Below, one piece after another: positions 1 to 64,000 of a stretch of DNA of 64,000 nucleotides. The notes beneath the pieces are model-generated. The model worked only from the letters and a program-made list of their open reading frames with translations, ran no database searches and was not told the origin of the DNA. Source of the stretch: Candidatus Syntrophocurvum alkaliphilum (lineage in GTDB: Bacteria > Bacillota > Syntrophomonadia > Syntrophomonadales > Syntrophomonadaceae); assembly GCF_009734445.1 (NCBI RefSeq), contig NZ_CP046457.1:2164001-2228000 (forward strand), given 5' to 3'. Made by a program: the position numbers and the translations under genes. The stretch's first letter is position 1; every line of letters starts with the position of its first letter.

Positions 1-783
1 TTTGAATTAAACAGTAATAGAAACTTTACTTTTAATGATGGAAGTATTGTTATAAGAAATGGCCGCTTGCAAGATACCTATGCTCTGAATGCTAATTCTG
101 ATGTATTAGTAGTAGCAGATGGTCGAGGTTTAGATAGAATGGCAGGTATTGTGTACGTTTACAATGAAGATATTAATAATTCAAATATCGGTCAACGCTA
201 TCTATACTCAGGTAGACTAGATCAAATAATAGAGGATAGAGTTTGGTTAGAAGATTACTTTATTTTAAATCAAAACGAGTGGGAATCCTTCTCTGATACT
301 AAAGAGCTATTTTATGATAATGATACTAGTATCTACGATTTAGAAGATGGAAGGTTTATTACTCCGAAGGAATTTGTAAGTGGAGACTATTCAATGTCTT
401 CCACGAAAGACCATCATGAAGATTGTGATAGAGGTGAACTAAAAGACTGGTACGGCTATGTATATACTGATGGTGATCGCATAGCTGCTATAAGTGTACA
501 AAAGGATATGGATTCATTATTAAGACAGAGGGTAACAAATGGAATAGTATCTAGCATCGAAGATGACCCAACAGTGGGTTGGAATATAGTTCTTAGAAAC
601 AGTAATGATTGGAGTAATTACAGATCGCAGTGGATGCCTAAAAACTCTGATTTAAGAATAAATATTGATTCAGCAGCAATTATTAAAAATGGTAGTTTAA
701 TAAAGCCACAAGAGATTAATTCATCAGACCGCTTATATGTAGTAAGGGATGATTTTAGGGCTAAAGTTGTTATTGTTAAGTAG
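1..783 (+). CDS. C-terminal part of an unidentified protein (5' end outside window)
   Basis: The reading frame is open from base 1 to a TAG stop at 781-783, so the gene starts upstream of the window; the TTG near 67 is only an internal leucine codon. The visible 260 residues are rich in Asp, Asn, Ser and aromatic residues and contain short beta-rich stretches, but I recognise no catalytic motif or domain. The stop is 22 bases before the start of an SLH surface protein, so the two are probably co-transcribed and this may be part of a larger secreted or surface protein whose N-terminus is missing here. Function unknown. Confidence 0.8.
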   Translation, partial: FELNSNRNFTFNDGSIVIRNGRLQDTYALNANSDVLVVADGRGLDRMAGIVYVYNEDINNSNIGQRYLYSGRLDQIIEDRVWLEDYFILNQNEWESFSDTKELFYDNDTSIYDLEDGRFITPKEFVSGDYSMSSTKDHHEDCDRGELKDWYGYVYTDGDRIAAISVQKDMDSLLRQRVTNGIVSSIEDDPTVGWNIVLRNSNDWSNYRSQWMPKNSDLRINIDSAAIIKNGSLIKPQEINSSDRLYVVRDDFRAKVVIVK

Positions 784-805
784 AGTTGTTGAAAGGGAGA
801 GTGCA

Positions 806-2305
806 GTGAGAAAATTTCTAGCTTTGATTTTAATAATTGGATTAATAATTATCCCAATGCCATTAGTAGCAGCTCCGTTAGGATTTTCCGGAGGGGTTAA
901 TGATGAGTATGAGTATTCAGAGGTTATATTCATATCTGGCGAACCTATTAAAATGACAGGTACTTACACTAAAAATGAAAGAATGCGCGGTGAAGAAAAA
1001 TCTATTAATTATCGTTTTAATCTAAGTGCAGAGGATAGATCTATAGATGCAAGTTTAGACAGAAGGGCAACTTATACCATTACATATAAAGAGCATAGTG
1101 ATAAAGGACAAACTATAGCGGATACTGAAGCTACTACAATGCGTGAAACCATTAATATTGGCTCAGACCGTTATGTTTTAGATGATTATCAGTTTTCCAA
1201 GTCAGAAGTTATAGATAATCGTCCCGCAGCTGATTTTTATTCGGGTACTTTGAATGCTAGAAAAACTTATGATATTAATCGAGGAGAAGGTAGGGCTGTA
1301 ATAGAAACTAGTGGTGGAACTGTAGGTTATGAAAATTTTTGGGGTTCAACGGAAACTCAGATAATAGACTACATTGTTAATGTAGAAAGGGAAATAGAAG
1401 GCGAAGATGATGAAGATGAAGGGCAAACAGTAAAATGGGATGGTACATATAATGTAAGTGTATCAGATAGTATGAGTAAAAGTATCCGTTATTCAGATAA
1501 TCAAGCAACTCACTCAACTTTTGACGGTGGACACATGAGAGTAACTAACAGTGAAATGGTTTCACGTTATGAGTACAATCTACCACGAATGAACGACAAT
1601 ATACCTAATAATAATTCTAGAATTCGGGGAGAAATAGAACTAGATAAGCAAAAACTGCCTAAAATTGAGCGGTTAATATTACCTAAATTCAGGGATATAG
1701 GAGGGCATTGGGCAGAAGAAGATATAAAAAAATTATATTCATTAGATGTATTTAAGGATGATTCACAGTTTTTCTTACCCGATGTTCCCATGAGTAGGAT
1801 GGATTTTACTAGAGCAATAATAAGGTCATGTGATATTGAAATAGAGGATCCTGAAGAGAATACTAGGTTTAGGCGTCAAGAAGAGCCTGAAGAGTCACCA
1901 TTTGTAGATATACAAACTGAAGATAGTAATTATTTATATGTAAGAGAAGCTCTGAATAGAGGAATTATAAATGGAGTTTCTGAAGAAAGGTTTGATCCAG
2001 ATGGTGAGCTAACTAGAGCGCAAGCAATAGTTATATTGATAAGAGTATTAGGCTTTGAGCATAATGCACCTACACCGGGATACTATACTAATTTTAATGA
2101 TGATGCTCATATACCTGATTGGGCTAAAGATAGTATTTATGTTGCCAGTGAAATAGGATTGGTTCAAGGGGATAGTAATAATAGAATTAATCCTAATCAA
2201 ACCATGACTAGAGCAGAAGCATCAACAATGATAATAAGGTTTTTAAACTTCCTCGAAAGTGATTTACAGCAAGACTATAGAGAGCAAATTATATTATATA
2301 ATTAA
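806..2305 (+). CDS. Secreted SLH-domain surface protein
   Basis: The GTG at 806 follows a GAAAGGGAG ribosome binding site at 791-799 and opens directly into a signal peptide (Arg-Lys, a run of Leu/Ile, then Ala-Ala-Pro near residue 24); the open frame extends upstream but would bury the signal. About 499 residues. The middle is an acidic, beta-rich region without a recognised domain. The last 200 residues hold three SLH (S-layer homology) repeats, each with the typical pattern of aromatic/Asp start, hydrophobic helix and TRAE/TRAQ motif (for example LTRAQA and MTRAEA). SLH domains tie proteins to pyruvylated cell wall polymers, so this is probably a cell-surface protein. Confidence 0.85.
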   Translation: MRKFLALILIIGLIIIPMPLVAAPLGFSGGVNDEYEYSEVIFISGEPIKMTGTYTKNERMRGEEKSINYRFNLSAEDRSIDASLDRRATYTITYKEHSDKGQTIADTEATTMRETINIGSDRYVLDDYQFSKSEVIDNRPAADFYSGTLNARKTYDINRGEGRAVIETSGGTVGYENFWGSTETQIIDYIVNVEREIEGEDDEDEGQTVKWDGTYNVSVSDSMSKSIRYSDNQATHSTFDGGHMRVTNSEMVSRYEYNLPRMNDNIPNNNSRIRGEIELDKQKLPKIERLILPKFRDIGGHWAEEDIKKLYSLDVFKDDSQFFLPDVPMSRMDFTRAIIRSCDIEIEDPEENTRFRRQEEPEESPFVDIQTEDSNYLYVREALNRGIINGVSEERFDPDGELTRAQAIVILIRVLGFEHNAPTPGYYTNFNDDAHIPDWAKDSIYVASEIGLVQGDSNNRINPNQTMTRAEASTMIIRFLNFLESDLQQDYREQIILYN

Positions 2306-2600
2306 ATATTTATAAAAAACATTAGCAGAGATAACATTCATTGTATGACAATAGCAGAATGAAATCTCTGCTATAGTACATAGTTATAACTTTTTCAGTA
2401 GAGTCAATACTGAAGGTGTTTAAATGACTTGTATTACTTGGCAAGTATATGGGGAAACTAGAAGAAGAAAGTGGGAGCAAATAAAAATTTTTGAATTATT
2501 TTGTTTATTTGCTTTTCGAGTTATAATATTAAAGATAAAATCTAAATAGATAATCCTTTTACCTTAATAAAAGGATTGCTATAATGTGTATTTGAGGTAA
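2306..2600. other. Intergenic region with two hairpins
   Basis: About 295 bases between convergent genes. AGCAGAGAT near 2325 pairs with ATCTCTGCT near 2366, with a second shorter stem (ATTC/GAAT) inside, and AATCCTTTT (about 2551) pairs with AAAAGGATT (about 2568). Neither has a clean U-run, so they are only tentative terminators for the flanking convergent genes. A 41-codon open frame at 2424-2549 is present but unconvincing. Confidence 0.4.
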
Positions 2601-2945
2601 CTATACGGAGGCATTATTTCTTTTTAAAATTTTAAAAGCATCTAAAGCTTTATTTTTGTCAGTTATAACTGTAAGAAGATAAGAATAACTGCCACCGCTA
2701 TTATTTCCAGCCATACTACTTGACAAATGGCTTCCCATCAAAGATTTATTCTGGTAAGTGCTATAACTTGTAGCTGAAGAAAGATTTTCTAAATTATAAT
2801 AAGTGTTTACATCAGGGTGATTAGATATATTGTTTATTTGTATATCAGTATAGCCCTGTTGTTTTAGTTCATCTATAGCTTTTGAAGCATCAGAATATGT
2901 TGTGAAATAAGCTAATAGAGATCTTTCGCCTATATTTAGTTGCAT
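2601..2945 (-). CDS. YflT-like general stress domain protein
   Basis: A 114-residue soluble protein. The N-terminal third (alternating strand, then helix with DASKAIDELKQQGY, then strand IQINNIS) resembles the YflT/heat-induced stress domain in which a short helix follows a beta strand; the C-terminal part repeats a similar pattern (LLTVITDKNKALDAF). The middle is low-complexity Ser/Asn/Gly. I start it at the ATG at 2945 because GGTGAT lies four bases upstream; the ATG at 2957 overlaps that ribosome binding site. Divergent from argS. The biochemical role of this family is not known, and the assignment rests on pattern only. Confidence 0.6.
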   Translation of the reverse strand: MQLNIGERSLLAYFTTYSDASKAIDELKQQGYTDIQINNISNHPDVNTYYNLENLSSATSYSTYQNKSLMGSHLSSSMAGNNSGGSYSYLLTVITDKNKALDAFKILKRNNASV

Positions 2946-3018
2946 TTTTATCACCATCCTTTAGTTATAGCTTTACCAAAAAATATTTAAATATAATTAA
3001 AAGTTAAGGAGGGTTAAA

Positions 3019-4701
3019 TTGAATCCAATTCAAGAAATAAAAAGAGAAATCTCAAACAAAATTATAAATGCTTTAAAAACAGCTAAAAGCGAAGATCTAT
3101 TAAACTTTGAAACAATCCCGGAATTTGTAATAGAAGTGCCAAGAGACAAAGAGCATGGAGATTTTGCGGTAAATGTTGCAATGCTTTTAGCGCGCCAGGC
3201 TAAAATGGCACCTCGAAAAATAGCTGAAATTTTAGTACAAAAAATTAATATTGAAAGCAATTCCCATATAGCAAAAGTAGAAATAGCAGGTGCAGGTTTT
3301 ATTAACTTTTTCCTTAATAATAATTGGCTATATTCTGTGCCTAAAACGGTATTGAATATGGGGGAACAATATGGGAAAAATGAGAACAAAACAAAAAAAG
3401 TACAGGTAGAATTTGTTAGTGCTAATCCAACCGGTAATTTGCATATGGGAAATGCGCGTGGTGGTGCAATAGGAGATACTTTAGCTAATGTACTAGAAAG
3501 AGCTGGCTATGAGGTTGAGCGCGAATTTTATATCAATGATGCGGGAAACCAAATAGAAATATTTACAAATTCATTAGAGGCTCGTTACTATCAACTTTTA
3601 GGATATGATGTTAAGTTTCCTGAAGAAGGGTATGCTGGTCAAGACGTAGTAGATACAGTGCGAAATATTATAAAAATGTACGGAGACAAGCTTGTCGAAT
3701 TAGATGCAGATACTAGACGTAAATCCATAACAGAATTTGCCCTGGAAGAGAAAATAAGCTATATAAAAGAAACATTAGAAAAGTTTGGCATTAAATATGA
3801 TGTCTGGTTTAGTGAAAAAGAATTACATGAAAATAAAAAAATAGATGAAGTTATAAGCTACTTAAAAAGCAAAGAATATATTTACGACAATGAAGGTGCT
3901 TTATGGTTTAAGTCTACAAAATTTGGAGATGAAAAAGATGAAGTTGTTATTAGAGCAAATGGTGTACCCACATATTTTGCTGCTGATATTGCATACCATA
4001 TAAATAAATTTGAAAGAGGCTTTAACTGGGTAATAAATATATGGGGTGCTGATCATCATGGACATGTTGCTCGAATGAAGGGAGCTGTTGAGGCCGTAGG
4101 CTATAATCCAGAGCAATTAGACATTGTGTTAATGCAATTGGTTAGACTTTATCGCAACGGTGAAATTGTTCGCATGTCAAAAAGAACAGGAACCTTAATA
4201 ACACTAGATGAATTAATAGACGAAGTTGGTAAAGATGCAGCTAGATTTTTCTTTGTAATGAGAAGTCCAGATAGTCATCTAGATTTTGATCTTGAATTAG
4301 CTAGAAAACAAAGCCAGGAAAACCCCGTTTATTATGTACAGTATGCTCATGCTAGAATATGTAGCATTTTTAGACAGGCTGATAATATTGGGGTGAAGTT
4401 AAAACCTATAGAAAACATAAGCTTTGAACTATTAAAAGAGGAAGAAGAACTAAACTTACTTAGAAAAATATCTGATTTTCCTGAAGAAATAGAAGCTTCA
4501 GCACGTTCTTTAGCCCCTCATAAAATTGCTAGATATGTTTTAGATTTAGCAGCCTTATTTCATAGCTTTTATAACAATCACCGAGTTCTTAGTGAAAACG
4601 AAGAGCTTCAAGATGCTCGTTTGATGTTAATGAATATAACTAGAATAACAATAAAAAATTCGCTAGATATATTAGGGGTAAATGCTCCTGAACAAATGTA
4701 G
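3019..4701 (+). CDS. argS: Arginyl-tRNA synthetase
   Basis: Charges tRNA-Arg with arginine using ATP. The 560-residue length is usual for bacterial ArgS. The N-terminal Arg-tRNA synthetase additional domain is followed by the class I signature [16 protein letters not shown] (HMGN at about residues 142-145) and the KMSKS counterpart RMSKRTG at about 385-391; the C-terminal DALR anticodon-binding helices end the protein. The start is TTG, six bases after AAGGAGGG (3006-3013). Its stop overlaps the ribosome binding site of the next gene, so argS and the delta-like gene are very likely co-transcribed. Confidence 0.97.
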
Positions 4702-4712
4702 GAGGGATTAGA

Positions 4713-4937
4713 ATGATTATAAGCAAAAAAAGTGAAGCAGATTGGGCAGTTGAGATACTTAGAGAGAAAAAAGAAGCCATGTTTTATAGAGATTTGATTT
4801 TAGAAATAACTAAAAAAATGGAGCGTAAAGTCGATGACTTTACCTTAACATCAATTCATACAAGACTAAATCTTGATAATAGATTAGTTTATCAAGGTGA
4901 AGGTTATTGGTACTATGATAATAATAAAGTGAGATAG
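4713..4937 (+). CDS. rpoE: Short RNA polymerase delta-like (HARE-HTH) protein
   Basis: A 74-residue protein that matches only the N-terminal winged-helix (HARE-HTH) part of the RNA polymerase delta subunit: an initial helix with EILREKKEAMFYRDLI, a second helical segment, and the aromatic wing ending in GYWYYD. In Bacillus delta is about 173 residues with a long acidic tail; here the protein stops straight after the folded domain. The place just before pyrG is where rpoE sits in Bacilli, which supports the call. Ribosome binding site AGGAGGG overlaps the argS stop. Whether the tail-less form binds polymerase cannot be read from sequence. Confidence 0.7.
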   Translation: MIISKKSEADWAVEILREKKEAMFYRDLILEITKKMERKVDDFTLTSIHTRLNLDNRLVYQGEGYWYYDNNKVR

Positions 4938-4955
4938 GAGTGTTAATATAAAAGA

Positions 4956-5594
4956 ATGAAAATTGAATGGTTAGGACATGCATCTTTTTATATACAAACT
5001 AATGGAAAGAGAATAACTACTGATCCTTTTGATGAAAGATTAGGTTATCCAGTATATGGTTTAGAGTCTGACTTAGTTACTATAAGTCATGAGCATTGGG
5101 ACCATAATGCAGATTATGCAGTTAAAGGTAGTCCTATAGTTGTTAGAAAAGATGGAATTTCTAAATTTGATGATATGAGTATTACAGTACAAGGTTTCCA
5201 ATCATATCATGATAAAGTTAAAGGACAAGCTCGAGGATTCAATACTATATATAAAATTTCATCTGAAGATATTGAAGTTTTGCATTTAGGTGATCTAGGA
5301 CATCTATTGACAAAAGAGGAAGTAATTCAGATTGGTAATGTGGATATACTTCTTATACCAGTAGGTGGTACATATACAATAGATGCTAATGAAGCATATG
5401 AATTAGTTAATTTTATTAATCCTAAAGTAGTTATCCCAATGCATTTTAAAACGCCACATTTAAAACTAGATATTGACTATGTAGAAAAATTTATTCAAAA
5501 ATACAACAAAGTTATTAAAAAACCATATCTAGAAGTTAGCAAAAATGATATAAGTGATGAAATGCAAATTATAGTTTTAGATTATTTAATTTAA
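4956..5594 (+). CDS. Metal-dependent hydrolase, UPF0173 / metallo-beta-lactamase fold
   Basis: A 212-residue member of the YtkL/UPF0173 branch of the metallo-beta-lactamase superfamily. The opening MKIEWLGHASFYI and the metal motif SHEHWDHN (the HxHxDH equivalent) at about residues 46-53 are visible; later metal ligands are likely in LHLGDLGH and in PMHFKTPH. The substrate of this family is not established. It sits 18 bases after the delta-like gene and 59 bases before pyrG, interrupting the classical rpoE-pyrG pair but staying in the same transcription direction. Confidence 0.85.
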   Translation: MKIEWLGHASFYIQTNGKRITTDPFDERLGYPVYGLESDLVTISHEHWDHNADYAVKGSPIVVRKDGISKFDDMSITVQGFQSYHDKVKGQARGFNTIYKISSEDIEVLHLGDLGHLLTKEEVIQIGNVDILLIPVGGTYTIDANEAYELVNFINPKVVIPMHFKTPHLKLDIDYVEKFIQKYNKVIKKPYLEVSKNDISDEMQIIVLDYLI

Positions 5595-5650
5595 TTTTTT
5601 TTGATTTTCAAGTGTTTGTAACAATTAGTTTTGGGAAAGAGAGGGGCTAG

Positions 5651-7255
<1,605 letters not shown>

Positions 7256-7280
7256 CATAAAATTAAATAGGCTATATTGT

Positions 7281-7329
7281 AAGAGGATATATGCTTAATT
7301 TGTAAGCAGTATCCTCTTTGTATTTTTCT
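7281..7329 (+). terminator. Terminator after pyrG
   Basis: AAGAGGATA (7281-7289) pairs with TATCCTCTT (7310-7318), with an inner GCTT/AAGC extension, followed by a T-rich run. Confidence 0.75.
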
Positions 7330-7422
7330 AAGCTGTGTAAATAGGTCTTGTATATAATCACTTCTAATATAACCACTCTAATTAACTTAGAGCTCCATAT
7401 AAAAATATATCAAAATTTTAAC

Positions 7423-7470
7423 ATCCAATTACCAAAAACAACCAATACTGGTAATTGGATATTTTTTTAT
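7423..7470 (+). terminator. Strong intrinsic terminator or attenuator upstream of the FemAB gene
   Basis: ATCCAATTACC (7423-7433) pairs perfectly over 11 bp with GGTAATTGGAT (7450-7460) and is followed directly by ATTTTTTTAT. It lies 43 bases before the next start codon and about 95 bases after an already adequate pyrG terminator, so it may be an attenuator in the leader of the FemAB-alr operon rather than a second pyrG terminator. I see no T-box or recognisable riboswitch core in the short leader. Confidence 0.8.
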
Positions 7471-7512
7471 AAACTGGTGAGACTATATAAGAAAAATATA
7501 AGGGAGAAATCT

Positions 7513-8571
7513 ATGTTTAATACACGAATTATAGATGAAAAAGAAAGAGTAAGGTTTAATGAATTTATACATAGCCATCCTAAAGGACACTTTCTACAAA
7601 CTTATGAATGGGGACAAGTAAAAAAAGCTATGGGCTGGACTCCATTACCATTAGTTTTAGAGGAAGATGAGCAAATTAGAGGTGCATTACTTATTTTAAA
7701 AAGAGATTTACCTATTCCTGGTATTGCCAGGTCAATTTTTTATTCCCCTAGAGGGCCAGTTGTTGATATAGATAATGAAGAATTATGTAAAATTTTATTT
7801 GATGGCGCTAAAAGGGTGGCAGATGATCATGGTGCAATTTTTTTAAAGATAGATCCAGATGTAGAAAGTTCAAATGGTCGTTTTCAACAGATATTAATGA
7901 ATAGAGCGTTTAAAAAAAATGAGACGGGATTAGATTTTGAAGGGGTGCAACCCAATTATGTTTTTAGGCTTGATATTACTCCGTCAGAAGAAAATTTACT
8001 TAAAAATATGCATTCTAAGACACGCTATAATATTAGACTAGCTAAAAAAAGAGGGGTAAAGATAAAAGAAGCTGAGAGTAAAGAAGACCTTCTGGTTTTT
8101 TATTCTATTTTAGAAGAAACTGCAAAAAGAGATAAGTTTCTTATAAGAGGCTATGAATATTTTGAAATAATTTGGGATCAAATGATAGAAAATAACTATG
8201 CGAAAATATTTTTTGCTGAATATGAAGGTACGACAATCTCAGCCTCATTAGCTTTAATATTGGGAAATAAAGTTTGGTATTTATATGGTGCATCTAGTAA
8301 TGAATATCGTAATGTTATGCCAAACTATTTGATTCAGTGGGAAATGATAAGGTGGGCAAAAGAACAAGGCTGTTCAATTTATGATTTTCGAGGGGTGTCA
8401 GGAGATTTAGATGAGAGTAATCCTCTTTATGGTTTATATAGGTTTAAAAAGGGCTTTAATGGCGACCTAGTTGAGTTTGTTGGTGAATGGGACAGGGTTT
8501 ATTCTCCGTTTTTTTATTTTCTTTGGAGAAATGTACTACCTCTATACTTAAAAATAACTAGGAGGAATTAG
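7513..8571 (+). CDS. FemAB-family aminoacyltransferase (peptidoglycan branch formation)
   Basis: A 352-residue protein with two GNAT-like halves typical of FemA/FemB/FemX, which add amino acids from aminoacyl-tRNA to lipid II or peptidoglycan. Visible family features are HFLQTYEWGQVKKAMGW near the start, SKTRYNIRLAKKRGVKI in the middle and YDFRGVSGDLDESNPLYGLYRFKKGF near the end. The ATG at 7513 follows AGGGAG by six bases; the open frame extends back to 7348 but runs through the terminator hairpin, so that extension is not coding. Next to alanine racemase, which fits a cell wall role. The amino acid added is not predictable. Confidence 0.85.
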   Translation: MFNTRIIDEKERVRFNEFIHSHPKGHFLQTYEWGQVKKAMGWTPLPLVLEEDEQIRGALLILKRDLPIPGIARSIFYSPRGPVVDIDNEELCKILFDGAKRVADDHGAIFLKIDPDVESSNGRFQQILMNRAFKKNETGLDFEGVQPNYVFRLDITPSEENLLKNMHSKTRYNIRLAKKRGVKIKEAESKEDLLVFYSILEETAKRDKFLIRGYEYFEIIWDQMIENNYAKIFFAEYEGTTISASLALILGNKVWYLYGASSNEYRNVMPNYLIQWEMIRWAKEQGCSIYDFRGVSGDLDESNPLYGLYRFKKGFNGDLVEFVGEWDRVYSPFFYFLWRNVLPLYLKITRRN

Positions 8572-8579
8572 ATAGCCAT

Positions 8580-9743
8580 ATGTTATCTAACAAATGGATA
8601 GAAATAGATTCTGATGCTATAAAAAACAATTTAGAGCAAATTAGATTTCGTCTTGCAAATAAAGCAAAATTAATAGCTGTAGTAAAAGCTAATGCCTATG
8701 GACATGGACTAGTTGAAACAGCCCAAATTTTAAGTGAAAACGGAGTAGATTTTTTTGCTGTAACTTACTTAGATGAAGCTTTGGAGCTTAGAAAAGCAAA
8801 TATAAAAGGAGACATTCTAATTTTTAGTCCACTTATTGATAAACAAAATATAAAGGAAGCTATTAAACACAAGTTAACATTAAGTATAACATCATTATGG
8901 GATGCTCAAATGATATCTAAATTAGTAATGTATGATAATTTAGTGAAAGTGCACATAAAATTAGATACAGGACTAGGACGTTTTGGATTTTCATTAAAAG
9001 AAACTAAAGAAATTTGCGATACATTAAAGGAAAATAGCAATATACATATAGAAGGAATATATACCCATATGGCAGAAGGTGGGTTGAAAAAATCCTCATA
9101 TACCAAAAAGCAGTATAGACAATTTACAGAAGCTATAAGAAAATTAGAAGTAGAGGAAAACCTTACCTTTAATCTTAAGCATTGTGCTAATAGTGCTGTT
9201 TTTTTAAATTATGAAGAGATGTGGCTTGATGCTGTAAGGATAGGTACATTAATTTCAGGGCAATTACCAGTCGGGGTGAAAGATAACAGCATAGAATTAG
9301 TTGATCCTTATGTATTTAAAACAAAAGTTATAGCAATTAAACAGCTTGAGCGTGGAAAAACGATTGGTTACTTTAGGTCATATAAATTAACTAAAAATGC
9401 CAAAATTGCAGTTATTCCAGTAGGATTTAATGACGGACTTGCAGTGGATGTAGTTAATAAGCCTATGAGTATTTTCGATATTTTAAAAGGTACTATTAAA
9501 CAAATTCTACGGTATTTTCATTTTTGGCCTGTTTGTCTTTATGCAAAAATTAATGGATGTACATACCCTATACGTGGGAAAGTTTTTATGCAAATGGCAT
9601 TAATTGAAATACCGATTAACCACGAAGTTAAATTAGGGAACATAGTGGAGGTTCCAATAAGAAAAACTATAGCATCGTCTCAGATTCAACGAATAATAAT
9701 TAATGATAGAAAAAGCCGTTTTAAGAAAGGAGCGATATCTTGA
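8580..9743 (+). CDS. alr: Alanine racemase
   Basis: A PLP enzyme that interconverts L- and D-alanine for peptidoglycan. 387 residues, usual length. The PLP lysine motif AVVKANAYGHG is at residues 33-43 (Lys36). The tyrosine base is probably in GYFRSY (after KTI), followed by the IPVGFNDG segment, and a C-terminal GKVFMQMALIEIP corresponds to the common CMDQ strand. The segment around residues 295-325 carries a hydrophobic insertion (ILKGTIKQILRYFHFWPVC) that is longer than in typical Alr. AGGAGG lies 14 bases upstream of the ATG, a rather long spacing. Overlaps sppA by four bases. Confidence 0.88.
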   Translation: MLSNKWIEIDSDAIKNNLEQIRFRLANKAKLIAVVKANAYGHGLVETAQILSENGVDFFAVTYLDEALELRKANIKGDILIFSPLIDKQNIKEAIKHKLTLSITSLWDAQMISKLVMYDNLVKVHIKLDTGLGRFGFSLKETKEICDTLKENSNIHIEGIYTHMAEGGLKKSSYTKKQYRQFTEAIRKLEVEENLTFNLKHCANSAVFLNYEEMWLDAVRIGTLISGQLPVGVKDNSIELVDPYVFKTKVIAIKQLERGKTIGYFRSYKLTKNAKIAVIPVGFNDGLAVDVVNKPMSIFDILKGTIKQILRYFHFWPVCLYAKINGCTYPIRGKVFMQMALIEIPINHEVKLGNIVEVPIRKTIASSQIQRIIINDRKSRFKKGAIS

Positions 9744-10633
9744 AAAAGAACTTAGTTGTGGGTGTTGTAATAGTATTTTTAGTATTGATGGGGGCTTTAG
9801 CTGTTTTTGGGGATAGAACTCAAACAGCTCAAACTGGTACGGGAGATACTATTGCAGTTATAGAAATTGAGGGCATGATAACTGGTAGCAACGTGGGTAG
9901 TCTAATTGGTACTCAACCTAGTACAGTAAGAAGTATATCATCTGCTATTAGGCAAGCTAAGACTCGAGATGATGTTAAGGCTGTTGTATTACGCATAAAT
10001 AGTCCAGGTGGTACAGCAGGAGCTTCTCAAGAAATAGGGATTGAGCTTGATAAACTAAGAGATAGCGGAAAGCCAGTTATAACATCAATGGGTGATGTTT
10101 GTGCTTCTGGAGGGTATTGGTTAGCATCAAGTACGGACCATATAGTAGCTAATGGTACTACTATTACAGGAAGTATAGGTGTAATTATGGAAGTTACAAA
10201 TATGGAAGGATTATTTGAGATGCTAGGCATTGAAAGCGAAGTATTTAAAAGCGGAGAGTTTAAGGATATGGGTTCACCAACAAGAGAAATGACAAGTCCA
10301 GAAAGAGAACTTATACAAGGAATGATTGATGATACTTATGATCAATTCTTAGAACACGTAAAACAAGGTAGAGAAGGTCACATTGAAGAAGATGAGCTTT
10401 TAGCAATTGCTGATGGTAGGATATTTACAGGAAGGCAAGCTCATGAGTATGGGTTGGTTGATAGTTTGGGTAATTATTATGATGCTATAGAGGTTGCACG
10501 CGAATTAGCCGAAATTGAACCTGACCCAATGGTTGAAGTTTTAACAGAACAAGATTTTTGGGGTAGGTTTTTTACAATGTCTAAACTATTAGACATATTT
10601 GATGACAACAATTTTCCCGAACTAAGAATTTAA
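9740..10633 (+). CDS. sppA: Signal peptide peptidase SppA (short, Bacillus type)
   Basis: Membrane-anchored serine protease that clears leftover signal peptides. 297 residues; a single N-terminal membrane anchor (VVGVVIVFLVLMGALAVFG) precedes a ClpP-like S49 domain. The Ser-Lys dyad is visible: Ser123 in CASGGYW and Lys175 in SGEFKDMGSP, 52 residues apart as in the B. subtilis enzyme. The start is TTG at 9740 overlapping the alr stop, after AAAGGAG. Co-transcribed with alr and the following Yip1 gene. Confidence 0.92.
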   Translation: MKKNLVVGVVIVFLVLMGALAVFGDRTQTAQTGTGDTIAVIEIEGMITGSNVGSLIGTQPSTVRSISSAIRQAKTRDDVKAVVLRINSPGGTAGASQEIGIELDKLRDSGKPVITSMGDVCASGGYWLASSTDHIVANGTTITGSIGVIMEVTNMEGLFEMLGIESEVFKSGEFKDMGSPTREMTSPERELIQGMIDDTYDQFLEHVKQGREGHIEEDELLAIADGRIFTGRQAHEYGLVDSLGNYYDAIEVARELAEIEPDPMVEVLTEQDFWGRFFTMSKLLDIFDDNNFPELRI

Positions 10634-10650
10634 AATTAGGAGGTTGAGCA

Positions 10651-11250
10651 TTGTCTTTAACTGATAGATTGTATGGAATAATTTTTGAACCAGCAAAAAC
10701 GCTTAAAATAATTAGTGAGGAAAAACCTGTTTCACAAGCATTAATTGTATTTTTAGTGGTAATTATTTTTAATGCTGTGGTAAATCAGAGTATTGATAGT
10801 GTGGTTGGGAATAATAATGTTCATCAACTAGCAGCTATTCAAGATTTTGTTTGGATTTTTAGTTTATTTGCAATTATAATTGCGGTGGTATTATTGTTTG
10901 TTCAAGCCGGATTATATTCATTATTAGGAGATGTTATATATTCTCAACAAAATGGAAGAGGATTATTAGCTTCATTAAGTTTTGCTCATGTACCTGGTGT
11001 TTTGGGTCCAGCTTTATATTATGCAGGTGTTTTAGCCGGAATAAACTGGTTGGGTGCTATACTTTCACTAGCGGTATCTATTTGGGTACTTATATTGCAG
11101 GTATTAGCTGTTAGGGAATCACTAGGATTATATACCTATCAAGCTGTATTTATCTTCTTACTACCAGTGTTAGTGATGATTTTACTATTAGTTGTTATAT
11201 TAGTAGTGTTATTTTCAGTGTTACCATTAACAGGAATTAATCCATTTTAA
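10651..11250 (+). CDS. Yip1-domain integral membrane protein
   Basis: A 199-residue membrane protein with about five hydrophobic helices; starts with the soluble YGIIFEPAKTLKII segment that is typical of bacterial Yip1-domain proteins, which often carry an FxxPxxxxxxI motif before the first helix. The TTG start follows TAGGAGG. It ends 58 bases before spo0F. Function of the bacterial members is unknown; nothing in the sequence suggests a transporter motif. Confidence 0.75.
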   Translation: MSLTDRLYGIIFEPAKTLKIISEEKPVSQALIVFLVVIIFNAVVNQSIDSVVGNNNVHQLAAIQDFVWIFSLFAIIIAVVLLFVQAGLYSLLGDVIYSQQNGRGLLASLSFAHVPGVLGPALYYAGVLAGINWLGAILSLAVSIWVLILQVLAVRESLGLYTYQAVFIFLLPVLVMILLLVVILVVLFSVLPLTGINPF

Positions 11251-11252
11251 GA

Positions 11253-11279
11253 AGGATAAATTATAGTACCTGTAGAAAT
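11253..11279 (+). promoter_or_regulatory. Possible sigma-H promoter of spo0F
   Basis: AGGATAAA (11253-11260) and GTAGAAAT (11272-11279) resemble the sigma-H boxes (AGGA with an A/T tail; GAAT) with AGGA and GAAA starts 22 bases apart. One mismatch in the -10 GAAT. In B. subtilis spo0F has a sigma-H promoter, which makes this reading plausible but unproven. Confidence 0.35.
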
Positions 11280-11308
11280 AATTGTAAAAAGCTCCTGAGG
11301 AGGTACAT

Positions 11309-11671
11309 ATGAGCAAGAGTATTTTGATTGTAGATGACCAAAAAGGGGTAAGAAGGCTTTTAGAAGAACTTTTTAGAAAAGAAGGATTTTCTGTTATAGC
11401 TGCCGTTGATGGTTTAGAAGCAATTAAAAAAAATATTGAAAGTAATCCAGATTTAATTTTAATGGATATGAAAATGCCTAATATGAATGGTTTAGAAGCT
11501 TCTGAACAGATTTTAACAAATGATAAAGAAAAACTGATAGTTATGATGACTGCATACGGGGAAATGGAAATAGTAAAAGAAGCATTAGAAATAGGTGTTA
11601 AAAAATGTATAACAAAACCATTTGATATTATGGAATTAAAAGATATGGTAGAAAATTTATTAGTTTCATAA
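11309..11671 (+). CDS. spo0F: Spo0F-like single-domain response regulator
   Basis: A 120-residue receiver domain with no output domain. Acidic pair VDDQ near residues 9-10, phospho-acceptor Asp53 in LILMDMKMP, the switch Thr in MMTAYG and Lys in ITKPF are all present. In Bacillus, Spo0F relays phosphate from sensor kinases to Spo0B and then Spo0A. Position immediately before fba-tal-glpX-rho matches the B. subtilis order and supports the name; many Clostridia lack the full phosphorelay, so the partner is uncertain. RBS GAGGAGGT precedes the ATG. Confidence 0.8.
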   Translation: MSKSILIVDDQKGVRRLLEELFRKEGFSVIAAVDGLEAIKKNIESNPDLILMDMKMPNMNGLEASEQILTNDKEKLIVMMTAYGEMEIVKEALEIGVKKCITKPFDIMELKDMVENLLVS

Positions 11672-11709
11672 TACTTAAAAACTAACTTAGGAAGTGATGA
11701 ACAAAGTAA

Positions 11710-11934
11710 TGATTCTGCTGCAAAAAGTAACTACAAACAAAAGGCTGAGCAAACATGTTTTTCTAAGTCCCGAATAGCAAGGCGTGGTGCATAGATCACG
11801 GCTAAGTATAAATAAATTTTACTTTAGATAATAAGTGCTAAGCAAAAATGAAGATAAAGACCGATGAGCGGCGTGATAAACATGTTTGCTCAGCCGATTC
11901 CATACTCTAAGTTTAGCTTTTTGCAGTGGAATCA
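11710..11934 (+). repeat. MITE-like structured repeat A, copy 1 (long form)
   Basis: Non-coding element flanked by GTAAT on both sides (11706-11710 and 11935-11939), a likely target-site duplication. Starts GATTCTGCTGCAAAAAG and ends CTTTTTGCAGTGGAATCA, imperfect terminal inverted repeats. An internal inverted repeat begins GGCTGAGCAAACATGTTT and is mirrored by AAACATGTTTGCTCAGCC. This copy lies between spo0F and fba and occupies most of that 346-base gap. Confidence 0.85.
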
Positions 11935-12017
11935 GTAATTAATTTTTAAAAAAATGAGATATTTGCTTTATATTTTATATATAAATTATATGGAAAAAAA
12001 GATAAGAGGTGATGGAT

Positions 12018-12872
12018 ATGGCACTAGTACCTGTAAACGATCTTTTATTTAAAGCTGACAAAGAAGGATACGCTGTAGGAGCATTTAATGCAAATAATAT
12101 GGAAATTGTACAGGCGATAGTAGAGGCTGCAGAACAAGAGAATTCCCCAGTTATAATGCAAGCAAGTCAAGGTGCAATAAAATATGCTGGTTTAGAATAT
12201 ATTACTGGTATGGTTACTATAGCAGCTAAAGCAGCTAATATTCCTGTAGCATTACACTTAGACCATGGCACTGATTTTGAACAAGTTATAAAATGCATTA
12301 GAAGTGGATTTAGTTCAGTAATGTATGATGGTTCAAAATTACCATTGGAGGAAAACATAGCTATGACCAACAAGGTTCTTGAAATAGCAAGACCAATCAA
12401 TGTATCAGTTGAAGCAGAATTGGGGAAGATAGGTGGAACAGAGGATGATGTACATGTAGCCGATAAAGATGCAACATTTACTGACCCAAATGAAGCAAAA
12501 TACTTTGTAGAAAAGACAGGTATAGAAAGTCTTGCAATTGCTATAGGAACTGCACACGGACAATATAAAGGTGAGCCAAAGCTTGATTTTGAGAGACTAG
12601 AAAAAATTAAAAACTTAATAAAAATACCCATAGTATTGCACGGTTCTTCAGGGGTTCCAGATGAAGCAATCCAAAAATCTATAAAATTAGGGATATGTAA
12701 GGTTAATATAGATACTAATATTAGAGAAGTATTTGTTAATGAAATGAAAAAAGTTGTTAGTGAAAAAACTTCGGAAATTGATCCCCGCAAAATTTTAGGT
12801 CCCGCAAAGGAAGCGACTGTTGAACTTATACGAGAAAAAATGAGGGTTTTTGGTAGCTCAAATAAAGCATAA
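12018..12872 (+). CDS. fba: Class II fructose-bisphosphate aldolase
   Basis: Zinc-dependent cleavage of fructose 1,6-bisphosphate to glyceraldehyde 3-phosphate and dihydroxyacetone phosphate in glycolysis. 284 residues. Metal-binding His residues are in LHLDHGTDF (about 80-88), in [10 protein letters not shown] and in [10 protein letters not shown]; the phosphate-binding Gly/Ser region follows. I start it at ATG 12018, four bases after AGGTGAT, giving the usual MALVPVND opening; the ATG at 12012 lies inside that site. First gene of fba-tal-glpX, all 15-25 bases apart. Confidence 0.95.
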
Positions 12873-12888
12873 ATGGAGGTTTGATTTT

Positions 12889-13530
12889 TTGAGAATTTTT
12901 ATTGATTCTGCTAATATAGAAGAGATAAATGAAATTAATCAAATGGGATTTCTAGAAGGTGTAACAACTAATCCTAGCTTAGTAGCAAAGGAAAAAAGAG
13001 ATTATTCTCAAGTTATAAAAGAGATATGTGAAATTGTTGATGGACCTATTAGTGCAGAGGTAATAAGCTTAAATTATAATGAAATGGTTGAAGAAGCTAA
13101 AAAGTTAGCAGCTATTCACTCTAATGTTGTAATAAAAATTCCCATGACACAAGAGGGATTAAAAGCTATTAAAACCTTAAACGAATTGGAAATACAAACT
13201 AATGCAACTTTAGTTTTTTCAGCTAACCAAGCTTTGTTAGCTGCTAGAGCAGGAGCAAGTTTTGTTAGTCCTTTTTTGGGGAGAATAGATGACCATGGAA
13301 ATAGTGGTTTAAACGTATTAGATGATATAATGATAGTATTTGATCAATATATGATTGAAACAGAAGTTATTTCGGCTAGTATAAGGCATCCTATGCATGT
13401 CGTAGAATCTGCTAAACTAGGCTCGCATATTGCTACCATACCTTATAAAATTATCAAACAAATGATATCGCATCCTCTTACGGATTTAGGAATAGAGAAA
13501 TTTTTAAGTGACTGGAAACAGGCATTTTAG
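12889..13530 (+). CDS. tal: Small transaldolase / fructose-6-phosphate aldolase family
   Basis: 213-residue TIM-barrel of the TalC/MipB group. The family opening [13 protein letters not shown], the VTTNPSL motif, the Schiff-base lysine in VVIKIPMT and the SPFLGRIDD motif are present. The TTG at 12889 follows TGGAGGT by eight bases; the open frame continues back to 12850 within the end of fba but has no ribosome binding site there. Probably works in the non-oxidative pentose phosphate pathway, as in the same fba-tal-glpX arrangement of B. subtilis. Confidence 0.92.
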
Positions 13531-13551
13531 TTAAAATACGGAGGGTTTTGT

Positions 13552-14538
13552 ATGGAAAGAGAATTAGCTTTAGAGTTTGCAAGGGTAACTGAAGCTGCTG
13601 CCCTTGCTGCTGCTCGTTGGGTCGGTAAAGGAAACAAAGATTCAGCCGATGAAGCTGCTGTTACAGCTATGAGGGTTATGTTTGATACAGTATCGGTAGA
13701 TGGTACAGTAGTAATAGGGGAAGGAGAAATGGATGAAGCTCCTATGCTTTTTATAGGAGAAAAAGTTGGGTTAGGTGTACCTCCTGCTGTAGATATTGCA
13801 GTTGATCCATTAGAAGGTACAACAATTGTTGCTAAAGGAATGCCCAATGCTATAGCTGTATTAGCAGTTGCTCCACAAGGATCTTTGCTTCATGCTCCTG
13901 ATATGTATATGAATAAAATAGCTGTAGGTCCCGAAGCGAAGGGACGTATATCTCTTGAAGCACCTGTTAAGGAAAATATTCAAGAAGTAGCTAAAGCCTT
14001 AGACAAATCAGTGAGTGAAGTTACCGTAGTTATTTTAGATCGTCCTCGTCATGAAACAATAATTGAAGAGATTAGAAGTGCAGGAGCAAGAATAAGGTTA
14101 ATAAGTGATGGGGATATATCACCAGCAGTTGCTGCTGGTTATGGCAATACAGAGGTTGATATACTAATGGGTATAGGTGGAGCACCTGAAGGTGTAATTA
14201 CTGCAGCTGCATTAAAGTGTATGGGTGGAGATTTTCAAGCAAAGCTAAGACCCGAAAATGATGAAGAAAAACAAAGATGTAAAGAGATGGGGATTAGTGA
14301 TATTAATAAAATCTTTACCATAGACGAACTAGTAAAATCAGATGATGCTATTTTTGTAGCAACTGGAATTACAGATTCTTTTTTATTGAAAGGGGTAAGA
14401 TACTCAAAAAGAAGGGCAATAACTGAAACTATTGTTATGAGAAGCACATCAGGTACAATTAGACACATACAGGCTAATCATGATCTTAATAGAAAACCAT
14501 TGTTTAAGGATAACCGTATTAAGTTAAAAATGGATTAA
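13552..14538 (+). CDS. glpX: Class II fructose-1,6-bisphosphatase
   Basis: Gluconeogenic hydrolysis of fructose 1,6-bisphosphate. 328 residues, typical GlpX length. Metal-binding and active-site motifs are visible: VIGEGEMDEAPM, AVDPLEGTT, ISDGDISPA and MGIGGAPEG. Start ATG with GGAGGG upstream. Last gene of the fba-tal-glpX block; followed by a 391-base gap before rho. Confidence 0.95.
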   Translation: MERELALEFARVTEAAALAAARWVGKGNKDSADEAAVTAMRVMFDTVSVDGTVVIGEGEMDEAPMLFIGEKVGLGVPPAVDIAVDPLEGTTIVAKGMPNAIAVLAVAPQGSLLHAPDMYMNKIAVGPEAKGRISLEAPVKENIQEVAKALDKSVSEVTVVILDRPRHETIIEEIRSAGARIRLISDGDISPAVAAGYGNTEVDILMGIGGAPEGVITAAALKCMGGDFQAKLRPENDEEKQRCKEMGISDINKIFTIDELVKSDDAIFVATGITDSFLLKGVRYSKRRAITETIVMRSTSGTIRHIQANHDLNRKPLFKDNRIKLKMD

Positions 14539-14929
14539 AGTATAATTTTATTTTGTTAATCCTGTTAAGGAGCCTACCTTAGCCATCAAAATACAAGGTC
14601 AAATCTAAAAAAATTTAAGATTAGGTTTAGTTTTGCTGCTAAAAGCAATACTTCCTCATAGAAGGATAAATAAACTTTCGCTAACTCATTTCACTTACCA
14701 GGTTTTGCTTATGATGTTTTTAGATTATAGATTTTTTGCAGTCAAAACTGGCCGATAAAATAGCTAATTTAGAGTGTAAACTTAAAGCTTTGCAAAAATA
14801 GTGGGTAAGTCTATAATGCCTGTAAGCTACATAAAAACTTACAGGTGTACATTTGACTTATATTATGTAATCATACATGGGTTCGCTTTTTGCAACAAAT
14901 TAAAGGTGTAAAAAAGAGAGGAGGAAAAA
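14539..14929. other. Long leader region upstream of rho
   Basis: 391 bases without a credible gene. It contains a small hairpin near 14608 (AATCT/AGATT), a putative promoter at 14790-14817, and a hairpin CCTGTAAG (14819-14826) with CTTACAGG (14838-14845) that would lie at the 5' end of the rho transcript. The stretch 14620-14800 has a weak similarity to the ends of repeat A (GCTGCTAAAAG on the left; GGCCGAT and CTTTGCAAAAA on the right), possibly a decayed relative. Confidence 0.4.
14790..14817 (+). promoter_or_regulatory. Putative sigma-A promoter of rho
   Basis: TTGCAA (14790-14795) and a perfect TATAAT (14812-14817) separated by 16 bases. The predicted transcript would carry a leader of about 105 bases that begins with an 8-bp hairpin. 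Confidence 0.5.
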
Positions 14930-16210
14930 ATGAATATCTCTGAACTAGATAATAAAACAATGTTAGAACTTTATCAAATCGCTAGGGAGTTAAACCTATC
15001 AGGATACTCACGTTTACGCAAAAAGGAACTGGTTTTCGAAATTACCAAAGCGGTAACCCATTCTGATCAATTACTTACTGCCCAAGGGGTATTAGAAATA
15101 ATGCCTGATGGCTATGGGTTTTTAAGGCCTTTTGCATATTTGCCTAGCAAGGATGATATTTATGTATCTCCGTCACAGATTAGGAAATTTGACTTACGAA
15201 CTGGTGACAGGGTAAGTGGACAGGTTAGATCACCAAAAGATAATGAGCGTTTTTTTGCTATGTTAAAGGTACAATCTGTAAACAACTTTCCCCCTGAAGA
15301 TTCAGTAAAAAGGATTTATTTTGATAGTCTCACTCCTTTGTATCCAACTGAGAAGCTTAAATTAGAAACAGAATCTAAAGAATTGTCTACTCGAATGATT
15401 GATTTAGTTTCTCCTATAGGTAGGGGACAGCGTGGTTTAATAGTTGCTCCCCCTAAAGCTGGTAAAACTATGCTATTACAAAAAATAGCCCAAGGCATAA
15501 CAAAAAACCATCCCGATGTTGAAGTTATAATTTTACTAGTTGATGAAAGGCCTGAAGAAGTTACAGATATGCAGCGGTCAACACAATGTGAAGTAGTTTC
15601 TTCTGCATTCGATGAACCACCAGAAAATCATGTTAAAGTAACTGATATGGTACTAGAAAGAGCCAAAAGGCTAGTTGAACATAAAAAAGATGTGGTCATT
15701 TTAATGGATAGTATAACACGTCTAGGTAGAGCGCATAATTTAGTTATCCCTCCAAGTGGAAGAACCTTATCAGGTGGTCTAGATCCAGCCTCGTTGAATA
15801 AACCTAAAAGATTTTTTGGAGCAGCTAGAAATATAGAAGAAGGTGGAAGTCTAACCATAATTGCTACAGCTTTAGTGGAAACGGGTTCAAGAATGGATGA
15901 GGTTATTTTTGAAGAATTTAAAGGAACAGGAAATATGGAGCTAGTGTTAGATAGAAAGTTATCTGAACGTCGTATTTTCCCAGCTATAGATCTCAAGAGA
16001 TCTGGAACTCGCAAAGAGGAACTTCTTTTTACAGATGAAGAAATGGACCTTATGTTGAACTTAAGGAATGCATTTAGTGAGTATAATAGTGTAGAAACTA
16101 TGCAAATTATGATGGATACAATGAAAAAAACTAAATCAAATGATGATTTACTGAGGGCTGCTCCGATAGTATTTGGCAAAAAAGAATATGCAAAAAATGC
16201 ATATCAATAG
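14930..16210 (+). CDS. rho: Transcription termination factor Rho
   Basis: Hexameric RNA-dependent ATPase that ends transcription. 426 residues. Rho N-terminal helical domain (residues 1-45), cold-shock-like RNA-binding domain ([16 protein letters not shown] at about 55-70), P-loop [12 protein letters not shown] near residue 175, Walker B with [14 protein letters not shown], and the Q- and R-loop region [14 protein letters not shown] are all present. No insertion between domains. RBS GAGGAGG. A short hairpin terminator follows. Confidence 0.97.
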
Positions 16211-16244
16211 AATAATTGAATAAAAACCTCAAATAATGTTAATA

Positions 16245-16274
16245 ATATAGGGCAATAAGCCCTATATTTTTTTT
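16245..16274 (+). terminator. Terminator after rho
   Basis: ATATAGGGC (16245-16253) pairs with GCCCTATAT (16259-16267) with a five-base loop, then a run of eight T. Confidence 0.9.
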
Positions 16275-16299
16275 AATAAAGAAACGAGGTGAAAATAAG

Positions 16300-17178
16300 G
16301 TGATGAAAAGGTGGTTAACTGCCATTATAATATGCACCTTTATTTTTAGTTTAATTGTAAATCCAGCAGGTGCTAGACTTATAGAAGGTGGGTTTACTCC
16401 TTATTCTGATACAAAAGCTACTTCTACAGATAGTGGCATTAAAATGTACAAAGTAGAAAGTGGAGATACTTTATGGAGCATAGCATCTACTTATAATGTT
16501 AGTTTAGATGAAATAATGCTGATAAATAATATGGATGAAAGTACCGTACTTACTATTGGTCAGAGAATAGAAATACCTTACAGTAGGTCTCGGGTTCATG
16601 TTGTAGGAAAAGGAGAAACTATGTGGGAGATAGCAGATAGATATGGTGTAAGAGTAGATAAAATTTTACAGGCTAATACTGATAAATCTCCTACAAGACT
16701 AAGAGTGGGAGATAGACTGATAATTCCTGATAGCTCTTATAAGCTTGCAAGTACTAATAACAATTCTGTTGCTACTGCTTCAACATCAAGAGGTGTAACT
16801 ACGGCTTCTAGTGGAATGGGATGGCCACTCGTGGGAACTATAACTTCCCCGTATGGTTGGAGAAATTCAGGGTTTCATCATGGGCTAGATATTGCCGGAA
16901 ACATAGGAGACCCTATTAGAGCTGCTACTAGTGGGACAGTATCGTTTGTAGGCTATAAATCTCTTTATGGGAATACAGTAATTATAGATCATCCAAATGG
17001 TAGAAGTACTTTATATGCTCATGCGAGTACTTTTCATGTGCAAAATGGCCAACAAGTAGGTCAGGGTGATATTATTGCTGAGGTTGGAGTAACAGGAAGA
17101 ACAACAGGTCCGCATGTGCACTTTGAAGTAAGAAAGAACGGGAATACTTATGACCCATTAAACTATTTGCGATACTAA
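16300..17178 (+). CDS. LysM-M23 peptidoglycan endopeptidase
   Basis: A secreted 292-residue wall hydrolase. Signal peptide (MMKRWLTAIIICTFIFSLIV, then Ala-Gly-Ala), two LysM modules (YKVESGDTLWSIASTYNV and HVVGKGETMWEIADRYGV), a Ser/Thr linker, and a C-terminal M23 (LytM) domain with zinc ligands in HHGLDIAG and HVHFEV. The start could be GTG 16300 or ATG 16303; GAGGTGA at 16286-16292 serves either. Stands alone between two terminators. Could act in vegetative growth or sporulation; no sequence clue decides. Confidence 0.93.
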   Translation: MMKRWLTAIIICTFIFSLIVNPAGARLIEGGFTPYSDTKATSTDSGIKMYKVESGDTLWSIASTYNVSLDEIMLINNMDESTVLTIGQRIEIPYSRSRVHVVGKGETMWEIADRYGVRVDKILQANTDKSPTRLRVGDRLIIPDSSYKLASTNNNSVATASTSRGVTTASSGMGWPLVGTITSPYGWRNSGFHHGLDIAGNIGDPIRAATSGTVSFVGYKSLYGNTVIIDHPNGRSTLYAHASTFHVQNGQQVGQGDIIAEVGVTGRTTGPHVHFEVRKNGNTYDPLNYLRY

Positions 17179-17182
17179 AAGA

Positions 17183-17211
17183 AAAAAAGTCCCTTCTAAG
17201 GGACTTTTTTT
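17183..17211 (+). terminator. Terminator after LysM-M23 gene
   Basis: AAAGTCCCTT pairs with AAGGGACTTT around a short loop at 17187-17208, followed by T residues; the A-run in front makes it potentially bidirectional. Confidence 0.9.
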
Positions 17212-17260
17212 ATGGACAAAAATCCGTTAATCTATACTTATCTAAAAAAGGAAGGTATTG

Positions 17261-18514
17261 ATGATGTACTGTAGTTTATTTGCTAATATGCGAGGAGAAC
17301 TTTATGAAAATAAAAAATTTAAAATGCTAGGTCAAACAGGAACAAGTTGGGTTGAACCCGAAAAAGAAGAAATGATACCTCTTCCTAAAGGGGCTTCGAT
17401 AGTTGCTATACCTAGCTTTATTCCAATTGGGCTTGTTAATGATGAAATTAGTTACTATGATATAAACCCAGAAAATCCTCAAGAAAAAATAACAGCGGTA
17501 GCAGCGCTCTTACCACAGGGGTTTACTAGGACTTTATTGCCGGCCTGTGTAAGTCCTAATAAAAATAATCGTTTACCCTTATTTGGATATTCTGCAGTAG
17601 GATTTAAAAACGATAATATTTATGTGGCAGCAGTAAAAACTGATGAGCATCGCAAGTGGCATCCTGTATATTACAATACAGATGGGTTACCTGCAAAGAT
17701 TTCAAAAAAACTAAAAAAGTTTCCAAATAACCGTATTTTAAGACAATTAGCTAGGTGTTCCTTAGAATATAGTTGTTTTACAGCACAAAATATTTTCTAT
17801 CAAAGGTGGGAAGGTGGAATTCCTACAATGACCTCTTGTAATGCAAATTGTATAGGCTGTATTTCTGAAAGTCATACTAGCTCGACCTCTCCACAAAACA
17901 GGATTGATTTTATACCTGAAGTTGAGGAAGTAGTTGATATAGGCTTAGAACATCTAGAAAATGCTCAAGAAGCAATAATAAGCTTTGGACAAGGTTGTGA
18001 AGGAGAACCTTCATTAAATGCAAAAAAATTATCTGAAACAATTAAGATAATACGCCAAAATACTAATAAAGGCACAATAAATATGAATACTAATGCAGGT
18101 TATACCGAAGGTATTAAAATGTTAAGTGATGCTGGATTAGATTCAATACGAGTAACTGTATTCTCCCTTAATGAAAAGCATTATAATATATATCATCAAC
18201 CTATAAACTATAGCTTCTATGATGTAGAAGAATCTATTAAATATGCTCTTGATAGTGGCTTAAAAGTTTCGATTAATCTCCTAACATTTCCGGGTTTTAC
18301 AGACAGAGATGAAGAAATAGAGTTTCTTTTAGAGTTTTTAAATAGATACCAAATAGATATGATACAGCTAAGAAATTTAAATATTGACGCTAATGAGTTA
18401 TTGCAAAGATTTACGGCTGATTCTGATATATTAGGAATAGATAATTTTATTAATATATTAAAAAAAGAAATGCCTGATGTTAAAATAGGGTCATATTCAC
18501 ATCCAGTCAGGTAA
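17261..18514 (+). CDS. Radical SAM protein of unknown substrate
   Basis: 417 residues. An N-terminal region of about 185 residues without a recognised domain is followed by a radical SAM core whose cluster motif is CNANCIGC (CxxxCxxC) near residue 193. Downstream, SFGQGCEGEP is a GGE-like region and the barrel continues with TNAGYTEGIKMLSDAGLDSIRV. No C-terminal SPASM cysteine cluster is visible. Starts at ATG 17261 or 17264 after AAGGAAGG; a TTG at 17258 is too close. Six bases or so from the YhaM gene region, likely co-transcribed. The family is seen near rho/rpmE in Clostridia to my recollection; substrate unknown. Confidence 0.8.
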   Translation: MMYCSLFANMRGELYENKKFKMLGQTGTSWVEPEKEEMIPLPKGASIVAIPSFIPIGLVNDEISYYDINPENPQEKITAVAALLPQGFTRTLLPACVSPNKNNRLPLFGYSAVGFKNDNIYVAAVKTDEHRKWHPVYYNTDGLPAKISKKLKKFPNNRILRQLARCSLEYSCFTAQNIFYQRWEGGIPTMTSCNANCIGCISESHTSSTSPQNRIDFIPEVEEVVDIGLEHLENAQEAIISFGQGCEGEPSLNAKKLSETIKIIRQNTNKGTINMNTNAGYTEGIKMLSDAGLDSIRVTVFSLNEKHYNIYHQPINYSFYDVEESIKYALDSGLKVSINLLTFPGFTDRDEEIEFLLEFLNRYQIDMIQLRNLNIDANELLQRFTADSDILGIDNFINILKKEMPDVKIGSYSHPVR

Positions 18515-18546
18515 CTAAGGTGATTTTTGTAAAAGGAGTTGTAGGT

Positions 18547-19515
18547 TTGGACAAGAAAGGACCATATATAATACAAGAACTACGTGAAAAGTCTCAGGGT
18601 ACACAAATATGGGGAAAGTATTTGATATTGGAGAAAGTTCAGAGAAAAACTAAAGATGGCAAAAACATGTTTAATCTAAAAATAGGTGATTCAAGTGGAG
18701 AAATAAATGTTGTAGTATGGGAAAATTGTGCGATTTCAGGGGCTTTAGAAGTAGGTGCTGTTATTGGGTTATTAGGAGATGTGGGGGTATATGCTAATAG
18801 AGTGCAAGTTACTGCTAGGAAAATGAAAGTATTAACTGATGAAGATCCCCTTGAATACCTAAAAGCGCCTAATATTTCTATTGATGACTTAGTATATAAA
18901 TTAAACACTATGATAGACTCTATAAAAGATGACCATATAACAAATCTTATTAAGAGAATATTTACTACTGAATTAACCGAGGAATTTATTAAAGCTCCTG
19001 CGGCAAAAAAGATACATCACAACTATTCAGGAGGCTTGCTTGAACATACTGTTACAGTATGTGAGCTATGCTTAAAAACTTGTGAAACATATCCGATGTT
19101 AAACCGAGATCTACTAATTGCTGGAGCTATTTTACATGATATAGGAAAAATTGACGAGTACAATATTAAAGTAGTACCAGAATATACTGTAGAGGGTAGA
19201 TTAATAGGTCATATAGTACTAGGGAATGAACTTATAACAAAAACAATTAATGAAATGAGAGCAGAAGGCATAGAATTTCCTCAAAAACTAGAATGGATGA
19301 TAAAACATATGATTTTAAGCCATCATGGAGTATTAGAATATGGCTCCCCTGTAGTGCCACTATTTCCCGAAGCTTTCTTGCTTCACATGATGGATAACTT
19401 AGATGCTAAAATGTTTGTTTTTGATGAAAAAATTACAACCTCAGAAGGTGAGGACGAGTTTTTCACACCATATGACAGCTTTTTTGAACAGCTTTTCTTT
19501 AAATATCGTTATTAA
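18547..19515 (+). CDS. yhaM: YhaM-family 3'-5' exoribonuclease (OB fold plus HD domain)
   Basis: 322 residues against about 314 in B. subtilis YhaM. An OB-fold domain (LILEKVQRKTKDGKNMFNLK and the following strands) binds nucleic acid; the HD phosphohydrolase domain has HHNYSGGLLEHT, the metal HD pair in AGAILHDIGKIDE and a later His in ILSHHG. I start at TTG 18547, eight bases after AAAGGAG; the GTG at 18520 has no ribosome binding site of its own. Degrades RNA or single-stranded DNA from 3' ends in characterised relatives. Confidence 0.88.
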   Translation: MDKKGPYIIQELREKSQGTQIWGKYLILEKVQRKTKDGKNMFNLKIGDSSGEINVVVWENCAISGALEVGAVIGLLGDVGVYANRVQVTARKMKVLTDEDPLEYLKAPNISIDDLVYKLNTMIDSIKDDHITNLIKRIFTTELTEEFIKAPAAKKIHHNYSGGLLEHTVTVCELCLKTCETYPMLNRDLLIAGAILHDIGKIDEYNIKVVPEYTVEGRLIGHIVLGNELITKTINEMRAEGIEFPQKLEWMIKHMILSHHGVLEYGSPVVPLFPEAFLLHMMDNLDAKMFVFDEKITTSEGEDEFFTPYDSFFEQLFFKYRY

Positions 19516-19602
19516 CTAAAGGTTGAGAAACTTTGTTTCCCTTATTTTAAAAAAAAGAAAGCCTATTTTGGCAGTGATATCAAATTGAAAAATTATAATT
19601 AT

Positions 19603-19630
19603 AAAGAATAAGCCACTAGGCTTATTCTTT
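19603..19630. terminator. Bidirectional terminator between convergent genes
   Basis: AAAGAATAAGCC (19603-19614) pairs with GGCTTATTCTTT (19619-19630) around a four-base loop. It overlaps the stop codon of the minus-strand gene, and A/T runs flank both sides. Confidence 0.8.
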
Positions 19631-19942
19631 AGTTATGTGTACTGCAGTTCCATAAACTAGTACTTCTGCTGCTCCGCTCATTACTTGTGAACTGACAAAA
19701 CGTACTGCTATTATGGCATTTGCTCCTTTTCTATCTGCTTGCTCAATCATACGGTTTTTAGCTTCCTCTCTAGCTTCATCAAGCATTTCACTATAACCTT
19801 TTAATTCTCCACCTACGAATCCTTTTAAAGTTGCAGCTATATCTCTTCCTAAATGCTTTGCCCTAATAGAGCTTCCTTTGACAATTCCATATACTTCAGT
19901 TACCTTATACCCTTTTAATTCATCAGTAGTGGTTACTAACAT
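19622..19942 (-). CDS. YbjQ / UPF0145 family protein
   Basis: A 106-residue soluble protein of the YbjQ (heavy-metal-binding-like) family: MLVTTTDELKGYKVTEVYGIV opening, GGELKGYSEMLDEAREEA helix, and GANAIIAVRF strand. The family forms pentamers in known structures; cellular role unresolved. Last gene of a minus-strand group, 14 bases downstream of the ABC permease, so possibly part of the same GntR-controlled transcript. Confidence 0.85.
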   Translation of the reverse strand: MLVTTTDELKGYKVTEVYGIVKGSSIRAKHLGRDIAATLKGFVGGELKGYSEMLDEAREEAKNRMIEQADRKGANAIIAVRFVSSQVMSGAAEVLVYGTAVHITKE

Positions 19943-19956
19943 TTAAATTCCCCCTC

Positions 19957-20745
19957 TTAAAAATTTTTTTTAGAATAAATATACAAGTTTAAATAAAATA
20001 GCATCACAGTAAGAATTGCTATTACTATCATAGGTGCTATTGCAATTGTATTTAAGAAAAATATATTAGTGCCTACCATATAGCTATAAACATGTAGTTG
20101 TTGTAAGGCTTCAATCCTACCAGGTACAGAAAGCAGTATAAAAAATATAATTGAGCCAATTATTGGCCAAATCACATCTTTTGAAATAATTGATAACAAT
20201 ATAACTAACCCATATAGGAATATAGATACAATAGTCATTTGTAAAGAATACTTTAAAACTAATGCCCAGCTAAAACTATATTCATAATATGGAGCCAATA
20301 TAGCAGGAAGACTACACCCGATTAAAATTAAAACTATGAGCATGCTTATACCAACAGAGATTTTGGTAAGAAAGACATTACCACGAGTCAAATTAGACAG
20401 TAAAAAACTATTTGTATCATTTTCATTTTCACGTGCAAATGTTGAAAATCCTAATAATATTATTCCTAGAAGAATTATTTGATAGAAATTTTTGCCGAAC
20501 CATTGTGACCATACATATAAATCAATACTCTTCATAAGCTGTTGAATTTGCTCAATTAATAATTCGGGTGGCAAGTATCTAACTAAAATAGAATGTCTTA
20601 AAGCTGCCTCTATCTGGGTTATATCTACAAATCGTAAAAAGTAATCATAGTGAGCTAAAATAAAATAACCTAATCCAATTAATAAAGCTATCAAAAAAAG
20701 AAAACGATATTTTAAATCCCAAGCTTCTTTAAAAAAGAGGTTCAC
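19957..20745 (-). CDS. ABC transporter permease
   Basis: 262 residues with about six membrane helices: an initial anchor (FLFLIALLIGLGYFILAHY), a 90-residue extracellular loop, and then several close helices ending in a lysine tail. No sequence motif gives the substrate. Its start overlaps the stop of the ATPase gene by one base, so the two form one transporter, of the ABC-2/YtrC-D type that occurs with YtrA-like regulators. Confidence 0.85.
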   Translation of the reverse strand: MNLFFKEAWDLKYRFLFLIALLIGLGYFILAHYDYFLRFVDITQIEAALRHSILVRYLPPELLIEQIQQLMKSIDLYVWSQWFGKNFYQIILLGIILLGFSTFARENENDTNSFLLSNLTRGNVFLTKISVGISMLIVLILIGCSLPAILAPYYEYSFSWALVLKYSLQMTIVSIFLYGLVILLSIISKDVIWPIIGSIIFFILLSVPGRIEALQQLHVYSYMVGTNIFFLNTIAIAPMIVIAILTVMLFYLNLYIYSKKNF

Positions 20746-21623
20746 TAGTTTACCCTCCTTCCTTCAACAGAGTTTAGAAAGATGTCTTTTAGGTTTGGTT
20801 TTACTAACTCTGATCTAGGTAAAACATTCTGGAGCGTTGTTAGTTCTTTTTTGCTCCCTTTTAATAAAATATAATTATTATGTTCTTGAGTACGAATAGA
20901 TGCAATTTTTATTGAGGTGCTTTTGAGTAAATCTAAATCGTCATTATTTAATACTATTAGTGATAGCTGTTCTTTAAGGTCATCTACATTGCCATTTAAT
21001 ATAATACTTCCGTTTTTTATAATAGCAGTAGAATCAGAAATCTCTTCTACTTCAGATATTTGATGTGAAGAAAAAACAATAGTTTTACCCTCTGTACTTT
21101 CATCTCTTACAACACTAAGCAACCGCTCTTGCATAACTGGATCAAGTCCTCTAGTAGGTTCATCAAGTATAAAAAGCTTAGCTGGCTTAGCAAAGGTAAT
21201 TATTGTGTATAGCTGTGTTTTCTCTCCATAGGAAAGAGTAGATATTTTTTGTGTTGTTTTTAATGGAAAAAGAGTAAATAACTCATGTGCTTTTTTTATA
21301 TCGAAATTTGGAACTACATTTTTAGCAAAATGAATCATCTGAGCAATAGACATGTTTTCATAAAGGTTCTTATTTTCTGGCATATAACTAATTAAACTAT
21401 TTAAATTATTTCTGTCATTTGCATCATAGTTATAAACATTAACATTACCTTTGTAATCTTTTATTAGGTTTAATAAAATCTTTAAAAAAGTAGTTTTACC
21501 AGCTCCATTTGGCCCTAATAAACTAAAGATACTTCCTTCATTAATAACTAAATTGTTGATTGAGAGGTCAAATTTAGATTTATTGTAGGCTTTAGTTAAG
21601 TTAGTAACTTTAATTGCAGTCAC
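20745..21623 (-). CDS. ABC transporter ATP-binding protein
   Basis: 292 residues. Walker A LLGPNGAGKTTFL at about 34-46, Q-loop in LISYMPENKNLY, signature TLSYGEKTQL (an LSYGE variant of LSGGQ), Walker B KLFILDEPTRGLD and the switch His in VFSSHQ. The C-terminal 80 residues are a long tail without a known motif. Exporter-type ATPase of the CcmA class, translated together with the permease, and three bases from the GntR regulator gene. Confidence 0.92.
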   Translation of the reverse strand: MTAIKVTNLTKAYNKSKFDLSINNLVINEGSIFSLLGPNGAGKTTFLKILLNLIKDYKGNVNVYNYDANDRNNLNSLISYMPENKNLYENMSIAQMIHFAKNVVPNFDIKKAHELFTLFPLKTTQKISTLSYGEKTQLYTIITFAKPAKLFILDEPTRGLDPVMQERLLSVVRDESTEGKTIVFSSHQISEVEEISDSTAIIKNGSIILNGNVDDLKEQLSLIVLNNDDLDLLKSTSIKIASIRTQEHNNYILLKGSKKELTTLQNVLPRSELVKPNLKDIFLNSVEGRRVN

Positions 21624-21625
21624 TG

Positions 21626-22015
21626 TTATTCACCTCCATATATAGTATTAAGGGTTTCATCAATTAGTATTATTATTTCATTTTTGCTTAAATTATAATT
21701 TTTTGCTTTTGTCATTGTTTCTTCTAAATCAAACTTAACTTCTTCTTTAACTCTTTGCTTGAGTTCATCTTTGTCAGGCATTTTTATAAAATTTCCAACA
21801 CCAGGGCGTGAGTATATGAACCCTTCTACCTCTAACTCTCGATAAGCTCTGGCAACTGTATTTGGATTTACCTTTAATTCCTTTGCAAGTTCCCGAATAG
21901 AAGGAACCATTTCATCTTTTTTTAGTAATCCAGCAAGAATACGGCTTTTATAACCACTTACAATTTGCTGATATACTGGTTCCCCTGAATGAAAATCGAG
22001 CTTTAGCCATATCAA
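21626..22015 (-). CDS. GntR-family regulator, YtrA type
   Basis: 129 residues: an N-terminal GntR winged helix (EPVYQQIVSGYKSRILAGLLKKDEMVPSIRELAKELKVNPNTVARAYRELEVEGFIYSRPGVGNF) reported here only by its motifs PSIRELA and NPNTVARAY, and a short alpha-helical tail of about 45 residues. This small form without a large effector domain is typical of YtrA, which represses its own ABC-transporter operon. Start TTG at 22015, after AGGAGGGG; the upstream extension to 22081 would cover the putative operator. Confidence 0.88.
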   Translation of the reverse strand: MIWLKLDFHSGEPVYQQIVSGYKSRILAGLLKKDEMVPSIRELAKELKVNPNTVARAYRELEVEGFIYSRPGVGNFIKMPDKDELKQRVKEEVKFDLEETMTKAKNYNLSKNEIIILIDETLNTIYGGE

Positions 22016-22040
22016 AATACACACCCCTCCTACTGCACTA

Positions 22041-22065
22041 ACTGTAATATCTATATTAATACAGT
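22041..22065. promoter_or_regulatory. Putative GntR/YtrA-type operator
   Basis: Inverted repeat ACTGTA (22041-22046), 13 bases, TACAGT (22060-22065), placed 26 bases upstream of the regulator start on the minus strand. Reported YtrA operators are inverted hexamers (AGTGTA/TACACT) with a 13-base spacer, so form and spacing match with one changed base per half. Predicted to mediate autorepression of the four-gene minus-strand group. Confidence 0.6.
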
Positions 22066-22090
22066 AAAACAAAAAAAGCAATACTGCTTT

Positions 22091-22188
22091 TTAATTTTAA
22101 ATTCTTGATTATTGTTAATGAAAGCCAACGGCTTTCATTTTATAAAAAGGGAAACGAAATTTCCCAATTCAATTAAGAATTAAAAATT
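22091..22188 (+). repeat. Two-hairpin repeat B, copy 1
   Basis: Imperfect terminal inverted repeats (TTAATTTTAAATTCTTGATT on the left; CAATTAAGAATTAAAAATT on the right) enclose two hairpins, GAAAGCC/GGCTTTC and GGGAAA/TTTCCC. A second copy with the same plan but different stem bases is at 26983-27091. Non-coding; lies between the GntR operator and rpmE. Confidence 0.6.
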
Positions 22189-22328
22189 CATAATTGAAAA
22201 TTAATAATCGCAGATTATTTATGACTCCTTGTATTTTAATGGGATTATTGATATAATTTTTTTGCGGTTTATTTATCTAGTTATTATTTATATATAAATA
22301 AACAATTACCTGAAAAGAGGTGAGATAA

Positions 22329-22532
22329 GTGAAAGCCAAAACACATCCAAAGTATATTAAAACTACTGCTAGATGTGCATGTGGCAATGAGTTTGAAACA
22401 GGTTCAACTAAAGAAAACATCAGAGTTGAAATTTGCTCACAATGCCATCCTTTTTATACCGGAAATAAGCAAAGATTAGTTGATACTACTGGAAGAGTTG
22501 ATAAATTCAAGAAAAAGTACGGTTTAAAATAG
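22329..22532 (+). CDS. rpmE: Ribosomal protein L31 (zinc form)
   Basis: 67-residue component of the 50S subunit. The zinc-site cysteines are visible in [10 protein letters not shown] and [11 protein letters not shown], so this is the cysteine-containing, zinc-binding type. Start GTG after GAGGTGA. Own terminator follows. The place downstream of rho (separated here by inserted genes) matches other Firmicutes. Confidence 0.97.
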
Positions 22533-22536
22533 TTTA

Positions 22537-22564
22537 TAGCAGAGCAAAAGTCTCTGCTATTTTA
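22537..22564 (+). terminator. Terminator after rpmE
   Basis: TAGCAGAG (22537-22544) pairs with CTCTGCTA (22552-22559), followed by TTTTA. Confidence 0.8.
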
Positions 22565-22579
22565 CTTATTATTTAATTT

Positions 22580-22810
22580 TGATTCTGCTGCAAAAAGTAA
22601 CTACAAACAAGCTTAAGGCTGAGCAAACATGTTTATCTAAGTCCTTAAGTAGCAAGGCGTGGTGCATAGATCACAGCTAAGTATAAATAAAAAATCATTA
22701 TAGATAATAAGCGCTAAGCTAAAATGAAGGTAAAGACCGATGAGTGGCGTGATAAACATGTTTGCTCAACCGATTCCATAGTCTAAGTTTAGCTTTTTGC
22801 AGTGGAATCA
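22580..22810 (+). repeat. MITE-like structured repeat A, copy 2 (long form)
   Basis: Same ends and internal inverted repeat as copy 1. It is flanked by ATTTT on both sides (22576-22580 and 22811-22815), a likely target-site duplication. Fills most of the 451-base gap between rpmE and prfA, starting 16 bases after the rpmE terminator. Confidence 0.85.
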
Positions 22811-22983
22811 ATTTTAAATTCTTAATAAATGAAATAGATAAAGAGCATGTAAAAAACCTAACTAAAGTATCCATTAAAAAATGGATTATAATTTCGTGGT
22901 AAATTATATGTTATTACTTAAATATTAAAAAATCTCGGTCTTACAGGAGCTGATTAATTAGTGTTTCAAGGAGGAATTTTTTA

Positions 22984-24051
22984 ATGCTTCAAAAACTAGA
23001 AAGTCTTGAAGAACGGTATGAAGAATTGACCGAGCTTTTAAGTCAACCAGAAGTGATATCAGACCAATCCAAATTTCAAAAATATGCCAAAGCTCATGCG
23101 GACCTTAGTCCAATTGTGACTAGATATAGAGAGTATAGAACAGCTTTAGAACAACTAGAAGAAGCAAAACAAATGCTTAAAGAAGAGTCTGATGCTGAGT
23201 TTAAGGAAATGTTAACTGAGGAGATTACTGATCTTGAAAAGTCGATTCCTGAACTAGAAAATGAACTTAAAATTTTATTATTACCCAAAGATCCTAATGA
23301 CGATAAAAATGTTATCATGGAAATTCGAGCAGGGACAGGTGGAGACGAAGCTGCGTTATTCGGTGCCGATTTATTTAGAATGTATTCCAAATACGCAGAG
23401 TTACAGGGATGGAAAACAGAGATACTTGAGTCACACTACACTGATATTGGGGGAATAAAGGAACTTGTTTTTGTTGTAGAAGGTAATGGTGCTTATAGCA
23501 AACTTAAATATGAATCAGGAGTACATCGTGTACAAAGGGTTCCATCAACTGAATCTGGTGGAAGAATACATACTTCTGCAGCAACTGTAGCAGTATTACC
23601 AGAAGCTGAAGATGTCGAAGTTGATATTGAACAAAATGATTTGAAGATAGATGTATATTGCTCTAGTGGACCAGGTGGACAGTCGGTTAACACGACTCAA
23701 TCTGCGGTGAGAATAACACATTTACCCACTAATTTAGTAGTTACATGTCAGGACGAAAAATCACAGCATAAAAATAAAGCAAAAGCCTTAAGGGTTTTAC
23801 GTGCTAGATTAAAGGAAGTAATTGAACAAGAAAAAAATGCGGAAGTAGCTGGAGAGCGTAAAAGTCAGGTAGGATCGGGAGACAGAAGTGAAAGAATACG
23901 TACTTACAACTTCCCACAGGGTAGGGTAAGTGATCATAGAATTAACCTTACCTTGCATAAACTAGATCATGTTTTAGAAGGAAACTTAGACGAAATCATC
24001 GATGCATTAATATCCTATGACCAATCAGAGAGAATGAAACAGGTAGATTAG
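22984..24051 (+). CDS. prfA: Peptide chain release factor 1
   Basis: Ends translation at UAA and UAG. 355 residues. The GGQ loop is in [13 protein letters not shown] near residue 230, and the codon-reading motif is [10 protein letters not shown] (PST, a PxT form as expected for RF1). RBS AAGGAGGAA. First gene of the conserved prfA-prmC-sua5-mntP-ywlE block. Confidence 0.97.
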
Positions 24052-24062
24052 GTGTGAATTAG

Positions 24063-24914
24063 ATGAGTAGTAGTTGGAACATTAGACAACTTATAGATTG
24101 GACAACCCGGTATTTTAATGATATGGGTATTGAGGAACCACGCTTAGAAGCTGAGATTCTTTTATCCCATGTGTTACAAAGAAACCGGGTTTATTTGTAT
24201 ACAAATCATGAAGAACCTGTTAACCAACATGAAAGAACTTGCTATAGGGAATATATAAAAAGAAGGGCTAAAGGTGAGCCTGTAGCTTATATTACAGGTG
24301 TAAAAGAGTTTATGTCATTAGATTTTAAAGTTACACCAGATGTATTAATTCCACGTCCAGATACGGAAATATTAGTTGAAAATGTAATAATGCTTGCACA
24401 AAACAATAGTTCCATAAAAAAAATATGTGATGTGGGCACAGGTTCTGGTGCAATAGCTGTGAGCCTGGCTTTTTATCTTGAAGACAAGACTATTTATGCT
24501 TGTGATATTTCTGAAAACGCTATTGAGGTAGCTAAGCAAAATGCTCTAAATAACAATGTTTCTATAGAAACATTTGTGGGTGATTTATTAGAACCGGTTA
24601 AAAATCAAGCTAAATTTCATGTAATTACTGCAAACTTACCCTATATTTCTAAAGAAGAATACTTTAAGTTAGACAAACAAGTTATACAATTTGAGCCTAA
24701 ACTGGCTTTATTAGCTGAAAAAGATGGATTAGAAGCTTATAGGGAGATGCTACCACAAGCATTAAACTTATTAGATGATGGTGGTTATATTTTTATAGAA
24801 ATTGCATCTAATCAGACTGAAAAAGCTTTAGAACTGTTTAAGGGATTTAGTAGTATAGAAATTTTAAAGGATCTACCAGGTAGAGACAGAGTAATAAAAG
24901 CAAGAAAGGAGTAA
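24063..24914 (+). CDS. prmC: Release factor glutamine methyltransferase
   Basis: Methylates the glutamine of the GGQ motif of release factors, here made next door. 283 residues; N-terminal helical domain then a SAM-binding domain with VGTGSGAIAVSLA and IPRPDTEILVE. The catalytic tetrapeptide is NLPY (ITANLPYIS) where most PrmC have NPPY; the Asn and Tyr that hold the glutamine are kept. Its stop codon overlaps the region where the next gene must start. Confidence 0.93.
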   Translation: MSSSWNIRQLIDWTTRYFNDMGIEEPRLEAEILLSHVLQRNRVYLYTNHEEPVNQHERTCYREYIKRRAKGEPVAYITGVKEFMSLDFKVTPDVLIPRPDTEILVENVIMLAQNNSSIKKICDVGTGSGAIAVSLAFYLEDKTIYACDISENAIEVAKQNALNNNVSIETFVGDLLEPVKNQAKFHVITANLPYISKEEYFKLDKQVIQFEPKLALLAEKDGLEAYREMLPQALNLLDDGGYIFIEIASNQTEKALELFKGFSSIEILKDLPGRDRVIKARKE

Positions 24915-25897
24915 TTGCTTTTAAAACACAACATATAAAAATAAACAATTTAAAACCTGAAGAAAAAATAATAGATATCGCTACAAACACTATTAATAAC
25001 GGGGATATAATAGCTTTTCCTACAGAAACAGTTTATGGAGTGGGGGGGCACTGTTTAAATAAGGAAGCTGCCAAAAAGGTTTTTGCTGCGAAAATGCGTC
25101 CTTTAGATAGTCCCTTATTAGTTCATGTAAGTACCATTGAGCAGGTAAATGAACTGGTTAATACTATACCTGAGGCAGCTAAGAAGCTAATGAATGAATT
25201 TTGGCCTGGACCACTTTCGATTATATTGCCATCTAAAGAGACTGTACCACCAGAAGTAACTGGTGGCAAAAAAACAGTTGGCTTAAGGATGCCAGCTCAT
25301 CCTGTTGCTATTGCCCTAATAAACAAAACAGGTCCACTTGCAGCTACAAGTGCAAATTTATCAGGGCGTCCAAGCCCAGTTACTGCAGAACATGTGAAAA
25401 ATGATTTAGAAGGTAGAATTCCCATAATCTTAGATGCAGGACCTACTGGTGTTGGTGTTGAATCAACAATTGTGGATTTAAGCACTTCTGAAACAACTAT
25501 TTTAAGACATGGAGGGATAGATGAAGAAAAGATTAGAGAATGTTTAGAAGCTGAATATATAAATGTGGAAACCCAGGATTCTAGCTATCAAACCTTAATA
25601 AAAATAATTTTAGCTAAAAACATGAATGATTTTTATAAACTGATTGAAAATAATATAAGAAACAAGAAAAAAATAGGTGTTGTGCATAATAATATCATTA
25701 ATACGAATAGTATTAAAAATGTATATAACAATTATCTAATTAACCTTGAAAAAAATACTGGGGAGCTATTTAGTTTGTTACGGGATGCGGAAACAAAAAA
25801 AGTAGAGGTTTTAATATTTGCGCCACTACCTGAAGATAAATTTGGTCTATCCTCAGCTTTAATAGAGCGAATTCGCAAAGCTACATCTAAAGAATAG
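24914..25897 (+). CDS. Sua5-type threonylcarbamoyl-AMP synthase without a canonical start codon
   Basis: Makes threonylcarbamoyl-AMP for the t6A37 tRNA modification. Sequence shows the YrdC/TsaC domain with AFPTETVYGVGG, the KxR motif in FAAKMRP, TSANLSGRP and GVESTIVDLS, then a C-terminal Sua5-like domain (KIGVVHNN to the end). In this frame there is no ATG, GTG, TTG or CTG between a stop at 24881 and the GTG at 25040, which lies after the conserved FPTETVYG. I therefore start it at ATT 24914, overlapping the prmC stop as TAATT; AAAGGAG is just upstream. Alternative: a TTG at 24915 with a single-base frameshift in TTTTAAAA. The usual PGMKYxHYAP linker between the two domains is not found. 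Confidence 0.75.
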   Translation: MAFKTQHIKINNLKPEEKIIDIATNTINNGDIIAFPTETVYGVGGHCLNKEAAKKVFAAKMRPLDSPLLVHVSTIEQVNELVNTIPEAAKKLMNEFWPGPLSIILPSKETVPPEVTGGKKTVGLRMPAHPVAIALINKTGPLAATSANLSGRPSPVTAEHVKNDLEGRIPIILDAGPTGVGVESTIVDLSTSETTILRHGGIDEEKIRECLEAEYINVETQDSSYQTLIKIILAKNMNDFYKLIENNIRNKKKIGVVHNNIINTNSIKNVYNNYLINLEKNTGELFSLLRDAETKKVEVLIFAPLPEDKFGLSSALIERIRKATSKE

Positions 25898-25915
25898 AAG
25901 GAGAACTTCAATATT

Positions 25916-26503
25916 ATGCATGAACAGCTAGTTACTATAATTATAATAGCTGTAATTCTTGGAGCCGATGCCTTTTCTCTTTCCTTGGGCATGGGGCTAA
26001 AAGGTGTTACTAGATCTTATGAGTTTAAATTTGCTGCTATTGTAGCAGCTTTTCATGTTGCAATGCCTTTAATTGGCTTAAACTTAGGTATGGTTGCTGG
26101 GAACCTATTAGGTCAATGGGCTGCTTGGATTGGTGCACTAATTTTAGCTTATATAGGTTTTGACATGTTTCGTAAAGGTTTTAATGAAATTCGACCCCAG
26201 TCCTTTAAGTTTAGTGAAGCAAAATCAATATTAGACGTAGATGTCAAAGATACTAAGAATAATTGGGTTGGTATTTTTATACTAGCTGGCTCCGTTAGTG
26301 TTGATGCTTTAACAGTTGGATTTAGTCTTGGAACTGCACAAATGCCGATAGCTATAACTGTAATAATAATGGGTTTGGTAGCAGGTATTATGACTATTTT
26401 AGGCTTTCGGGGAGCTCGTATATTTAGTAGAATAATAGGGAGTTATGCTCAATTAATTGGTGGAATTATTTTATTAGCATTAGCTGTAATGATGGTTATC
26501 TAA
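25916..26503 (+). CDS. mntP: MntP-like manganese efflux pump
   Basis: 195-residue membrane protein with six predicted helices and the two family Asp residues in membrane segments: GADAFSLSLGMG in helix 1 and SVSVDALTVGFSLG in helix 4, an internal duplication. Members export Mn2+. In B. subtilis the homologous ywlD gene is at the same place, between sua5 (ywlC) and ywlE. Confidence 0.88.
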   Translation: MHEQLVTIIIIAVILGADAFSLSLGMGLKGVTRSYEFKFAAIVAAFHVAMPLIGLNLGMVAGNLLGQWAAWIGALILAYIGFDMFRKGFNEIRPQSFKFSEAKSILDVDVKDTKNNWVGIFILAGSVSVDALTVGFSLGTAQMPIAITVIIMGLVAGIMTILGFRGARIFSRIIGSYAQLIGGIILLALAVMMVI

Positions 26504-26517
26504 AGGGGGGGAGTATT

Positions 26518-26985
26518 ATGAAAACAGTATTATTTGTATGTACTGGGAATACTTGTAGAAGCCCTATGTCTCAAGCCCTCTTTTTAAAGTATCTTAGGCA
26601 GAGTTCGTTAAATTCTAATGACTTTAAGGTGTATTCGGCAGGAATATATGCTATGGATGGTATGCCTGCTTCTGAAGAAGCGATAAAAACACTAGAAAAA
26701 GAAGGAATAGATTTGTCTAATCACCAATCAAGGGTGATAGATGATAAATTAATAAAAAAAGCAGATCTTATTTTAACAATGACAAGAAATCACAAAGAAC
26801 TGCTTATTGATCAATACCCTTATAAAGCCGACTATATATTTACTCTAAGTGATTATTCTCAGGATATTGAAGAAGATGTAGTAGACCCGTTTGGTCAAGA
26901 TAGACAAGCATATTATGAATGTTACTTGCAACTAAAGGGTTTAATACAAAAAACAATAAAAAAACTTATAAATAATAGTTATTAA
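26518..26985 (+). CDS. ywlE: Low-molecular-weight phosphatase, probable protein-arginine phosphatase
   Basis: 155 residues. P-loop CTGNTCRSP (CX5R; Cys at about residue 8, Arg at about 14) and the acid Asp in VDPFGQD. The residue after Asn in the loop is Thr; in YwlE this Thr gives preference for phospho-arginine, whereas tyrosine phosphatases usually have Ile or Val there. The matching arginine kinase McsB is encoded at 47.6 kb in this window. Gene order prfA to rpiB also matches ywlE of B. subtilis. The start ATG follows AAAGGGGGGGAG. Confidence 0.85.
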   Translation: MKTVLFVCTGNTCRSPMSQALFLKYLRQSSLNSNDFKVYSAGIYAMDGMPASEEAIKTLEKEGIDLSNHQSRVIDDKLIKKADLILTMTRNHKELLIDQYPYKADYIFTLSDYSQDIEEDVVDPFGQDRQAYYECYLQLKGLIQKTIKKLINNSY

Positions 26986-27091
26986 TTTTTAATTCTTAAT
27001 TTTTAGATTATGGTTAAGAAAGCAGGGCTTTCTTTTGGTATTAAAATAAAAAGGGAAACTGCGTTACCCTACAATAATTAAGAATTCAAAA
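26983..27091 (+). repeat. Two-hairpin repeat B, copy 2
   Basis: Starts at the ywlE stop codon. Ends TTAATTTTTAATTCTTAATT and AATTAAGAATTCAAAATT are inverted. Two hairpins inside (GAAAGC/GCTTTC and GGGAAAC/GTTACCC) correspond in position to those of copy 1 but differ in sequence. Repeat A copy 3 is inserted directly at its right end. Confidence 0.6.
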
Positions 27092-27092
27092 T

Positions 27093-27321
27093 TGATTCTG
27101 CTGCAAAAAGTAACTACAAAGAACTTAAGGCTGAGCAAACATGTTTATCTAAGTCCTTAAGTAGCAAGGCGTGGTGCATAGATCACGTCTAAGTATAAAT
27201 AAATTTTACTTTAGATAATAAGTGCTAAGCAAAAATGAAGATAAAGACCGATGAGCGGCGTGATAAACATGTTTGCTCAGCCGATTCCATAGCCTAAGTT
27301 TAACTTTTCGCAGTGAAACCA
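27093..27321 (+). repeat. MITE-like structured repeat A, copy 3 (long form)
   Basis: Long form, flanked by AAATT on both sides (27089-27093 and 27322-27326), a likely target-site duplication. The left duplication is also the last bases of repeat B copy 2, so A seems to have landed in the B end. The right end is GTGAAACCA rather than GTGGAATCA. Confidence 0.85.
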
Positions 27322-27361
27322 AAATTTAAAATTCAAAATTAAATAATATTGAGGTGGAAAC

Positions 27362-29068
27362 ATGCTTTTGGTTTTAGGTAGTGATCATGCTGGAGTAGAA
27401 TTAAAAGAGTACCTTATAGGTCTTTTAACAGAAGAGGGCTACGAAATAATTGACTGTGGTACAAACACTACTGATTCAGTTGATTATCCAGATATAGCAG
27501 AAAAAGTTGCACAAGAAGTTTTGGATAAAAACATATTAGGAATACTTATTTGTGGGACAGGCATAGGGATTTCTATAGCTGCTAACAAATTAAATGGCAT
27601 TAGGGCAGCTGCTTGTCATGATATTTATACTGCGCGCTTAAGTAGAGAGCATAATAATGCAAATATTTTAACTGTTGGATCTAGGGTTATTGGTCCAGGT
27701 CTTGCTTGGGAGATAATAAAAACTTTTATAGATACAAAATTTCAAGCAGGGAGACATAAGCTTAGAGTCGAAAAAATACATGCAATAGAAAATAAAATGC
27801 TGAGAGGAGTAGAAAAAGTGGATTACATTGAGAACTATGTAAGGCAAGCTGATCCAGAAATAGCAAATGCTATTAAAAAAGAAGAGCAGCGCCAAAATAC
27901 AAAATTGGAGTTAATTGCATCAGAAAATTTTGTTTCTAGAGCTGTCATGGCAGCTCAAGGTTCTGTGATGACTAATAAATATGCAGAAGGTTACCCAGGT
28001 AAAAGATATTATGGTGGCTGTGAGTATGTTGATGTAGCAGAGGAACTAGCAAGGCAAAGAGTTAAAGAACTGTTTGGAGCTGAACATGCAAATGTTCAAC
28101 CACATTCAGGAGCTCAAGCAAATACCGCAGTTTATTTTGCTGCATTAGATCCTGGAGATACGATTTTAGGAATGAACTTAAGCCATGGTGGACATTTAAC
28201 CCATGGAAGTAAGGTTAATTTATCTGGTAAGTATTTTAACGTATATGATTATGGAGTAAAACCAGATACAGAAATTATTGATTATGATGAATTAAGAGAT
28301 ATAGCCAAAAAAGTAAAGCCTAAAATGATAATAGCTGGGGCAAGTGCATATCCCAGAATCATTGATTTCAAGGTGTTTAAGGAGATTGCAGATGAAGTTG
28401 GAGCCTATCTTTTTGTGGACATGGCTCATATAGCAGGTTTAGTAGCTGCTGGTCTACATCCAAACCCTGTGCCTTATGCTGACTTTGTTACATCGACAAC
28501 GCATAAAACATTACGTGGACCAAGGGGGGGCTTGATACTTTGTAAAGAAGAATGGGCTGCCAAAATAGACAAAGCAGTGTTTCCGGGAATACAGGGTGGT
28601 CCGCTAATGCATGTGATAGCTGCAAAAGCAGTTTGTTTTAAAGAAGCTTTAGACTCATCATTTAAAAACTATCAGCAAACAATAATTGATAATGCCAATC
28701 AGCTAGCAACAAGTCTTATCGAAAATAATCTTAGATTAGTATCTAATGGAACTGATAACCATCTAATGCTTGTTGATGTGCGACCTAAAAACTTAACTGG
28801 AACAGACGCAGAAGAAATCTTAGAAATGATAAACATTACTGCTAATAAAAATGCTATACCATTTGACCCGCAAAAACCAACAGTTACTAGTGGTATTAGG
28901 TTAGGAACACCAGCTGCTACTAGCAGAGGATTTAAGCCAGAGGATATGAAAAAAGTTGCAGAAGCTATTAGCATAGCCCTAAGCAACCCAGATAATCCTG
29001 CAAGAAAGGCTGAAGCACGTGAAATAATTAACATTTTATGTGATAAATATCCCCTTTACCACATATAG
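27362..29068 (+). CDS. In-frame fusion: ribose-5-phosphate isomerase B + serine hydroxymethyltransferase
   Basis: One uninterrupted 568-codon frame. Residues 1-147 are a complete RpiB (sugar isomerase; [12 protein letters not shown] opening, [14 protein letters not shown] with the catalytic Cys, and [11 protein letters not shown] at the usual end). Residues about 153-568 are a complete GlyA (PLP enzyme making glycine and methylene-THF; [22 protein letters not shown] and the PLP lysine in [12 protein letters not shown]). Only about 12 linker residues join them. In related genomes rpiB and glyA are separate neighbours. An internal ribosome binding site and GTG (27818) before the GlyA part are intact, so both a fusion and a free GlyA could be made. 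Confidence 0.85.
27818..29068 (+). CDS. glyA: Possible independently translated GlyA from internal start
   Basis: GAGGAG (27804-27809) and GTG (27818) are eight bases apart, in frame with the fusion. Translation here yields 416 residues starting [15 protein letters not shown], the normal size and N-terminus of serine hydroxymethyltransferase. The site looks like the original glyA start that survived when the rpiB stop codon was lost. Confidence 0.55.
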
Positions 29069-29086
29069 GTAGAAAGGGGGGTGTTT

Positions 29087-29545
29087 ATGACGAGCATACC
29101 AAGGCCATCTTGGGATGAATACTTTTTACAACTGGCTGACTTGGTAAAAAGCCGCTCAACGTGTCAAAGAAGGCATGTAGGGGCGGTTCTAGTAAGGAAT
29201 GAACGTATTATATCAACTGGCTATAATGGAGCACCAAGAGGCATTGACCACTGTCTCGAGGCTGGATGTTTAAGAAAAGAACTAAATATTCCTTCTGGAC
29301 AAAGATATGAGTTGTGTAGAGGTGTACATGCTGAACAAAATGCAATTATAAATGCGGCTTACTATGGGGTTTCTACAGAAAATACTTATCTTTACTGTAA
29401 TGAGCAACCATGTATTATATGTGCTAGAATGATAATCAATGCTGGAATAATAAGAGTGGTTTACAAAGGTGAATTTAAAGATGAATTAGCATTTAAGTTA
29501 TTACAAGATGCTAATATTACTTTGGCTAAACTTGATTCCTTATAA
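29087..29545 (+). CDS. comEB: dCMP deaminase family protein (ComEB-like)
   Basis: 152 residues. Zinc site HAEQNAI (His and catalytic Glu) and PCIICARM (two Cys) identify a cytidine/deoxycytidylate deaminase. Additional CLEAGCLRKE cysteines are usual in dCMP deaminases. Provides dUMP for thymidylate synthesis, which here would feed ThyX. Start at ATG 29087, after AAAGGGGGG; GTG 29081 is part of that site. Confidence 0.9.
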   Translation: MTSIPRPSWDEYFLQLADLVKSRSTCQRRHVGAVLVRNERIISTGYNGAPRGIDHCLEAGCLRKELNIPSGQRYELCRGVHAEQNAIINAAYYGVSTENTYLYCNEQPCIICARMIINAGIIRVVYKGEFKDELAFKLLQDANITLAKLDSL

Positions 29546-29566
29546 GTAAGTAGGGGAGAAAAAATT

Positions 29567-29881
29567 ATGGATTTAAAGACTTTATCATTGCCTAGGCTAA
29601 ATCAGTTGAATCCTACTTTAGAATCTACAACATTAAAACTGATGGAAGAAACTGGTGAATTGGCGCAAGTTATAGGCAAATTTCGTGGGATGAGCGGAGA
29701 AAAAATAAACCTATCTGATGATGACGTAATAAATGAAATTGCAGTTGAACTTCTAGACGTAGCGCAAACAGCGGTAACTATGATGTTTGTTTTAGAAGAG
29801 CAATATAATATAGATATTGACTTATTATTAAACGAGCACTGGGAAAAACTAGAGAGGAAAGGTTATCTATCATTAAAATAG
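29567..29881 (+). CDS. MazG-like nucleotide pyrophosphohydrolase
   Basis: 104 residues, all-alpha NTP-PPase fold: metal motif MEETGELAQVIG (ExxE) and the following VINEIAVELLDVAQTA (ExxD). Members hydrolyse (d)NTPs to monophosphates. Lies 21 bases after the dCMP deaminase gene, suggesting nucleotide pool management as a shared role. Substrate not predictable. Confidence 0.8.
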   Translation: MDLKTLSLPRLNQLNPTLESTTLKLMEETGELAQVIGKFRGMSGEKINLSDDDVINEIAVELLDVAQTAVTMMFVLEEQYNIDIDLLLNEHWEKLERKGYLSLK

Positions 29882-30146
29882 ATTTACAGATGTTGCAAAC
29901 AATTCATAATATAATTTTTAATAAAAAAAAGGATTTGTTGTTTTGATATAGAATAATAGTACCTTGTCGAGTAAATTTCTGATAAAAATAATTAATAATA
30001 TTTAATTTATAATCACTATATTTAAAATATTAACTATTTAGTAGATATAATTTTTTAAATTTTTAGAGGATTTTAGAATTTTATGACGAATAACCAAAGA
30101 GTACATTGTTGTTAAATAATATAGCATAACGTAAAGGTGTGAATAG

Positions 30147-30398
30147 ATGACGCAAAAGAAACAACACTGGGCTAAATCTTTAGGTGAGGCAGTTAATCTA
30201 GCAACCTCAGTAGCAGCTGCTGTAGGCATAGGCTATTTAGGTGGGAGATGGTTGGATGGTAGATTTGATACCGAACCATGGTTAGCTTTATTAGGGTTTG
30301 TTATAGGAGTTGCCACAGGACTAAAGATGATGTATCAAAAAGCAGTGTCTGGCTCTACTAATCCTGCCCTAAGCAAAGACAAGGTCGATAAGGAATAA
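30147..30398 (+). CDS. AtpZ/AtpI-type ATP synthase accessory membrane protein
   Basis: 83 residues, two membrane helices (AVNLATSVAAAVGIGYLGGRWLDGRF and WLALLGFVIGVATGLKMMY, given as landmarks GYLGG and GFVIG), matching the AtpZ/AtpI family that precedes Fo genes. Homologues help c-ring assembly or magnesium/calcium supply. First gene of the atp operon, 119 bases before atpB; the 265-base gap upstream should hold the operon promoter but no clear consensus stands out. Confidence 0.8.
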   Translation: MTQKKQHWAKSLGEAVNLATSVAAAVGIGYLGGRWLDGRFDTEPWLALLGFVIGVATGLKMMYQKAVSGSTNPALSKDKVDKE

Positions 30399-30517
30399 AC
30401 TATCATTAATATCAACCTAGGAAATAAATTTCTGGTTGTGAGGATTATAACCAGTTAAGTGAATGACTGGTAAATAAGACGACTATAGTAAATAAAGTTA
30501 GGAAGGGGGGAAAATAG

Positions 30518-31204
30518 ATGTTTACATTTGGTTATTGGGATGCGGTGTGGTTTCATCTAGGGCCAATACCTGTTGATCATATTGTTGTTACACAGTGGGC
30601 TTGTGTTTTATTTATAGCGCTTATAGCATATTTCTCAACAAGAAATATGACCGTTGTGCCTAAAGGTTTACAAAACTTCTTTGAGGGATTAATTGTTTGG
30701 ACATATGACTTTTTTACAGCAATGATGGACAAAGAGCACGTTGCTAGAAAATGGGCACCATTACTATCAACGTTCTTTATATTTATTCTAGTCTGTAATC
30801 TAAGTGGTATTATACCAGGAGCAGGTCATATCGAAGGTTTTCAACCTCCTACAAGTAACTGGAACGTTACAATGACGCTAGCGCTAATTACATTTTTCGC
30901 TGTCATCGTAGCGGGTGTATCTGAGCATAAAGCAGCTTATCTTGGCCATTTCATAAGTCCACATCCAATAATGTTACCATTAAACATAGTTGAAGAAGTA
31001 GTAAGACCGGTATCACTAACCATTCGTCTATTTGGAAACATTTTTGGTAAAGAAGTTGTTTTAGGATTCTTGCTATTTTTAGCACCATTTATTGTTCCGG
31101 CAACATTCTTGGCATTGGCAATCTTGCTATCAGTAATACAGGCGATAGTATTTACAATTCTCTCAGCAAGTTATATAGCTGGAGCAGCAGGAGAAGGTCA
31201 TTAA
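30518..31204 (+). CDS. atpB: ATP synthase subunit a
   Basis: Fo channel subunit, 228 residues, about five to six helices. The essential arginine is in LTIRLFGNIFGKEVV. The N-terminal helix and PIMLPLNIVEEVVRP loop are as in bacterial subunit a. Start ATG after GGAAGGGGGG. Confidence 0.95.
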   Translation: MFTFGYWDAVWFHLGPIPVDHIVVTQWACVLFIALIAYFSTRNMTVVPKGLQNFFEGLIVWTYDFFTAMMDKEHVARKWAPLLSTFFIFILVCNLSGIIPGAGHIEGFQPPTSNWNVTMTLALITFFAVIVAGVSEHKAAYLGHFISPHPIMLPLNIVEEVVRPVSLTIRLFGNIFGKEVVLGFLLFLAPFIVPATFLALAILLSVIQAIVFTILSASYIAGAAGEGH

Positions 31205-31271
31205 AAATAAAATATATACAAATAACTGCTCAAAGATATATTATTTGAGCCCATGAAAGGAGGGGAAAGGA

Positions 31272-31508
31272 ATGGAAGCTGCAATGGGAACAATAGCACT
31301 AGGCGCAGGTTTAGCTGTATCAATTGGTGGTGTTGGAGTTGGAATAGGAATGGGTATTGCTGGTGGTAGAGCTTTTGAGGCTATCGCAAGACAACCAGAA
31401 GTTGGAGGAGATGTAAGAACACTACTCTTCATAACCCTGGCATTTCTAGAAACAGTTATTATTTATGGTCTACTAATCGCATTTATGTTGGTTGGTAACA
31501 TTGGGTAA
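31272..31508 (+). CDS. atpE: ATP synthase subunit c
   Basis: 78 residues, two helices, with the loop ARQPE and a Gly-rich helix 1 (GIGMGIAGG). Helix 2 carries the ion-binding Glu in FLETVIIYG. Thr follows the Glu and Tyr is five residues after it, as in many Na+-binding c rings, but the helix 1 position that is Gln in Na+ types appears to be Met (GIGMG). Coupling ion therefore unclear. Confidence 0.95.
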   Translation: MEAAMGTIALGAGLAVSIGGVGVGIGMGIAGGRAFEAIARQPEVGGDVRTLLFITLAFLETVIIYGLLIAFMLVGNIG

Positions 31509-31597
31509 TTTTTTAAAATTTTTAGGGCGATGGGGTAGCAAACAGTGCTCTATCGCCCAAACACTATATTGCTCTTTAGATAGGGGGTAGCACATCC

Positions 31598-32209
31598 GTG
31601 AAAAGGAATAAATGGACTTACTCATCTGTGCTCCTTTTAACAATAGTCATGGTTTTAGGACTTACAACAGTTGCCGGTGCGGGAGAAGGTGCTTTAACGG
31701 CACCAGCAGGACAGCCGCCAGAATTCGGTAACTTTTATGTAATTGGATGGACTGTTGTTAACTTCTTCATATTACTTGCGATACTTCATAAATTTGCTTT
31801 TAATCCAATCAACAAAATGTTAGAGCAACGTACAAACACAATAGAGGGATCACTAAAGCATGCTGAAGAAGTTCGCGCAGAAGTTGACCAAATGAGAAAA
31901 GAAGCACAGAGTAATTTATCTGAGTCTCGTAAGGAAGCTCAAGACATTGTAGCTAGAGCTACAAAAGCTGCTGAAGAAGCAAAGAATGAAATAATCACAA
32001 AAGCTGAAGAAGATGCTAGTAACATGAAACAAAAAGCTTCTGAAGAAATAGCAGCTGCAACAGAGCAAGCTAAGAGTGAACTAAGAGATGCTGCAGCTTC
32101 TCTTGCAATAATAGCTGCAGAAAGAGTATTGGGCAGAGCTATTAAAGAAGAAGATCACAAAAAAATGGTAAAAGATTTTGTTGATGAGGCGGGCGATTTA
32201 CTATGTTAA
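31598..32209 (+). CDS. atpF: ATP synthase subunit b with N-terminal signal-like extension
   Basis: 203 residues, longer than the usual 155-170. Residues 1-30 look like a signal peptide or extra helix (SSVLLLTIVMVLGLTTVAGA), followed by a linker, then the normal membrane anchor (VVNFFILLAILHKFAF) and long coiled coil of the peripheral stalk. GTG start after AGGGGGT. Overlaps atpH by seven bases. Confidence 0.92.
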   Translation: MKRNKWTYSSVLLLTIVMVLGLTTVAGAGEGALTAPAGQPPEFGNFYVIGWTVVNFFILLAILHKFAFNPINKMLEQRTNTIEGSLKHAEEVRAEVDQMRKEAQSNLSESRKEAQDIVARATKAAEEAKNEIITKAEEDASNMKQKASEEIAAATEQAKSELRDAAASLAIIAAERVLGRAIKEEDHKKMVKDFVDEAGDLLC

Positions 32210-32751
32210 ACAAAAGCGTTGCAAGACGCTATGCAGAAGCGTTTTTTAGCATTGCCCAAGACAACAACAAAATTGACCAATTTCAAACAGAGTTGGAAAA
32301 AGTAGTAGCAAAGATAAATGAGTTAGAAAACCTAAAAGAGTACTTTGCACATCTATTAATTCCGGCTAAAGAAAAAAAGGAAGTTGCTAAAAAGTTATTT
32401 CAAGAAGATTTATCGCCAACAACCCTTAGCTTTATCCTAATGGTTATAGATAAAAGACGTGAAACTTACTTTGAAGCTATATTAGATGAGTATAAGGAAA
32501 TGGCTGATGAATCAAGAAATATCACAAAAGCTGACCTAATTGTTGCACGTGAGGTACCTGAAGATGAAGTAGAAGTTTTAGCACAAAAACTATCTGCTAC
32601 ATCAGGAAAAACAGTGCAATTAAAGGTAGCTGTAGATCCTTCCCTTATCGGGGGAATAAAAATACGAATGGGCGACCAAATAATAGATGGTACAGTAGCA
32701 AAAAGACTTGAAATGCTTAGAGAGAGCCTCAAAAAGGCAAAGATAAGTTAA
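32203..32751 (+). CDS. atpH: ATP synthase subunit delta
   Basis: 182 residues. N-terminal helical bundle (VARRYAEAFFSIAQ opening) and the C-terminal DPSLIGGIKIRMGDQIIDGTV motif typical of delta/OSCP, which links F1 to the b stalk. Translationally coupled to atpF by overlap. Confidence 0.95.
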   Translation: MLNKSVARRYAEAFFSIAQDNNKIDQFQTELEKVVAKINELENLKEYFAHLLIPAKEKKEVAKKLFQEDLSPTTLSFILMVIDKRRETYFEAILDEYKEMADESRNITKADLIVAREVPEDEVEVLAQKLSATSGKTVQLKVAVDPSLIGGIKIRMGDQIIDGTVAKRLEMLRESLKKAKIS

Positions 32752-32773
32752 TTCGATAGGGGTGAGCACGTAA

Positions 32774-34297
<1,524 letters not shown>

Positions 34298-34308
34298 GTG
34301 GTGATTAA

Positions 34309-35193
34309 ATGGCAGGATCAGGTGTAAGAGAGTATAAAAGAAGAATTCGAAGCGTTCAAAGCACTCAGAAAATAACTAAAGCCATGAAAATGGTAGCTGC
34401 AGCAAAGCTTCGCCGCGCACAGGAAAGTGCTGAAGCTTCAAGACCTTATACCGAAACCCTACGCGACGTTTTAGCCAGGCTTGCGGGAGTATCAGCAGAT
34501 GTTGAGCACCCACTTCTTGAAAAAAGAGAAGAAGTAAAAAAAGTTGGCTACATTGTCGTAACTGCTGATAGAGGATTATGTGGTGCTTATAATACAAATA
34601 TTATTCGTGCCGGAAACCTAGCAATGGCACAAGATGAAAGAGGTATTGAAAATCGCATCATAGCAGTTGGTAGAAAAGGTAGAGACTTTTTCCGCAAACG
34701 CGGTGGTCTTGATGCAGAGTTTATAAATTTAGGGGATAATGTAAGTTTTGTAGACGCTAGAGAAATTGGCCAGTATATTACAAATGCATATGAAAATGGC
34801 GAATTAGATGAAGTTTACGTTGTTTATGCAAAATTTGTTAATGCTTTAAGGCAGGTTCCTACGGTTAGCCAATTGCTACCGTTAGAGCCACCATCAGAGG
34901 ATGAGCCTACAGAAGAGCATTTTGTAGACTATATATATGAACCTAGTGCTGAGGCCATTCTTGTATCATTATTACCAAGGTATATAGGCAGCCAAATATA
35001 TCATGCTATGTTAGAAGCTAAGGCAAGTGAGCATGGTGCTAGAATGACAGCAATGGGCAATGCTACCCAAAACGCAGGGGAAATAATTGATAATTTAACC
35101 TTAGAAATGAATAAAGCAAGACAGGCATCAATTACAGCTGAAATTCTGGATATTGTTGGTGGTGCCGAAGCTCTCAATAAAGGAGGAAAGTAG
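34309..35193 (+). CDS. atpG: ATP synthase subunit gamma
   Basis: 294 residues. Central shaft of F1: N-terminal coiled-coil helix (RRIRSVQSTQKITKAMKMVA), Rossmann-like middle domain (VVTADRGLCGAYNTN) and C-terminal helix (ARMTAMGNATQNAGEII). Twelve bases after atpA. Confidence 0.97.
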   Translation: MAGSGVREYKRRIRSVQSTQKITKAMKMVAAAKLRRAQESAEASRPYTETLRDVLARLAGVSADVEHPLLEKREEVKKVGYIVVTADRGLCGAYNTNIIRAGNLAMAQDERGIENRIIAVGRKGRDFFRKRGGLDAEFINLGDNVSFVDAREIGQYITNAYENGELDEVYVVYAKFVNALRQVPTVSQLLPLEPPSEDEPTEEHFVDYIYEPSAEAILVSLLPRYIGSQIYHAMLEAKASEHGARMTAMGNATQNAGEIIDNLTLEMNKARQASITAEILDIVGGAEALNKGGK

Positions 35194-36627
<1,434 letters not shown>

Positions 36628-36630
36628 TCT

Positions 36631-37047
36631 ATGGCAGAAAACACCTTCATGCTAGAGATAGTGACCCCTGAGCAGATTCTATATAAAGATGAGATTCAGC
36701 TAGTGGTTGCTCCCGCTGTCGAAGGTGAACTGGGTGTAATGAAAAATCATGCGCCTCTCGTAGCAGCTTTAAATATTGGAGTTGTACGATTTAAAGATGG
36801 CAATGGAAATCAACAGCGTGTGGCTATAAGTGGTGGATTAATTGAAGTTATTGATAATTCAGCTAGAATATTAGCAGAAACTGCTGAAAAAGGCGAAGAT
36901 ATTGATGTAGTAAGAGCAAAGTCTGCTAAAGAGCGAGCTGAAAATCGATTAAGTCAGCGCGATGATAGTTTGAATTATACCCGAGCACAAACAGCCTTAC
37001 AAAGAGCTATTACGCGGCTTAAGGCAGCGGAGGCTAAAATTGATTAG
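36631..37047 (+). CDS. atpC: ATP synthase subunit epsilon
   Basis: 138 residues: N-terminal beta sandwich (MLEIVTPEQILYKDEI, LGVMKNHAPLVAAL) and a C-terminal helical pair, the regulatory part of epsilon. Last gene of the operon, followed by a strong terminator. Confidence 0.96.
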   Translation: MAENTFMLEIVTPEQILYKDEIQLVVAPAVEGELGVMKNHAPLVAALNIGVVRFKDGNGNQQRVAISGGLIEVIDNSARILAETAEKGEDIDVVRAKSAKERAENRLSQRDDSLNYTRAQTALQRAITRLKAAEAKID

Positions 37048-37060
37048 AATCCATTAAATA

Positions 37061-37102
37061 AAAGCCGAAAGATATAGGACTATATCTTTCGGCTTTATAT
37101 TA
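37061..37102 (+). terminator. Terminator of the atp operon
   Basis: A 16-bp perfect stem: AAAGCCGAAAGATATA (37061-37076) with TATATCTTTCGGCTTT (37081-37096), loop GGAC. Confidence 0.9.
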
Positions 37103-37210
37103 TTATAAAATAATAAGTTAATATTAACCCTATAAACAACTACAATAAAAAAGGTGTAATCAATTTTTATTTTATTATGGAGATTGTGAAATAAAGAGGT
37201 GTTCTCTAGT

Positions 37211-37393
37211 ATGGAGAATATACTAAAAATCTTTGTTGTATTAACATTAATTTTTTTATTAATAAAAGGTTTGATATATTTATTAATATTTCTCACAACA
37301 CACAAAATACAAGAACACTCATTTGAAAATAAGCGAAAAGCTAGAATAGCGCGTAATAAAAGATTGTTAAATAATGATGAAAAAAACAAATAA
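37211..37393 (+). CDS. Small single-pass membrane protein
   Basis: 60 residues from ATG 37211 (AGAGGTG about nine bases upstream; the open frame reaches GTG 37199, inside that site). One hydrophobic helix (ILKIFVVLTLIFLLIKGLI) and then a highly basic tail (KRKARIARNKRLL). No family recognised. Paired with a similar small gene just downstream. Confidence 0.6.
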   Translation: MENILKIFVVLTLIFLLIKGLIYLLIFLTTHKIQEHSFENKRKARIARNKRLLNNDEKNK

Positions 37394-37516
37394 ATTATCT
37401 AAATAAAACTTTATTGTATTGCAAAAAGATAAATTAAGATCACAGAATCGACTGAATAAATACAAGGAGTTATACTACAAATAAAACATAAAGTAAGTAA
37501 AAATGGAGTGAAAAAT

Positions 37517-37675
37517 ATGCAAACTCAGTTTTTAATTTTAATAGCATTGATTATACTTGCAACCATAATATTTGGAATTATGATATTTAGATTTACGATA
37601 AGGTTTGAAAAGAAAGCTTTAAAAGCCAAACAATTAAAGGAAGAGCATGAAAAAACATTGAGAAAAAAACAATAA
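37517..37675 (+). CDS. Second small single-pass membrane protein (52 residues)
   Basis: ATG at 37517 with GGAGTGA six bases upstream; stop TAA at 37673. One helix (FLILIALIILATIIFGIMIF) followed by a strongly basic, Lys-rich amphipathic tail (FEKKALKAKQLKEEHEKTLRK by landmarks FEKKA and KEEHEK). Architecture is the same as the gene 124 bases upstream. A hairpin terminator follows. Unknown function. Confidence 0.6.
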   Translation: MQTQFLILIALIILATIIFGIMIFRFTIRFEKKALKAKQLKEEHEKTLRKKQ

Positions 37676-37721
37676 TAATTAAAATAACAGCTGAAAATAA
37701 TATAAGCATAATTATGAATAT

Positions 37722-37754
37722 TAAAACCTGATGAAATCAGGTTTAATTATTTTT
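37722..37754 (+). terminator. Terminator after the small membrane genes
   Basis: AAACCTGAT (37724-37732) pairs with ATCAGGTTT (37736-37744), then AATTATTTTT. Confidence 0.8.
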
Positions 37755-37841
37755 CTGAGTAAACTTAAATTATATTGAGAATAAATAACGGTATTAATGG
37801 CAAAAATCTTGATAAATATACTTGGGGATGGAGGTATTATT

Positions 37842-38573
37842 TTGAAAAGATTTTTGCTTTATATAATAATTTTTGCGGCATTATGCCATATTGCAGACAC
37901 AAGTATACATTCTGCCGTTAGTCGTGATTTTGAAAAAAGATCACCATATCAACTATCATTTGCATCTATAGGTGCAAATTTGCTCGAATTTAGAATGGAC
38001 AGTTGGGCAAAAATAAAAATAAATACAACTGAAGAAATGAAACAACAACTTAAACAATCTTTAGATATATTAGAAATTGAGTATTGTGAAAATAATTTAG
38101 AATACAGAAAAAGTGGAACAAATGACATCATATATTACAACACTGTTAAAAATGGTGATGAAATAGACTTTACATTGGAATATGATCCAAATAATTGTGA
38201 AGCATTTTATTTAGTAACAATAACCTCAAATAAGAGTTTAGAACACATAAAGTCATACCATGATAGATTAACCAACAACTTTAATATTAGAAGTTATTAT
38301 TTGCTTACTGGCAAGATAGATTACCCAATTGAATACACGGCAAAATACAATTTAATACAAGTTGCATTGAAAAATGTAGGAGCTGAAGAAATTAACGTAT
38401 TTAAAGATGGACGAGTTGTTAGTGTAACTGGGTATAGTGAGCTATTAGAAAACACTATTTTAAGTGAGGTAATACAAAATAAAGAATATAATATTCAAAT
38501 TGCAATGCGTAGTAGTCAAGTAGGAAAAACATATATATATATGGGTTTCCCACTTATTTTAGGTGAATATTAA
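37842..38573 (+). CDS. YwmB-like secreted protein
   Basis: 243 residues. TTG 37842 follows TGGAGGT by six bases and starts a signal peptide (KRFLLYIIIFAALCHIAD). The remainder matches the YwmB (DUF1779, TATA-binding-like fold) pattern of alternating strands with long helices. In B. subtilis ywmB lies directly before murA and spoIID after the atp operon, the same order as here. Role unknown; some link with sporulation is suggested only by context. Confidence 0.75.
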   Translation: MKRFLLYIIIFAALCHIADTSIHSAVSRDFEKRSPYQLSFASIGANLLEFRMDSWAKIKINTTEEMKQQLKQSLDILEIEYCENNLEYRKSGTNDIIYYNTVKNGDEIDFTLEYDPNNCEAFYLVTITSNKSLEHIKSYHDRLTNNFNIRSYYLLTGKIDYPIEYTAKYNLIQVALKNVGAEEINVFKDGRVVSVTGYSELLENTILSEVIQNKEYNIQIAMRSSQVGKTYIYMGFPLILGEY

Positions 38574-38601
38574 ATACTTAAAGGGAGGTGGTCCAAAAAG
38601 C

Positions 38602-39843
38602 TTGGAAATCATAGTTAATGGTGGAAACAGATTAGAAGGTGTTGTAGAAGTCAATTCCTCAAAAAATGCTATTTTACCAATATTAGCTGCTACCCTTTTA
38701 AGTAATGGTCATATTGAAATTAATAAAGTTCCGAAAATTAGAGACGTTAAAATAATAAGTGATCTAATAAATGATCTTGGCGTAGAGGTTAAGCATGAAC
38801 AAAATAAGCTTGTGTATAATGTAAGTGATATAAAAAATTATCCTTCATATGAATTAGTAAGACAAATGAGGGCTTCATTTTTAGTAATGGGGCCTATATT
38901 AGCCAAAAAAGGTAAGGTTAAAATTTCATTGCCTGGTGGTTGTGCTATAGGTACACGACCAATTGATTTACATCTAAAGGGATTTCATGCATTAGGGGCA
39001 AAAATAGATTTGTCTCATGGGGACGTAACTGCTGAAGCATCAAATTTAATAGGTAGTCATATTTATTTAGATTTCCCTAGTGTTGGAGCAACTGAAAATA
39101 TTATGATGGCAGCAGCATTAGCGAAAGGAAGTACGTATATCGAAAATGCTGCATTAGAACCAGAAGTTGTGGATTTAGCGAATTTTATTAATGCAATGGG
39201 AGGAAAAATAAGTGGTGCAGGTACAAATGTAGTAAAAATTGATGGAGTAAATGAACTAAAACCGGTTAATTATACTCCCATTCCTGATAGGATAGAAGCA
39301 GGTACCTATATGATTGCAGCAGCAGCAACAGGAGGAAACGTTTTAATAAACAATGTAATACCAGAGCATATGAAAGCAATAACAGCAAAATTGGTTGAAA
39401 GTGGAGCAATTGTCGAAGAAGAAAGCAATGCTATTAGAGTTGCTAGAACAGAAAGTATAAAACCTATTTATATAAAAACATTACCCTACCCGGGGTTCCC
39501 AACAGATATGCAAGCACAATTTATGGCATATTTAAGCTGTGCCTTAGGTAGTAGTGTAATAACAGAATCGGTTTTTGAAAATCGATTTATGCATTTGCAA
39601 GAATTATTAAGAATGGGTGCAGAAATAAAAGCTGAAGGTAGAACAGCTATAATTAAAGGAGTAAAGAAATTAACAGGAGCAAATGTTAAAGCCACAGATT
39701 TAAGGGCTGGTGCGGCACTAGTAGTAGCTGGATTAACTGCTGAAGGTGAAACAATAGTTGGTAATAGTATTCACGTAGATAGAGGATATGAAAATTTTGT
39801 TGAAAAATTAAATAAACTTGGAGCAGATATAATAAAAAAATAA
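38602..39843 (+). CDS. murA: UDP-N-acetylglucosamine 1-carboxyvinyltransferase
   Basis: First committed step of peptidoglycan synthesis. 413 residues. Lys-Asn pair in SSKNAILPI near residue 22, and the catalytic Cys114 in PGGCAIGTRPIDLH; Cys there means fosfomycin-sensitive type rather than Asp. Start TTG 38602 after GGGAGGTGGT; the frame upstream to 38563 overlaps ywmB. Followed by a terminator that separates it from spoIID. Confidence 0.95.
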   Translation: MEIIVNGGNRLEGVVEVNSSKNAILPILAATLLSNGHIEINKVPKIRDVKIISDLINDLGVEVKHEQNKLVYNVSDIKNYPSYELVRQMRASFLVMGPILAKKGKVKISLPGGCAIGTRPIDLHLKGFHALGAKIDLSHGDVTAEASNLIGSHIYLDFPSVGATENIMMAAALAKGSTYIENAALEPEVVDLANFINAMGGKISGAGTNVVKIDGVNELKPVNYTPIPDRIEAGTYMIAAAATGGNVLINNVIPEHMKAITAKLVESGAIVEEESNAIRVARTESIKPIYIKTLPYPGFPTDMQAQFMAYLSCALGSSVITESVFENRFMHLQELLRMGAEIKAEGRTAIIKGVKKLTGANVKATDLRAGAALVVAGLTAEGETIVGNSIHVDRGYENFVEKLNKLGADIIKK

Positions 39844-39853
39844 TGTGAAAAGG

Positions 39854-39879
39854 ACATGGCATGATAGCCATGTTTTTTT
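39854..39879 (+). terminator. Terminator between murA and spoIID
   Basis: ACATGGC (39854-39860) pairs with GCCATGT (39867-39873), followed by seven T. Ends only 14 bases before the spoIID start codon. Confidence 0.85.
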
Positions 39880-39892
39880 CATATTTATTATC

Positions 39893-40828
39893 ATGAGAAA
39901 AAAAAGAAATTATTTAATTATTATATCTGTTTTTTTATTGATTACTATTTTAACAATTGTTATTAAAAATAATAATCAAAACTTAGATTATTATATTGAG
40001 GGTGAACCAAAAATAACTTTATATTTACACCAAGAAAATGAAGTTATAGAACTAGGCTTAGAAGAATATTTAGTAGGTGTAATAGCTGCAGAAATGCCTG
40101 CTTCATTTGAATTAGAAGCTTTAAAAGCCCAAGCTATAGCGGCAAGAACTTATACTATAAGAAAAATAATAGAAGGAAGAGAATATCCCTTAAATGCAGA
40201 TTTATCTGATAATATCAATGAATGCCAAGCATATATTTCTTTAGATGAATTTAAAAAAAGAAATCCAAAGAATTATTCTGAATTACAAGAAAAACTTATA
40301 AAAGCAGTATATGAAACTAAAGGTGAAATATTAATGTATCAAAATAATGAAGTAATTGATGCTCTTTACCATTCTACATGTGGTGGATATACTGAAAGTG
40401 CAGAGGATGCTTGGGGTAACCATGTTCCATATCTTAAATCAATTAAATGTGTATATTGTGAAAAATCACGTCATTATGAAACTGAACAAGTCTTTTCTAA
40501 TTCTGAGTTTAATCAAATTTTTAATATAAACGATGCACAATTAAAAATTGATATTTTAGAAAAATCAAATAGTGGAAGAATTAAAAAAATGAAAATAAAT
40601 AATCAAATAATATATGGTGATCGCTTAAGAAACCTACTTAGTCTACCATCAACTTGGCTTGGCATAGAAATTAATGAACACGAAGTAATAATAAATAATA
40701 GGGGATATGGACATGGAGTAGGAATGTGCCAGTATGGAACGAATGGAATGGCTAAAGAAGGATATAGTTATGAGGAGATTTTAAACAAATACTACCAAAA
40801 TATTGATATCATCAAAATTAGTTACTAA
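39893..40828 (+). CDS. spoIID: Stage II sporulation protein D (peptidoglycan lytic transglycosylase)
   Basis: 311 residues from ATG 39893: basic N-terminus, one membrane anchor (YLIIISVFLLITILTIVI), then the SpoIID/LytB domain with LGLEEYLVGVIAAEMPASFELEALKAQAIAARTY (landmarks VGVIAAEMP and AQAIAARTY), HSTCGGYTESAEDAW and a C-terminal GYGHGVGMCQYG. Acts in engulfment together with SpoIIM and SpoIIP in known species. There is no Shine-Dalgarno in front of this ATG, and the upstream GTG at 39845 would run through the murA terminator. Confidence 0.93.
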   Translation: MRKKRNYLIIISVFLLITILTIVIKNNNQNLDYYIEGEPKITLYLHQENEVIELGLEEYLVGVIAAEMPASFELEALKAQAIAARTYTIRKIIEGREYPLNADLSDNINECQAYISLDEFKKRNPKNYSELQEKLIKAVYETKGEILMYQNNEVIDALYHSTCGGYTESAEDAWGNHVPYLKSIKCVYCEKSRHYETEQVFSNSEFNQIFNINDAQLKIDILEKSNSGRIKKMKINNQIIYGDRLRNLLSLPSTWLGIEINEHEVIINNRGYGHGVGMCQYGTNGMAKEGYSYEEILNKYYQNIDIIKISY

Positions 40829-40839
40829 GTTCTTGATTT

Positions 40840-40880
40840 CCTCTCTCATGAATATAATAGATTAACTTCAATGAGGGAGG
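40840..40880 (+). promoter_or_regulatory. Hairpin that can hide the spoIIID ribosome binding site
   Basis: CCTCTCTCAT (40840-40849) is complementary to ATGAGGGAGG (40871-40880), ten pairs with one G-U, loop 21 bases. The right arm contains the GGGAGG ribosome binding site of spoIIID. A TATAAT lies in the loop (40853-40858), so a transcript begun there would lack the left arm while read-through RNA from spoIID would fold. Confidence 0.45.
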
Positions 40881-40886
40881 CAGGTC

Positions 40887-41156
40887 ATGCAGAACTATAT
40901 AAGAAAAAGGGCTGTAAAAATAGCACATCATATATTACAATCTTCTGACACGGTTAGGAGAACGGCAGAGGTATTCAAAATTAGTAAAAGCACAGTACAC
41001 AAAGATGTATCAGAAAGACTACCTAGAATTAATAAAGAACTTGCAGATCAGGTAAAGTCAGTATTAGATAAAAATAAAGCAGAGCGACATTTAAGAGGTG
41101 GAGAAGCTACTAAGAAAAAATATGCGGATGAAAATGGAAGCATAAAGTTGGACTAA
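40887..41156 (+). CDS. spoIIID: Sporulation regulator SpoIIID
   Basis: 89-residue DNA-binding protein of the mother cell. Helix-turn-helix TVRRTAEVFKISKSTVHKDV near residues 21-40 and the basic C-terminal segment (RHLRGGEATKKKY) match SpoIIID throughout. Order spoIID-spoIIID-mbl is that of B. subtilis. It directs part of the sigma-E/sigma-K program. Confidence 0.97.
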   Translation: MQNYIRKRAVKIAHHILQSSDTVRRTAEVFKISKSTVHKDVSERLPRINKELADQVKSVLDKNKAERHLRGGEATKKKYADENGSIKLD

Positions 41157-41231
41157 AAATATAGCCACATTGAGTAAAAACAGGTAAAATAATGTTATGT
41201 AATGAAAGATATTGTAGGGAGGCCTCTAAAA

Positions 41232-42257
41232 ATGTTTGCGGAAGATATTGGGATAGATTTAGGTACTGCTAGTGTGCTTGTTTTTAAAAGGGGTAAAGGT
41301 ATAGTATTACATGAGCCTTCTGTTGTAGCAATAGACAAAAATACAGATAACATAATTGCAGTGGGTATGGAAGCGCGTCAAATGCTTGGAAGAACCCCAG
41401 GACATATTATTGCTACTAGACCACTTAGAGAAGGTGTAATAGCAGATTATGATACTACCGAAAAAATGTTAGCTTATTTTATAAAAAAAGTAGTAGGAAA
41501 AAGATTGTTTTTTAAACCACGGGTTATTGTTTGTATACCAACTGGAGCTACAGATGTAGAAGAAAGAGCTGTAAGACAAGCTACTTTATCATCTGGAGCA
41601 AGACAAGCCTATATTATAGAGGAGCCATTGGCGGCTGCATTAGGTGCAGGCATTAATATTTCTGAAGCAACCGGTAATATGGTTGTTGATATTGGTGGTG
41701 GGACTTCAGATGTAGCTGTATTATCACTAGGAGGTATTGTATGTAATACATCTCTTAGAGTTGGAGGGGACAAGTTTGATGATGCAATAATAAGATACAT
41801 ACGAAGAGAATATAACCTAATGATTGGTGACAGAACAGCTGAGGATATTAAAATACAAGTTGGTACAGCTTATGTAACAGATAACAATAAGGATAAATAT
41901 ATGGAGGTAAGAGGAAGAGATTTATTAACAGGCTTACCAAAAACTATAAAATTTACTGCTCAAGAAAGTTACGAAGCTTTACAAGAGCCTATTGAATCTG
42001 TGGTTGAAGCAGTTAAAAAAGTTCTAGAAATAACCCCACCTGAATTAGCTGCAGATATTGTGAACAATGGTATCGTAATGACAGGTGGAGGCGCATTACT
42101 TAATGGATTAGATATATTAATTTCAAAGGAAACAGAACTTCCGACTCACATTGCAGATGAAGCTATATCATGCGTTGCTATAGGAACTGGAAAAGCATTA
42201 AATGAGATAAATATTTTACAACAAACAAAATATAGAGGAGCAAAAAGAGTATTATAA
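41232..42257 (+). CDS. mbl: MreB-family cell shape protein Mbl
   Basis: 341 residues, actin-like ATPase. Phosphate-1 DIGIDLGTASVLVF, phosphate-2 MVVDIGGGTSDVAV, and adenosine motif IVMTGGGALLNGL are present. ATG 41232 nine bases after TAGGGAGG; the frame reaches 41202 but MFAEDIGIDLGT is the usual opening. Named Mbl rather than MreB because of the spoIIID-mbl-flhO context. Confidence 0.9.
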   Translation: MFAEDIGIDLGTASVLVFKRGKGIVLHEPSVVAIDKNTDNIIAVGMEARQMLGRTPGHIIATRPLREGVIADYDTTEKMLAYFIKKVVGKRLFFKPRVIVCIPTGATDVEERAVRQATLSSGARQAYIIEEPLAAALGAGINISEATGNMVVDIGGGTSDVAVLSLGGIVCNTSLRVGGDKFDDAIIRYIRREYNLMIGDRTAEDIKIQVGTAYVTDNNKDKYMEVRGRDLLTGLPKTIKFTAQESYEALQEPIESVVEAVKKVLEITPPELAADIVNNGIVMTGGGALLNGLDILISKETELPTHIADEAISCVAIGTGKALNEINILQQTKYRGAKRVL

Positions 42258-42323
42258 ACAACTAAAGTTTTCTTAAACTAAAACCGATAAATAAAGTAAG
42301 AAAATAAACCTGGGGGTAATAAC

Positions 42324-43082
42324 TTGATAAAAGGGTTATATACATCAGCATCAGGCATGATGCTACAGATGAAAAAACAAGATGTAGTAGCAAACAATAT
42401 AGCAAATTCTGATACTACAGCTTTTAAAAAAGATATTGCTACTAGTAGATCATTTCCTGAAATGTTGATAAGTCGTTTAGAGCAGACGGACCAATCATCT
42501 ACTAAGACTCCTACTGTTATAGGTGCATTAGGAACGGGAGCAGTTATTGATGGAGTTATAACAGATAAAACGCAAGGCAACTTACAACAAACTGATAATC
42601 CTACAGACCTAGCTATCAAAGATGAAGGTTATTTTGCAATAGATACACCTGAAGGTGAACGCTTTACAAGAAATGGGGCATTTAAAATTGATGGTGAAGG
42701 CTTATTAACTACTAGTCAGGGGTATCCTGTTTTAGATGACTTTGATGATTATATATATATTGATGGGGAGTTTACAATTGATAGTAGTGGTATGATATAT
42801 GTTGATGATATGGAATTAACAATGCTAAAAATTGTAGATTTTGAAGATGACCAATTACTAGAAAAACAAGGTGATGTTTTATATGCTACAGAAGACCCAT
42901 TCATGTTTGTAGAAAACCCTAATATATTACAGGGGTACTTAGAAGGTTCTAATGTAAATGCAGTTAAAGAAATGGTTACTTTAATAAATGTAGTCAGGGC
43001 CTATGAAACCAATCAAAAAATGGTACAAGCAATGGATGAAACATTAGATACGGCAATTAATGAGGTAGGAAGAACAGGCTAG
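42324..43082 (+). CDS. flhO: FlhO/FlgG-like flagellar rod-hook protein
   Basis: 252 residues. N-terminal rod motif (MIKGLYTSASGMMLQMKKQDVVANNIANSDTTAFKKD; landmarks SASGM and NNIANSDT) and C-terminal coiled segment ending in NQKMVQAMDETLDTAINEVGR, as in the FlgF/FlgG family. B. subtilis has flhO-flhP as a pair at this spot; only one gene is here, and no other flagellar gene is in the window. TTG start after TGGGGGT. Confidence 0.88.
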   Translation: MIKGLYTSASGMMLQMKKQDVVANNIANSDTTAFKKDIATSRSFPEMLISRLEQTDQSSTKTPTVIGALGTGAVIDGVITDKTQGNLQQTDNPTDLAIKDEGYFAIDTPEGERFTRNGAFKIDGEGLLTTSQGYPVLDDFDDYIYIDGEFTIDSSGMIYVDDMELTMLKIVDFEDDQLLEKQGDVLYATEDPFMFVENPNILQGYLEGSNVNAVKEMVTLINVVRAYETNQKMVQAMDETLDTAINEVGRTG

Positions 43083-43106
43083 ATTAAATAAATAATTAGA
43101 TAATAT

Positions 43107-43150
43107 AAAGAGGATTAGTCCCAAAAAGACAAATCCTCTTTATTGTTTTT
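43107..43150 (+). terminator. Terminator after flhO
   Basis: AAAGAGGATT (43107-43116) pairs with AATCCTCTTT (43132-43141), followed by ATTGTTTTT. Confidence 0.85.
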
Positions 43151-43195
43151 ACAACTATCATCCTTTATGCATTTATGGTTATAATTAGGATACAC

Positions 43196-43288
43196 ATTTA
43201 AAAAGAAACTACAAAAAACTTAAGGCTGAGCAAACATGTTTGCTCAGCCGATTCCATAGTCTTAGTTGAGTTTTTTGCATTGAAATCA
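43196..43288 (+). repeat. MITE-like repeat A, short form with decayed left end
   Basis: Right end (TTTTTTGCATTGAAATCA) and the central palindrome GGCTGAGCAAACA/TGTTTGCTCAGCC are clear, but the middle of the long form is missing and the left terminal repeat is reduced to AAAAAGAAACTAC. The junction is exactly what deletion between the two AAACATGTTT copies of the long form would give. Confidence 0.75.
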
Positions 43289-43370
43289 TAAATTAGAATA
43301 TATTGATAAGTTGGTTGCAAGTTGTTTTCTTACTAACCTAATTTAATATTTAAATAAGATGGGTGAAATT

Positions 43371-44114
43371 ATGCAAAATAAAGCAAACATTCTAGGATGT
43401 AATGTTGATATAGTTACATTGCAGGATACAATTCAAAAAATAAATGATTACATAGAAGAAGGTACGCCGAAACATATTATAACATTAAATGGTGAAATAG
43501 CATATCAAGCATCCAAAGAAAGAAAGCTTTGTGAGATCATAAACAATGTAGATTTAGTAACACCTGATGGTATAGGAATTGTGTGGGCTGCTAAACAACT
43601 AGGCTATCCAATTAAAGAAAGGGTTACAGGTATTGATTTAGTATATGCATTATGTGCTCAAGCAGAAAAAAAAGACTGGAAGTTATATCTACTAGGTGCA
43701 GCACCAGGGGTAGCGGAACAAGCTAGCCATAAGATGAAGGAGCTTTACCCCGAAATACAAATATGTGGTACCCAAGATGGATATTTTAATGAAAGCGACA
43801 TTAGTAGAGTAATTAAAAATGTAAAGCATCATAGACCGGATATAATTTTTATTGCTTTGGGAGCTCCAAAACAAGAATACTTCATAAATAAATATAAAGA
43901 TAAGATGGAGGTTCCCATATGTATTGGTGTAGGTGGTAGCTTTGATGTAATATCAGGTAACAAAAAACGTGCACCAGAACTAATGATTAAACTAAATATA
44001 GAGTGGTTATATAGATTACTGTCAGAGCCCAGCCGTTTAACAAGGCAACTAGATTTACCCAAATTTGCTCTTGCAGTATTAAAGGATAAATATATAAGTA
44101 AAGGTAATCATTAG
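43371..44114 (+). CDS. tagA: TagA/WecG-family glycosyltransferase
   Basis: 247 residues. Family GT26 features: LITLNGE-like strand (HIITLNGEIAYQAS), TPDGIGIVWAAK, RVTGIDLV, LLGAAPGVAEQA and the C-terminal APKQEYF and RAPELMIKLNIEWLYRLLSEPSR region. Relatives transfer N-acetylmannosamine to undecaprenyl-PP-GlcNAc for wall polymers. ATG 43371 has GGGTGA four bases upstream; ATG 43359 lies before that site. Twelve bases from the FtsA-like gene. Confidence 0.9.
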   Translation: MQNKANILGCNVDIVTLQDTIQKINDYIEEGTPKHIITLNGEIAYQASKERKLCEIINNVDLVTPDGIGIVWAAKQLGYPIKERVTGIDLVYALCAQAEKKDWKLYLLGAAPGVAEQASHKMKELYPEIQICGTQDGYFNESDISRVIKNVKHHRPDIIFIALGAPKQEYFINKYKDKMEVPICIGVGGSFDVISGNKKRAPELMIKLNIEWLYRLLSEPSRLTRQLDLPKFALAVLKDKYISKGNH

Positions 44115-44126
44115 GGAGGGGATTAT

Positions 44127-46262
44127 TTGGATAGTAATAGCATATTTGCACTCGATATAGGAACAAGAAAAGTTGCAGGATTAGTTATGAGAAAAGTTGA
44201 AGAAGACACCTTTGAAATATTAGATGCAAAAATGATAGAACATAGCTCTCGAGCAATGATTGATGGACAGATACACGATGTCAAAGCAGTTGCAGAAACA
44301 ATTAGCAAAATAAAAAAAGCATTAGAAGATAGTTTAAATATCAAACTTGAATCAGCTGCAGTTGCAGCTGCAGGTCGAGCATTAAAGACTGCTACTGGAA
44401 ATGCAACTATTAATCGAGATGTTACAGGGGAAATTATATCTGAAGAGGTTAGAGCATTAGAATTAGAGGCTGTCCAAAAGGCACAATATAATCTTGCCCA
44501 AGAAAAAGGGGGTTATGACGAAAGTTCTGTGTATTTTTGCGTAGGATATAGTGTAATTCGTTACTTTCTCGAAGGTCAAGAAATTACAAACCTAGTAGGT
44601 CATATAGGTAATAGTGCTTCAGTAGAAGTTGTTGCAACATTTTTACCTCGAGTTGTTGTTGATAGTCTTATATCAGCCCTTAACAAAGCTAATTTAGATA
44701 TATATAGCTTAACACTAGAGCCTATAGCAGCATTGTCAATAGCAATTCCAAAAAACATGAGACTTTTAAACTTAGCACTGGTTGATGTGGGTGCAGGAAC
44801 ATCAGATATTGCTATAGTTAAATCTGGAAATGTATATTCTTATGCTATGGTGCCTATAGGTGGAGATGAACTAACAGAGCATATAGCTACAGAGTACCTA
44901 TTAGATTTTAATTCTGCTGAAATTCTTAAATGTGAGTTATCAGACAAAGAAGAAATTACCTTTACTGATATTATTGAAAATGAAATAACAATAACTTCAT
45001 CTGAAATAATAAACAATCTCCAGTCTATAATTGCAGATTTAACTACTAACATAACTGGTCAGATACTAAGTTTAAACCAAAAAGCGCCCGATGCTATTTT
45101 ATGTATTGGTGGAGGGAGTTTGATTCCTACGTTTACTGATTCTCTTGCAGAAACAACTGGATTACCTAAAAATCGTGTGGGGATTAGAGCTCGTCAAACA
45201 TTCAAAAACATAATAGGGGAATTCGATTTTTTAAATGGACCTAAAGGGGTTACTCCTTTAGGTATTGCTTATAACTCTATAGAAAAGCCCCCTGTACAAT
45301 TTGTTAAAGTTACTGTAAACAATAAAGAAGTGGTTTTGTGGAACACAGGTGAAATAGACGTAGCACTAGCATTGCTAAGTTCAGGAATTTCACTTAACAA
45401 TATTTACGGCAAACCGGGTATGGGAAAAACAATTGAAATTAATGGAAATCTAAAAGTGATAAAAGGTGAAATAGGTACTCCTCCAGTTTTAAAGGTCAAT
45501 AATAAAACTGCATCACTAGACACATTAGTGAAAAATGGTGATATCATTGAATTCACTAAAGGAACTGATGGGAAAGATGCAATTTTAAAAGTTCAGGATT
45601 TAACCCCTGGTGAAACAGGTTATGTTTATGTAAATGGTGAAAAAATTCAGTTAGAACCTAAAATAACAATTGATGGTAAGAATGTTACCTTAGAAGATGA
45701 AATATCAGATAGAGCAAAAGTAGAGTATCATCGTAGAAATACCTTAGATTATATCTTAAACAAAGCTAATGTGCCTTCAGAGTATTTACAAGAAACCATG
45801 TTTAAGTACTATATTAACGAGCAAGAAATGATATTAAGGTGGATTCCAATAAAAGTTAAGGTAGATGGAAAAGAAGTACAACTAAATGAAACAATATCCT
45901 TTGGTGCAGTTATTGAATATCAGCTAATTAATGAAAAACCAACTATTAAGGATGTTTTAAATATTGATAACGAGACTATCGAGATTTTAGTGACTGTGAA
46001 TGGCGAAGAAGTAAATATAGAGGGAAGCTTGATCAGTGCTAGTGTTGAAGGCAACCCTGTGCCACTAGATAAGGAGCTGTTTAGCGGGATAAACATAAGC
46101 ATAGAAAAAAACCAAACTCCAGCTATACTTAGCGATATATTTAAGGTAATAGATATAAAACCTAATAGCACTGGAAAGTTAGTTTTAAAAGTAGACGGAA
46201 ATCTTGCAGGGTTTACTACTCCAATTTATGATGGAAGTAACATAGAAATACTTTGGGAATAA
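44127..46262 (+). CDS. Very long FtsA-like actin-family protein with repeat-rich C-terminal tail
   Basis: 711 residues. The first 385 are an FtsA/PilM-like actin fold: IFALDIGTRKVAGLV, an SHS2-like insert, ALVDVGAGTSDIAIV (phosphate 2) and ILCIGGGSLIPTFTDSLA. The last 320 residues, absent from ordinary FtsA (about 420 residues), contain at least four short beta modules with a repeated pattern like VNGKxVxLxxxIxxGxxIEY (VKVDGKEVQLNETISFGAVIEY, landmarks KEVQLNETI and NGEKIQLE). No membrane-targeting amphipathic helix is seen at the very end. TTG start after AGGGAGGGG, next to the TagA gene. Could organise wall synthesis or division; not proven. Confidence 0.75.
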   Translation: MDSNSIFALDIGTRKVAGLVMRKVEEDTFEILDAKMIEHSSRAMIDGQIHDVKAVAETISKIKKALEDSLNIKLESAAVAAAGRALKTATGNATINRDVTGEIISEEVRALELEAVQKAQYNLAQEKGGYDESSVYFCVGYSVIRYFLEGQEITNLVGHIGNSASVEVVATFLPRVVVDSLISALNKANLDIYSLTLEPIAALSIAIPKNMRLLNLALVDVGAGTSDIAIVKSGNVYSYAMVPIGGDELTEHIATEYLLDFNSAEILKCELSDKEEITFTDIIENEITITSSEIINNLQSIIADLTTNITGQILSLNQKAPDAILCIGGGSLIPTFTDSLAETTGLPKNRVGIRARQTFKNIIGEFDFLNGPKGVTPLGIAYNSIEKPPVQFVKVTVNNKEVVLWNTGEIDVALALLSSGISLNNIYGKPGMGKTIEINGNLKVIKGEIGTPPVLKVNNKTASLDTLVKNGDIIEFTKGTDGKDAILKVQDLTPGETGYVYVNGEKIQLEPKITIDGKNVTLEDEISDRAKVEYHRRNTLDYILNKANVPSEYLQETMFKYYINEQEMILRWIPIKVKVDGKEVQLNETISFGAVIEYQLINEKPTIKDVLNIDNETIEILVTVNGEEVNIEGSLISASVEGNPVPLDKELFSGINISIEKNQTPAILSDIFKVIDIKPNSTGKLVLKVDGNLAGFTTPIYDGSNIEILWE

Positions 46263-46287
46263 AAACTAACAGTTGTTAATTAAAGTA

Positions 46288-46388
46288 TGGTTTCACTGCG
46301 AAAAGCTAAACTTAGACTATGGAATCGGCTGAGTAAACATGTTTACTCAGCCTTAAATTTTTTGTAGTTACTTTTTGCAGCAGAATCA
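46288..46388 (-). repeat. MITE-like repeat A, short form
   Basis: On the minus strand, 101 bp, both terminal inverted repeats intact (TGGTTTCACTGCGAAAAG and CTTTTTGCAGCAGAATCA). The central hairpin is GGCTGAGTAAACA/TGTTTACTCAGCC: the C-G pair of other copies is T-A here, changed on both arms. Confidence 0.85.
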
Positions 46389-46492
46389 ATATTAGATCAT
46401 TAGTTTATAAAAAAATTTTTTGGAAAAACTAGAAAGAGAGTGTTATGGTGAACAATAGTCAAATATTTTAAAAAAACAAACAATTTAACCCC

Positions 46493-46521
46493 TTGAAAAG
46501 AAAACACTCTATATATAAAAT
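46493..46521 (+). promoter_or_regulatory. ctsR operon promoter
   Basis: TTGAAA (46493-46498) and TAAAAT (46516-46521), 17 bases apart, placed directly before the CtsR box. Confidence 0.65.
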
Positions 46522-46530
46522 ATAACTAAA

Positions 46531-46547
46531 GGTCAACAAAGGTCAAA
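46531..46547 (+). promoter_or_regulatory. CtsR operator
   Basis: GGTCAACAAAGGTCAAA, a direct heptad repeat that fits the CtsR consensus (RGTCAAA, three bases, RGTCAAA) with one mismatch. It lies just downstream of the predicted -10 and runs into the ctsR ribosome binding site, so CtsR would repress its own operon (ctsR-mcsA-mcsB-clpC). Confidence 0.9.
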
Positions 46548-46559
46548 GGAGAGGGAGCA

Positions 46560-47003
46560 ATGAAAAGAAGCCTAGCTGACCGAATAGAACAATATATAAA
46601 AGTACTTATTGAACGAAGTGGCAATAATCAAATAGAGATTCAACGTTCTGAGCTTTCTGAAACATTTAACTGCGTACCATCACAAGTTTCTTATGTTTTG
46701 GGTACTCGTTTTACAGAAAAAGAAGGATATTATATTGAGAGCAGGCGTGGTGGAAAAGGTTTTGTAAGGATAACTCATTTTATTAAAGCAGAAGAGCAAG
46801 ATATCGACATTAAAGAACTGATTCATAATATAGAAAAACTATTAGTAGAAGAGTTGTTAACTGAAAAAGAAGCTGAACTAATTAAGCACATAGCAGTTTA
46901 TATACTAAAAGACCAAGACCAAGAAACAAAAAATAAATTAACTAGAAACCTTATTGAAGGAATTGAGGGATATTGTAAGCATAATTTTAAAAAACAGAAA
47001 TAA
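46560..47003 (+). CDS. ctsR: Heat-shock repressor CtsR
   Basis: 147 residues. N-terminal winged helix-turn-helix with LADRIEQYIK, FNCVPSQVSYVL and the wing ESRRGGKGFVRI, followed by a C-terminal dimer domain (ELLTEKEAELIKHI). Binds the heptad repeat located in its own leader. Arg residues in the wing are targets of McsB phosphorylation in relatives. Confidence 0.97.
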   Translation: MKRSLADRIEQYIKVLIERSGNNQIEIQRSELSETFNCVPSQVSYVLGTRFTEKEGYYIESRRGGKGFVRITHFIKAEEQDIDIKELIHNIEKLLVEELLTEKEAELIKHIAVYILKDQDQETKNKLTRNLIEGIEGYCKHNFKKQK

Positions 47004-47052
47004 TGTAAACCCTTTGTTAAGACCAAATTTACTAGCAAAAGGAGGTTTTGCA

Positions 47053-47568
47053 ATGTATTGTGAGGAGTGCAAAAAAAATGTAGCAACTGTACATCTTACC
47101 CAGATGATAAATGGTGAAAAAACTGAGAACCACTTATGTGAAAAATGTGCAGCTAAAAAAGGAGGATTTTTATTTAATCCTGACGATCATCAGCTATCAG
47201 TTCAGAATTTGCTTAGTGGTTTTTTTGGATCTACACATAATGTATCTGATTTAAAAGCTTTACCAAATCAAAAAAACAACTGCGATAATTGCAATGTTAG
47301 TTTAGTAGATATACAAAAACATGGAAGATTAGGATGTAGTGAATGCTATAGTGTTTTTGAACAACAATTAGCTCATACATTAAGAAGAATACATGGAAAT
47401 AGCAAGCATGTTGGGAAAATTCCAGCTCGCGGTGGAGAAAAAGTTTTAATTCAAAAAAAAATTGACCGCTTGAAGTCAAATTTACAAAAAGCAATTACTA
47501 ATGAGGAGTATGAAAAAGCTGCTGAAATTAGGGATTCCATTAAAGATTTAGAAAAAGAACTAGAGTAG
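47053..47568 (+). CDS. mcsA: McsA, activator of arginine kinase McsB
   Basis: 171 residues. Four CxxC zinc motifs (CEECKKN, CEKCAAKK, CDNCNVS, CSECYS) and a C-terminal UVR motif (AITNEEYEKAAEIRDSI). ATG 47053 follows AAAAGGAGG; the open frame extends back to 46954 inside ctsR. Needed for full McsB activity in B. subtilis. Confidence 0.95.
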   Translation: MYCEECKKNVATVHLTQMINGEKTENHLCEKCAAKKGGFLFNPDDHQLSVQNLLSGFFGSTHNVSDLKALPNQKNNCDNCNVSLVDIQKHGRLGCSECYSVFEQQLAHTLRRIHGNSKHVGKIPARGGEKVLIQKKIDRLKSNLQKAITNEEYEKAAEIRDSIKDLEKELE

Positions 47569-47579
47569 GAGGGGTGCTG

Positions 47580-48653
47580 ATGAGTATAAGTGATTTAATT
47601 AATAGTACGTTTGTTCGTTGGATGGATAGTAGTGATAATAAATCAGATATAGTAGTTAGCAGCAGAGTCCGCTTAGCGAGAAATTTACGTTTATTACCCT
47701 TTCCTCATGTAATAAATGAAGAAAAAGGAAAAAATTTAATTGACAGCTTAAAAAAAGCAGTAGAAGGTGAAAACAAAAGTTCATTTATAGATTTTGATTT
47801 GATAACTTTTGATCAACTCCCGTTATTAGATAGACAGGTACTTATGGAAAAACATTTAACTAGTCCTAATCATATTCAACATAACACTTCACATAGGGGC
47901 TTATTAGTAAATAATGATGGTTCAGTAGCGATAATGGTAAACGAAGAAGATCACATAAGAACACAGTGCTTATTGCCGGGACTGCAATTAGATGAAAGTT
48001 ATAAAAGAGTTCAGACTATAGATGATCAGCTTGAAAAAAGCATTGATTATGCATTTGACGATCGAATAGGCTATTTGACTTCTTGTCCGACCAATGTGGG
48101 TACAGGTATGCGAGCATCAGTTATGCTTCATTTGCCCGCTTTAACCATTGGAGGACATATTAATCGAATTTTTCATAATATAGGTCAGTTTGGCATGATA
48201 GTTAGAGGAATATATGGTGAAGGGACTGAAGCATTAGGTAATTTTTATCAATTATCAAATCAAATAACTTTAGGGCAATCAGAAGAAGAAATTGCACATC
48301 ATTTAACAACGGTATGTAAACAAATTGAAGAACAAGAAAAAGTGATGAGGGAGCAACTAAAGGGTCAAATGAAGCATCAATTAGAGGATAAAATAGGGCG
48401 CTCCTATGGGATTCTTACTAATGCAAAGGTAATTAGTTCAAGTGAGGCATTAATGTTATTGTCTGATGTCAGGTTGGGGGTTGATTTAGGAATTATTGGT
48501 GAAATAAATCGCTTTGCATTAAATGAATTAATAGTAGCAATTAGGCCAGCTCATTTGCAAAAAAAAGCTGGGATGGAAATGGCCGAATCAGATCGAGACC
48601 TAAAGCGGGCCGAAGTTATTAAGGAAAAACTTGAATATGAGAATACAAAGTAA
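47580..48653 (+). CDS. mcsB: Protein-arginine kinase McsB
   Basis: 357 residues, phosphagen-kinase fold. Phosphate-binding arginines in [11 protein letters not shown], catalytic loop [21 protein letters not shown], and substrate region [20 protein letters not shown]. Marks proteins with phospho-Arg for ClpCP. ATG 47580 follows AGGAGG by seven bases; GTG 47574 is too close. The opposing phosphatase is likely the product at 26.5 kb. Confidence 0.95.
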
Positions 48654-48673
48654 ATAAAGGAGGCGATGATATT

Positions 48674-51160
48674 ATGTTTAGGAAATTTACTCAGCGTGCT
48701 AGGAATGCTGTTATACATGCTCAAGAAGAAGCAAAAGAATTAAATCATCCTGCAATTGGAACGGAGCATATTCTTCTAGGCCTCTTACGTGAGGGAGAAG
48801 GTGTAGGAGCAAAAGCGTTACTTAGTTTAGGTATTGATTTAGAAAAAGTTAGACAGGAAGTAAAAAAATTAATAGGTCAAAATGGAGAAAATTTAGAGGA
48901 GGCAGCTGGAGACTTACCAATTACTCCAAGGGCAAAAAAGGTTTTTAATCTTGCATTTGATGAAGCTAGAATTCAAGGAGTTAATTACGTAGGAACTGAA
49001 CATTTGCTACTTGCATTAATAAGAGAGGAAGAAGGTGTAGCTGGTCAGGCTTTGATAACTATGGGTGTTAAGCTTGATGAAGTGAGAGAGCAAGTTATGC
49101 TTTTATTAGGTAATGACAACCAAAGCTCTATGGGGAATGAGCCTACTGGAGAACCAAAACCGATTCAACAAACACAACAGACTGGTAGTAAAAGAAAAGG
49201 CAAAAGCAAGACCCCTACTTTAGATAGTTTTAGTAGAGATTTAACCAATGATGCTAAAGAAGGTAGACTCGATCCAGTTATTGGGAGAGATTTTGAAATT
49301 GAAAGAGTAGTACAGGTATTATCTCGTCGTACTAAAAACAACCCAGTATTAATAGGTGATCCGGGGGTAGGTAAAACTGCTATTGTAGAAGGCCTAGCTC
49401 AAAGAATTGTAGAAAGTGTAGTACCAGAAATATTACTTGACAAAAGAGTGGTTGCTCTTGATCTTTCCTCAATGATAGCTGGAACTAAATATAGAGGTGA
49501 GTTTGAGGATAGACTAACTAAGATAGTTAATGAAATCAAATCGGCCGGCGATATTATCGTTTTCATAGATGAGTTGCATACTCTTGTGGGTGCAGGAGCT
49601 GCAGAAGGTGCAATAGATGCGGCTAATATATTGAAGCCTTCACTAGCAAGGGGAGAATTTCAATGTGTTGGAGCAACTACCCTAAATGAGTATAGAAAAT
49701 ATGTAGAAAAAGATGCAGCCTTAGAAAGGCGCTTTCAGCCGATCACAGTTGATGAACCAAGTGTAGAGGAAAGTATTGAAATTTTAAAAGGATTAAGGGA
49801 TAGATATGAGGCTCATCATAGTGTAAAAATAAGTGATAGTGCTCTTGAGGCAGCGGTAAAGCTTTCAGCGAGGTATATAACTGATCGTTTTCTCCCAGAT
49901 AAAGCGATTGATTTAATTGATGAAGCATCTTCTAAAGTAAGATTAGAAAAATATATATTGCCACAGGAATTGAAAGATAAACAAGAAAATTTGGAGGAAA
50001 TTATTAAAGAAAAGGAAGAAGCTATTAATGCTCAGGAATATGAAAAAGCAGCAAGACTAAGAGATGAAGAGCAAAAAGTAAAAGATGAGCTGCTGCAGGA
50101 AAGGAAAGAATGGGCAAGTAAACGAAGTGTTGAGTCAGGGGCTGTAGGAGAAGAAGAAATTGCAGTGATAGTTTCTAACTGGACTGGAGTACCTGTAAGT
50201 AAAATAGCTGCTGAAGAAGGGGAAAAACTTGTAAATCTAGAGGAAGTATTGCACCAGCGATTAATTGGTCAAGATGAAGCAGTAAAATCTGTAGCTAGGG
50301 CGGTTAGAAGAGCTAGGGCAGGGTTGAAAAATCCGAAAAGGCCAATAGGATCTTTTGTATTCCTAGGTCCCACTGGAGTGGGGAAGACGGAGCTTGCTAG
50401 AGCATTAGCAGATGCAATGTTTGGTAGTGAAGATGCTATTATAAGACTAGATATGTCAGAATATATGGAAAAACACGCAGTTTCTAGAATGATAGGTTCT
50501 CCACCAGGTTATGTTGGTTATGATGAAGGTGGACAATTAACAGAAAAAGTTAGAAGAAAGCCTTATTCTGTAATATTGCTTGATGAAATTGAAAAGGCTC
50601 ATCCAGATGTTTTTAATATTTTATTACAGGTACTAGAAGATGGAAGACTTACCGATGGTCATGGTAGGACGGTTGATTTTAGAAATACCATTGTAATTAT
50701 GACATCTAATGTTGGTGCTGAATCTATACAAAGGGATAAAACAGTAGGGTTTAATCGAGCTATAGATGAAGCACAAAATTATGATAAAATGAAGCAAAGA
50801 GTAATGGATCATATGAAGCATACATTTAGACCAGAGTTTTTAAACAGAGTTGATGAGCTTATAGTATTCCAAAGCTTATCTGAAGAAGAATTAAAAGAGA
50901 TTGTTAATTTGTTAATTAAGGATTTAAGTCAACGCATTAAAGAAAATGGCTATGAACTAGAAATAACAGAAGCAGCAAGTGAATTAATAATGAAAGAGGG
51001 TTATGACCCATCTTTTGGAGCTCGTCCCCTAAAGAGGGCTTTACAAAAACTGGTTGAAGATACTATATCAGAGGAAATATTAAAAAACACCTTTGCGCCT
51101 GGTGATAAAGTAGTAATTGATGCAAAAGATGGTGAAATAGTAGCTCAAAAAGGTGAGTAG
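48674..51160 (+). CDS. clpC: ATP-dependent unfoldase ClpC
   Basis: 828 residues. Two N-terminal Clp repeats ([34 protein letters not shown]), AAA-1 with [13 protein letters not shown], a UVR motif ([15 protein letters not shown]), AAA-2 with [13 protein letters not shown], and Walker [14 protein letters not shown]. Loads substrates into ClpP together with McsB. End of the ctsR operon. Confidence 0.98.
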
Positions 51161-51177
51161 ATTAACCTATAAATCAG

Positions 51178-51222
51178 ACAAGAGAGAAATTCTTGACGAA
51201 GATCTCTCTTGTTTTTATTTTT
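51178..51222 (+). terminator. Terminator of the ctsR operon
   Basis: ACAAGAGAGA (51178-51187) pairs with TCTCTCTTGT (51203-51212), followed by TTTTATTTTT. Confidence 0.9.
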
Positions 51223-51238
51223 ATAAAAGTATACTGTT

Positions 51239-51301
51239 TGGCTTCACTGTGAAAAGACAAGCTCAGCCTTAAGTTTTTTAGTTACTTTTTGTAGCAAAAT
51301 T
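51239..51301 (-). repeat. MITE-like repeat A, remnant
   Basis: On the minus strand, about 63 bp: both ends are recognisable (TGGCTTCACTGTGAAAAG and AGTTACTTTTTGTAGCAAAAT), but the central palindrome is cut down to AAGCTCAGCCTT. Most reduced of the nine copies. Confidence 0.65.
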
Positions 51302-51390
51302 ACGTTTTGAAGTTTATTTTAAAAAACTTAGCAAAATATTTATAAACTTTTCCGGTAATAAGTATTATAATTATTTTAAAGGAGTGTATT

Positions 51391-52746
51391 ATGGGGAAAA
51401 CTAGTAATAAATATGTATGCAGTGAATGTGGATATGTAAATATAAAATGGCTAGGTAAATGTCCTAGCTGTAATAACTGGAATACTCTGCTTGAAGAAAA
51501 TGTGTCTAAAAAAAGTACAAATATAACAAAAAAAGTTGATGCAATCCCCTTAACTAATATAACCAATGAAGATGTTTTAAGAGTTGCTAGTGGAATTGGA
51601 GAACTTGACAGGGTCCTTGGTGGAGGGATTGTACCAGGTTCTTTAGTTTTAATTGGTGGTGATCCAGGCATAGGGAAATCAACAATATTATTGCAAGTTG
51701 CAGATTCCATTGGCAAACAAAATAAAAAAGTATTATATTTATCTGGAGAAGAAGCTCTTAAACAAATAAGATTAAGGTCGTTACGGCTTAATATTAACAA
51801 TAAAAACATATATTTATTAAATGAACAAAATATAGAATTACTAGAACTATACTTAGAAGATATAAATCCAGATCTAATTATTATAGATTCTATACAAACG
51901 GTATATTCTGAAAACATTTCCTCTATACCCGGGAGTGTATCGCAGCTTAGAGAATGTACTGCTAAAATAATGGAGATTGCAAAATCTCAAGAAAAAGCTT
52001 TTTTTGTAGTGGGGCATATTACAAAAGATGGTGTTATTGCAGGACCTAAAGTGTTAGAACATATGGTAGATGTAGTAATTTACTTTGAAGGTGAAAAAAA
52101 TTTCGCGTTTCGATTGTTAAGAGGAGTTAAGAATCGCTTTGGTTCAACAGATGAAATAGGATTAATGGAAATGAGAAGCCAAGGTTTAGTAGAAGTTGAA
52201 AATCCATCATATTTTTTTTTAAGTGATTCAGATAGTAATGCTAGTGGTACGTCAGTTGTTGCTAGCTTTGAAGGTAGCAGACCTCTTTTAATTGAAGCCC
52301 AAGCTTTAGTTACTCCTACAGGACAAGGATATCCTAGGCGCATGACTTCTGGAATTGATCAAAATAGGCTTGCTCTAATAATAGCAGTCTTAGAGAAGAG
52401 AGCAGGAATAAATTTGGCAATGTATGATGTATATATAAAAATTACGGGTGGAGTATTTTTAAAAGATCCATCTATTGATCTTGGGCTAGCGGCTGCTATT
52501 ATATCTAGTTATAGAGATGAACCATTATCACCAGGGACTGTTTTTATAGGAGAACTAGGGTTGTCAGGAGATATTCGATCTGTTCCTTCTGTTGAATTAA
52601 GATTAAAGGAAATACAAAAGCTAGGGTTTAATACTGTTGTAATGCCAATTTCATCTTCTTTAAATAAAGAGATTGAGAAAAAGCTTAATATAATACAAAT
52701 AAATAATATAGATGATTTAATACATAAAATTCTGGAGGGACAATAA
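51391..52746 (+). CDS. radA: DNA repair protein RadA (Sms)
   Basis: 451 residues. N-terminal C4 zinc finger (CSECGYVNIKWLGKCPSC), RecA-like core with GDPGIGKSTILL, the RadA-specific KNRFGSTDEIG, and a Lon-like C-terminal domain (INLAMYDVYIKITGG). A hexameric helicase in recombination. Overlaps disA by one base. Confidence 0.96.
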   Translation: MGKTSNKYVCSECGYVNIKWLGKCPSCNNWNTLLEENVSKKSTNITKKVDAIPLTNITNEDVLRVASGIGELDRVLGGGIVPGSLVLIGGDPGIGKSTILLQVADSIGKQNKKVLYLSGEEALKQIRLRSLRLNINNKNIYLLNEQNIELLELYLEDINPDLIIIDSIQTVYSENISSIPGSVSQLRECTAKIMEIAKSQEKAFFVVGHITKDGVIAGPKVLEHMVDVVIYFEGEKNFAFRLLRGVKNRFGSTDEIGLMEMRSQGLVEVENPSYFFLSDSDSNASGTSVVASFEGSRPLLIEAQALVTPTGQGYPRRMTSGIDQNRLALIIAVLEKRAGINLAMYDVYIKITGGVFLKDPSIDLGLAAAIISSYRDEPLSPGTVFIGELGLSGDIRSVPSVELRLKEIQKLGFNTVVMPISSSLNKEIEKKLNIIQINNIDDLIHKILEGQ

Positions 52747-53816
52747 TGGATGACATATATCGTTCCGAATTCCGTCAATTTTTACAAATGCTTGCCCCAG
52801 GTACTATATTTAGACTTGCAATAGAAAATATCTTACAAGCCAATACTGGAGGTCTCATAGTTGTAGGTGATTCACCAAAAGTGATGAAACTAGTAAGTGG
52901 TGGTTTTTATATAGACTGTGAGTTTTCCCCTGCGCGTCTTTATGAACTGGCAAAAATGGATGGGGCTCTTATAACCAATCGCGATGCATCGAGGATACTT
53001 ATTGCTAATGCTCAACTTGATCCTGATACTAATTTACCATCTAATGAAACAGGAATAAGACATCGCACAGCTGAAAGAGTAGCAAAACAAACTGATGAAT
53101 TGGTGGTTGCTGTTTCCCAACGTCGTAAAGTTGTTACATTATATCAAGGAAATAGTTCTTTCCGTCTTAGAGATGTCCCAACAATACTAGTAAAAGCAAA
53201 TCAAGCATTACAAACATTAGAAAAATACCGACATGTGTTGGGAAGGGAGCTTCAACGTTTAGGTGGACTTGAATTCGAAAATATGGTGACAATATCCGAG
53301 GTTTGCGAGATATTAAGACGTTCTATTAGGGTTCTTTTAATTGCTCAAGAAATAGAAAATTTTATTTTAGAACTAGGTTCAGAAGGCCGCTTGGTTAAAA
53401 TGCAACTAGATGAAATGATATCAAATGTTGAAGATGAAGCTTTATTTATTGTTCAAGATTACAATAATAATCCGGAAAAAGATGCTAGAGAATTGTTAGA
53501 TAATATGTTAAAAGCATTTGAAGAAGATGTATCTGATTCGGTATTTATAGCCAAAATATTACAAATAGGTAGTGCTAATAGTCATTTAGATAACCATGTT
53601 TCCCCTCGCGGATATAGAATGCTACAAAAGCTACCGCGTATTCCTTTACCTATTATTGAAAATCTTGTTAATCGTTTTAACTTACTGGCTGATATCTTAA
53701 ATGCTAGTATAGAAGAATTAGATGAAGTTGAGGGTATAGGAGAGGTTAGAGCTCGTTCAATAAAGAATGGATTAAAAAGAATGCGTGAACAATTATTACT
53801 AGAATATATGGGTTAA
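52746..53816 (+). CDS. disA: DNA-integrity scanning c-di-AMP synthase DisA
   Basis: 356 residues. N-terminal diadenylate cyclase domain with DGALI and the RHR motif (TGIRHRTAERV), a helical spine, and a C-terminal HhH DNA-binding domain (EELDEVEGIGEVRARSIKNG). Makes c-di-AMP while moving on DNA. Coupled with radA, whose product inhibits DisA in B. subtilis. Confidence 0.97.
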   Translation: MDDIYRSEFRQFLQMLAPGTIFRLAIENILQANTGGLIVVGDSPKVMKLVSGGFYIDCEFSPARLYELAKMDGALITNRDASRILIANAQLDPDTNLPSNETGIRHRTAERVAKQTDELVVAVSQRRKVVTLYQGNSSFRLRDVPTILVKANQALQTLEKYRHVLGRELQRLGGLEFENMVTISEVCEILRRSIRVLLIAQEIENFILELGSEGRLVKMQLDEMISNVEDEALFIVQDYNNNPEKDARELLDNMLKAFEEDVSDSVFIAKILQIGSANSHLDNHVSPRGYRMLQKLPRIPLPIIENLVNRFNLLADILNASIEELDEVEGIGEVRARSIKNGLKRMREQLLLEYMG

Positions 53817-53847
53817 AAAAACCGCTTCCTAAAAGAAGCGGTTTTTT
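53816..53847 (+). terminator. Terminator after disA
   Basis: AAACCGCTTC (53819-53828) pairs with GAAGCGGTTT (53835-53844), T-run after and A-run before, so it can also serve the convergent gene. Confidence 0.95.
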
Positions 53848-53857
53848 ATTTTATCTA

Positions 53858-54256
53858 CTAAGTCATATTATATACGCCTAAAGCAGAGGCTTTTTTGTAT
53901 TCTTTAATAAATACATCGTAGAGGCTTATATCAATTGCATTACAAAGTGCTGCTGAATAAAACACGAGCTTACCTAGCTCATTATAAATAACATCTTGAC
54001 AATTAGGGCATAAGTCACCTCTTAAGTGATTATCTAGGCAAGAACGAAGTTCAGTAATGGAACCAATATTTTCTGGTATTTGTAGCTTTTCAGCATGTAT
54101 TGATATACATCCACAATCTGTTACGGCTTTAGTTACAGCTCGGTTAACTCTACAGTTAGCCTCGGATAACTTGGATAGGACATCTAAGATACTGTGGTGA
54201 CGGATAAGTAAATCTGATACTACATTTTGAAATTCATCACATATAAGGTCTTTCAT
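53858..54256 (-). CDS. Conserved clostridial protein, possible all-alpha NTP-PPase-like
   Basis: 132 residues from ATG 54256. I do not recognise a named family. Visible: HHSILDVLSKLSEANCRVNRAVTKAVTDCGC, a CPNC pair, and a C-terminal helix pair ELGKLVFYSAALCNAIDISLYDVF that resembles the last helices of MazG-type pyrophosphatases (landmarks ELGKLVFY and SLYDVF). Cys residues (CGC, C, CPNC, C) could bind metal. The only plus-to-minus switch in the disA-yacL region. AAAGGAGG lies 12 bases before the start and can pair with CTCCT next to it. Confidence 0.65.
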   Translation of the reverse strand: MKDLICDEFQNVVSDLLIRHHSILDVLSKLSEANCRVNRAVTKAVTDCGCISIHAEKLQIPENIGSITELRSCLDNHLRGDLCPNCQDVIYNELGKLVFYSAALCNAIDISLYDVFIKEYKKASALGVYNMT

Positions 54257-54433
54257 AAAGAGGAGAAACCTCCTTTTTGCTATCAATTTATATTATTATA
54301 TCTTCTATTTTACTTCCTTGTCAATTCAACGAAAAAAACTCAAAAACTAACAGCCCCCATCTTTTGGGGTTGCGAAACAATTCACAACAGTATATTTTTG
54401 CCAAATCATTCCTATTATTTTTTCACAAACATG

Positions 54434-54439
54434 TATAAT
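54434..54439 (+). promoter_or_regulatory. Possible -10 box of the yacL-ispD group
   Basis: TATAAT 42 bases upstream of the yacL start; no good -35 box at the usual distance, so weak evidence. Confidence 0.35.
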
Positions 54440-54480
54440 ATTACCTTATGAAAACCACAATATATAGTGGAGGTGAAATT

Positions 54481-55590
54481 ATGCACAAAAAAGATAATTT
54501 TTCTAAAATACTATTTGTTAGTGCAATTATTTTTGGTATTTGGTCTGTCTATATTTTATCAATGTACTTAAATTTAGGTATAATTTGGCAGATGGTTCTT
54601 GGTATTTTATCTACTAGTCTCTTTTACATAACATTTGGTTGGTTGGGTAAGGTTATACGTTTAGGAATGAACAAATTTAATCAATTCATTGACAACATAT
54701 CTATTGAAGTAATGTTAGGAGGTACTAGTGGTTTATTAGTAGGGGTATTGGTAGGTTTATTAAGTAGCTATCCTCTATCAATGATTAGTGGAATAGGTGG
54801 TTTTCTTACATTTTGTACATTTTTGTTTTGTGGCTTTTTAGGTTTGAAATTAGGTGTTCGTAGAGCGCCGGAAGTTATAGGCTTGTTACCTATTAAGTCT
54901 AAAAAAATTGAACCAGATAAACCTCAAAGAACTAAGCATAAAGTTCTTGATACTAGTGCAATTATTGATGGGCGTATTTACGATGTTTGCTTAAGCAATT
55001 TCTTAGAAGGTGAATTAGTTGTACCGACATTTGTAATAGAGGAACTACAACATATTGCTGATTCTTCAGATAATATCAGAAGAAATAAAGGGCGAAGAGG
55101 ATTAGAGCTATTAGCTAAGATGCAAAAACATCCGGAAATAAAAATTAGGTTAATGGAAGGAAATGATATAGAAGAAAAAGAAGTTGATAAAAAACTAATT
55201 CGTCTATGCAAGCAAATTAATGGAAGTATTGTGACAAATGACTATAACTTAAACAAAGTTGCACAGTTACAAGGCATAAAAGTGTTAAATATAAATGAGC
55301 TAACTAATGCAGTTAAAGTTATAGTTTATCCTGGTGAAAACATGCAAATTAACATTATAAAAGAAGGCAAGGAAGTCGGGCAGGGTATTGGATACCTAGA
55401 AGATGGTACAATGGTTGTTGTAGAAGAAGCTCAAAGTGATATTGGTAAAGATTTAGAGGTAATTGTTACTAGTGTTTTTCAAACAGCAGCAGGTAGGATG
55501 ATTTTCACTCGAAAAATAAAAGAAGAAACAACTACAAAAGATGTAGATGTTGGTTTGCAGGACGTGCAAGAGGTGAATTTATATGGATAA
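54481..55590 (+). CDS. PIN/TRAM-domain membrane protein YacL
   Basis: 369 residues. Four N-terminal membrane helices, then a PIN nuclease-like domain with DTSAIIDGRIYDV, FVIEELQHIAD, and VTNDYNLNKVA, then a TRAM domain (VYPGENMQINIIKEGKEVGQGIGYLEDGTMVVVE; landmarks GQGIGYL and DGTMVVVE). ATG 54481 follows GGAGGTGA by six bases; the frame reaches back to 54448. Occupies the same position as in B. subtilis (disA-yacL-ispD). Presumed membrane-linked RNase, unproven. Confidence 0.9.
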   Translation: MHKKDNFSKILFVSAIIFGIWSVYILSMYLNLGIIWQMVLGILSTSLFYITFGWLGKVIRLGMNKFNQFIDNISIEVMLGGTSGLLVGVLVGLLSSYPLSMISGIGGFLTFCTFLFCGFLGLKLGVRRAPEVIGLLPIKSKKIEPDKPQRTKHKVLDTSAIIDGRIYDVCLSNFLEGELVVPTFVIEELQHIADSSDNIRRNKGRRGLELLAKMQKHPEIKIRLMEGNDIEEKEVDKKLIRLCKQINGSIVTNDYNLNKVAQLQGIKVLNINELTNAVKVIVYPGENMQINIIKEGKEVGQGIGYLEDGTMVVVEEAQSDIGKDLEVIVTSVFQTAAGRMIFTRKIKEETTTKDVDVGLQDVQEVNLYG

Positions 55591-56293
55591 AGACCTGGGG
55601 GTTGTTATTGCAGCCGCAGGCACAGGTACAAGAATGAAAAGCAGTATAAATAAGCAATACATGCAAATAAGTTCTCATCCTGTACTTTCATACACAATAG
55701 ATGTTTTTGATCAACTAGATATAGTTAAACAAATTATATTAGTAGTAAATCCAAATGATATTAATTATTGTAAAAAAGAGATAGTAGAAAAATACGGGTA
55801 TAAAAAAATTACTAATATTGTTGAAGGTGGCAAAGAAAGACATGACTCTGTTTGGAGTGGTCTTAATAAAATTTTTAAAAGTTTAAAAAAAGTGGCTGTG
55901 CATGACGGAGCACGGCCACTTTTAATGCCTAGTTTAATAGAGAAGCTTGTGTCTGAAGCTGATAAATGGGGAGCTGCAATTCCTTATACAAAACCTAAAG
56001 ATACACTTAAATCAATAGATGGTGATGGTTTTGTGAAAGAAACCTTAAACCGTGCAACTATCGCATCTATACAAACACCACAAGTGTTTAAGCTAGAACA
56101 AATAATTAAAGCATATGAAAAGGCTTATAAAAATAATTCTTTTGGCACAGATGATGCTAGTCTATATGAAAAATATATAGGTAGAGTAAAACTAGTAGAA
56201 TCTGACTATACCAATATAAAAATAACAACACCAGAGGACATACAATTAGCGGAATTATATTTAAAGAAAATAGACACAGACTTAACAGACTAA
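55583..56293 (+). CDS. ispD: 2-C-methyl-D-erythritol 4-phosphate cytidylyltransferase
   Basis: MEP pathway enzyme, 236 residues. CTP-binding N-terminus VVIAAAGTGTRMKSSINKQYM, VVEGGKERHDSVWSGL region, VHDGARPL, and IQTPQVF near residue 165. Overlaps yacL by eight bases. Separated from ispF by 322 bases that hold repeat A copy. Confidence 0.95.
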   Translation: MDKDLGVVIAAAGTGTRMKSSINKQYMQISSHPVLSYTIDVFDQLDIVKQIILVVNPNDINYCKKEIVEKYGYKKITNIVEGGKERHDSVWSGLNKIFKSLKKVAVHDGARPLLMPSLIEKLVSEADKWGAAIPYTKPKDTLKSIDGDGFVKETLNRATIASIQTPQVFKLEQIIKAYEKAYKNNSFGTDDASLYEKYIGRVKLVESDYTNIKITTPEDIQLAELYLKKIDTDLTD

Positions 56294-56362
56294 CATACAC
56301 CCTTCGGGTACTACTGATGCTCTTGTCGTCGTAATTATGGTTGCAGGCTTTTTATAATTTTT

Positions 56363-56577
56363 TGATTCTGCTGCAAAAGTAACTACAAAAAAACTTAAGG
56401 TTGAGCAAACATGTTTATCTAAGTCCTTAAATGGCAAGACGTGGTGAATGATTACGTCAAAGTATAAATAAAATTTCAAAGTACTAAGCTAATAGATATA
56501 AAGTCGATGAGTGGCGTGATAAACATGTTTGCTCAGCCGGTTTTATAGTCTAAGATTAGCTTTTCGCAGTGAAACCA
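56363..56577 (+). repeat. MITE-like structured repeat A, long form (most diverged)
   Basis: 215 bp between ispD and ispF. Both ends are clear; the interior has lost about 15 bases and has more substitutions than other long copies (GACGTGGTGAATGATTACG). No exact flanking duplication (TTTTT against AAATT). Its right end is followed by AAATTTAAAATTAAGAATT, similar to the ends of repeat B. Confidence 0.8.
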
Positions 56578-56615
56578 AAATTTAAAATTAAGAATTATCC
56601 GAAGGGGGAGAGATT

Positions 56616-57089
56616 ATGCGCATTGGGATTGGATATGATGTTCATAGATTAGTTGAAGGGAGAAAGCTTATTTTAGGTGGTGTTCAAATTCCTCATGAAA
56701 TGGGGTTATTAGGGCACTCCGATGCTGATGTTTTAATACATGCTATATGTGATGCACTGCTAGGGGCAGCAGCTTTAGGAGATATAGGTAAACATTTTCC
56801 TGATACCAATGAAGCTTATCGAGGAATTAGCAGTATTATTTTACTAAAACACGTTGAGCAGTTAATTAAAGATAAAGGATATAAAATAGCAAATATAGAT
56901 TGTACTATAGTAGCTCAAAAGCCAAAACTAGCTAATTATATTGATGAAATGCAAAAAAACATAACTCAAGCCCTTAACATAAAATCAGATCTAATAAACA
57001 TAAAGGCAACAACAACTGAAGAATTAGGATTTGAAGGAAAGCAGGAAGGTATTTCAGCTCAAGCAGCAGTATTGCTAAAATATAAGTGA
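56616..57089 (+). CDS. ispF: 2-C-methyl-D-erythritol 2,4-cyclodiphosphate synthase
   Basis: 157 residues. Zinc ligands Asp8 and His10 in [29 protein letters not shown], and the C-terminal [31 protein letters not shown] overlaps the start region. Usual length. Confidence 0.96.
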
Positions 57090-57138
57090 TTATTTATATA
57101 CCATAGTAAAGATTTAAAAGAGGATAAGTTCAATCTGT

Positions 57139-57168
57139 TTGAAGATTAAAATAAATAAGTGTTATAAT
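57139..57168 (+). promoter_or_regulatory. Putative gltX promoter
   Basis: TTGAAG (57139-57144) and TATAAT (57163-57168) with 18 bases between. Confidence 0.55.
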
Positions 57169-57216
57169 AAACGGGTATATTAACCTGTATTGCATCATTT
57201 AGGGAGGGAACAAATA

Positions 57217-58656
57217 TTGTTCGAATATAGAGTAAGATTTGCACCAAGTCCGACTGGACCACTACATATAGGTGGAGCGAGATCAGCATTATTCAACTAC
57301 CTATTTGCTAGAAACCTTAATGGTAAACTAATAATACGCATTGAAGATACTGATTTAGAAAGATCTAAAAAGGAATATGAGGATGAGATAATTCAATCAC
57401 TAAAATGGTTAGGTTTATCTTGGGATGAAGGTATAGATGTGGGAGGAGACTATGGCCCATATCGCCAGACAGACCGCTTAGAAATCTATAAACAATATAC
57501 AGAAAAACTTATCTCAGACGGTAAAGCGTATCCGTGTTTTTGTACTCAAGAGGAGTTAGAACAAGAGAGGCAATCAATGCTAGAATCTGGTCATGTAAAA
57601 TATTCTAGGAAATGCTTAAACCTCACACCACAAGAGCGCGAAGAAAAAATAAAACAAGGTATAAAGCCTAGTATAAGACTAAGGGTGCCTGAAAACAGGG
57701 TTTTTGCTGTAGAAGATTTAGTTAGGGGCGAGGTCACCTTTGATAGTAATGAAATTGGAGACTTTATAATAGTTAAATCAGATGGAATTCCTACATATAA
57801 CTTTGCAGTTGTTATTGACGATATGCTAATGAAAATTACACATATTATTAGGGCAGAAGAGCACTTATCAAATACGCCTAGACAACTGATGGTTTATGAT
57901 GCTTTGGGAGCTAAATCACCAGCTTTTGCTCATATTTCTTTAATACTAGGTGAAGATAAACAAAAAATGAGTAAAAGACATGGAGCTACTTCGCTTATTC
58001 AATACCGAGAAGAAGGCTATTTGCCAGAGGCTTTATTTAACTTTTTAGCTTTGTTAGGTTGGTCACCTTTAGGCGAAGAAGAAATATTAACCCAAGACGA
58101 AATAATATCAGGTTTTAATCTCAATAGAGTATCTAAAAGCCCAGCAATTTTTAATATGGAAAAACTAAACTGGTTAAACCAGCAGTACATAAAAAGCAAA
58201 AGCAATGAAGAACTATTGCCATTGTTAAAACCTTATCTTGAAAACAGTAAATACCAAGAAAGTGTTAATAAACTTGATAATAATTCAATTACCTTACTTA
58301 TAGATGCACTAAAAGATTACTTAGTATGTTTAAGTGATATAACTACTCATGCCGGTATTGTTTTTGATGACATTGATTATACTGATGATGCTTTAGAGGT
58401 TCTAAATGGAGATGATGTTAAACTTGTCTTACAAGCCTTTAAGGAAAACTATTCTGAACCTAGTACTGTTGATGAAGTAGCTAAGTACTTAAAAAGTATA
58501 GTAAAACAAACGAAACTAAAGCCGAAAAATGTATTTATGCCTATAAGATGTGCACTGACAGGGAAAACAAAAGGACCAGACCTTCCTTATCTTATACTAA
58601 TTTGGGGCACAGAAGAGACCTTAAGAAGGATAGATAATACTTTAATGAAAATTTAG
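57217..58656 (+). CDS. gltX: Glutamyl-tRNA synthetase
   Basis: 479 residues. Class I signatures [16 protein letters not shown] (HIGH form HIGG) and [11 protein letters not shown] (KMSK). A CFCTQEEL motif is present where zinc-binding forms have more cysteines. TTG 57217 follows AGGGAGGG by eight bases; upstream frame to 57190 lacks a ribosome binding site. Non-discriminating or discriminating activity toward tRNA-Gln cannot be decided. Confidence 0.96.
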
Positions 58657-58663
58657 GATATAG

Positions 58664-58693
58664 TTGACACATTATTATATAGGTGCATATAAT
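58664..58693 (+). promoter_or_regulatory. Consensus sigma-A promoter of the cysE T-box operon
   Basis: TTGACA (58664-58669) and TATAAT (58688-58693), 18-base spacer. Begins seven bases after the gltX stop; the transcript would begin near 58700. Confidence 0.85.
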
Positions 58694-58699
58694 AAGAAC

Positions 58700-58955
58700 A
58701 AATTCTAATATAAAAATGCTGAGAATAGGAGAAGTAAGCGCCGATCGCTAACAGAGAGAAAAGGTCACCGGCTGAAAGCCTTTTTAAGTATGAAGTCGCT
58801 GAAAATGCGCCTAGGAGCAGATGTGCTGAAAATAGTAGGCATATTCGGTTGAGAAGCCGTTATTAATGATAAAGCAGGAATGTATTAAATACATTCAAGC
58901 AGAGTGGAACCGCGGAAGTACCCTTTCGTCTCTGAAGAGGCGAAGGGTTTTTTAT
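58700..58955 (+). promoter_or_regulatory. T-box riboswitch, probably sensing tRNA-Cys
   Basis: Stem I features: AGGAGAAGTA near 58727, AGAGAG near 58752, GGCTGAAAGCC near 58770, and a specifier candidate TGC (Cys codon) at 58806-58808 in GAAAATGCGCC. The T-box is TGGAACCGCGG at 58904-58914. The first four bases, TGGA, would pair with UCCA, matching the U discriminator of tRNA-Cys. A terminator stem CCCTTTCG/CGAAGGG with a T-run is at 58921-58953. Uncharged tRNA-Cys would switch on cysE and cysS. Confidence 0.92.
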
Positions 58956-58976
58956 ATTTATATAGGAGGGATCCTG

Positions 58977-59702
58977 ATGTTTTCAACCTTAAGAAGGGAA
59001 ATTGATGTGATTTTCGAAAGAGATCCGGCTGTGAGAAGTATTTGGGAAGTAATATTTTGCTACCCTGGGTTTCATGCTATTATCTTTCATCGCATAGCTC
59101 ATTTTTTCTATAGAAGAAACCTATTTTTTATTGCTAGATTTATTTCGCATATTAACCGCTTTTTAACTGGGATCGAGATACATCCAGGGGCAAGAATAGG
59201 TAAGGGTTTATTTATTGACCATGGGAGTGGAATAGTAATTGGAGAAACTAGTGAAATAGGTGATAATGTCACCTTGTATCAAGGAGTTACCTTAGGGGGT
59301 ACAGGAAAAGATAAAGGAAAACGTCACCCAACTATTGGTAACAATGTTACAATAAGTGCAGGAGCTAAGGTATTAGGATCTTTTACTGTGGGAGATAATG
59401 TTAAAGTAGGTGCAGGATCTGTAGTATTAAAGAGTGTTCCGCCTAATTCAACAATAGTTGGTGTTCCGGGCAGGATGGTAGTTAGGGATGGAGCTAAGTT
59501 AGAAGATGATAAAATTGAAGTTGACCTAGAACATCATATGCTTCCCGATCCTATAGCTGATACTTTAACAGCGATGCAGGAAAGAATAGAACAGCTTGAG
59601 GAAAAAATTCAGCAATACGAAAACCAGGAGGGTGAAGAAAATGCAAGTATACAATACGTTAAACGGAAGAAAAGAAAAGCTACAAACATTGAATCCGCAT
59701 GA
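58977..59702 (+). CDS. cysE: Serine O-acetyltransferase
   Basis: First step of cysteine synthesis from serine. 241 residues, slightly longer than the B. subtilis enzyme owing to a charged tail. N-terminal helices, then left-handed beta-helix hexapeptide repeats; catalytic His in [13 protein letters not shown], and [15 protein letters not shown] loop. ATG 58977 after AGGAGGG; the open frame reaches back into the T-box. The last 62 bases overlap the start of cysS. Confidence 0.95.
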
Positions 59703-61233
59703 GGTTAAGATGTATGTGTGTGGCCCAACTACCTACAATTACATCCATTTAGGTAATGCTAGACCACTAGTAGTATTTGATACATTACGCCGTTATCTTG
59801 AGTATAAAGGAAAAAATGTAACTTATATACAAAACTTTACGGATGTAGATGATAAAATTTTAAATCGAGCAAATGAGGAAGGTGCAGAACCATTAACATT
59901 AGCCGAGGTATATATTGATGAATATTTCAAAGATGCTGATGCTCTTGGAATAAAAAGAGCTAACTATCATCCGCGTGTAAGTGATCATATAGAAGACATT
60001 GTTGAAGCTATAAGTAAGTTAATAGAAAAAAACTATGCTTATGAAATAGATGGAGATGTGTACTTTAGAGTAAAAAACTTTAAAGAATATGGAAAATTAT
60101 CTGGTCGAACATTAGATGAAATGATGGCTGGTACTCGGGTTGAAGTAGATGAACGTAAAGAAGAAACCTTTGATTTTGCACTTTGGAAAAAAGCAAAAGC
60201 AGATGAGCTTTCATGGAATAGTCCTTGGGGGAAAGGTAGACCTGGTTGGCATATAGAGTGCTCAGTTATGGCAGCTAAATATTTGGGTGAAACATTTGAT
60301 ATACATGGTGGAGGTAGTGACTTGATTTTTCCTCATCATGAAAACGAAATTGCTCAATCAGAAGCATTAACTGGAAAACCCTTTGTTAATTATTGGATGC
60401 ACAATGGGTTTATCACTGTTAATAAAGAAAAAATGTCTAAATCTTTAGGTAACTTCTTTATTTTAAGAGAAATATTAGATAAATATCCAGCTGATGTTGT
60501 AAGGTTTTATCTTATTTCAACCCATTATCGTAGCCCATTAGATTTTGATGATGGAAAACTTGAAGAAGCACGCAAGGCTTTAAATAGGCTTAAAACAACC
60601 ATAACATTACTTGATGAATTTGTTAATGATGATATATCGGGAAATACAGAACTAGACGAAGAGTCCAAAGCATTCATACAAGAAGTAGAAGGATTAAAAG
60701 ACAATTTTATAAATGCAATGGATGATGATCTGAATACTGCTAAAGCTCTAGGTTATTTATTTGAAATGTCTCACTCTATAAATAGCTTTATTGCTAAGGC
60801 TGATAAAAATGACAAATCAAAGCAAAGTGTAGCTAAAAAAGCTTATATAACTTATACAGAGATGGGTAGTGTTTTAAATATATTTATAAAAAGTGAAAAA
60901 ACTGATTCTAATATAGATTCAATAATAGAGGTTCTACTAGACTTAAGACAATTAGCTCGCAAAGAAAAAGATTATGCGTTATCTGATTCAATAAGAGATT
61001 TTCTCTCTCAAAATGGAGTGAAAATAGAAGACACTTCAGAAAAAACTAGATTTCGCTTGGAAGAAAACATTAACGAACAGGATATTTTGGATTATGTTGT
61101 TAACTTAAGAACAGAGTTTAAGCAAAAAAAGCAGTACCAAATGGCAGATTTCATTAGGGAAGGTCTAAAAGAAAAAGGTTTAATAATAGAGGATACCCGG
61201 GAAGGAGTTAGAATTAAACTTGCTAATTTATGA
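59641..61233 (+). CDS. cysS: Cysteinyl-tRNA synthetase with duplicated C-terminal module
   Basis: 530 residues; ordinary CysS is about 465. Class I signatures: zinc Cys in [25 protein letters not shown] and [11 protein letters not shown], and KMSKSLGN. The last 120 residues contain two copies of the anticodon-binding tail module: [20 protein letters not shown]...GVKIEDT and [20 protein letters not shown]...GLIIEDT, each followed by a basic Arg-rich strand. ATG 59641 follows AGGAGGGTGA. Overlap with cysE fits coupling under the T-box. Confidence 0.95.
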
Positions 61234-61615
61234 TAAAGTTGATGAACTCACCTTAAGAGAGTATTCGCCGGTAATACTTGCTTATATTGGTGATGCAGTT
61301 TTTGAGCTTTTTGTTAGAACATATTTAGTTGCAGAAGGCAATAGAAAAATTAAAAATATTCATAAAAATACAACTGAATATGTTAAAGCCGAAAGTCAAG
61401 CAAAAGCAGTAAGATATCTATATGACGAATTAAATGAAGATGAAAAAGAAATAGTGCTACGAGGTCGCAATGCAAAAAGCACACCTCCAAAACATGCTGA
61501 TTACATGGATTATAGAATGAGTACTGGTTTTGAGGCTCTTTTAGGGTATCTTTATTTAAAAGGCGATAAACAAAGGCTTGCTTATCTAGTAAATCAAGTG
61601 TTAGAAAGTGATTAA
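61220..61615 (+). CDS. mrnC: Mini-ribonuclease III
   Basis: 131 residues, RNase III fold without a dsRNA-binding domain: LAYIGDAVFELFVRTYL and MSTGFEALLGYLYL carry the catalytic Asp/Glu. Matures 23S rRNA ends in B. subtilis. TTG 61220 overlaps the cysS end by 14 bases. Confidence 0.93.
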   Translation: MLIYDKVDELTLREYSPVILAYIGDAVFELFVRTYLVAEGNRKIKNIHKNTTEYVKAESQAKAVRYLYDELNEDEKEIVLRGRNAKSTPPKHADYMDYRMSTGFEALLGYLYLKGDKQRLAYLVNQVLESD

Positions 61616-61625
61616 TTATTAATAT

Positions 61626-61664
61626 AAAGACAGACGAGGACTTTTGGTCAGCGTCTGTCTTTTG
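61626..61664 (+). terminator. Terminator after mrnC
   Basis: AAAGACAGACG (61626-61636) pairs with CGTCTGTCTTT (61652-61662), then TTGTG. Confidence 0.8.
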
Positions 61665-61694
61665 TGAATATTATTGATTAGTACATAATAATTT

Positions 61695-61925
61695 TGATTC
61701 TGTTGCAAAAAGTAACTACAAAAAACATAAGGCCGAGCAAACATGTTTATCTAAGTCCTTAAGTAGCAAGGCGTGGAGCATAGATTACGGTTAAGTATAA
61801 ATGAAATTCACCTTAGATAATAAGTGCTAAGCCAAAATGAAGATAAAGAAACGATGAGCGGTGTGATAAACATGTTTGCTCAGCCGATTCCATAGCCTAA
61901 GTTTAGCTTCTCGCAGTAGAACCCA
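61695..61925 (+). repeat. MITE-like structured repeat A, long form
   Basis: Complete long form, 231 bp, in the 341-base gap between mrnC and thyX. Left flank ATTTT and right flank ATTAT are four of five identical. The internal inverted repeat is intact. Confidence 0.85.
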
Positions 61926-61956
61926 TTATTACATATAAAAAATGGAGTGAAAATCA

Positions 61957-62736
61957 TTGAAAACCCAACTAAAAGTTGAGCTTATTGAATTTACCCCTAA
62001 TCCAGAAAAGCTTGTGGCAGCAGCTGCTAAGCTTTGTTATGCATCATTTGGGGTTGAAAACATTATGGATGACTTAGATGAGAATAAAACTACAAACTTT
62101 ATTTCTATGTTAAATTCAATTGGCCATGAAAGTCCAATAGAACATGTTAGCTACACATTTGCTATATCAGGTGTAAGTAGAGCTCTACTAGCACAAATTA
62201 CACGGCATAGGCTAGCTAGTTATAGTGTAAGATCCCAACGTTATGTAAATGAAAAGCAATTCGAATACATAATTCCACCCGAAATTGAAAATATGCCTGA
62301 AGCTAAGGAATTATACATAAAAGCAATGGAAGAGGACCAAAAAACATACCTTAAATTATCTGAGTTACTAAAAAATAAACATAAAGAAGAATTAATAGCA
62401 TCTGGAGTTGATCCAATTGAAGCTGATAAAAAAGCTGAAAAAAAGGGTAATGAAGATGCGCGTTTTATTTTGCCTAATGCCTGTGAAACTAAAATGGTTG
62501 TAACTATGAATGCTCGTAGTCTAAACAATTTCTTCAATTTAAGATGTTGCAGTAGAGCTCAATGGGAAATACGAGATTTAGCAACAGAGATGTTAAAGCT
62601 AGTTCGCAAAGTTTCCCCAACTCTATTTGCCAAATCTGGTCCCCCATGTTATGCATACGGTAAATGCCCTGAGGGTAAAATGAGTTGTGGTAGCATAAAA
62701 CATGTAAAAGAAAAGTTTACAAATCTAATATTATAA
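61957..62736 (+). CDS. thyX: Flavin-dependent thymidylate synthase
   Basis: Makes dTMP from dUMP with FAD, NADPH and methylene-THF. 259 residues. ThyX motif in ITRHRLASYSVRSQRYVN (RHRx7S form). TTG start after GGAGTGA. A ComEB dCMP deaminase at 29 kb would supply dUMP. Flanked on both sides by repeat A copies. Confidence 0.95.
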   Translation: MKTQLKVELIEFTPNPEKLVAAAAKLCYASFGVENIMDDLDENKTTNFISMLNSIGHESPIEHVSYTFAISGVSRALLAQITRHRLASYSVRSQRYVNEKQFEYIIPPEIENMPEAKELYIKAMEEDQKTYLKLSELLKNKHKEELIASGVDPIEADKKAEKKGNEDARFILPNACETKMVVTMNARSLNNFFNLRCCSRAQWEIRDLATEMLKLVRKVSPTLFAKSGPPCYAYGKCPEGKMSCGSIKHVKEKFTNLIL

Positions 62737-62753
62737 TTTTGAATTTTGAATTT

Positions 62754-62983
62754 TGATTCTGCTGCAAAAAGTAACTACAAACAAGCTTAAGGCTGAGCAA
62801 ACATGTTTATCTAAGTCCTTAAGTAGCAAGGCGTGGTGTATAGATCACAACTAAGTATAAATAAAAAATCATTTTAGATAATAAGTGCTAAGCTAAAATG
62901 GAGGTAAAGACCGATGAGTGGCGTGATAAACATTTTGCTCAGCCGATTCCATATCTAAGTTTAGCTTTTTTGCAGTGAAATCA
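62754..62983 (+). repeat. MITE-like structured repeat A, long form
   Basis: 230 bp in the 279-base gap between thyX and rlmB. Internally closest to copy 2 at 22.6 kb (shared AAAAAATCATT and GGAGGTAAAG-like bases). One arm of the inverted repeat has lost bases (AAACATTTTGCTC). No perfect flanking duplication. Confidence 0.85.
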
Positions 62984-63015
62984 TAATTAAAAATTAAATA
63001 GTGTAGGAGGCTTTT

Positions 63016-63783
63016 ATGAAGGAAAAGATTGCTGGTGTTAATAGCATCATGGAAGCAATTAAAGGTGGTAGAAAGATACATAAAATATATATACAAAACG
63101 GTCGAGCGGGGAAAAAAATAGAAGACTTAATTAACTTGGCGCAAAAGAGGGGAATTTATATTCAAACTGTTGAAAAACAACGTCTTGATCAGATGTATAC
63201 GATAACTAATCACCAAGGTGTTGTAGCCCAAGTTGAAAATTATGAGTATTCAGAAATTGAAGAGGTTTTAGAAAAAGCCGCCCTAAAAGGTGAAAAACCG
63301 TTTATAATAATATTAGATAGTATTGAAGATCCTCAAAATCTAGGATCAATAATTAGAACGGCTGAATGTGCCGGAGTACATGGTATAGTAATACCGCGTC
63401 ATAACTCAGCTGAAGTTACTAGCGCTGTATCTAAAGCATCGTCTGGAGCAGTTGAACATATACATATAGTTCGCGAAAAAAATTTAGTGAACATTATAAA
63501 ATATTTAAAAGAGCAGGGGATGTGGATTATTGGTGCAGATATGTCCGCATCAGATAACTTTTTTCAAACAGACATTCCTACACCGGCAACAATAGTTATA
63601 GGATCTGAAGGCAAGGGTATAAGGCGTCTTATTAAGGAAAACTGTGATATGCTTGTGAAAATTCCTATGAAAGGCAAAATAAACTCTTTAAACGCATCTA
63701 TAGCTGCTGCTTTATTAGTGTTTGAAGTAGTGCGGCAAGATGAGAAAAATGAGGAAATAAATGAAAGCAGTACTAATAGTTGA
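63016..63783 (+). CDS. rlmB: 23S rRNA (guanosine-2'-O-)-methyltransferase, TrmH/RlmB family
   Basis: 255 residues. Small N-terminal substrate-binding domain (AGVNSIMEAIKGGRKIHKIYI) and SPOUT domain with DSIEDPQNLGSIIRTAEC, IVIGSEGKGIRRL and IPMKGKINSLNASIAAAL, the three knot motifs. ATG after AGGAGG. Overlaps the next gene by 23 bases. Confidence 0.93.
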   Translation: MKEKIAGVNSIMEAIKGGRKIHKIYIQNGRAGKKIEDLINLAQKRGIYIQTVEKQRLDQMYTITNHQGVVAQVENYEYSEIEEVLEKAALKGEKPFIIILDSIEDPQNLGSIIRTAECAGVHGIVIPRHNSAEVTSAVSKASSGAVEHIHIVREKNLVNIIKYLKEQGMWIIGADMSASDNFFQTDIPTPATIVIGSEGKGIRRLIKENCDMLVKIPMKGKINSLNASIAAALLVFEVVRQDEKNEEINESSTNS

Positions 63784-64000
63784 TGGTTATAATATAATAA
63801 ACTCATGGTCAGAGTTAAACGAATTAAAAAACTCAGCATTAGAATTAGCTAGAGAAAAACTAATTGACATAATGATTAATTATGCTGGTTACTTAAATTA
63901 TAAAATTTATATTGTATTTGATGGGCAAAGCAATAAGGGGCAAGAAAAAGTTTATTATTCCTCAGAAGTTGAAGTAGTATTTTCTAATTCAGAAGAGACA
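63761..64000 (+). CDS. YacP-like NYN-domain RNase (3' end outside window)
   Basis: ATG 63761, open to the end of the window (80 codons). Opening KAVLIVDGYNIINSW with the NYN/PIN Asp and IYIVFDG strand match YacP (Rae1), the ribosome-associated endonuclease encoded after rlmB in B. subtilis. GAGG eight bases upstream. Truncated by the window edge. Confidence 0.85.
   Translation, partial: MKAVLIVDGYNIINSWSELNELKNSALELAREKLIDIMINYAGYLNYKIYIVFDGQSNKGQEKVYYSSEVEVVFSNSEET

What the first reader, a model, noticed from the sequence alone, without database searches (positions are those of the whole stretch)
24881..25040. Sua5 gene without any canonical start codon
The conserved FPTETVYGVGG is preceded by 35 residues of credible N-terminus, but the frame has no ATG, GTG, TTG or CTG after the stop at 24881. 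ATT at 24914 sits where an overlapping TAATG would be expected. Options: ATT start, translation coupled to prmC, or a one-base indel in TTTTAAAA next to a TTG at 24915. Since t6A synthesis is essential in most bacteria, the gene is probably expressed.
Basis: seen in the sequence. Interest (0 to 1): 0.6.

Follow-up and report, generated by a model that had tools for sequence, protein, structure and literature searches.

The report
Sua5 gene starting at TTT codon
A single-copy, probably essential tRNA-modification gene in a soda-lake bacterium has no normal start codon; where its relatives start with ATG, GTG, TTG or CTG it has TTT, correctly spaced from a strong ribosome-binding site, which points to an extremely rare start codon unless that base is a sequencing error.

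Summary
Confirmed: the sua5 (tsaC2) frame 24884-25897 is intact, single-copy, and has no ATG, GTG, TTG or CTG before GTG 25040, which lies past the FPTETVYG motif. The genome's length matches Ca. Syntrophocurvum alkaliphilum B(2M), CP046457; that assembly was Illumina-corrected, so an indel is not favoured.

In 58 sua5 loci from the family and order the start clusters just before [K/E/Q/N]-T. Fifty have ATG, GTG or TTG there or within a few codons; six have only CTG, each 33 codons before PTETVYG. Here that column holds TTT (24920-24922), 8 nt after the Shine-Dalgarno GGAG, the commonest spacing in this genome. ATT (2 nt) and TTG 24915 (3 nt) lie at almost unused distances. Likely history: TTG changed to TTT, with weak initiation at UUU coupled to prmC termination. 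That UUU works as a start is inferred. A miscalled base, ATT initiation, or TTG plus a -1 slip on T_TTA_AAA remain open.

By-product: ftsA and fni, like infC, have conserved ATT/ATC/ATA start columns in this lineage, and this genome's ppaC starts with CTG.

The parts
24063..24914 (+). prmC (hemK), upstream gene whose end carries the sua5 Shine-Dalgarno sequence; stop TAA 24912-24914
   Evidence: ORF and sequence; gene name from its NPPY-type (NLPY) methyltransferase sequence and position after prfA; junction homologous in relatives
24906..24911 (+). Shine-Dalgarno sequence AAGGAG of sua5, inside prmC
   Evidence: spacing statistics
24914..24916 (+).
24915..24917 (+). TTG in the other frame; would need a -1 shift or an extra base; 3 nt from GGAG
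24920..24922 (+). TTT in the homologous start column, 8 nt from GGAG, 33 codons before PTETVYG: inferred start codon
24920..24926 (+). T_TTA_AAA heptamer in phase with TTG 24915 (rival -1 frameshift site)
   Evidence: at chance frequency in the window
24895..24903 (+). 5' arm TAAAAGCAA of a perfect 9-bp hairpin whose loop holds the Shine-Dalgarno sequence and the prmC stop
24915..24923 (+). 3' arm TTGCTTTTA of that hairpin, covering TTG 24915 and TTT 24920
24920..25897 (+). sua5 (tsaC2) coding sequence from the inferred start to the stop at 25895-25897
25016..25039 (+). conserved FPTETVYG motif
25040..25042 (+). GTG, first canonical start codon in frame; inside the YrdC domain

Best explanation
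An intact, single-copy Sua5 gene (threonylcarbamoyl-AMP synthase, first step of t6A) whose start codon has drifted out of the canonical set. Shown: the frame, the absence of canonical starts, TTT in the homologous start column, and its modal Shine-Dalgarno spacing. Inferred: the ancestor used TTG (or CTG) at 24920 as relatives do; a change at 24922 gave TTT; initiator tRNA still starts there at low efficiency, helped by AAGGAG 8 nt upstream and by ribosomes finishing prmC 5 nt upstream, which would also open the local hairpin. The low output would be tolerated.
For: 58 sua5 loci: 50 with ATG/GTG/TTG near the column, 6 with CTG only, always at -33 codons, TTT at -33 here. Gap-free junction homology with G020: AGAAGGGAGTAATTAGACTGGAA against AGAAAGGAGTAATTGCTTTTAAA. 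GGAG-to-start spacing in this genome peaks at 8 nt (39 of 173), AAGGAG at 8 (22 of 60). Intact domains, only TsaC-family match in the genome. Illumina-corrected assembly. Other non-canonical starts in the same genome: ppaC CTG, infC ATT, ftsA ATT, fni ATH.
Against: UUU mismatches the initiator anticodon at two positions and I found no natural bacterial UUU start in the held papers. Initiator tRNA and IF3 look normal, so nothing special favours UUU. One genome only; no reads, proteomics or ribosome profiling. G001 and G023 start one codon upstream of the column, where this genome has GCT.
Confidence: 0.5

Rival explanations
1. The base is wrong in the assembly, or is a recent culture variant: the real codon at 24920 is TTG (or one base is missing) and the gene starts normally.
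For: One substitution restores the codon of the relatives G030 and G011. No second genome of the genus is held. The assembly began from Nanopore reads.
Against: Two Pilon rounds with 16 million 250-nt Illumina reads plus SPAdes make errors in unique sequence rare, and a substitution rarer than an indel. The T also completes a perfect hairpin.
Confidence: 0.2
2. Initiation at ATT 24914, overlapping the prmC stop as TAATT, giving MAFKTQHIK.
For: ATT is a genuine start for infC in this genome and probably for ftsA; AUU is far better than UUU as a codon in general knowledge; G020 also has ATT at this position.
Against: 2 nt from GGAG, a spacing seen in 2 of 173 genes. The column is not conserved as ATH (AGA, AGG, ATA, ATT in the CTG relatives), whereas the CTG is invariant among them.
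Confidence: 0.13
3. Initiation at TTG 24915 followed by a -1 slip on T_TTA_AAA, giving MLLKTQHIK.
For: TTG is a canonical codon, and a shift-prone X_XXY_YYZ heptamer in exactly the right phase leads into the sua5 frame.
Against: 3 nt from GGAG, a spacing seen in 0 of 173 genes; no strong structure close downstream; the heptamer occurs 90 times in the window against 76 expected; not conserved in relatives.
Confidence: 0.08
4. No separate start: -1 shifting near the end of prmC makes a PrmC-Sua5 fusion.
For: G013 and G006 have prmC and sua5 in one open frame.
Against: No X_XXY_YYZ site before the prmC stop here; most relatives have separate genes with their own Shine-Dalgarno and start.
Confidence: 0.04
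5. The gene is a fresh pseudogene that lost its start codon.
For: The start codon differs from all relatives; whether t6A is essential varies between bacteria (general knowledge).
Against: More than 320 intact codons, KxR and SxN motifs kept, and no other TsaC-family match in the genome.
Confidence: 0.05

Closest known systems
infC (IF3) with AUU/AUC/AUA start codons
   Same: Housekeeping gene with a conserved strong Shine-Dalgarno and no canonical start; low initiation controlled by IF3 (PMC5472188; infC of this genome starts ATT)
   Different: infC starts are ATH (mismatch only at the third base) and conserved widely; sua5 here has TTT and is unique in its family
sigR of Streptomyces, GTC start codon (PMC5472188)
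   Same: A codon outside ATG/GTG/TTG/ATH used as a natural start, with IF3-mediated repression
   Different: GTC was shown experimentally and is conserved; TTT here is inferred from one genome
cvfC1 (AUU) and ccpN (AUA) of Staphylococcus aureus (PMC13009471)
   Same: Non-canonical start supported by a strong Shine-Dalgarno sequence; about 10% of AUG output in poor medium
   Different: ATH codons, mapped by ribosome profiling
CTG-start sua5 of other Syntrophomonadales (G017, G020, G034, G038, G067, G073)
   Same: Orthologous gene, same column at -33 codons, no ATG/GTG/TTG in frame, prmC-overlapping Shine-Dalgarno in several
   Different: CTG keeps two of three base pairs with the initiator anticodon; TTT keeps one

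Membership tests
Sua5 / TsaC2 (threonylcarbamoyl-AMP synthase) | YrdC domain followed by a Sua5 C-terminal domain | tested here: met
   PF01300 8.8e-61 and PF03481 2.7e-07, both over cut-off
Sua5 / TsaC2 (threonylcarbamoyl-AMP synthase) | KxR...SxN catalytic motifs | tested here: met
   KMR and SAN in the translation; motif definition from PMC9654439
Sua5 / TsaC2 (threonylcarbamoyl-AMP synthase) | Makes threonylcarbamoyl-AMP | not testable with these tools
   Needs an enzyme assay
Genes with non-canonical start codons | No ATG/GTG/TTG in frame before conserved coding sequence | tested here: met
Genes with non-canonical start codons | Codon in the homologous start position with well-spaced Shine-Dalgarno | tested here: met
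   TTT at -33 codons, 8 nt from GGAG
Genes with non-canonical start codons | Initiation shown at that codon | not testable with these tools
   Needs N-terminal peptides, ribosome profiling or reporters
Genes with non-canonical start codons | The same unusual codon conserved in close relatives | tested here: not met
   No other TTT-only start in 58 loci; no second genome of the genus held
Programmed -1 frameshift | Slippery heptamer in phase, with stimulator and conservation | tested here: not met
   Heptamer in phase, but no strong close downstream structure, not conserved, chance frequency

The most novel reading that the evidence does not exclude
A natural bacterial gene, single-copy and probably essential, that uses UUU as its start codon, as the end of a drift from TTG or CTG in a lineage where sua5, ppaC, ftsA and fni repeatedly use weak starts, so that t6A supply would depend on how stringently the ribosome selects start codons.
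Probability: 0.45. Interest if true: 0.7.

Novelty: new variant of a known kind. Interest (0 to 1): 0.5.

Why it matters
I know of no natural bacterial gene shown to start at UUU, and gene finders would truncate or lose such genes. If real, it shows that Shine-Dalgarno placement and coupling can carry a housekeeping gene on a start codon with two mismatches. The comparison also shows that sua5 lacks ATG/GTG/TTG in six relatives and that ftsA and fni have conserved ATT/ATC/ATA start columns in this lineage, so a set of genes likely to be sensitive to IF3 becomes directly testable in cultured Syntrophomonas.

Tried and rejected
No closer relative was found: family and order searches gave the same set, genome contigs only distant hits, viral contigs none. 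Altered initiator tRNA: one normal GGGCTCATAACCC anticodon stem and Met tRNA genes. Relaxed IF3: no change at positions conserved in relatives. Conserved hairpin: not seen in relatives. Second Sua5/YrdC copy: none. More genes with a strong Shine-Dalgarno before a non-canonical codon: only sua5 and infC stood out clearly. The 64-codon initiation paper (Hecht 2017) is not held, so no value for UUU is quoted. The first patterns for ppaC and fni failed and were replaced by alignment.

Full report
What was checked. The window lies in a single-contig genome of 2,360,781 bp, the exact length reported for Ca. Syntrophocurvum alkaliphilum B(2M), CP046457, G+C 32.5% (PMC7005122). The sua5 frame between TAG 24881 and the stop at 25895-25897 is open, encodes YrdC and Sua5_C domains, keeps the KxR and SxN motifs, and is the only TsaC-family match in the genome. 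It has no ATG, GTG, TTG or CTG before GTG 25040. GTG 25040 lies inside the YrdC domain after FPTETVYG, so it is unlikely to begin a functional enzyme (inference).

Where the start should be. I collected 58 sua5 loci from the family and order and read the codons upstream of PTETVYG. The start clusters immediately before [K/E/Q/N]-T. In several relatives an in-frame stop lies directly or a few codons upstream (G026, G014, G004, G022), which fixes the position. Fifty loci have a canonical codon 29-37 codons before the motif (30 ATG, 10 GTG, 10 TTG). Six have only CTG, always including position -33 (G017, G020, G034, G038, G067, G073). One (G013) runs in frame from prmC. The window genome has TTT at -33, that is 24920-24922. 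The relative with the highest Sua5 identity, G030 (52%), and its congener G011 (50-51%) have TTG. G020 has 2,936,195 bp, which by my recollection is the length of the Syntrophomonas wolfei Goettingen genome; its junction AGAAGGGAGTAATTAGACTGGAAACG aligns without gaps to AGAAAGGAGTAATTGCTTTTAAAACA, so Shine-Dalgarno, prmC stop and start column are homologous. G001 and G023 have ATG one codon further upstream, so the column is not absolutely fixed; the corresponding codon here is GCT.

Shine-Dalgarno spacing. Among 307 ATG genes of this genome without a nearby alternative start, 173 have GGAG within 25 nt upstream. The distance from GGAG to ATG peaks at 8 nt (39 genes), with 2 genes at 2 nt and none at 3 nt. 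For AAGGAG the peak is also 8 (22 of 60), none below 5. TTT 24920 is at 8 nt, ATT 24914 at 2, TTG 24915 at 3. Spacing and homology agree on TTT; codon identity alone would favour ATT or TTG.

Is it an error? The assembly began from Nanopore reads but was corrected twice by Pilon and combined with Illumina reads in SPAdes. An indel in a four-base homopolymer is unlikely after that. A substitution cannot be excluded without the reads, and with only one genome in the genus there is no second witness. I give error or culture variant 0.2.

Does this organism tolerate odd starts? In 1.264 Mb and 975 scored genes I looked for coding signal upstream of the first ATG/GTG/TTG. Besides sua5, the recognisable intact genes were infC (ATT), ppaC (CTG), fni (ATC or ATA) and an ftsA-type gene (ATT). 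A 400-kb control from G020 gave no convincing case in 249 genes, but that sample is smaller and its G+C differs, so no rate difference is claimed. Alignment to relatives shows that ppaC has ATG or TTG elsewhere and CTG here. The ftsA gene has ATT in the same column in all eleven Syntrophomonadaceae loci compared (two also have ATG one or two codons upstream). The fni gene has ATA, ATC or ATT before Arg, with no canonical codon in the stretch shown for most loci. infC is ATT or ATC in all nine read. The initiator tRNA anticodon stem is normal and IF3 keeps the conserved residues, so no change of the machinery is seen.

Mechanism (inferred). Ribosomes finishing prmC at 24912-24914 stand next to AAGGAG with the candidate codon 8 nt from GGAG. 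Initiation at UUU would be inefficient. A reporter study in E. coli is cited as showing activity for 47 of 64 codons (PMC12350097), and CUG is quoted at 0.86% of AUG (PMC11497404); I could not read a value for UUU. A perfect 9-bp hairpin (24895-24903 with 24915-24923) would hide the start until prmC is translated. It is not conserved and 18 such repeats occur in the window against 2-7 in shuffles, so its role is only suggested.

Rivals. ATT 24914: good codon, poor spacing, column not conserved. TTG 24915 with a -1 slip on T_TTA_AAA: the heptamer fits exactly, but spacing is poor, no strong stimulator lies close downstream, and the heptamer is at chance frequency. Fusion to PrmC: two relatives have prmC and sua5 in one frame, but no slip site is seen here. 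Pseudogene: contradicted by the intact single-copy gene.

Verdict. The most likely reading is a non-canonical start at TTT, not ATT. It is a new variant of a known kind, resting on one genome and without expression data.

Noticed in passing
G000:C1:553840 (L238) and relatives L239-L248: The ftsA-type gene has ATT in its start column in all eleven Syntrophomonadaceae loci compared, about 7 nt after AAGGGG/AAGGAG, while other families of the order have ATG: a conserved AUU start for a cell-division gene.
   Followed up: partly
G000:C1:1267870-1268919 minus strand (L223) and relatives L224-L237: fni (type 2 isopentenyl-diphosphate isomerase) has ATA/ATC/ATT in its start column before Arg in nearly all relatives, after a strong AGGGAGG, with no canonical codon in the stretch shown for most.
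   Followed up: partly
G000:C1:384738 (L208): ppaC (manganese-type inorganic pyrophosphatase with CBS domains) starts with CTG six nt after GGAGGG, where relatives have ATG or TTG.
   Followed up: partly
L090 (G006), L103 (G013): prmC and sua5 form one open frame, a possible natural PrmC-Sua5 fusion.
   Followed up: no
window 27362-29068: RpiB and serine hydroxymethyltransferase (GlyA) are read as one 568-codon open frame without a stop between them.
   Followed up: no
window 24895-24923: A perfect 9-bp hairpin presents the sua5 Shine-Dalgarno sequence and the prmC stop in its 11-nt loop; absent from relatives.
   Followed up: partly
G000:C1:760536-760835 and G000:C1:678977-680092: ORFs resembling a cysteine desulfurase C-terminus and a sigma-54 activator have coding signal but no start; possible pseudogenes or frame errors.
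   Followed up: no
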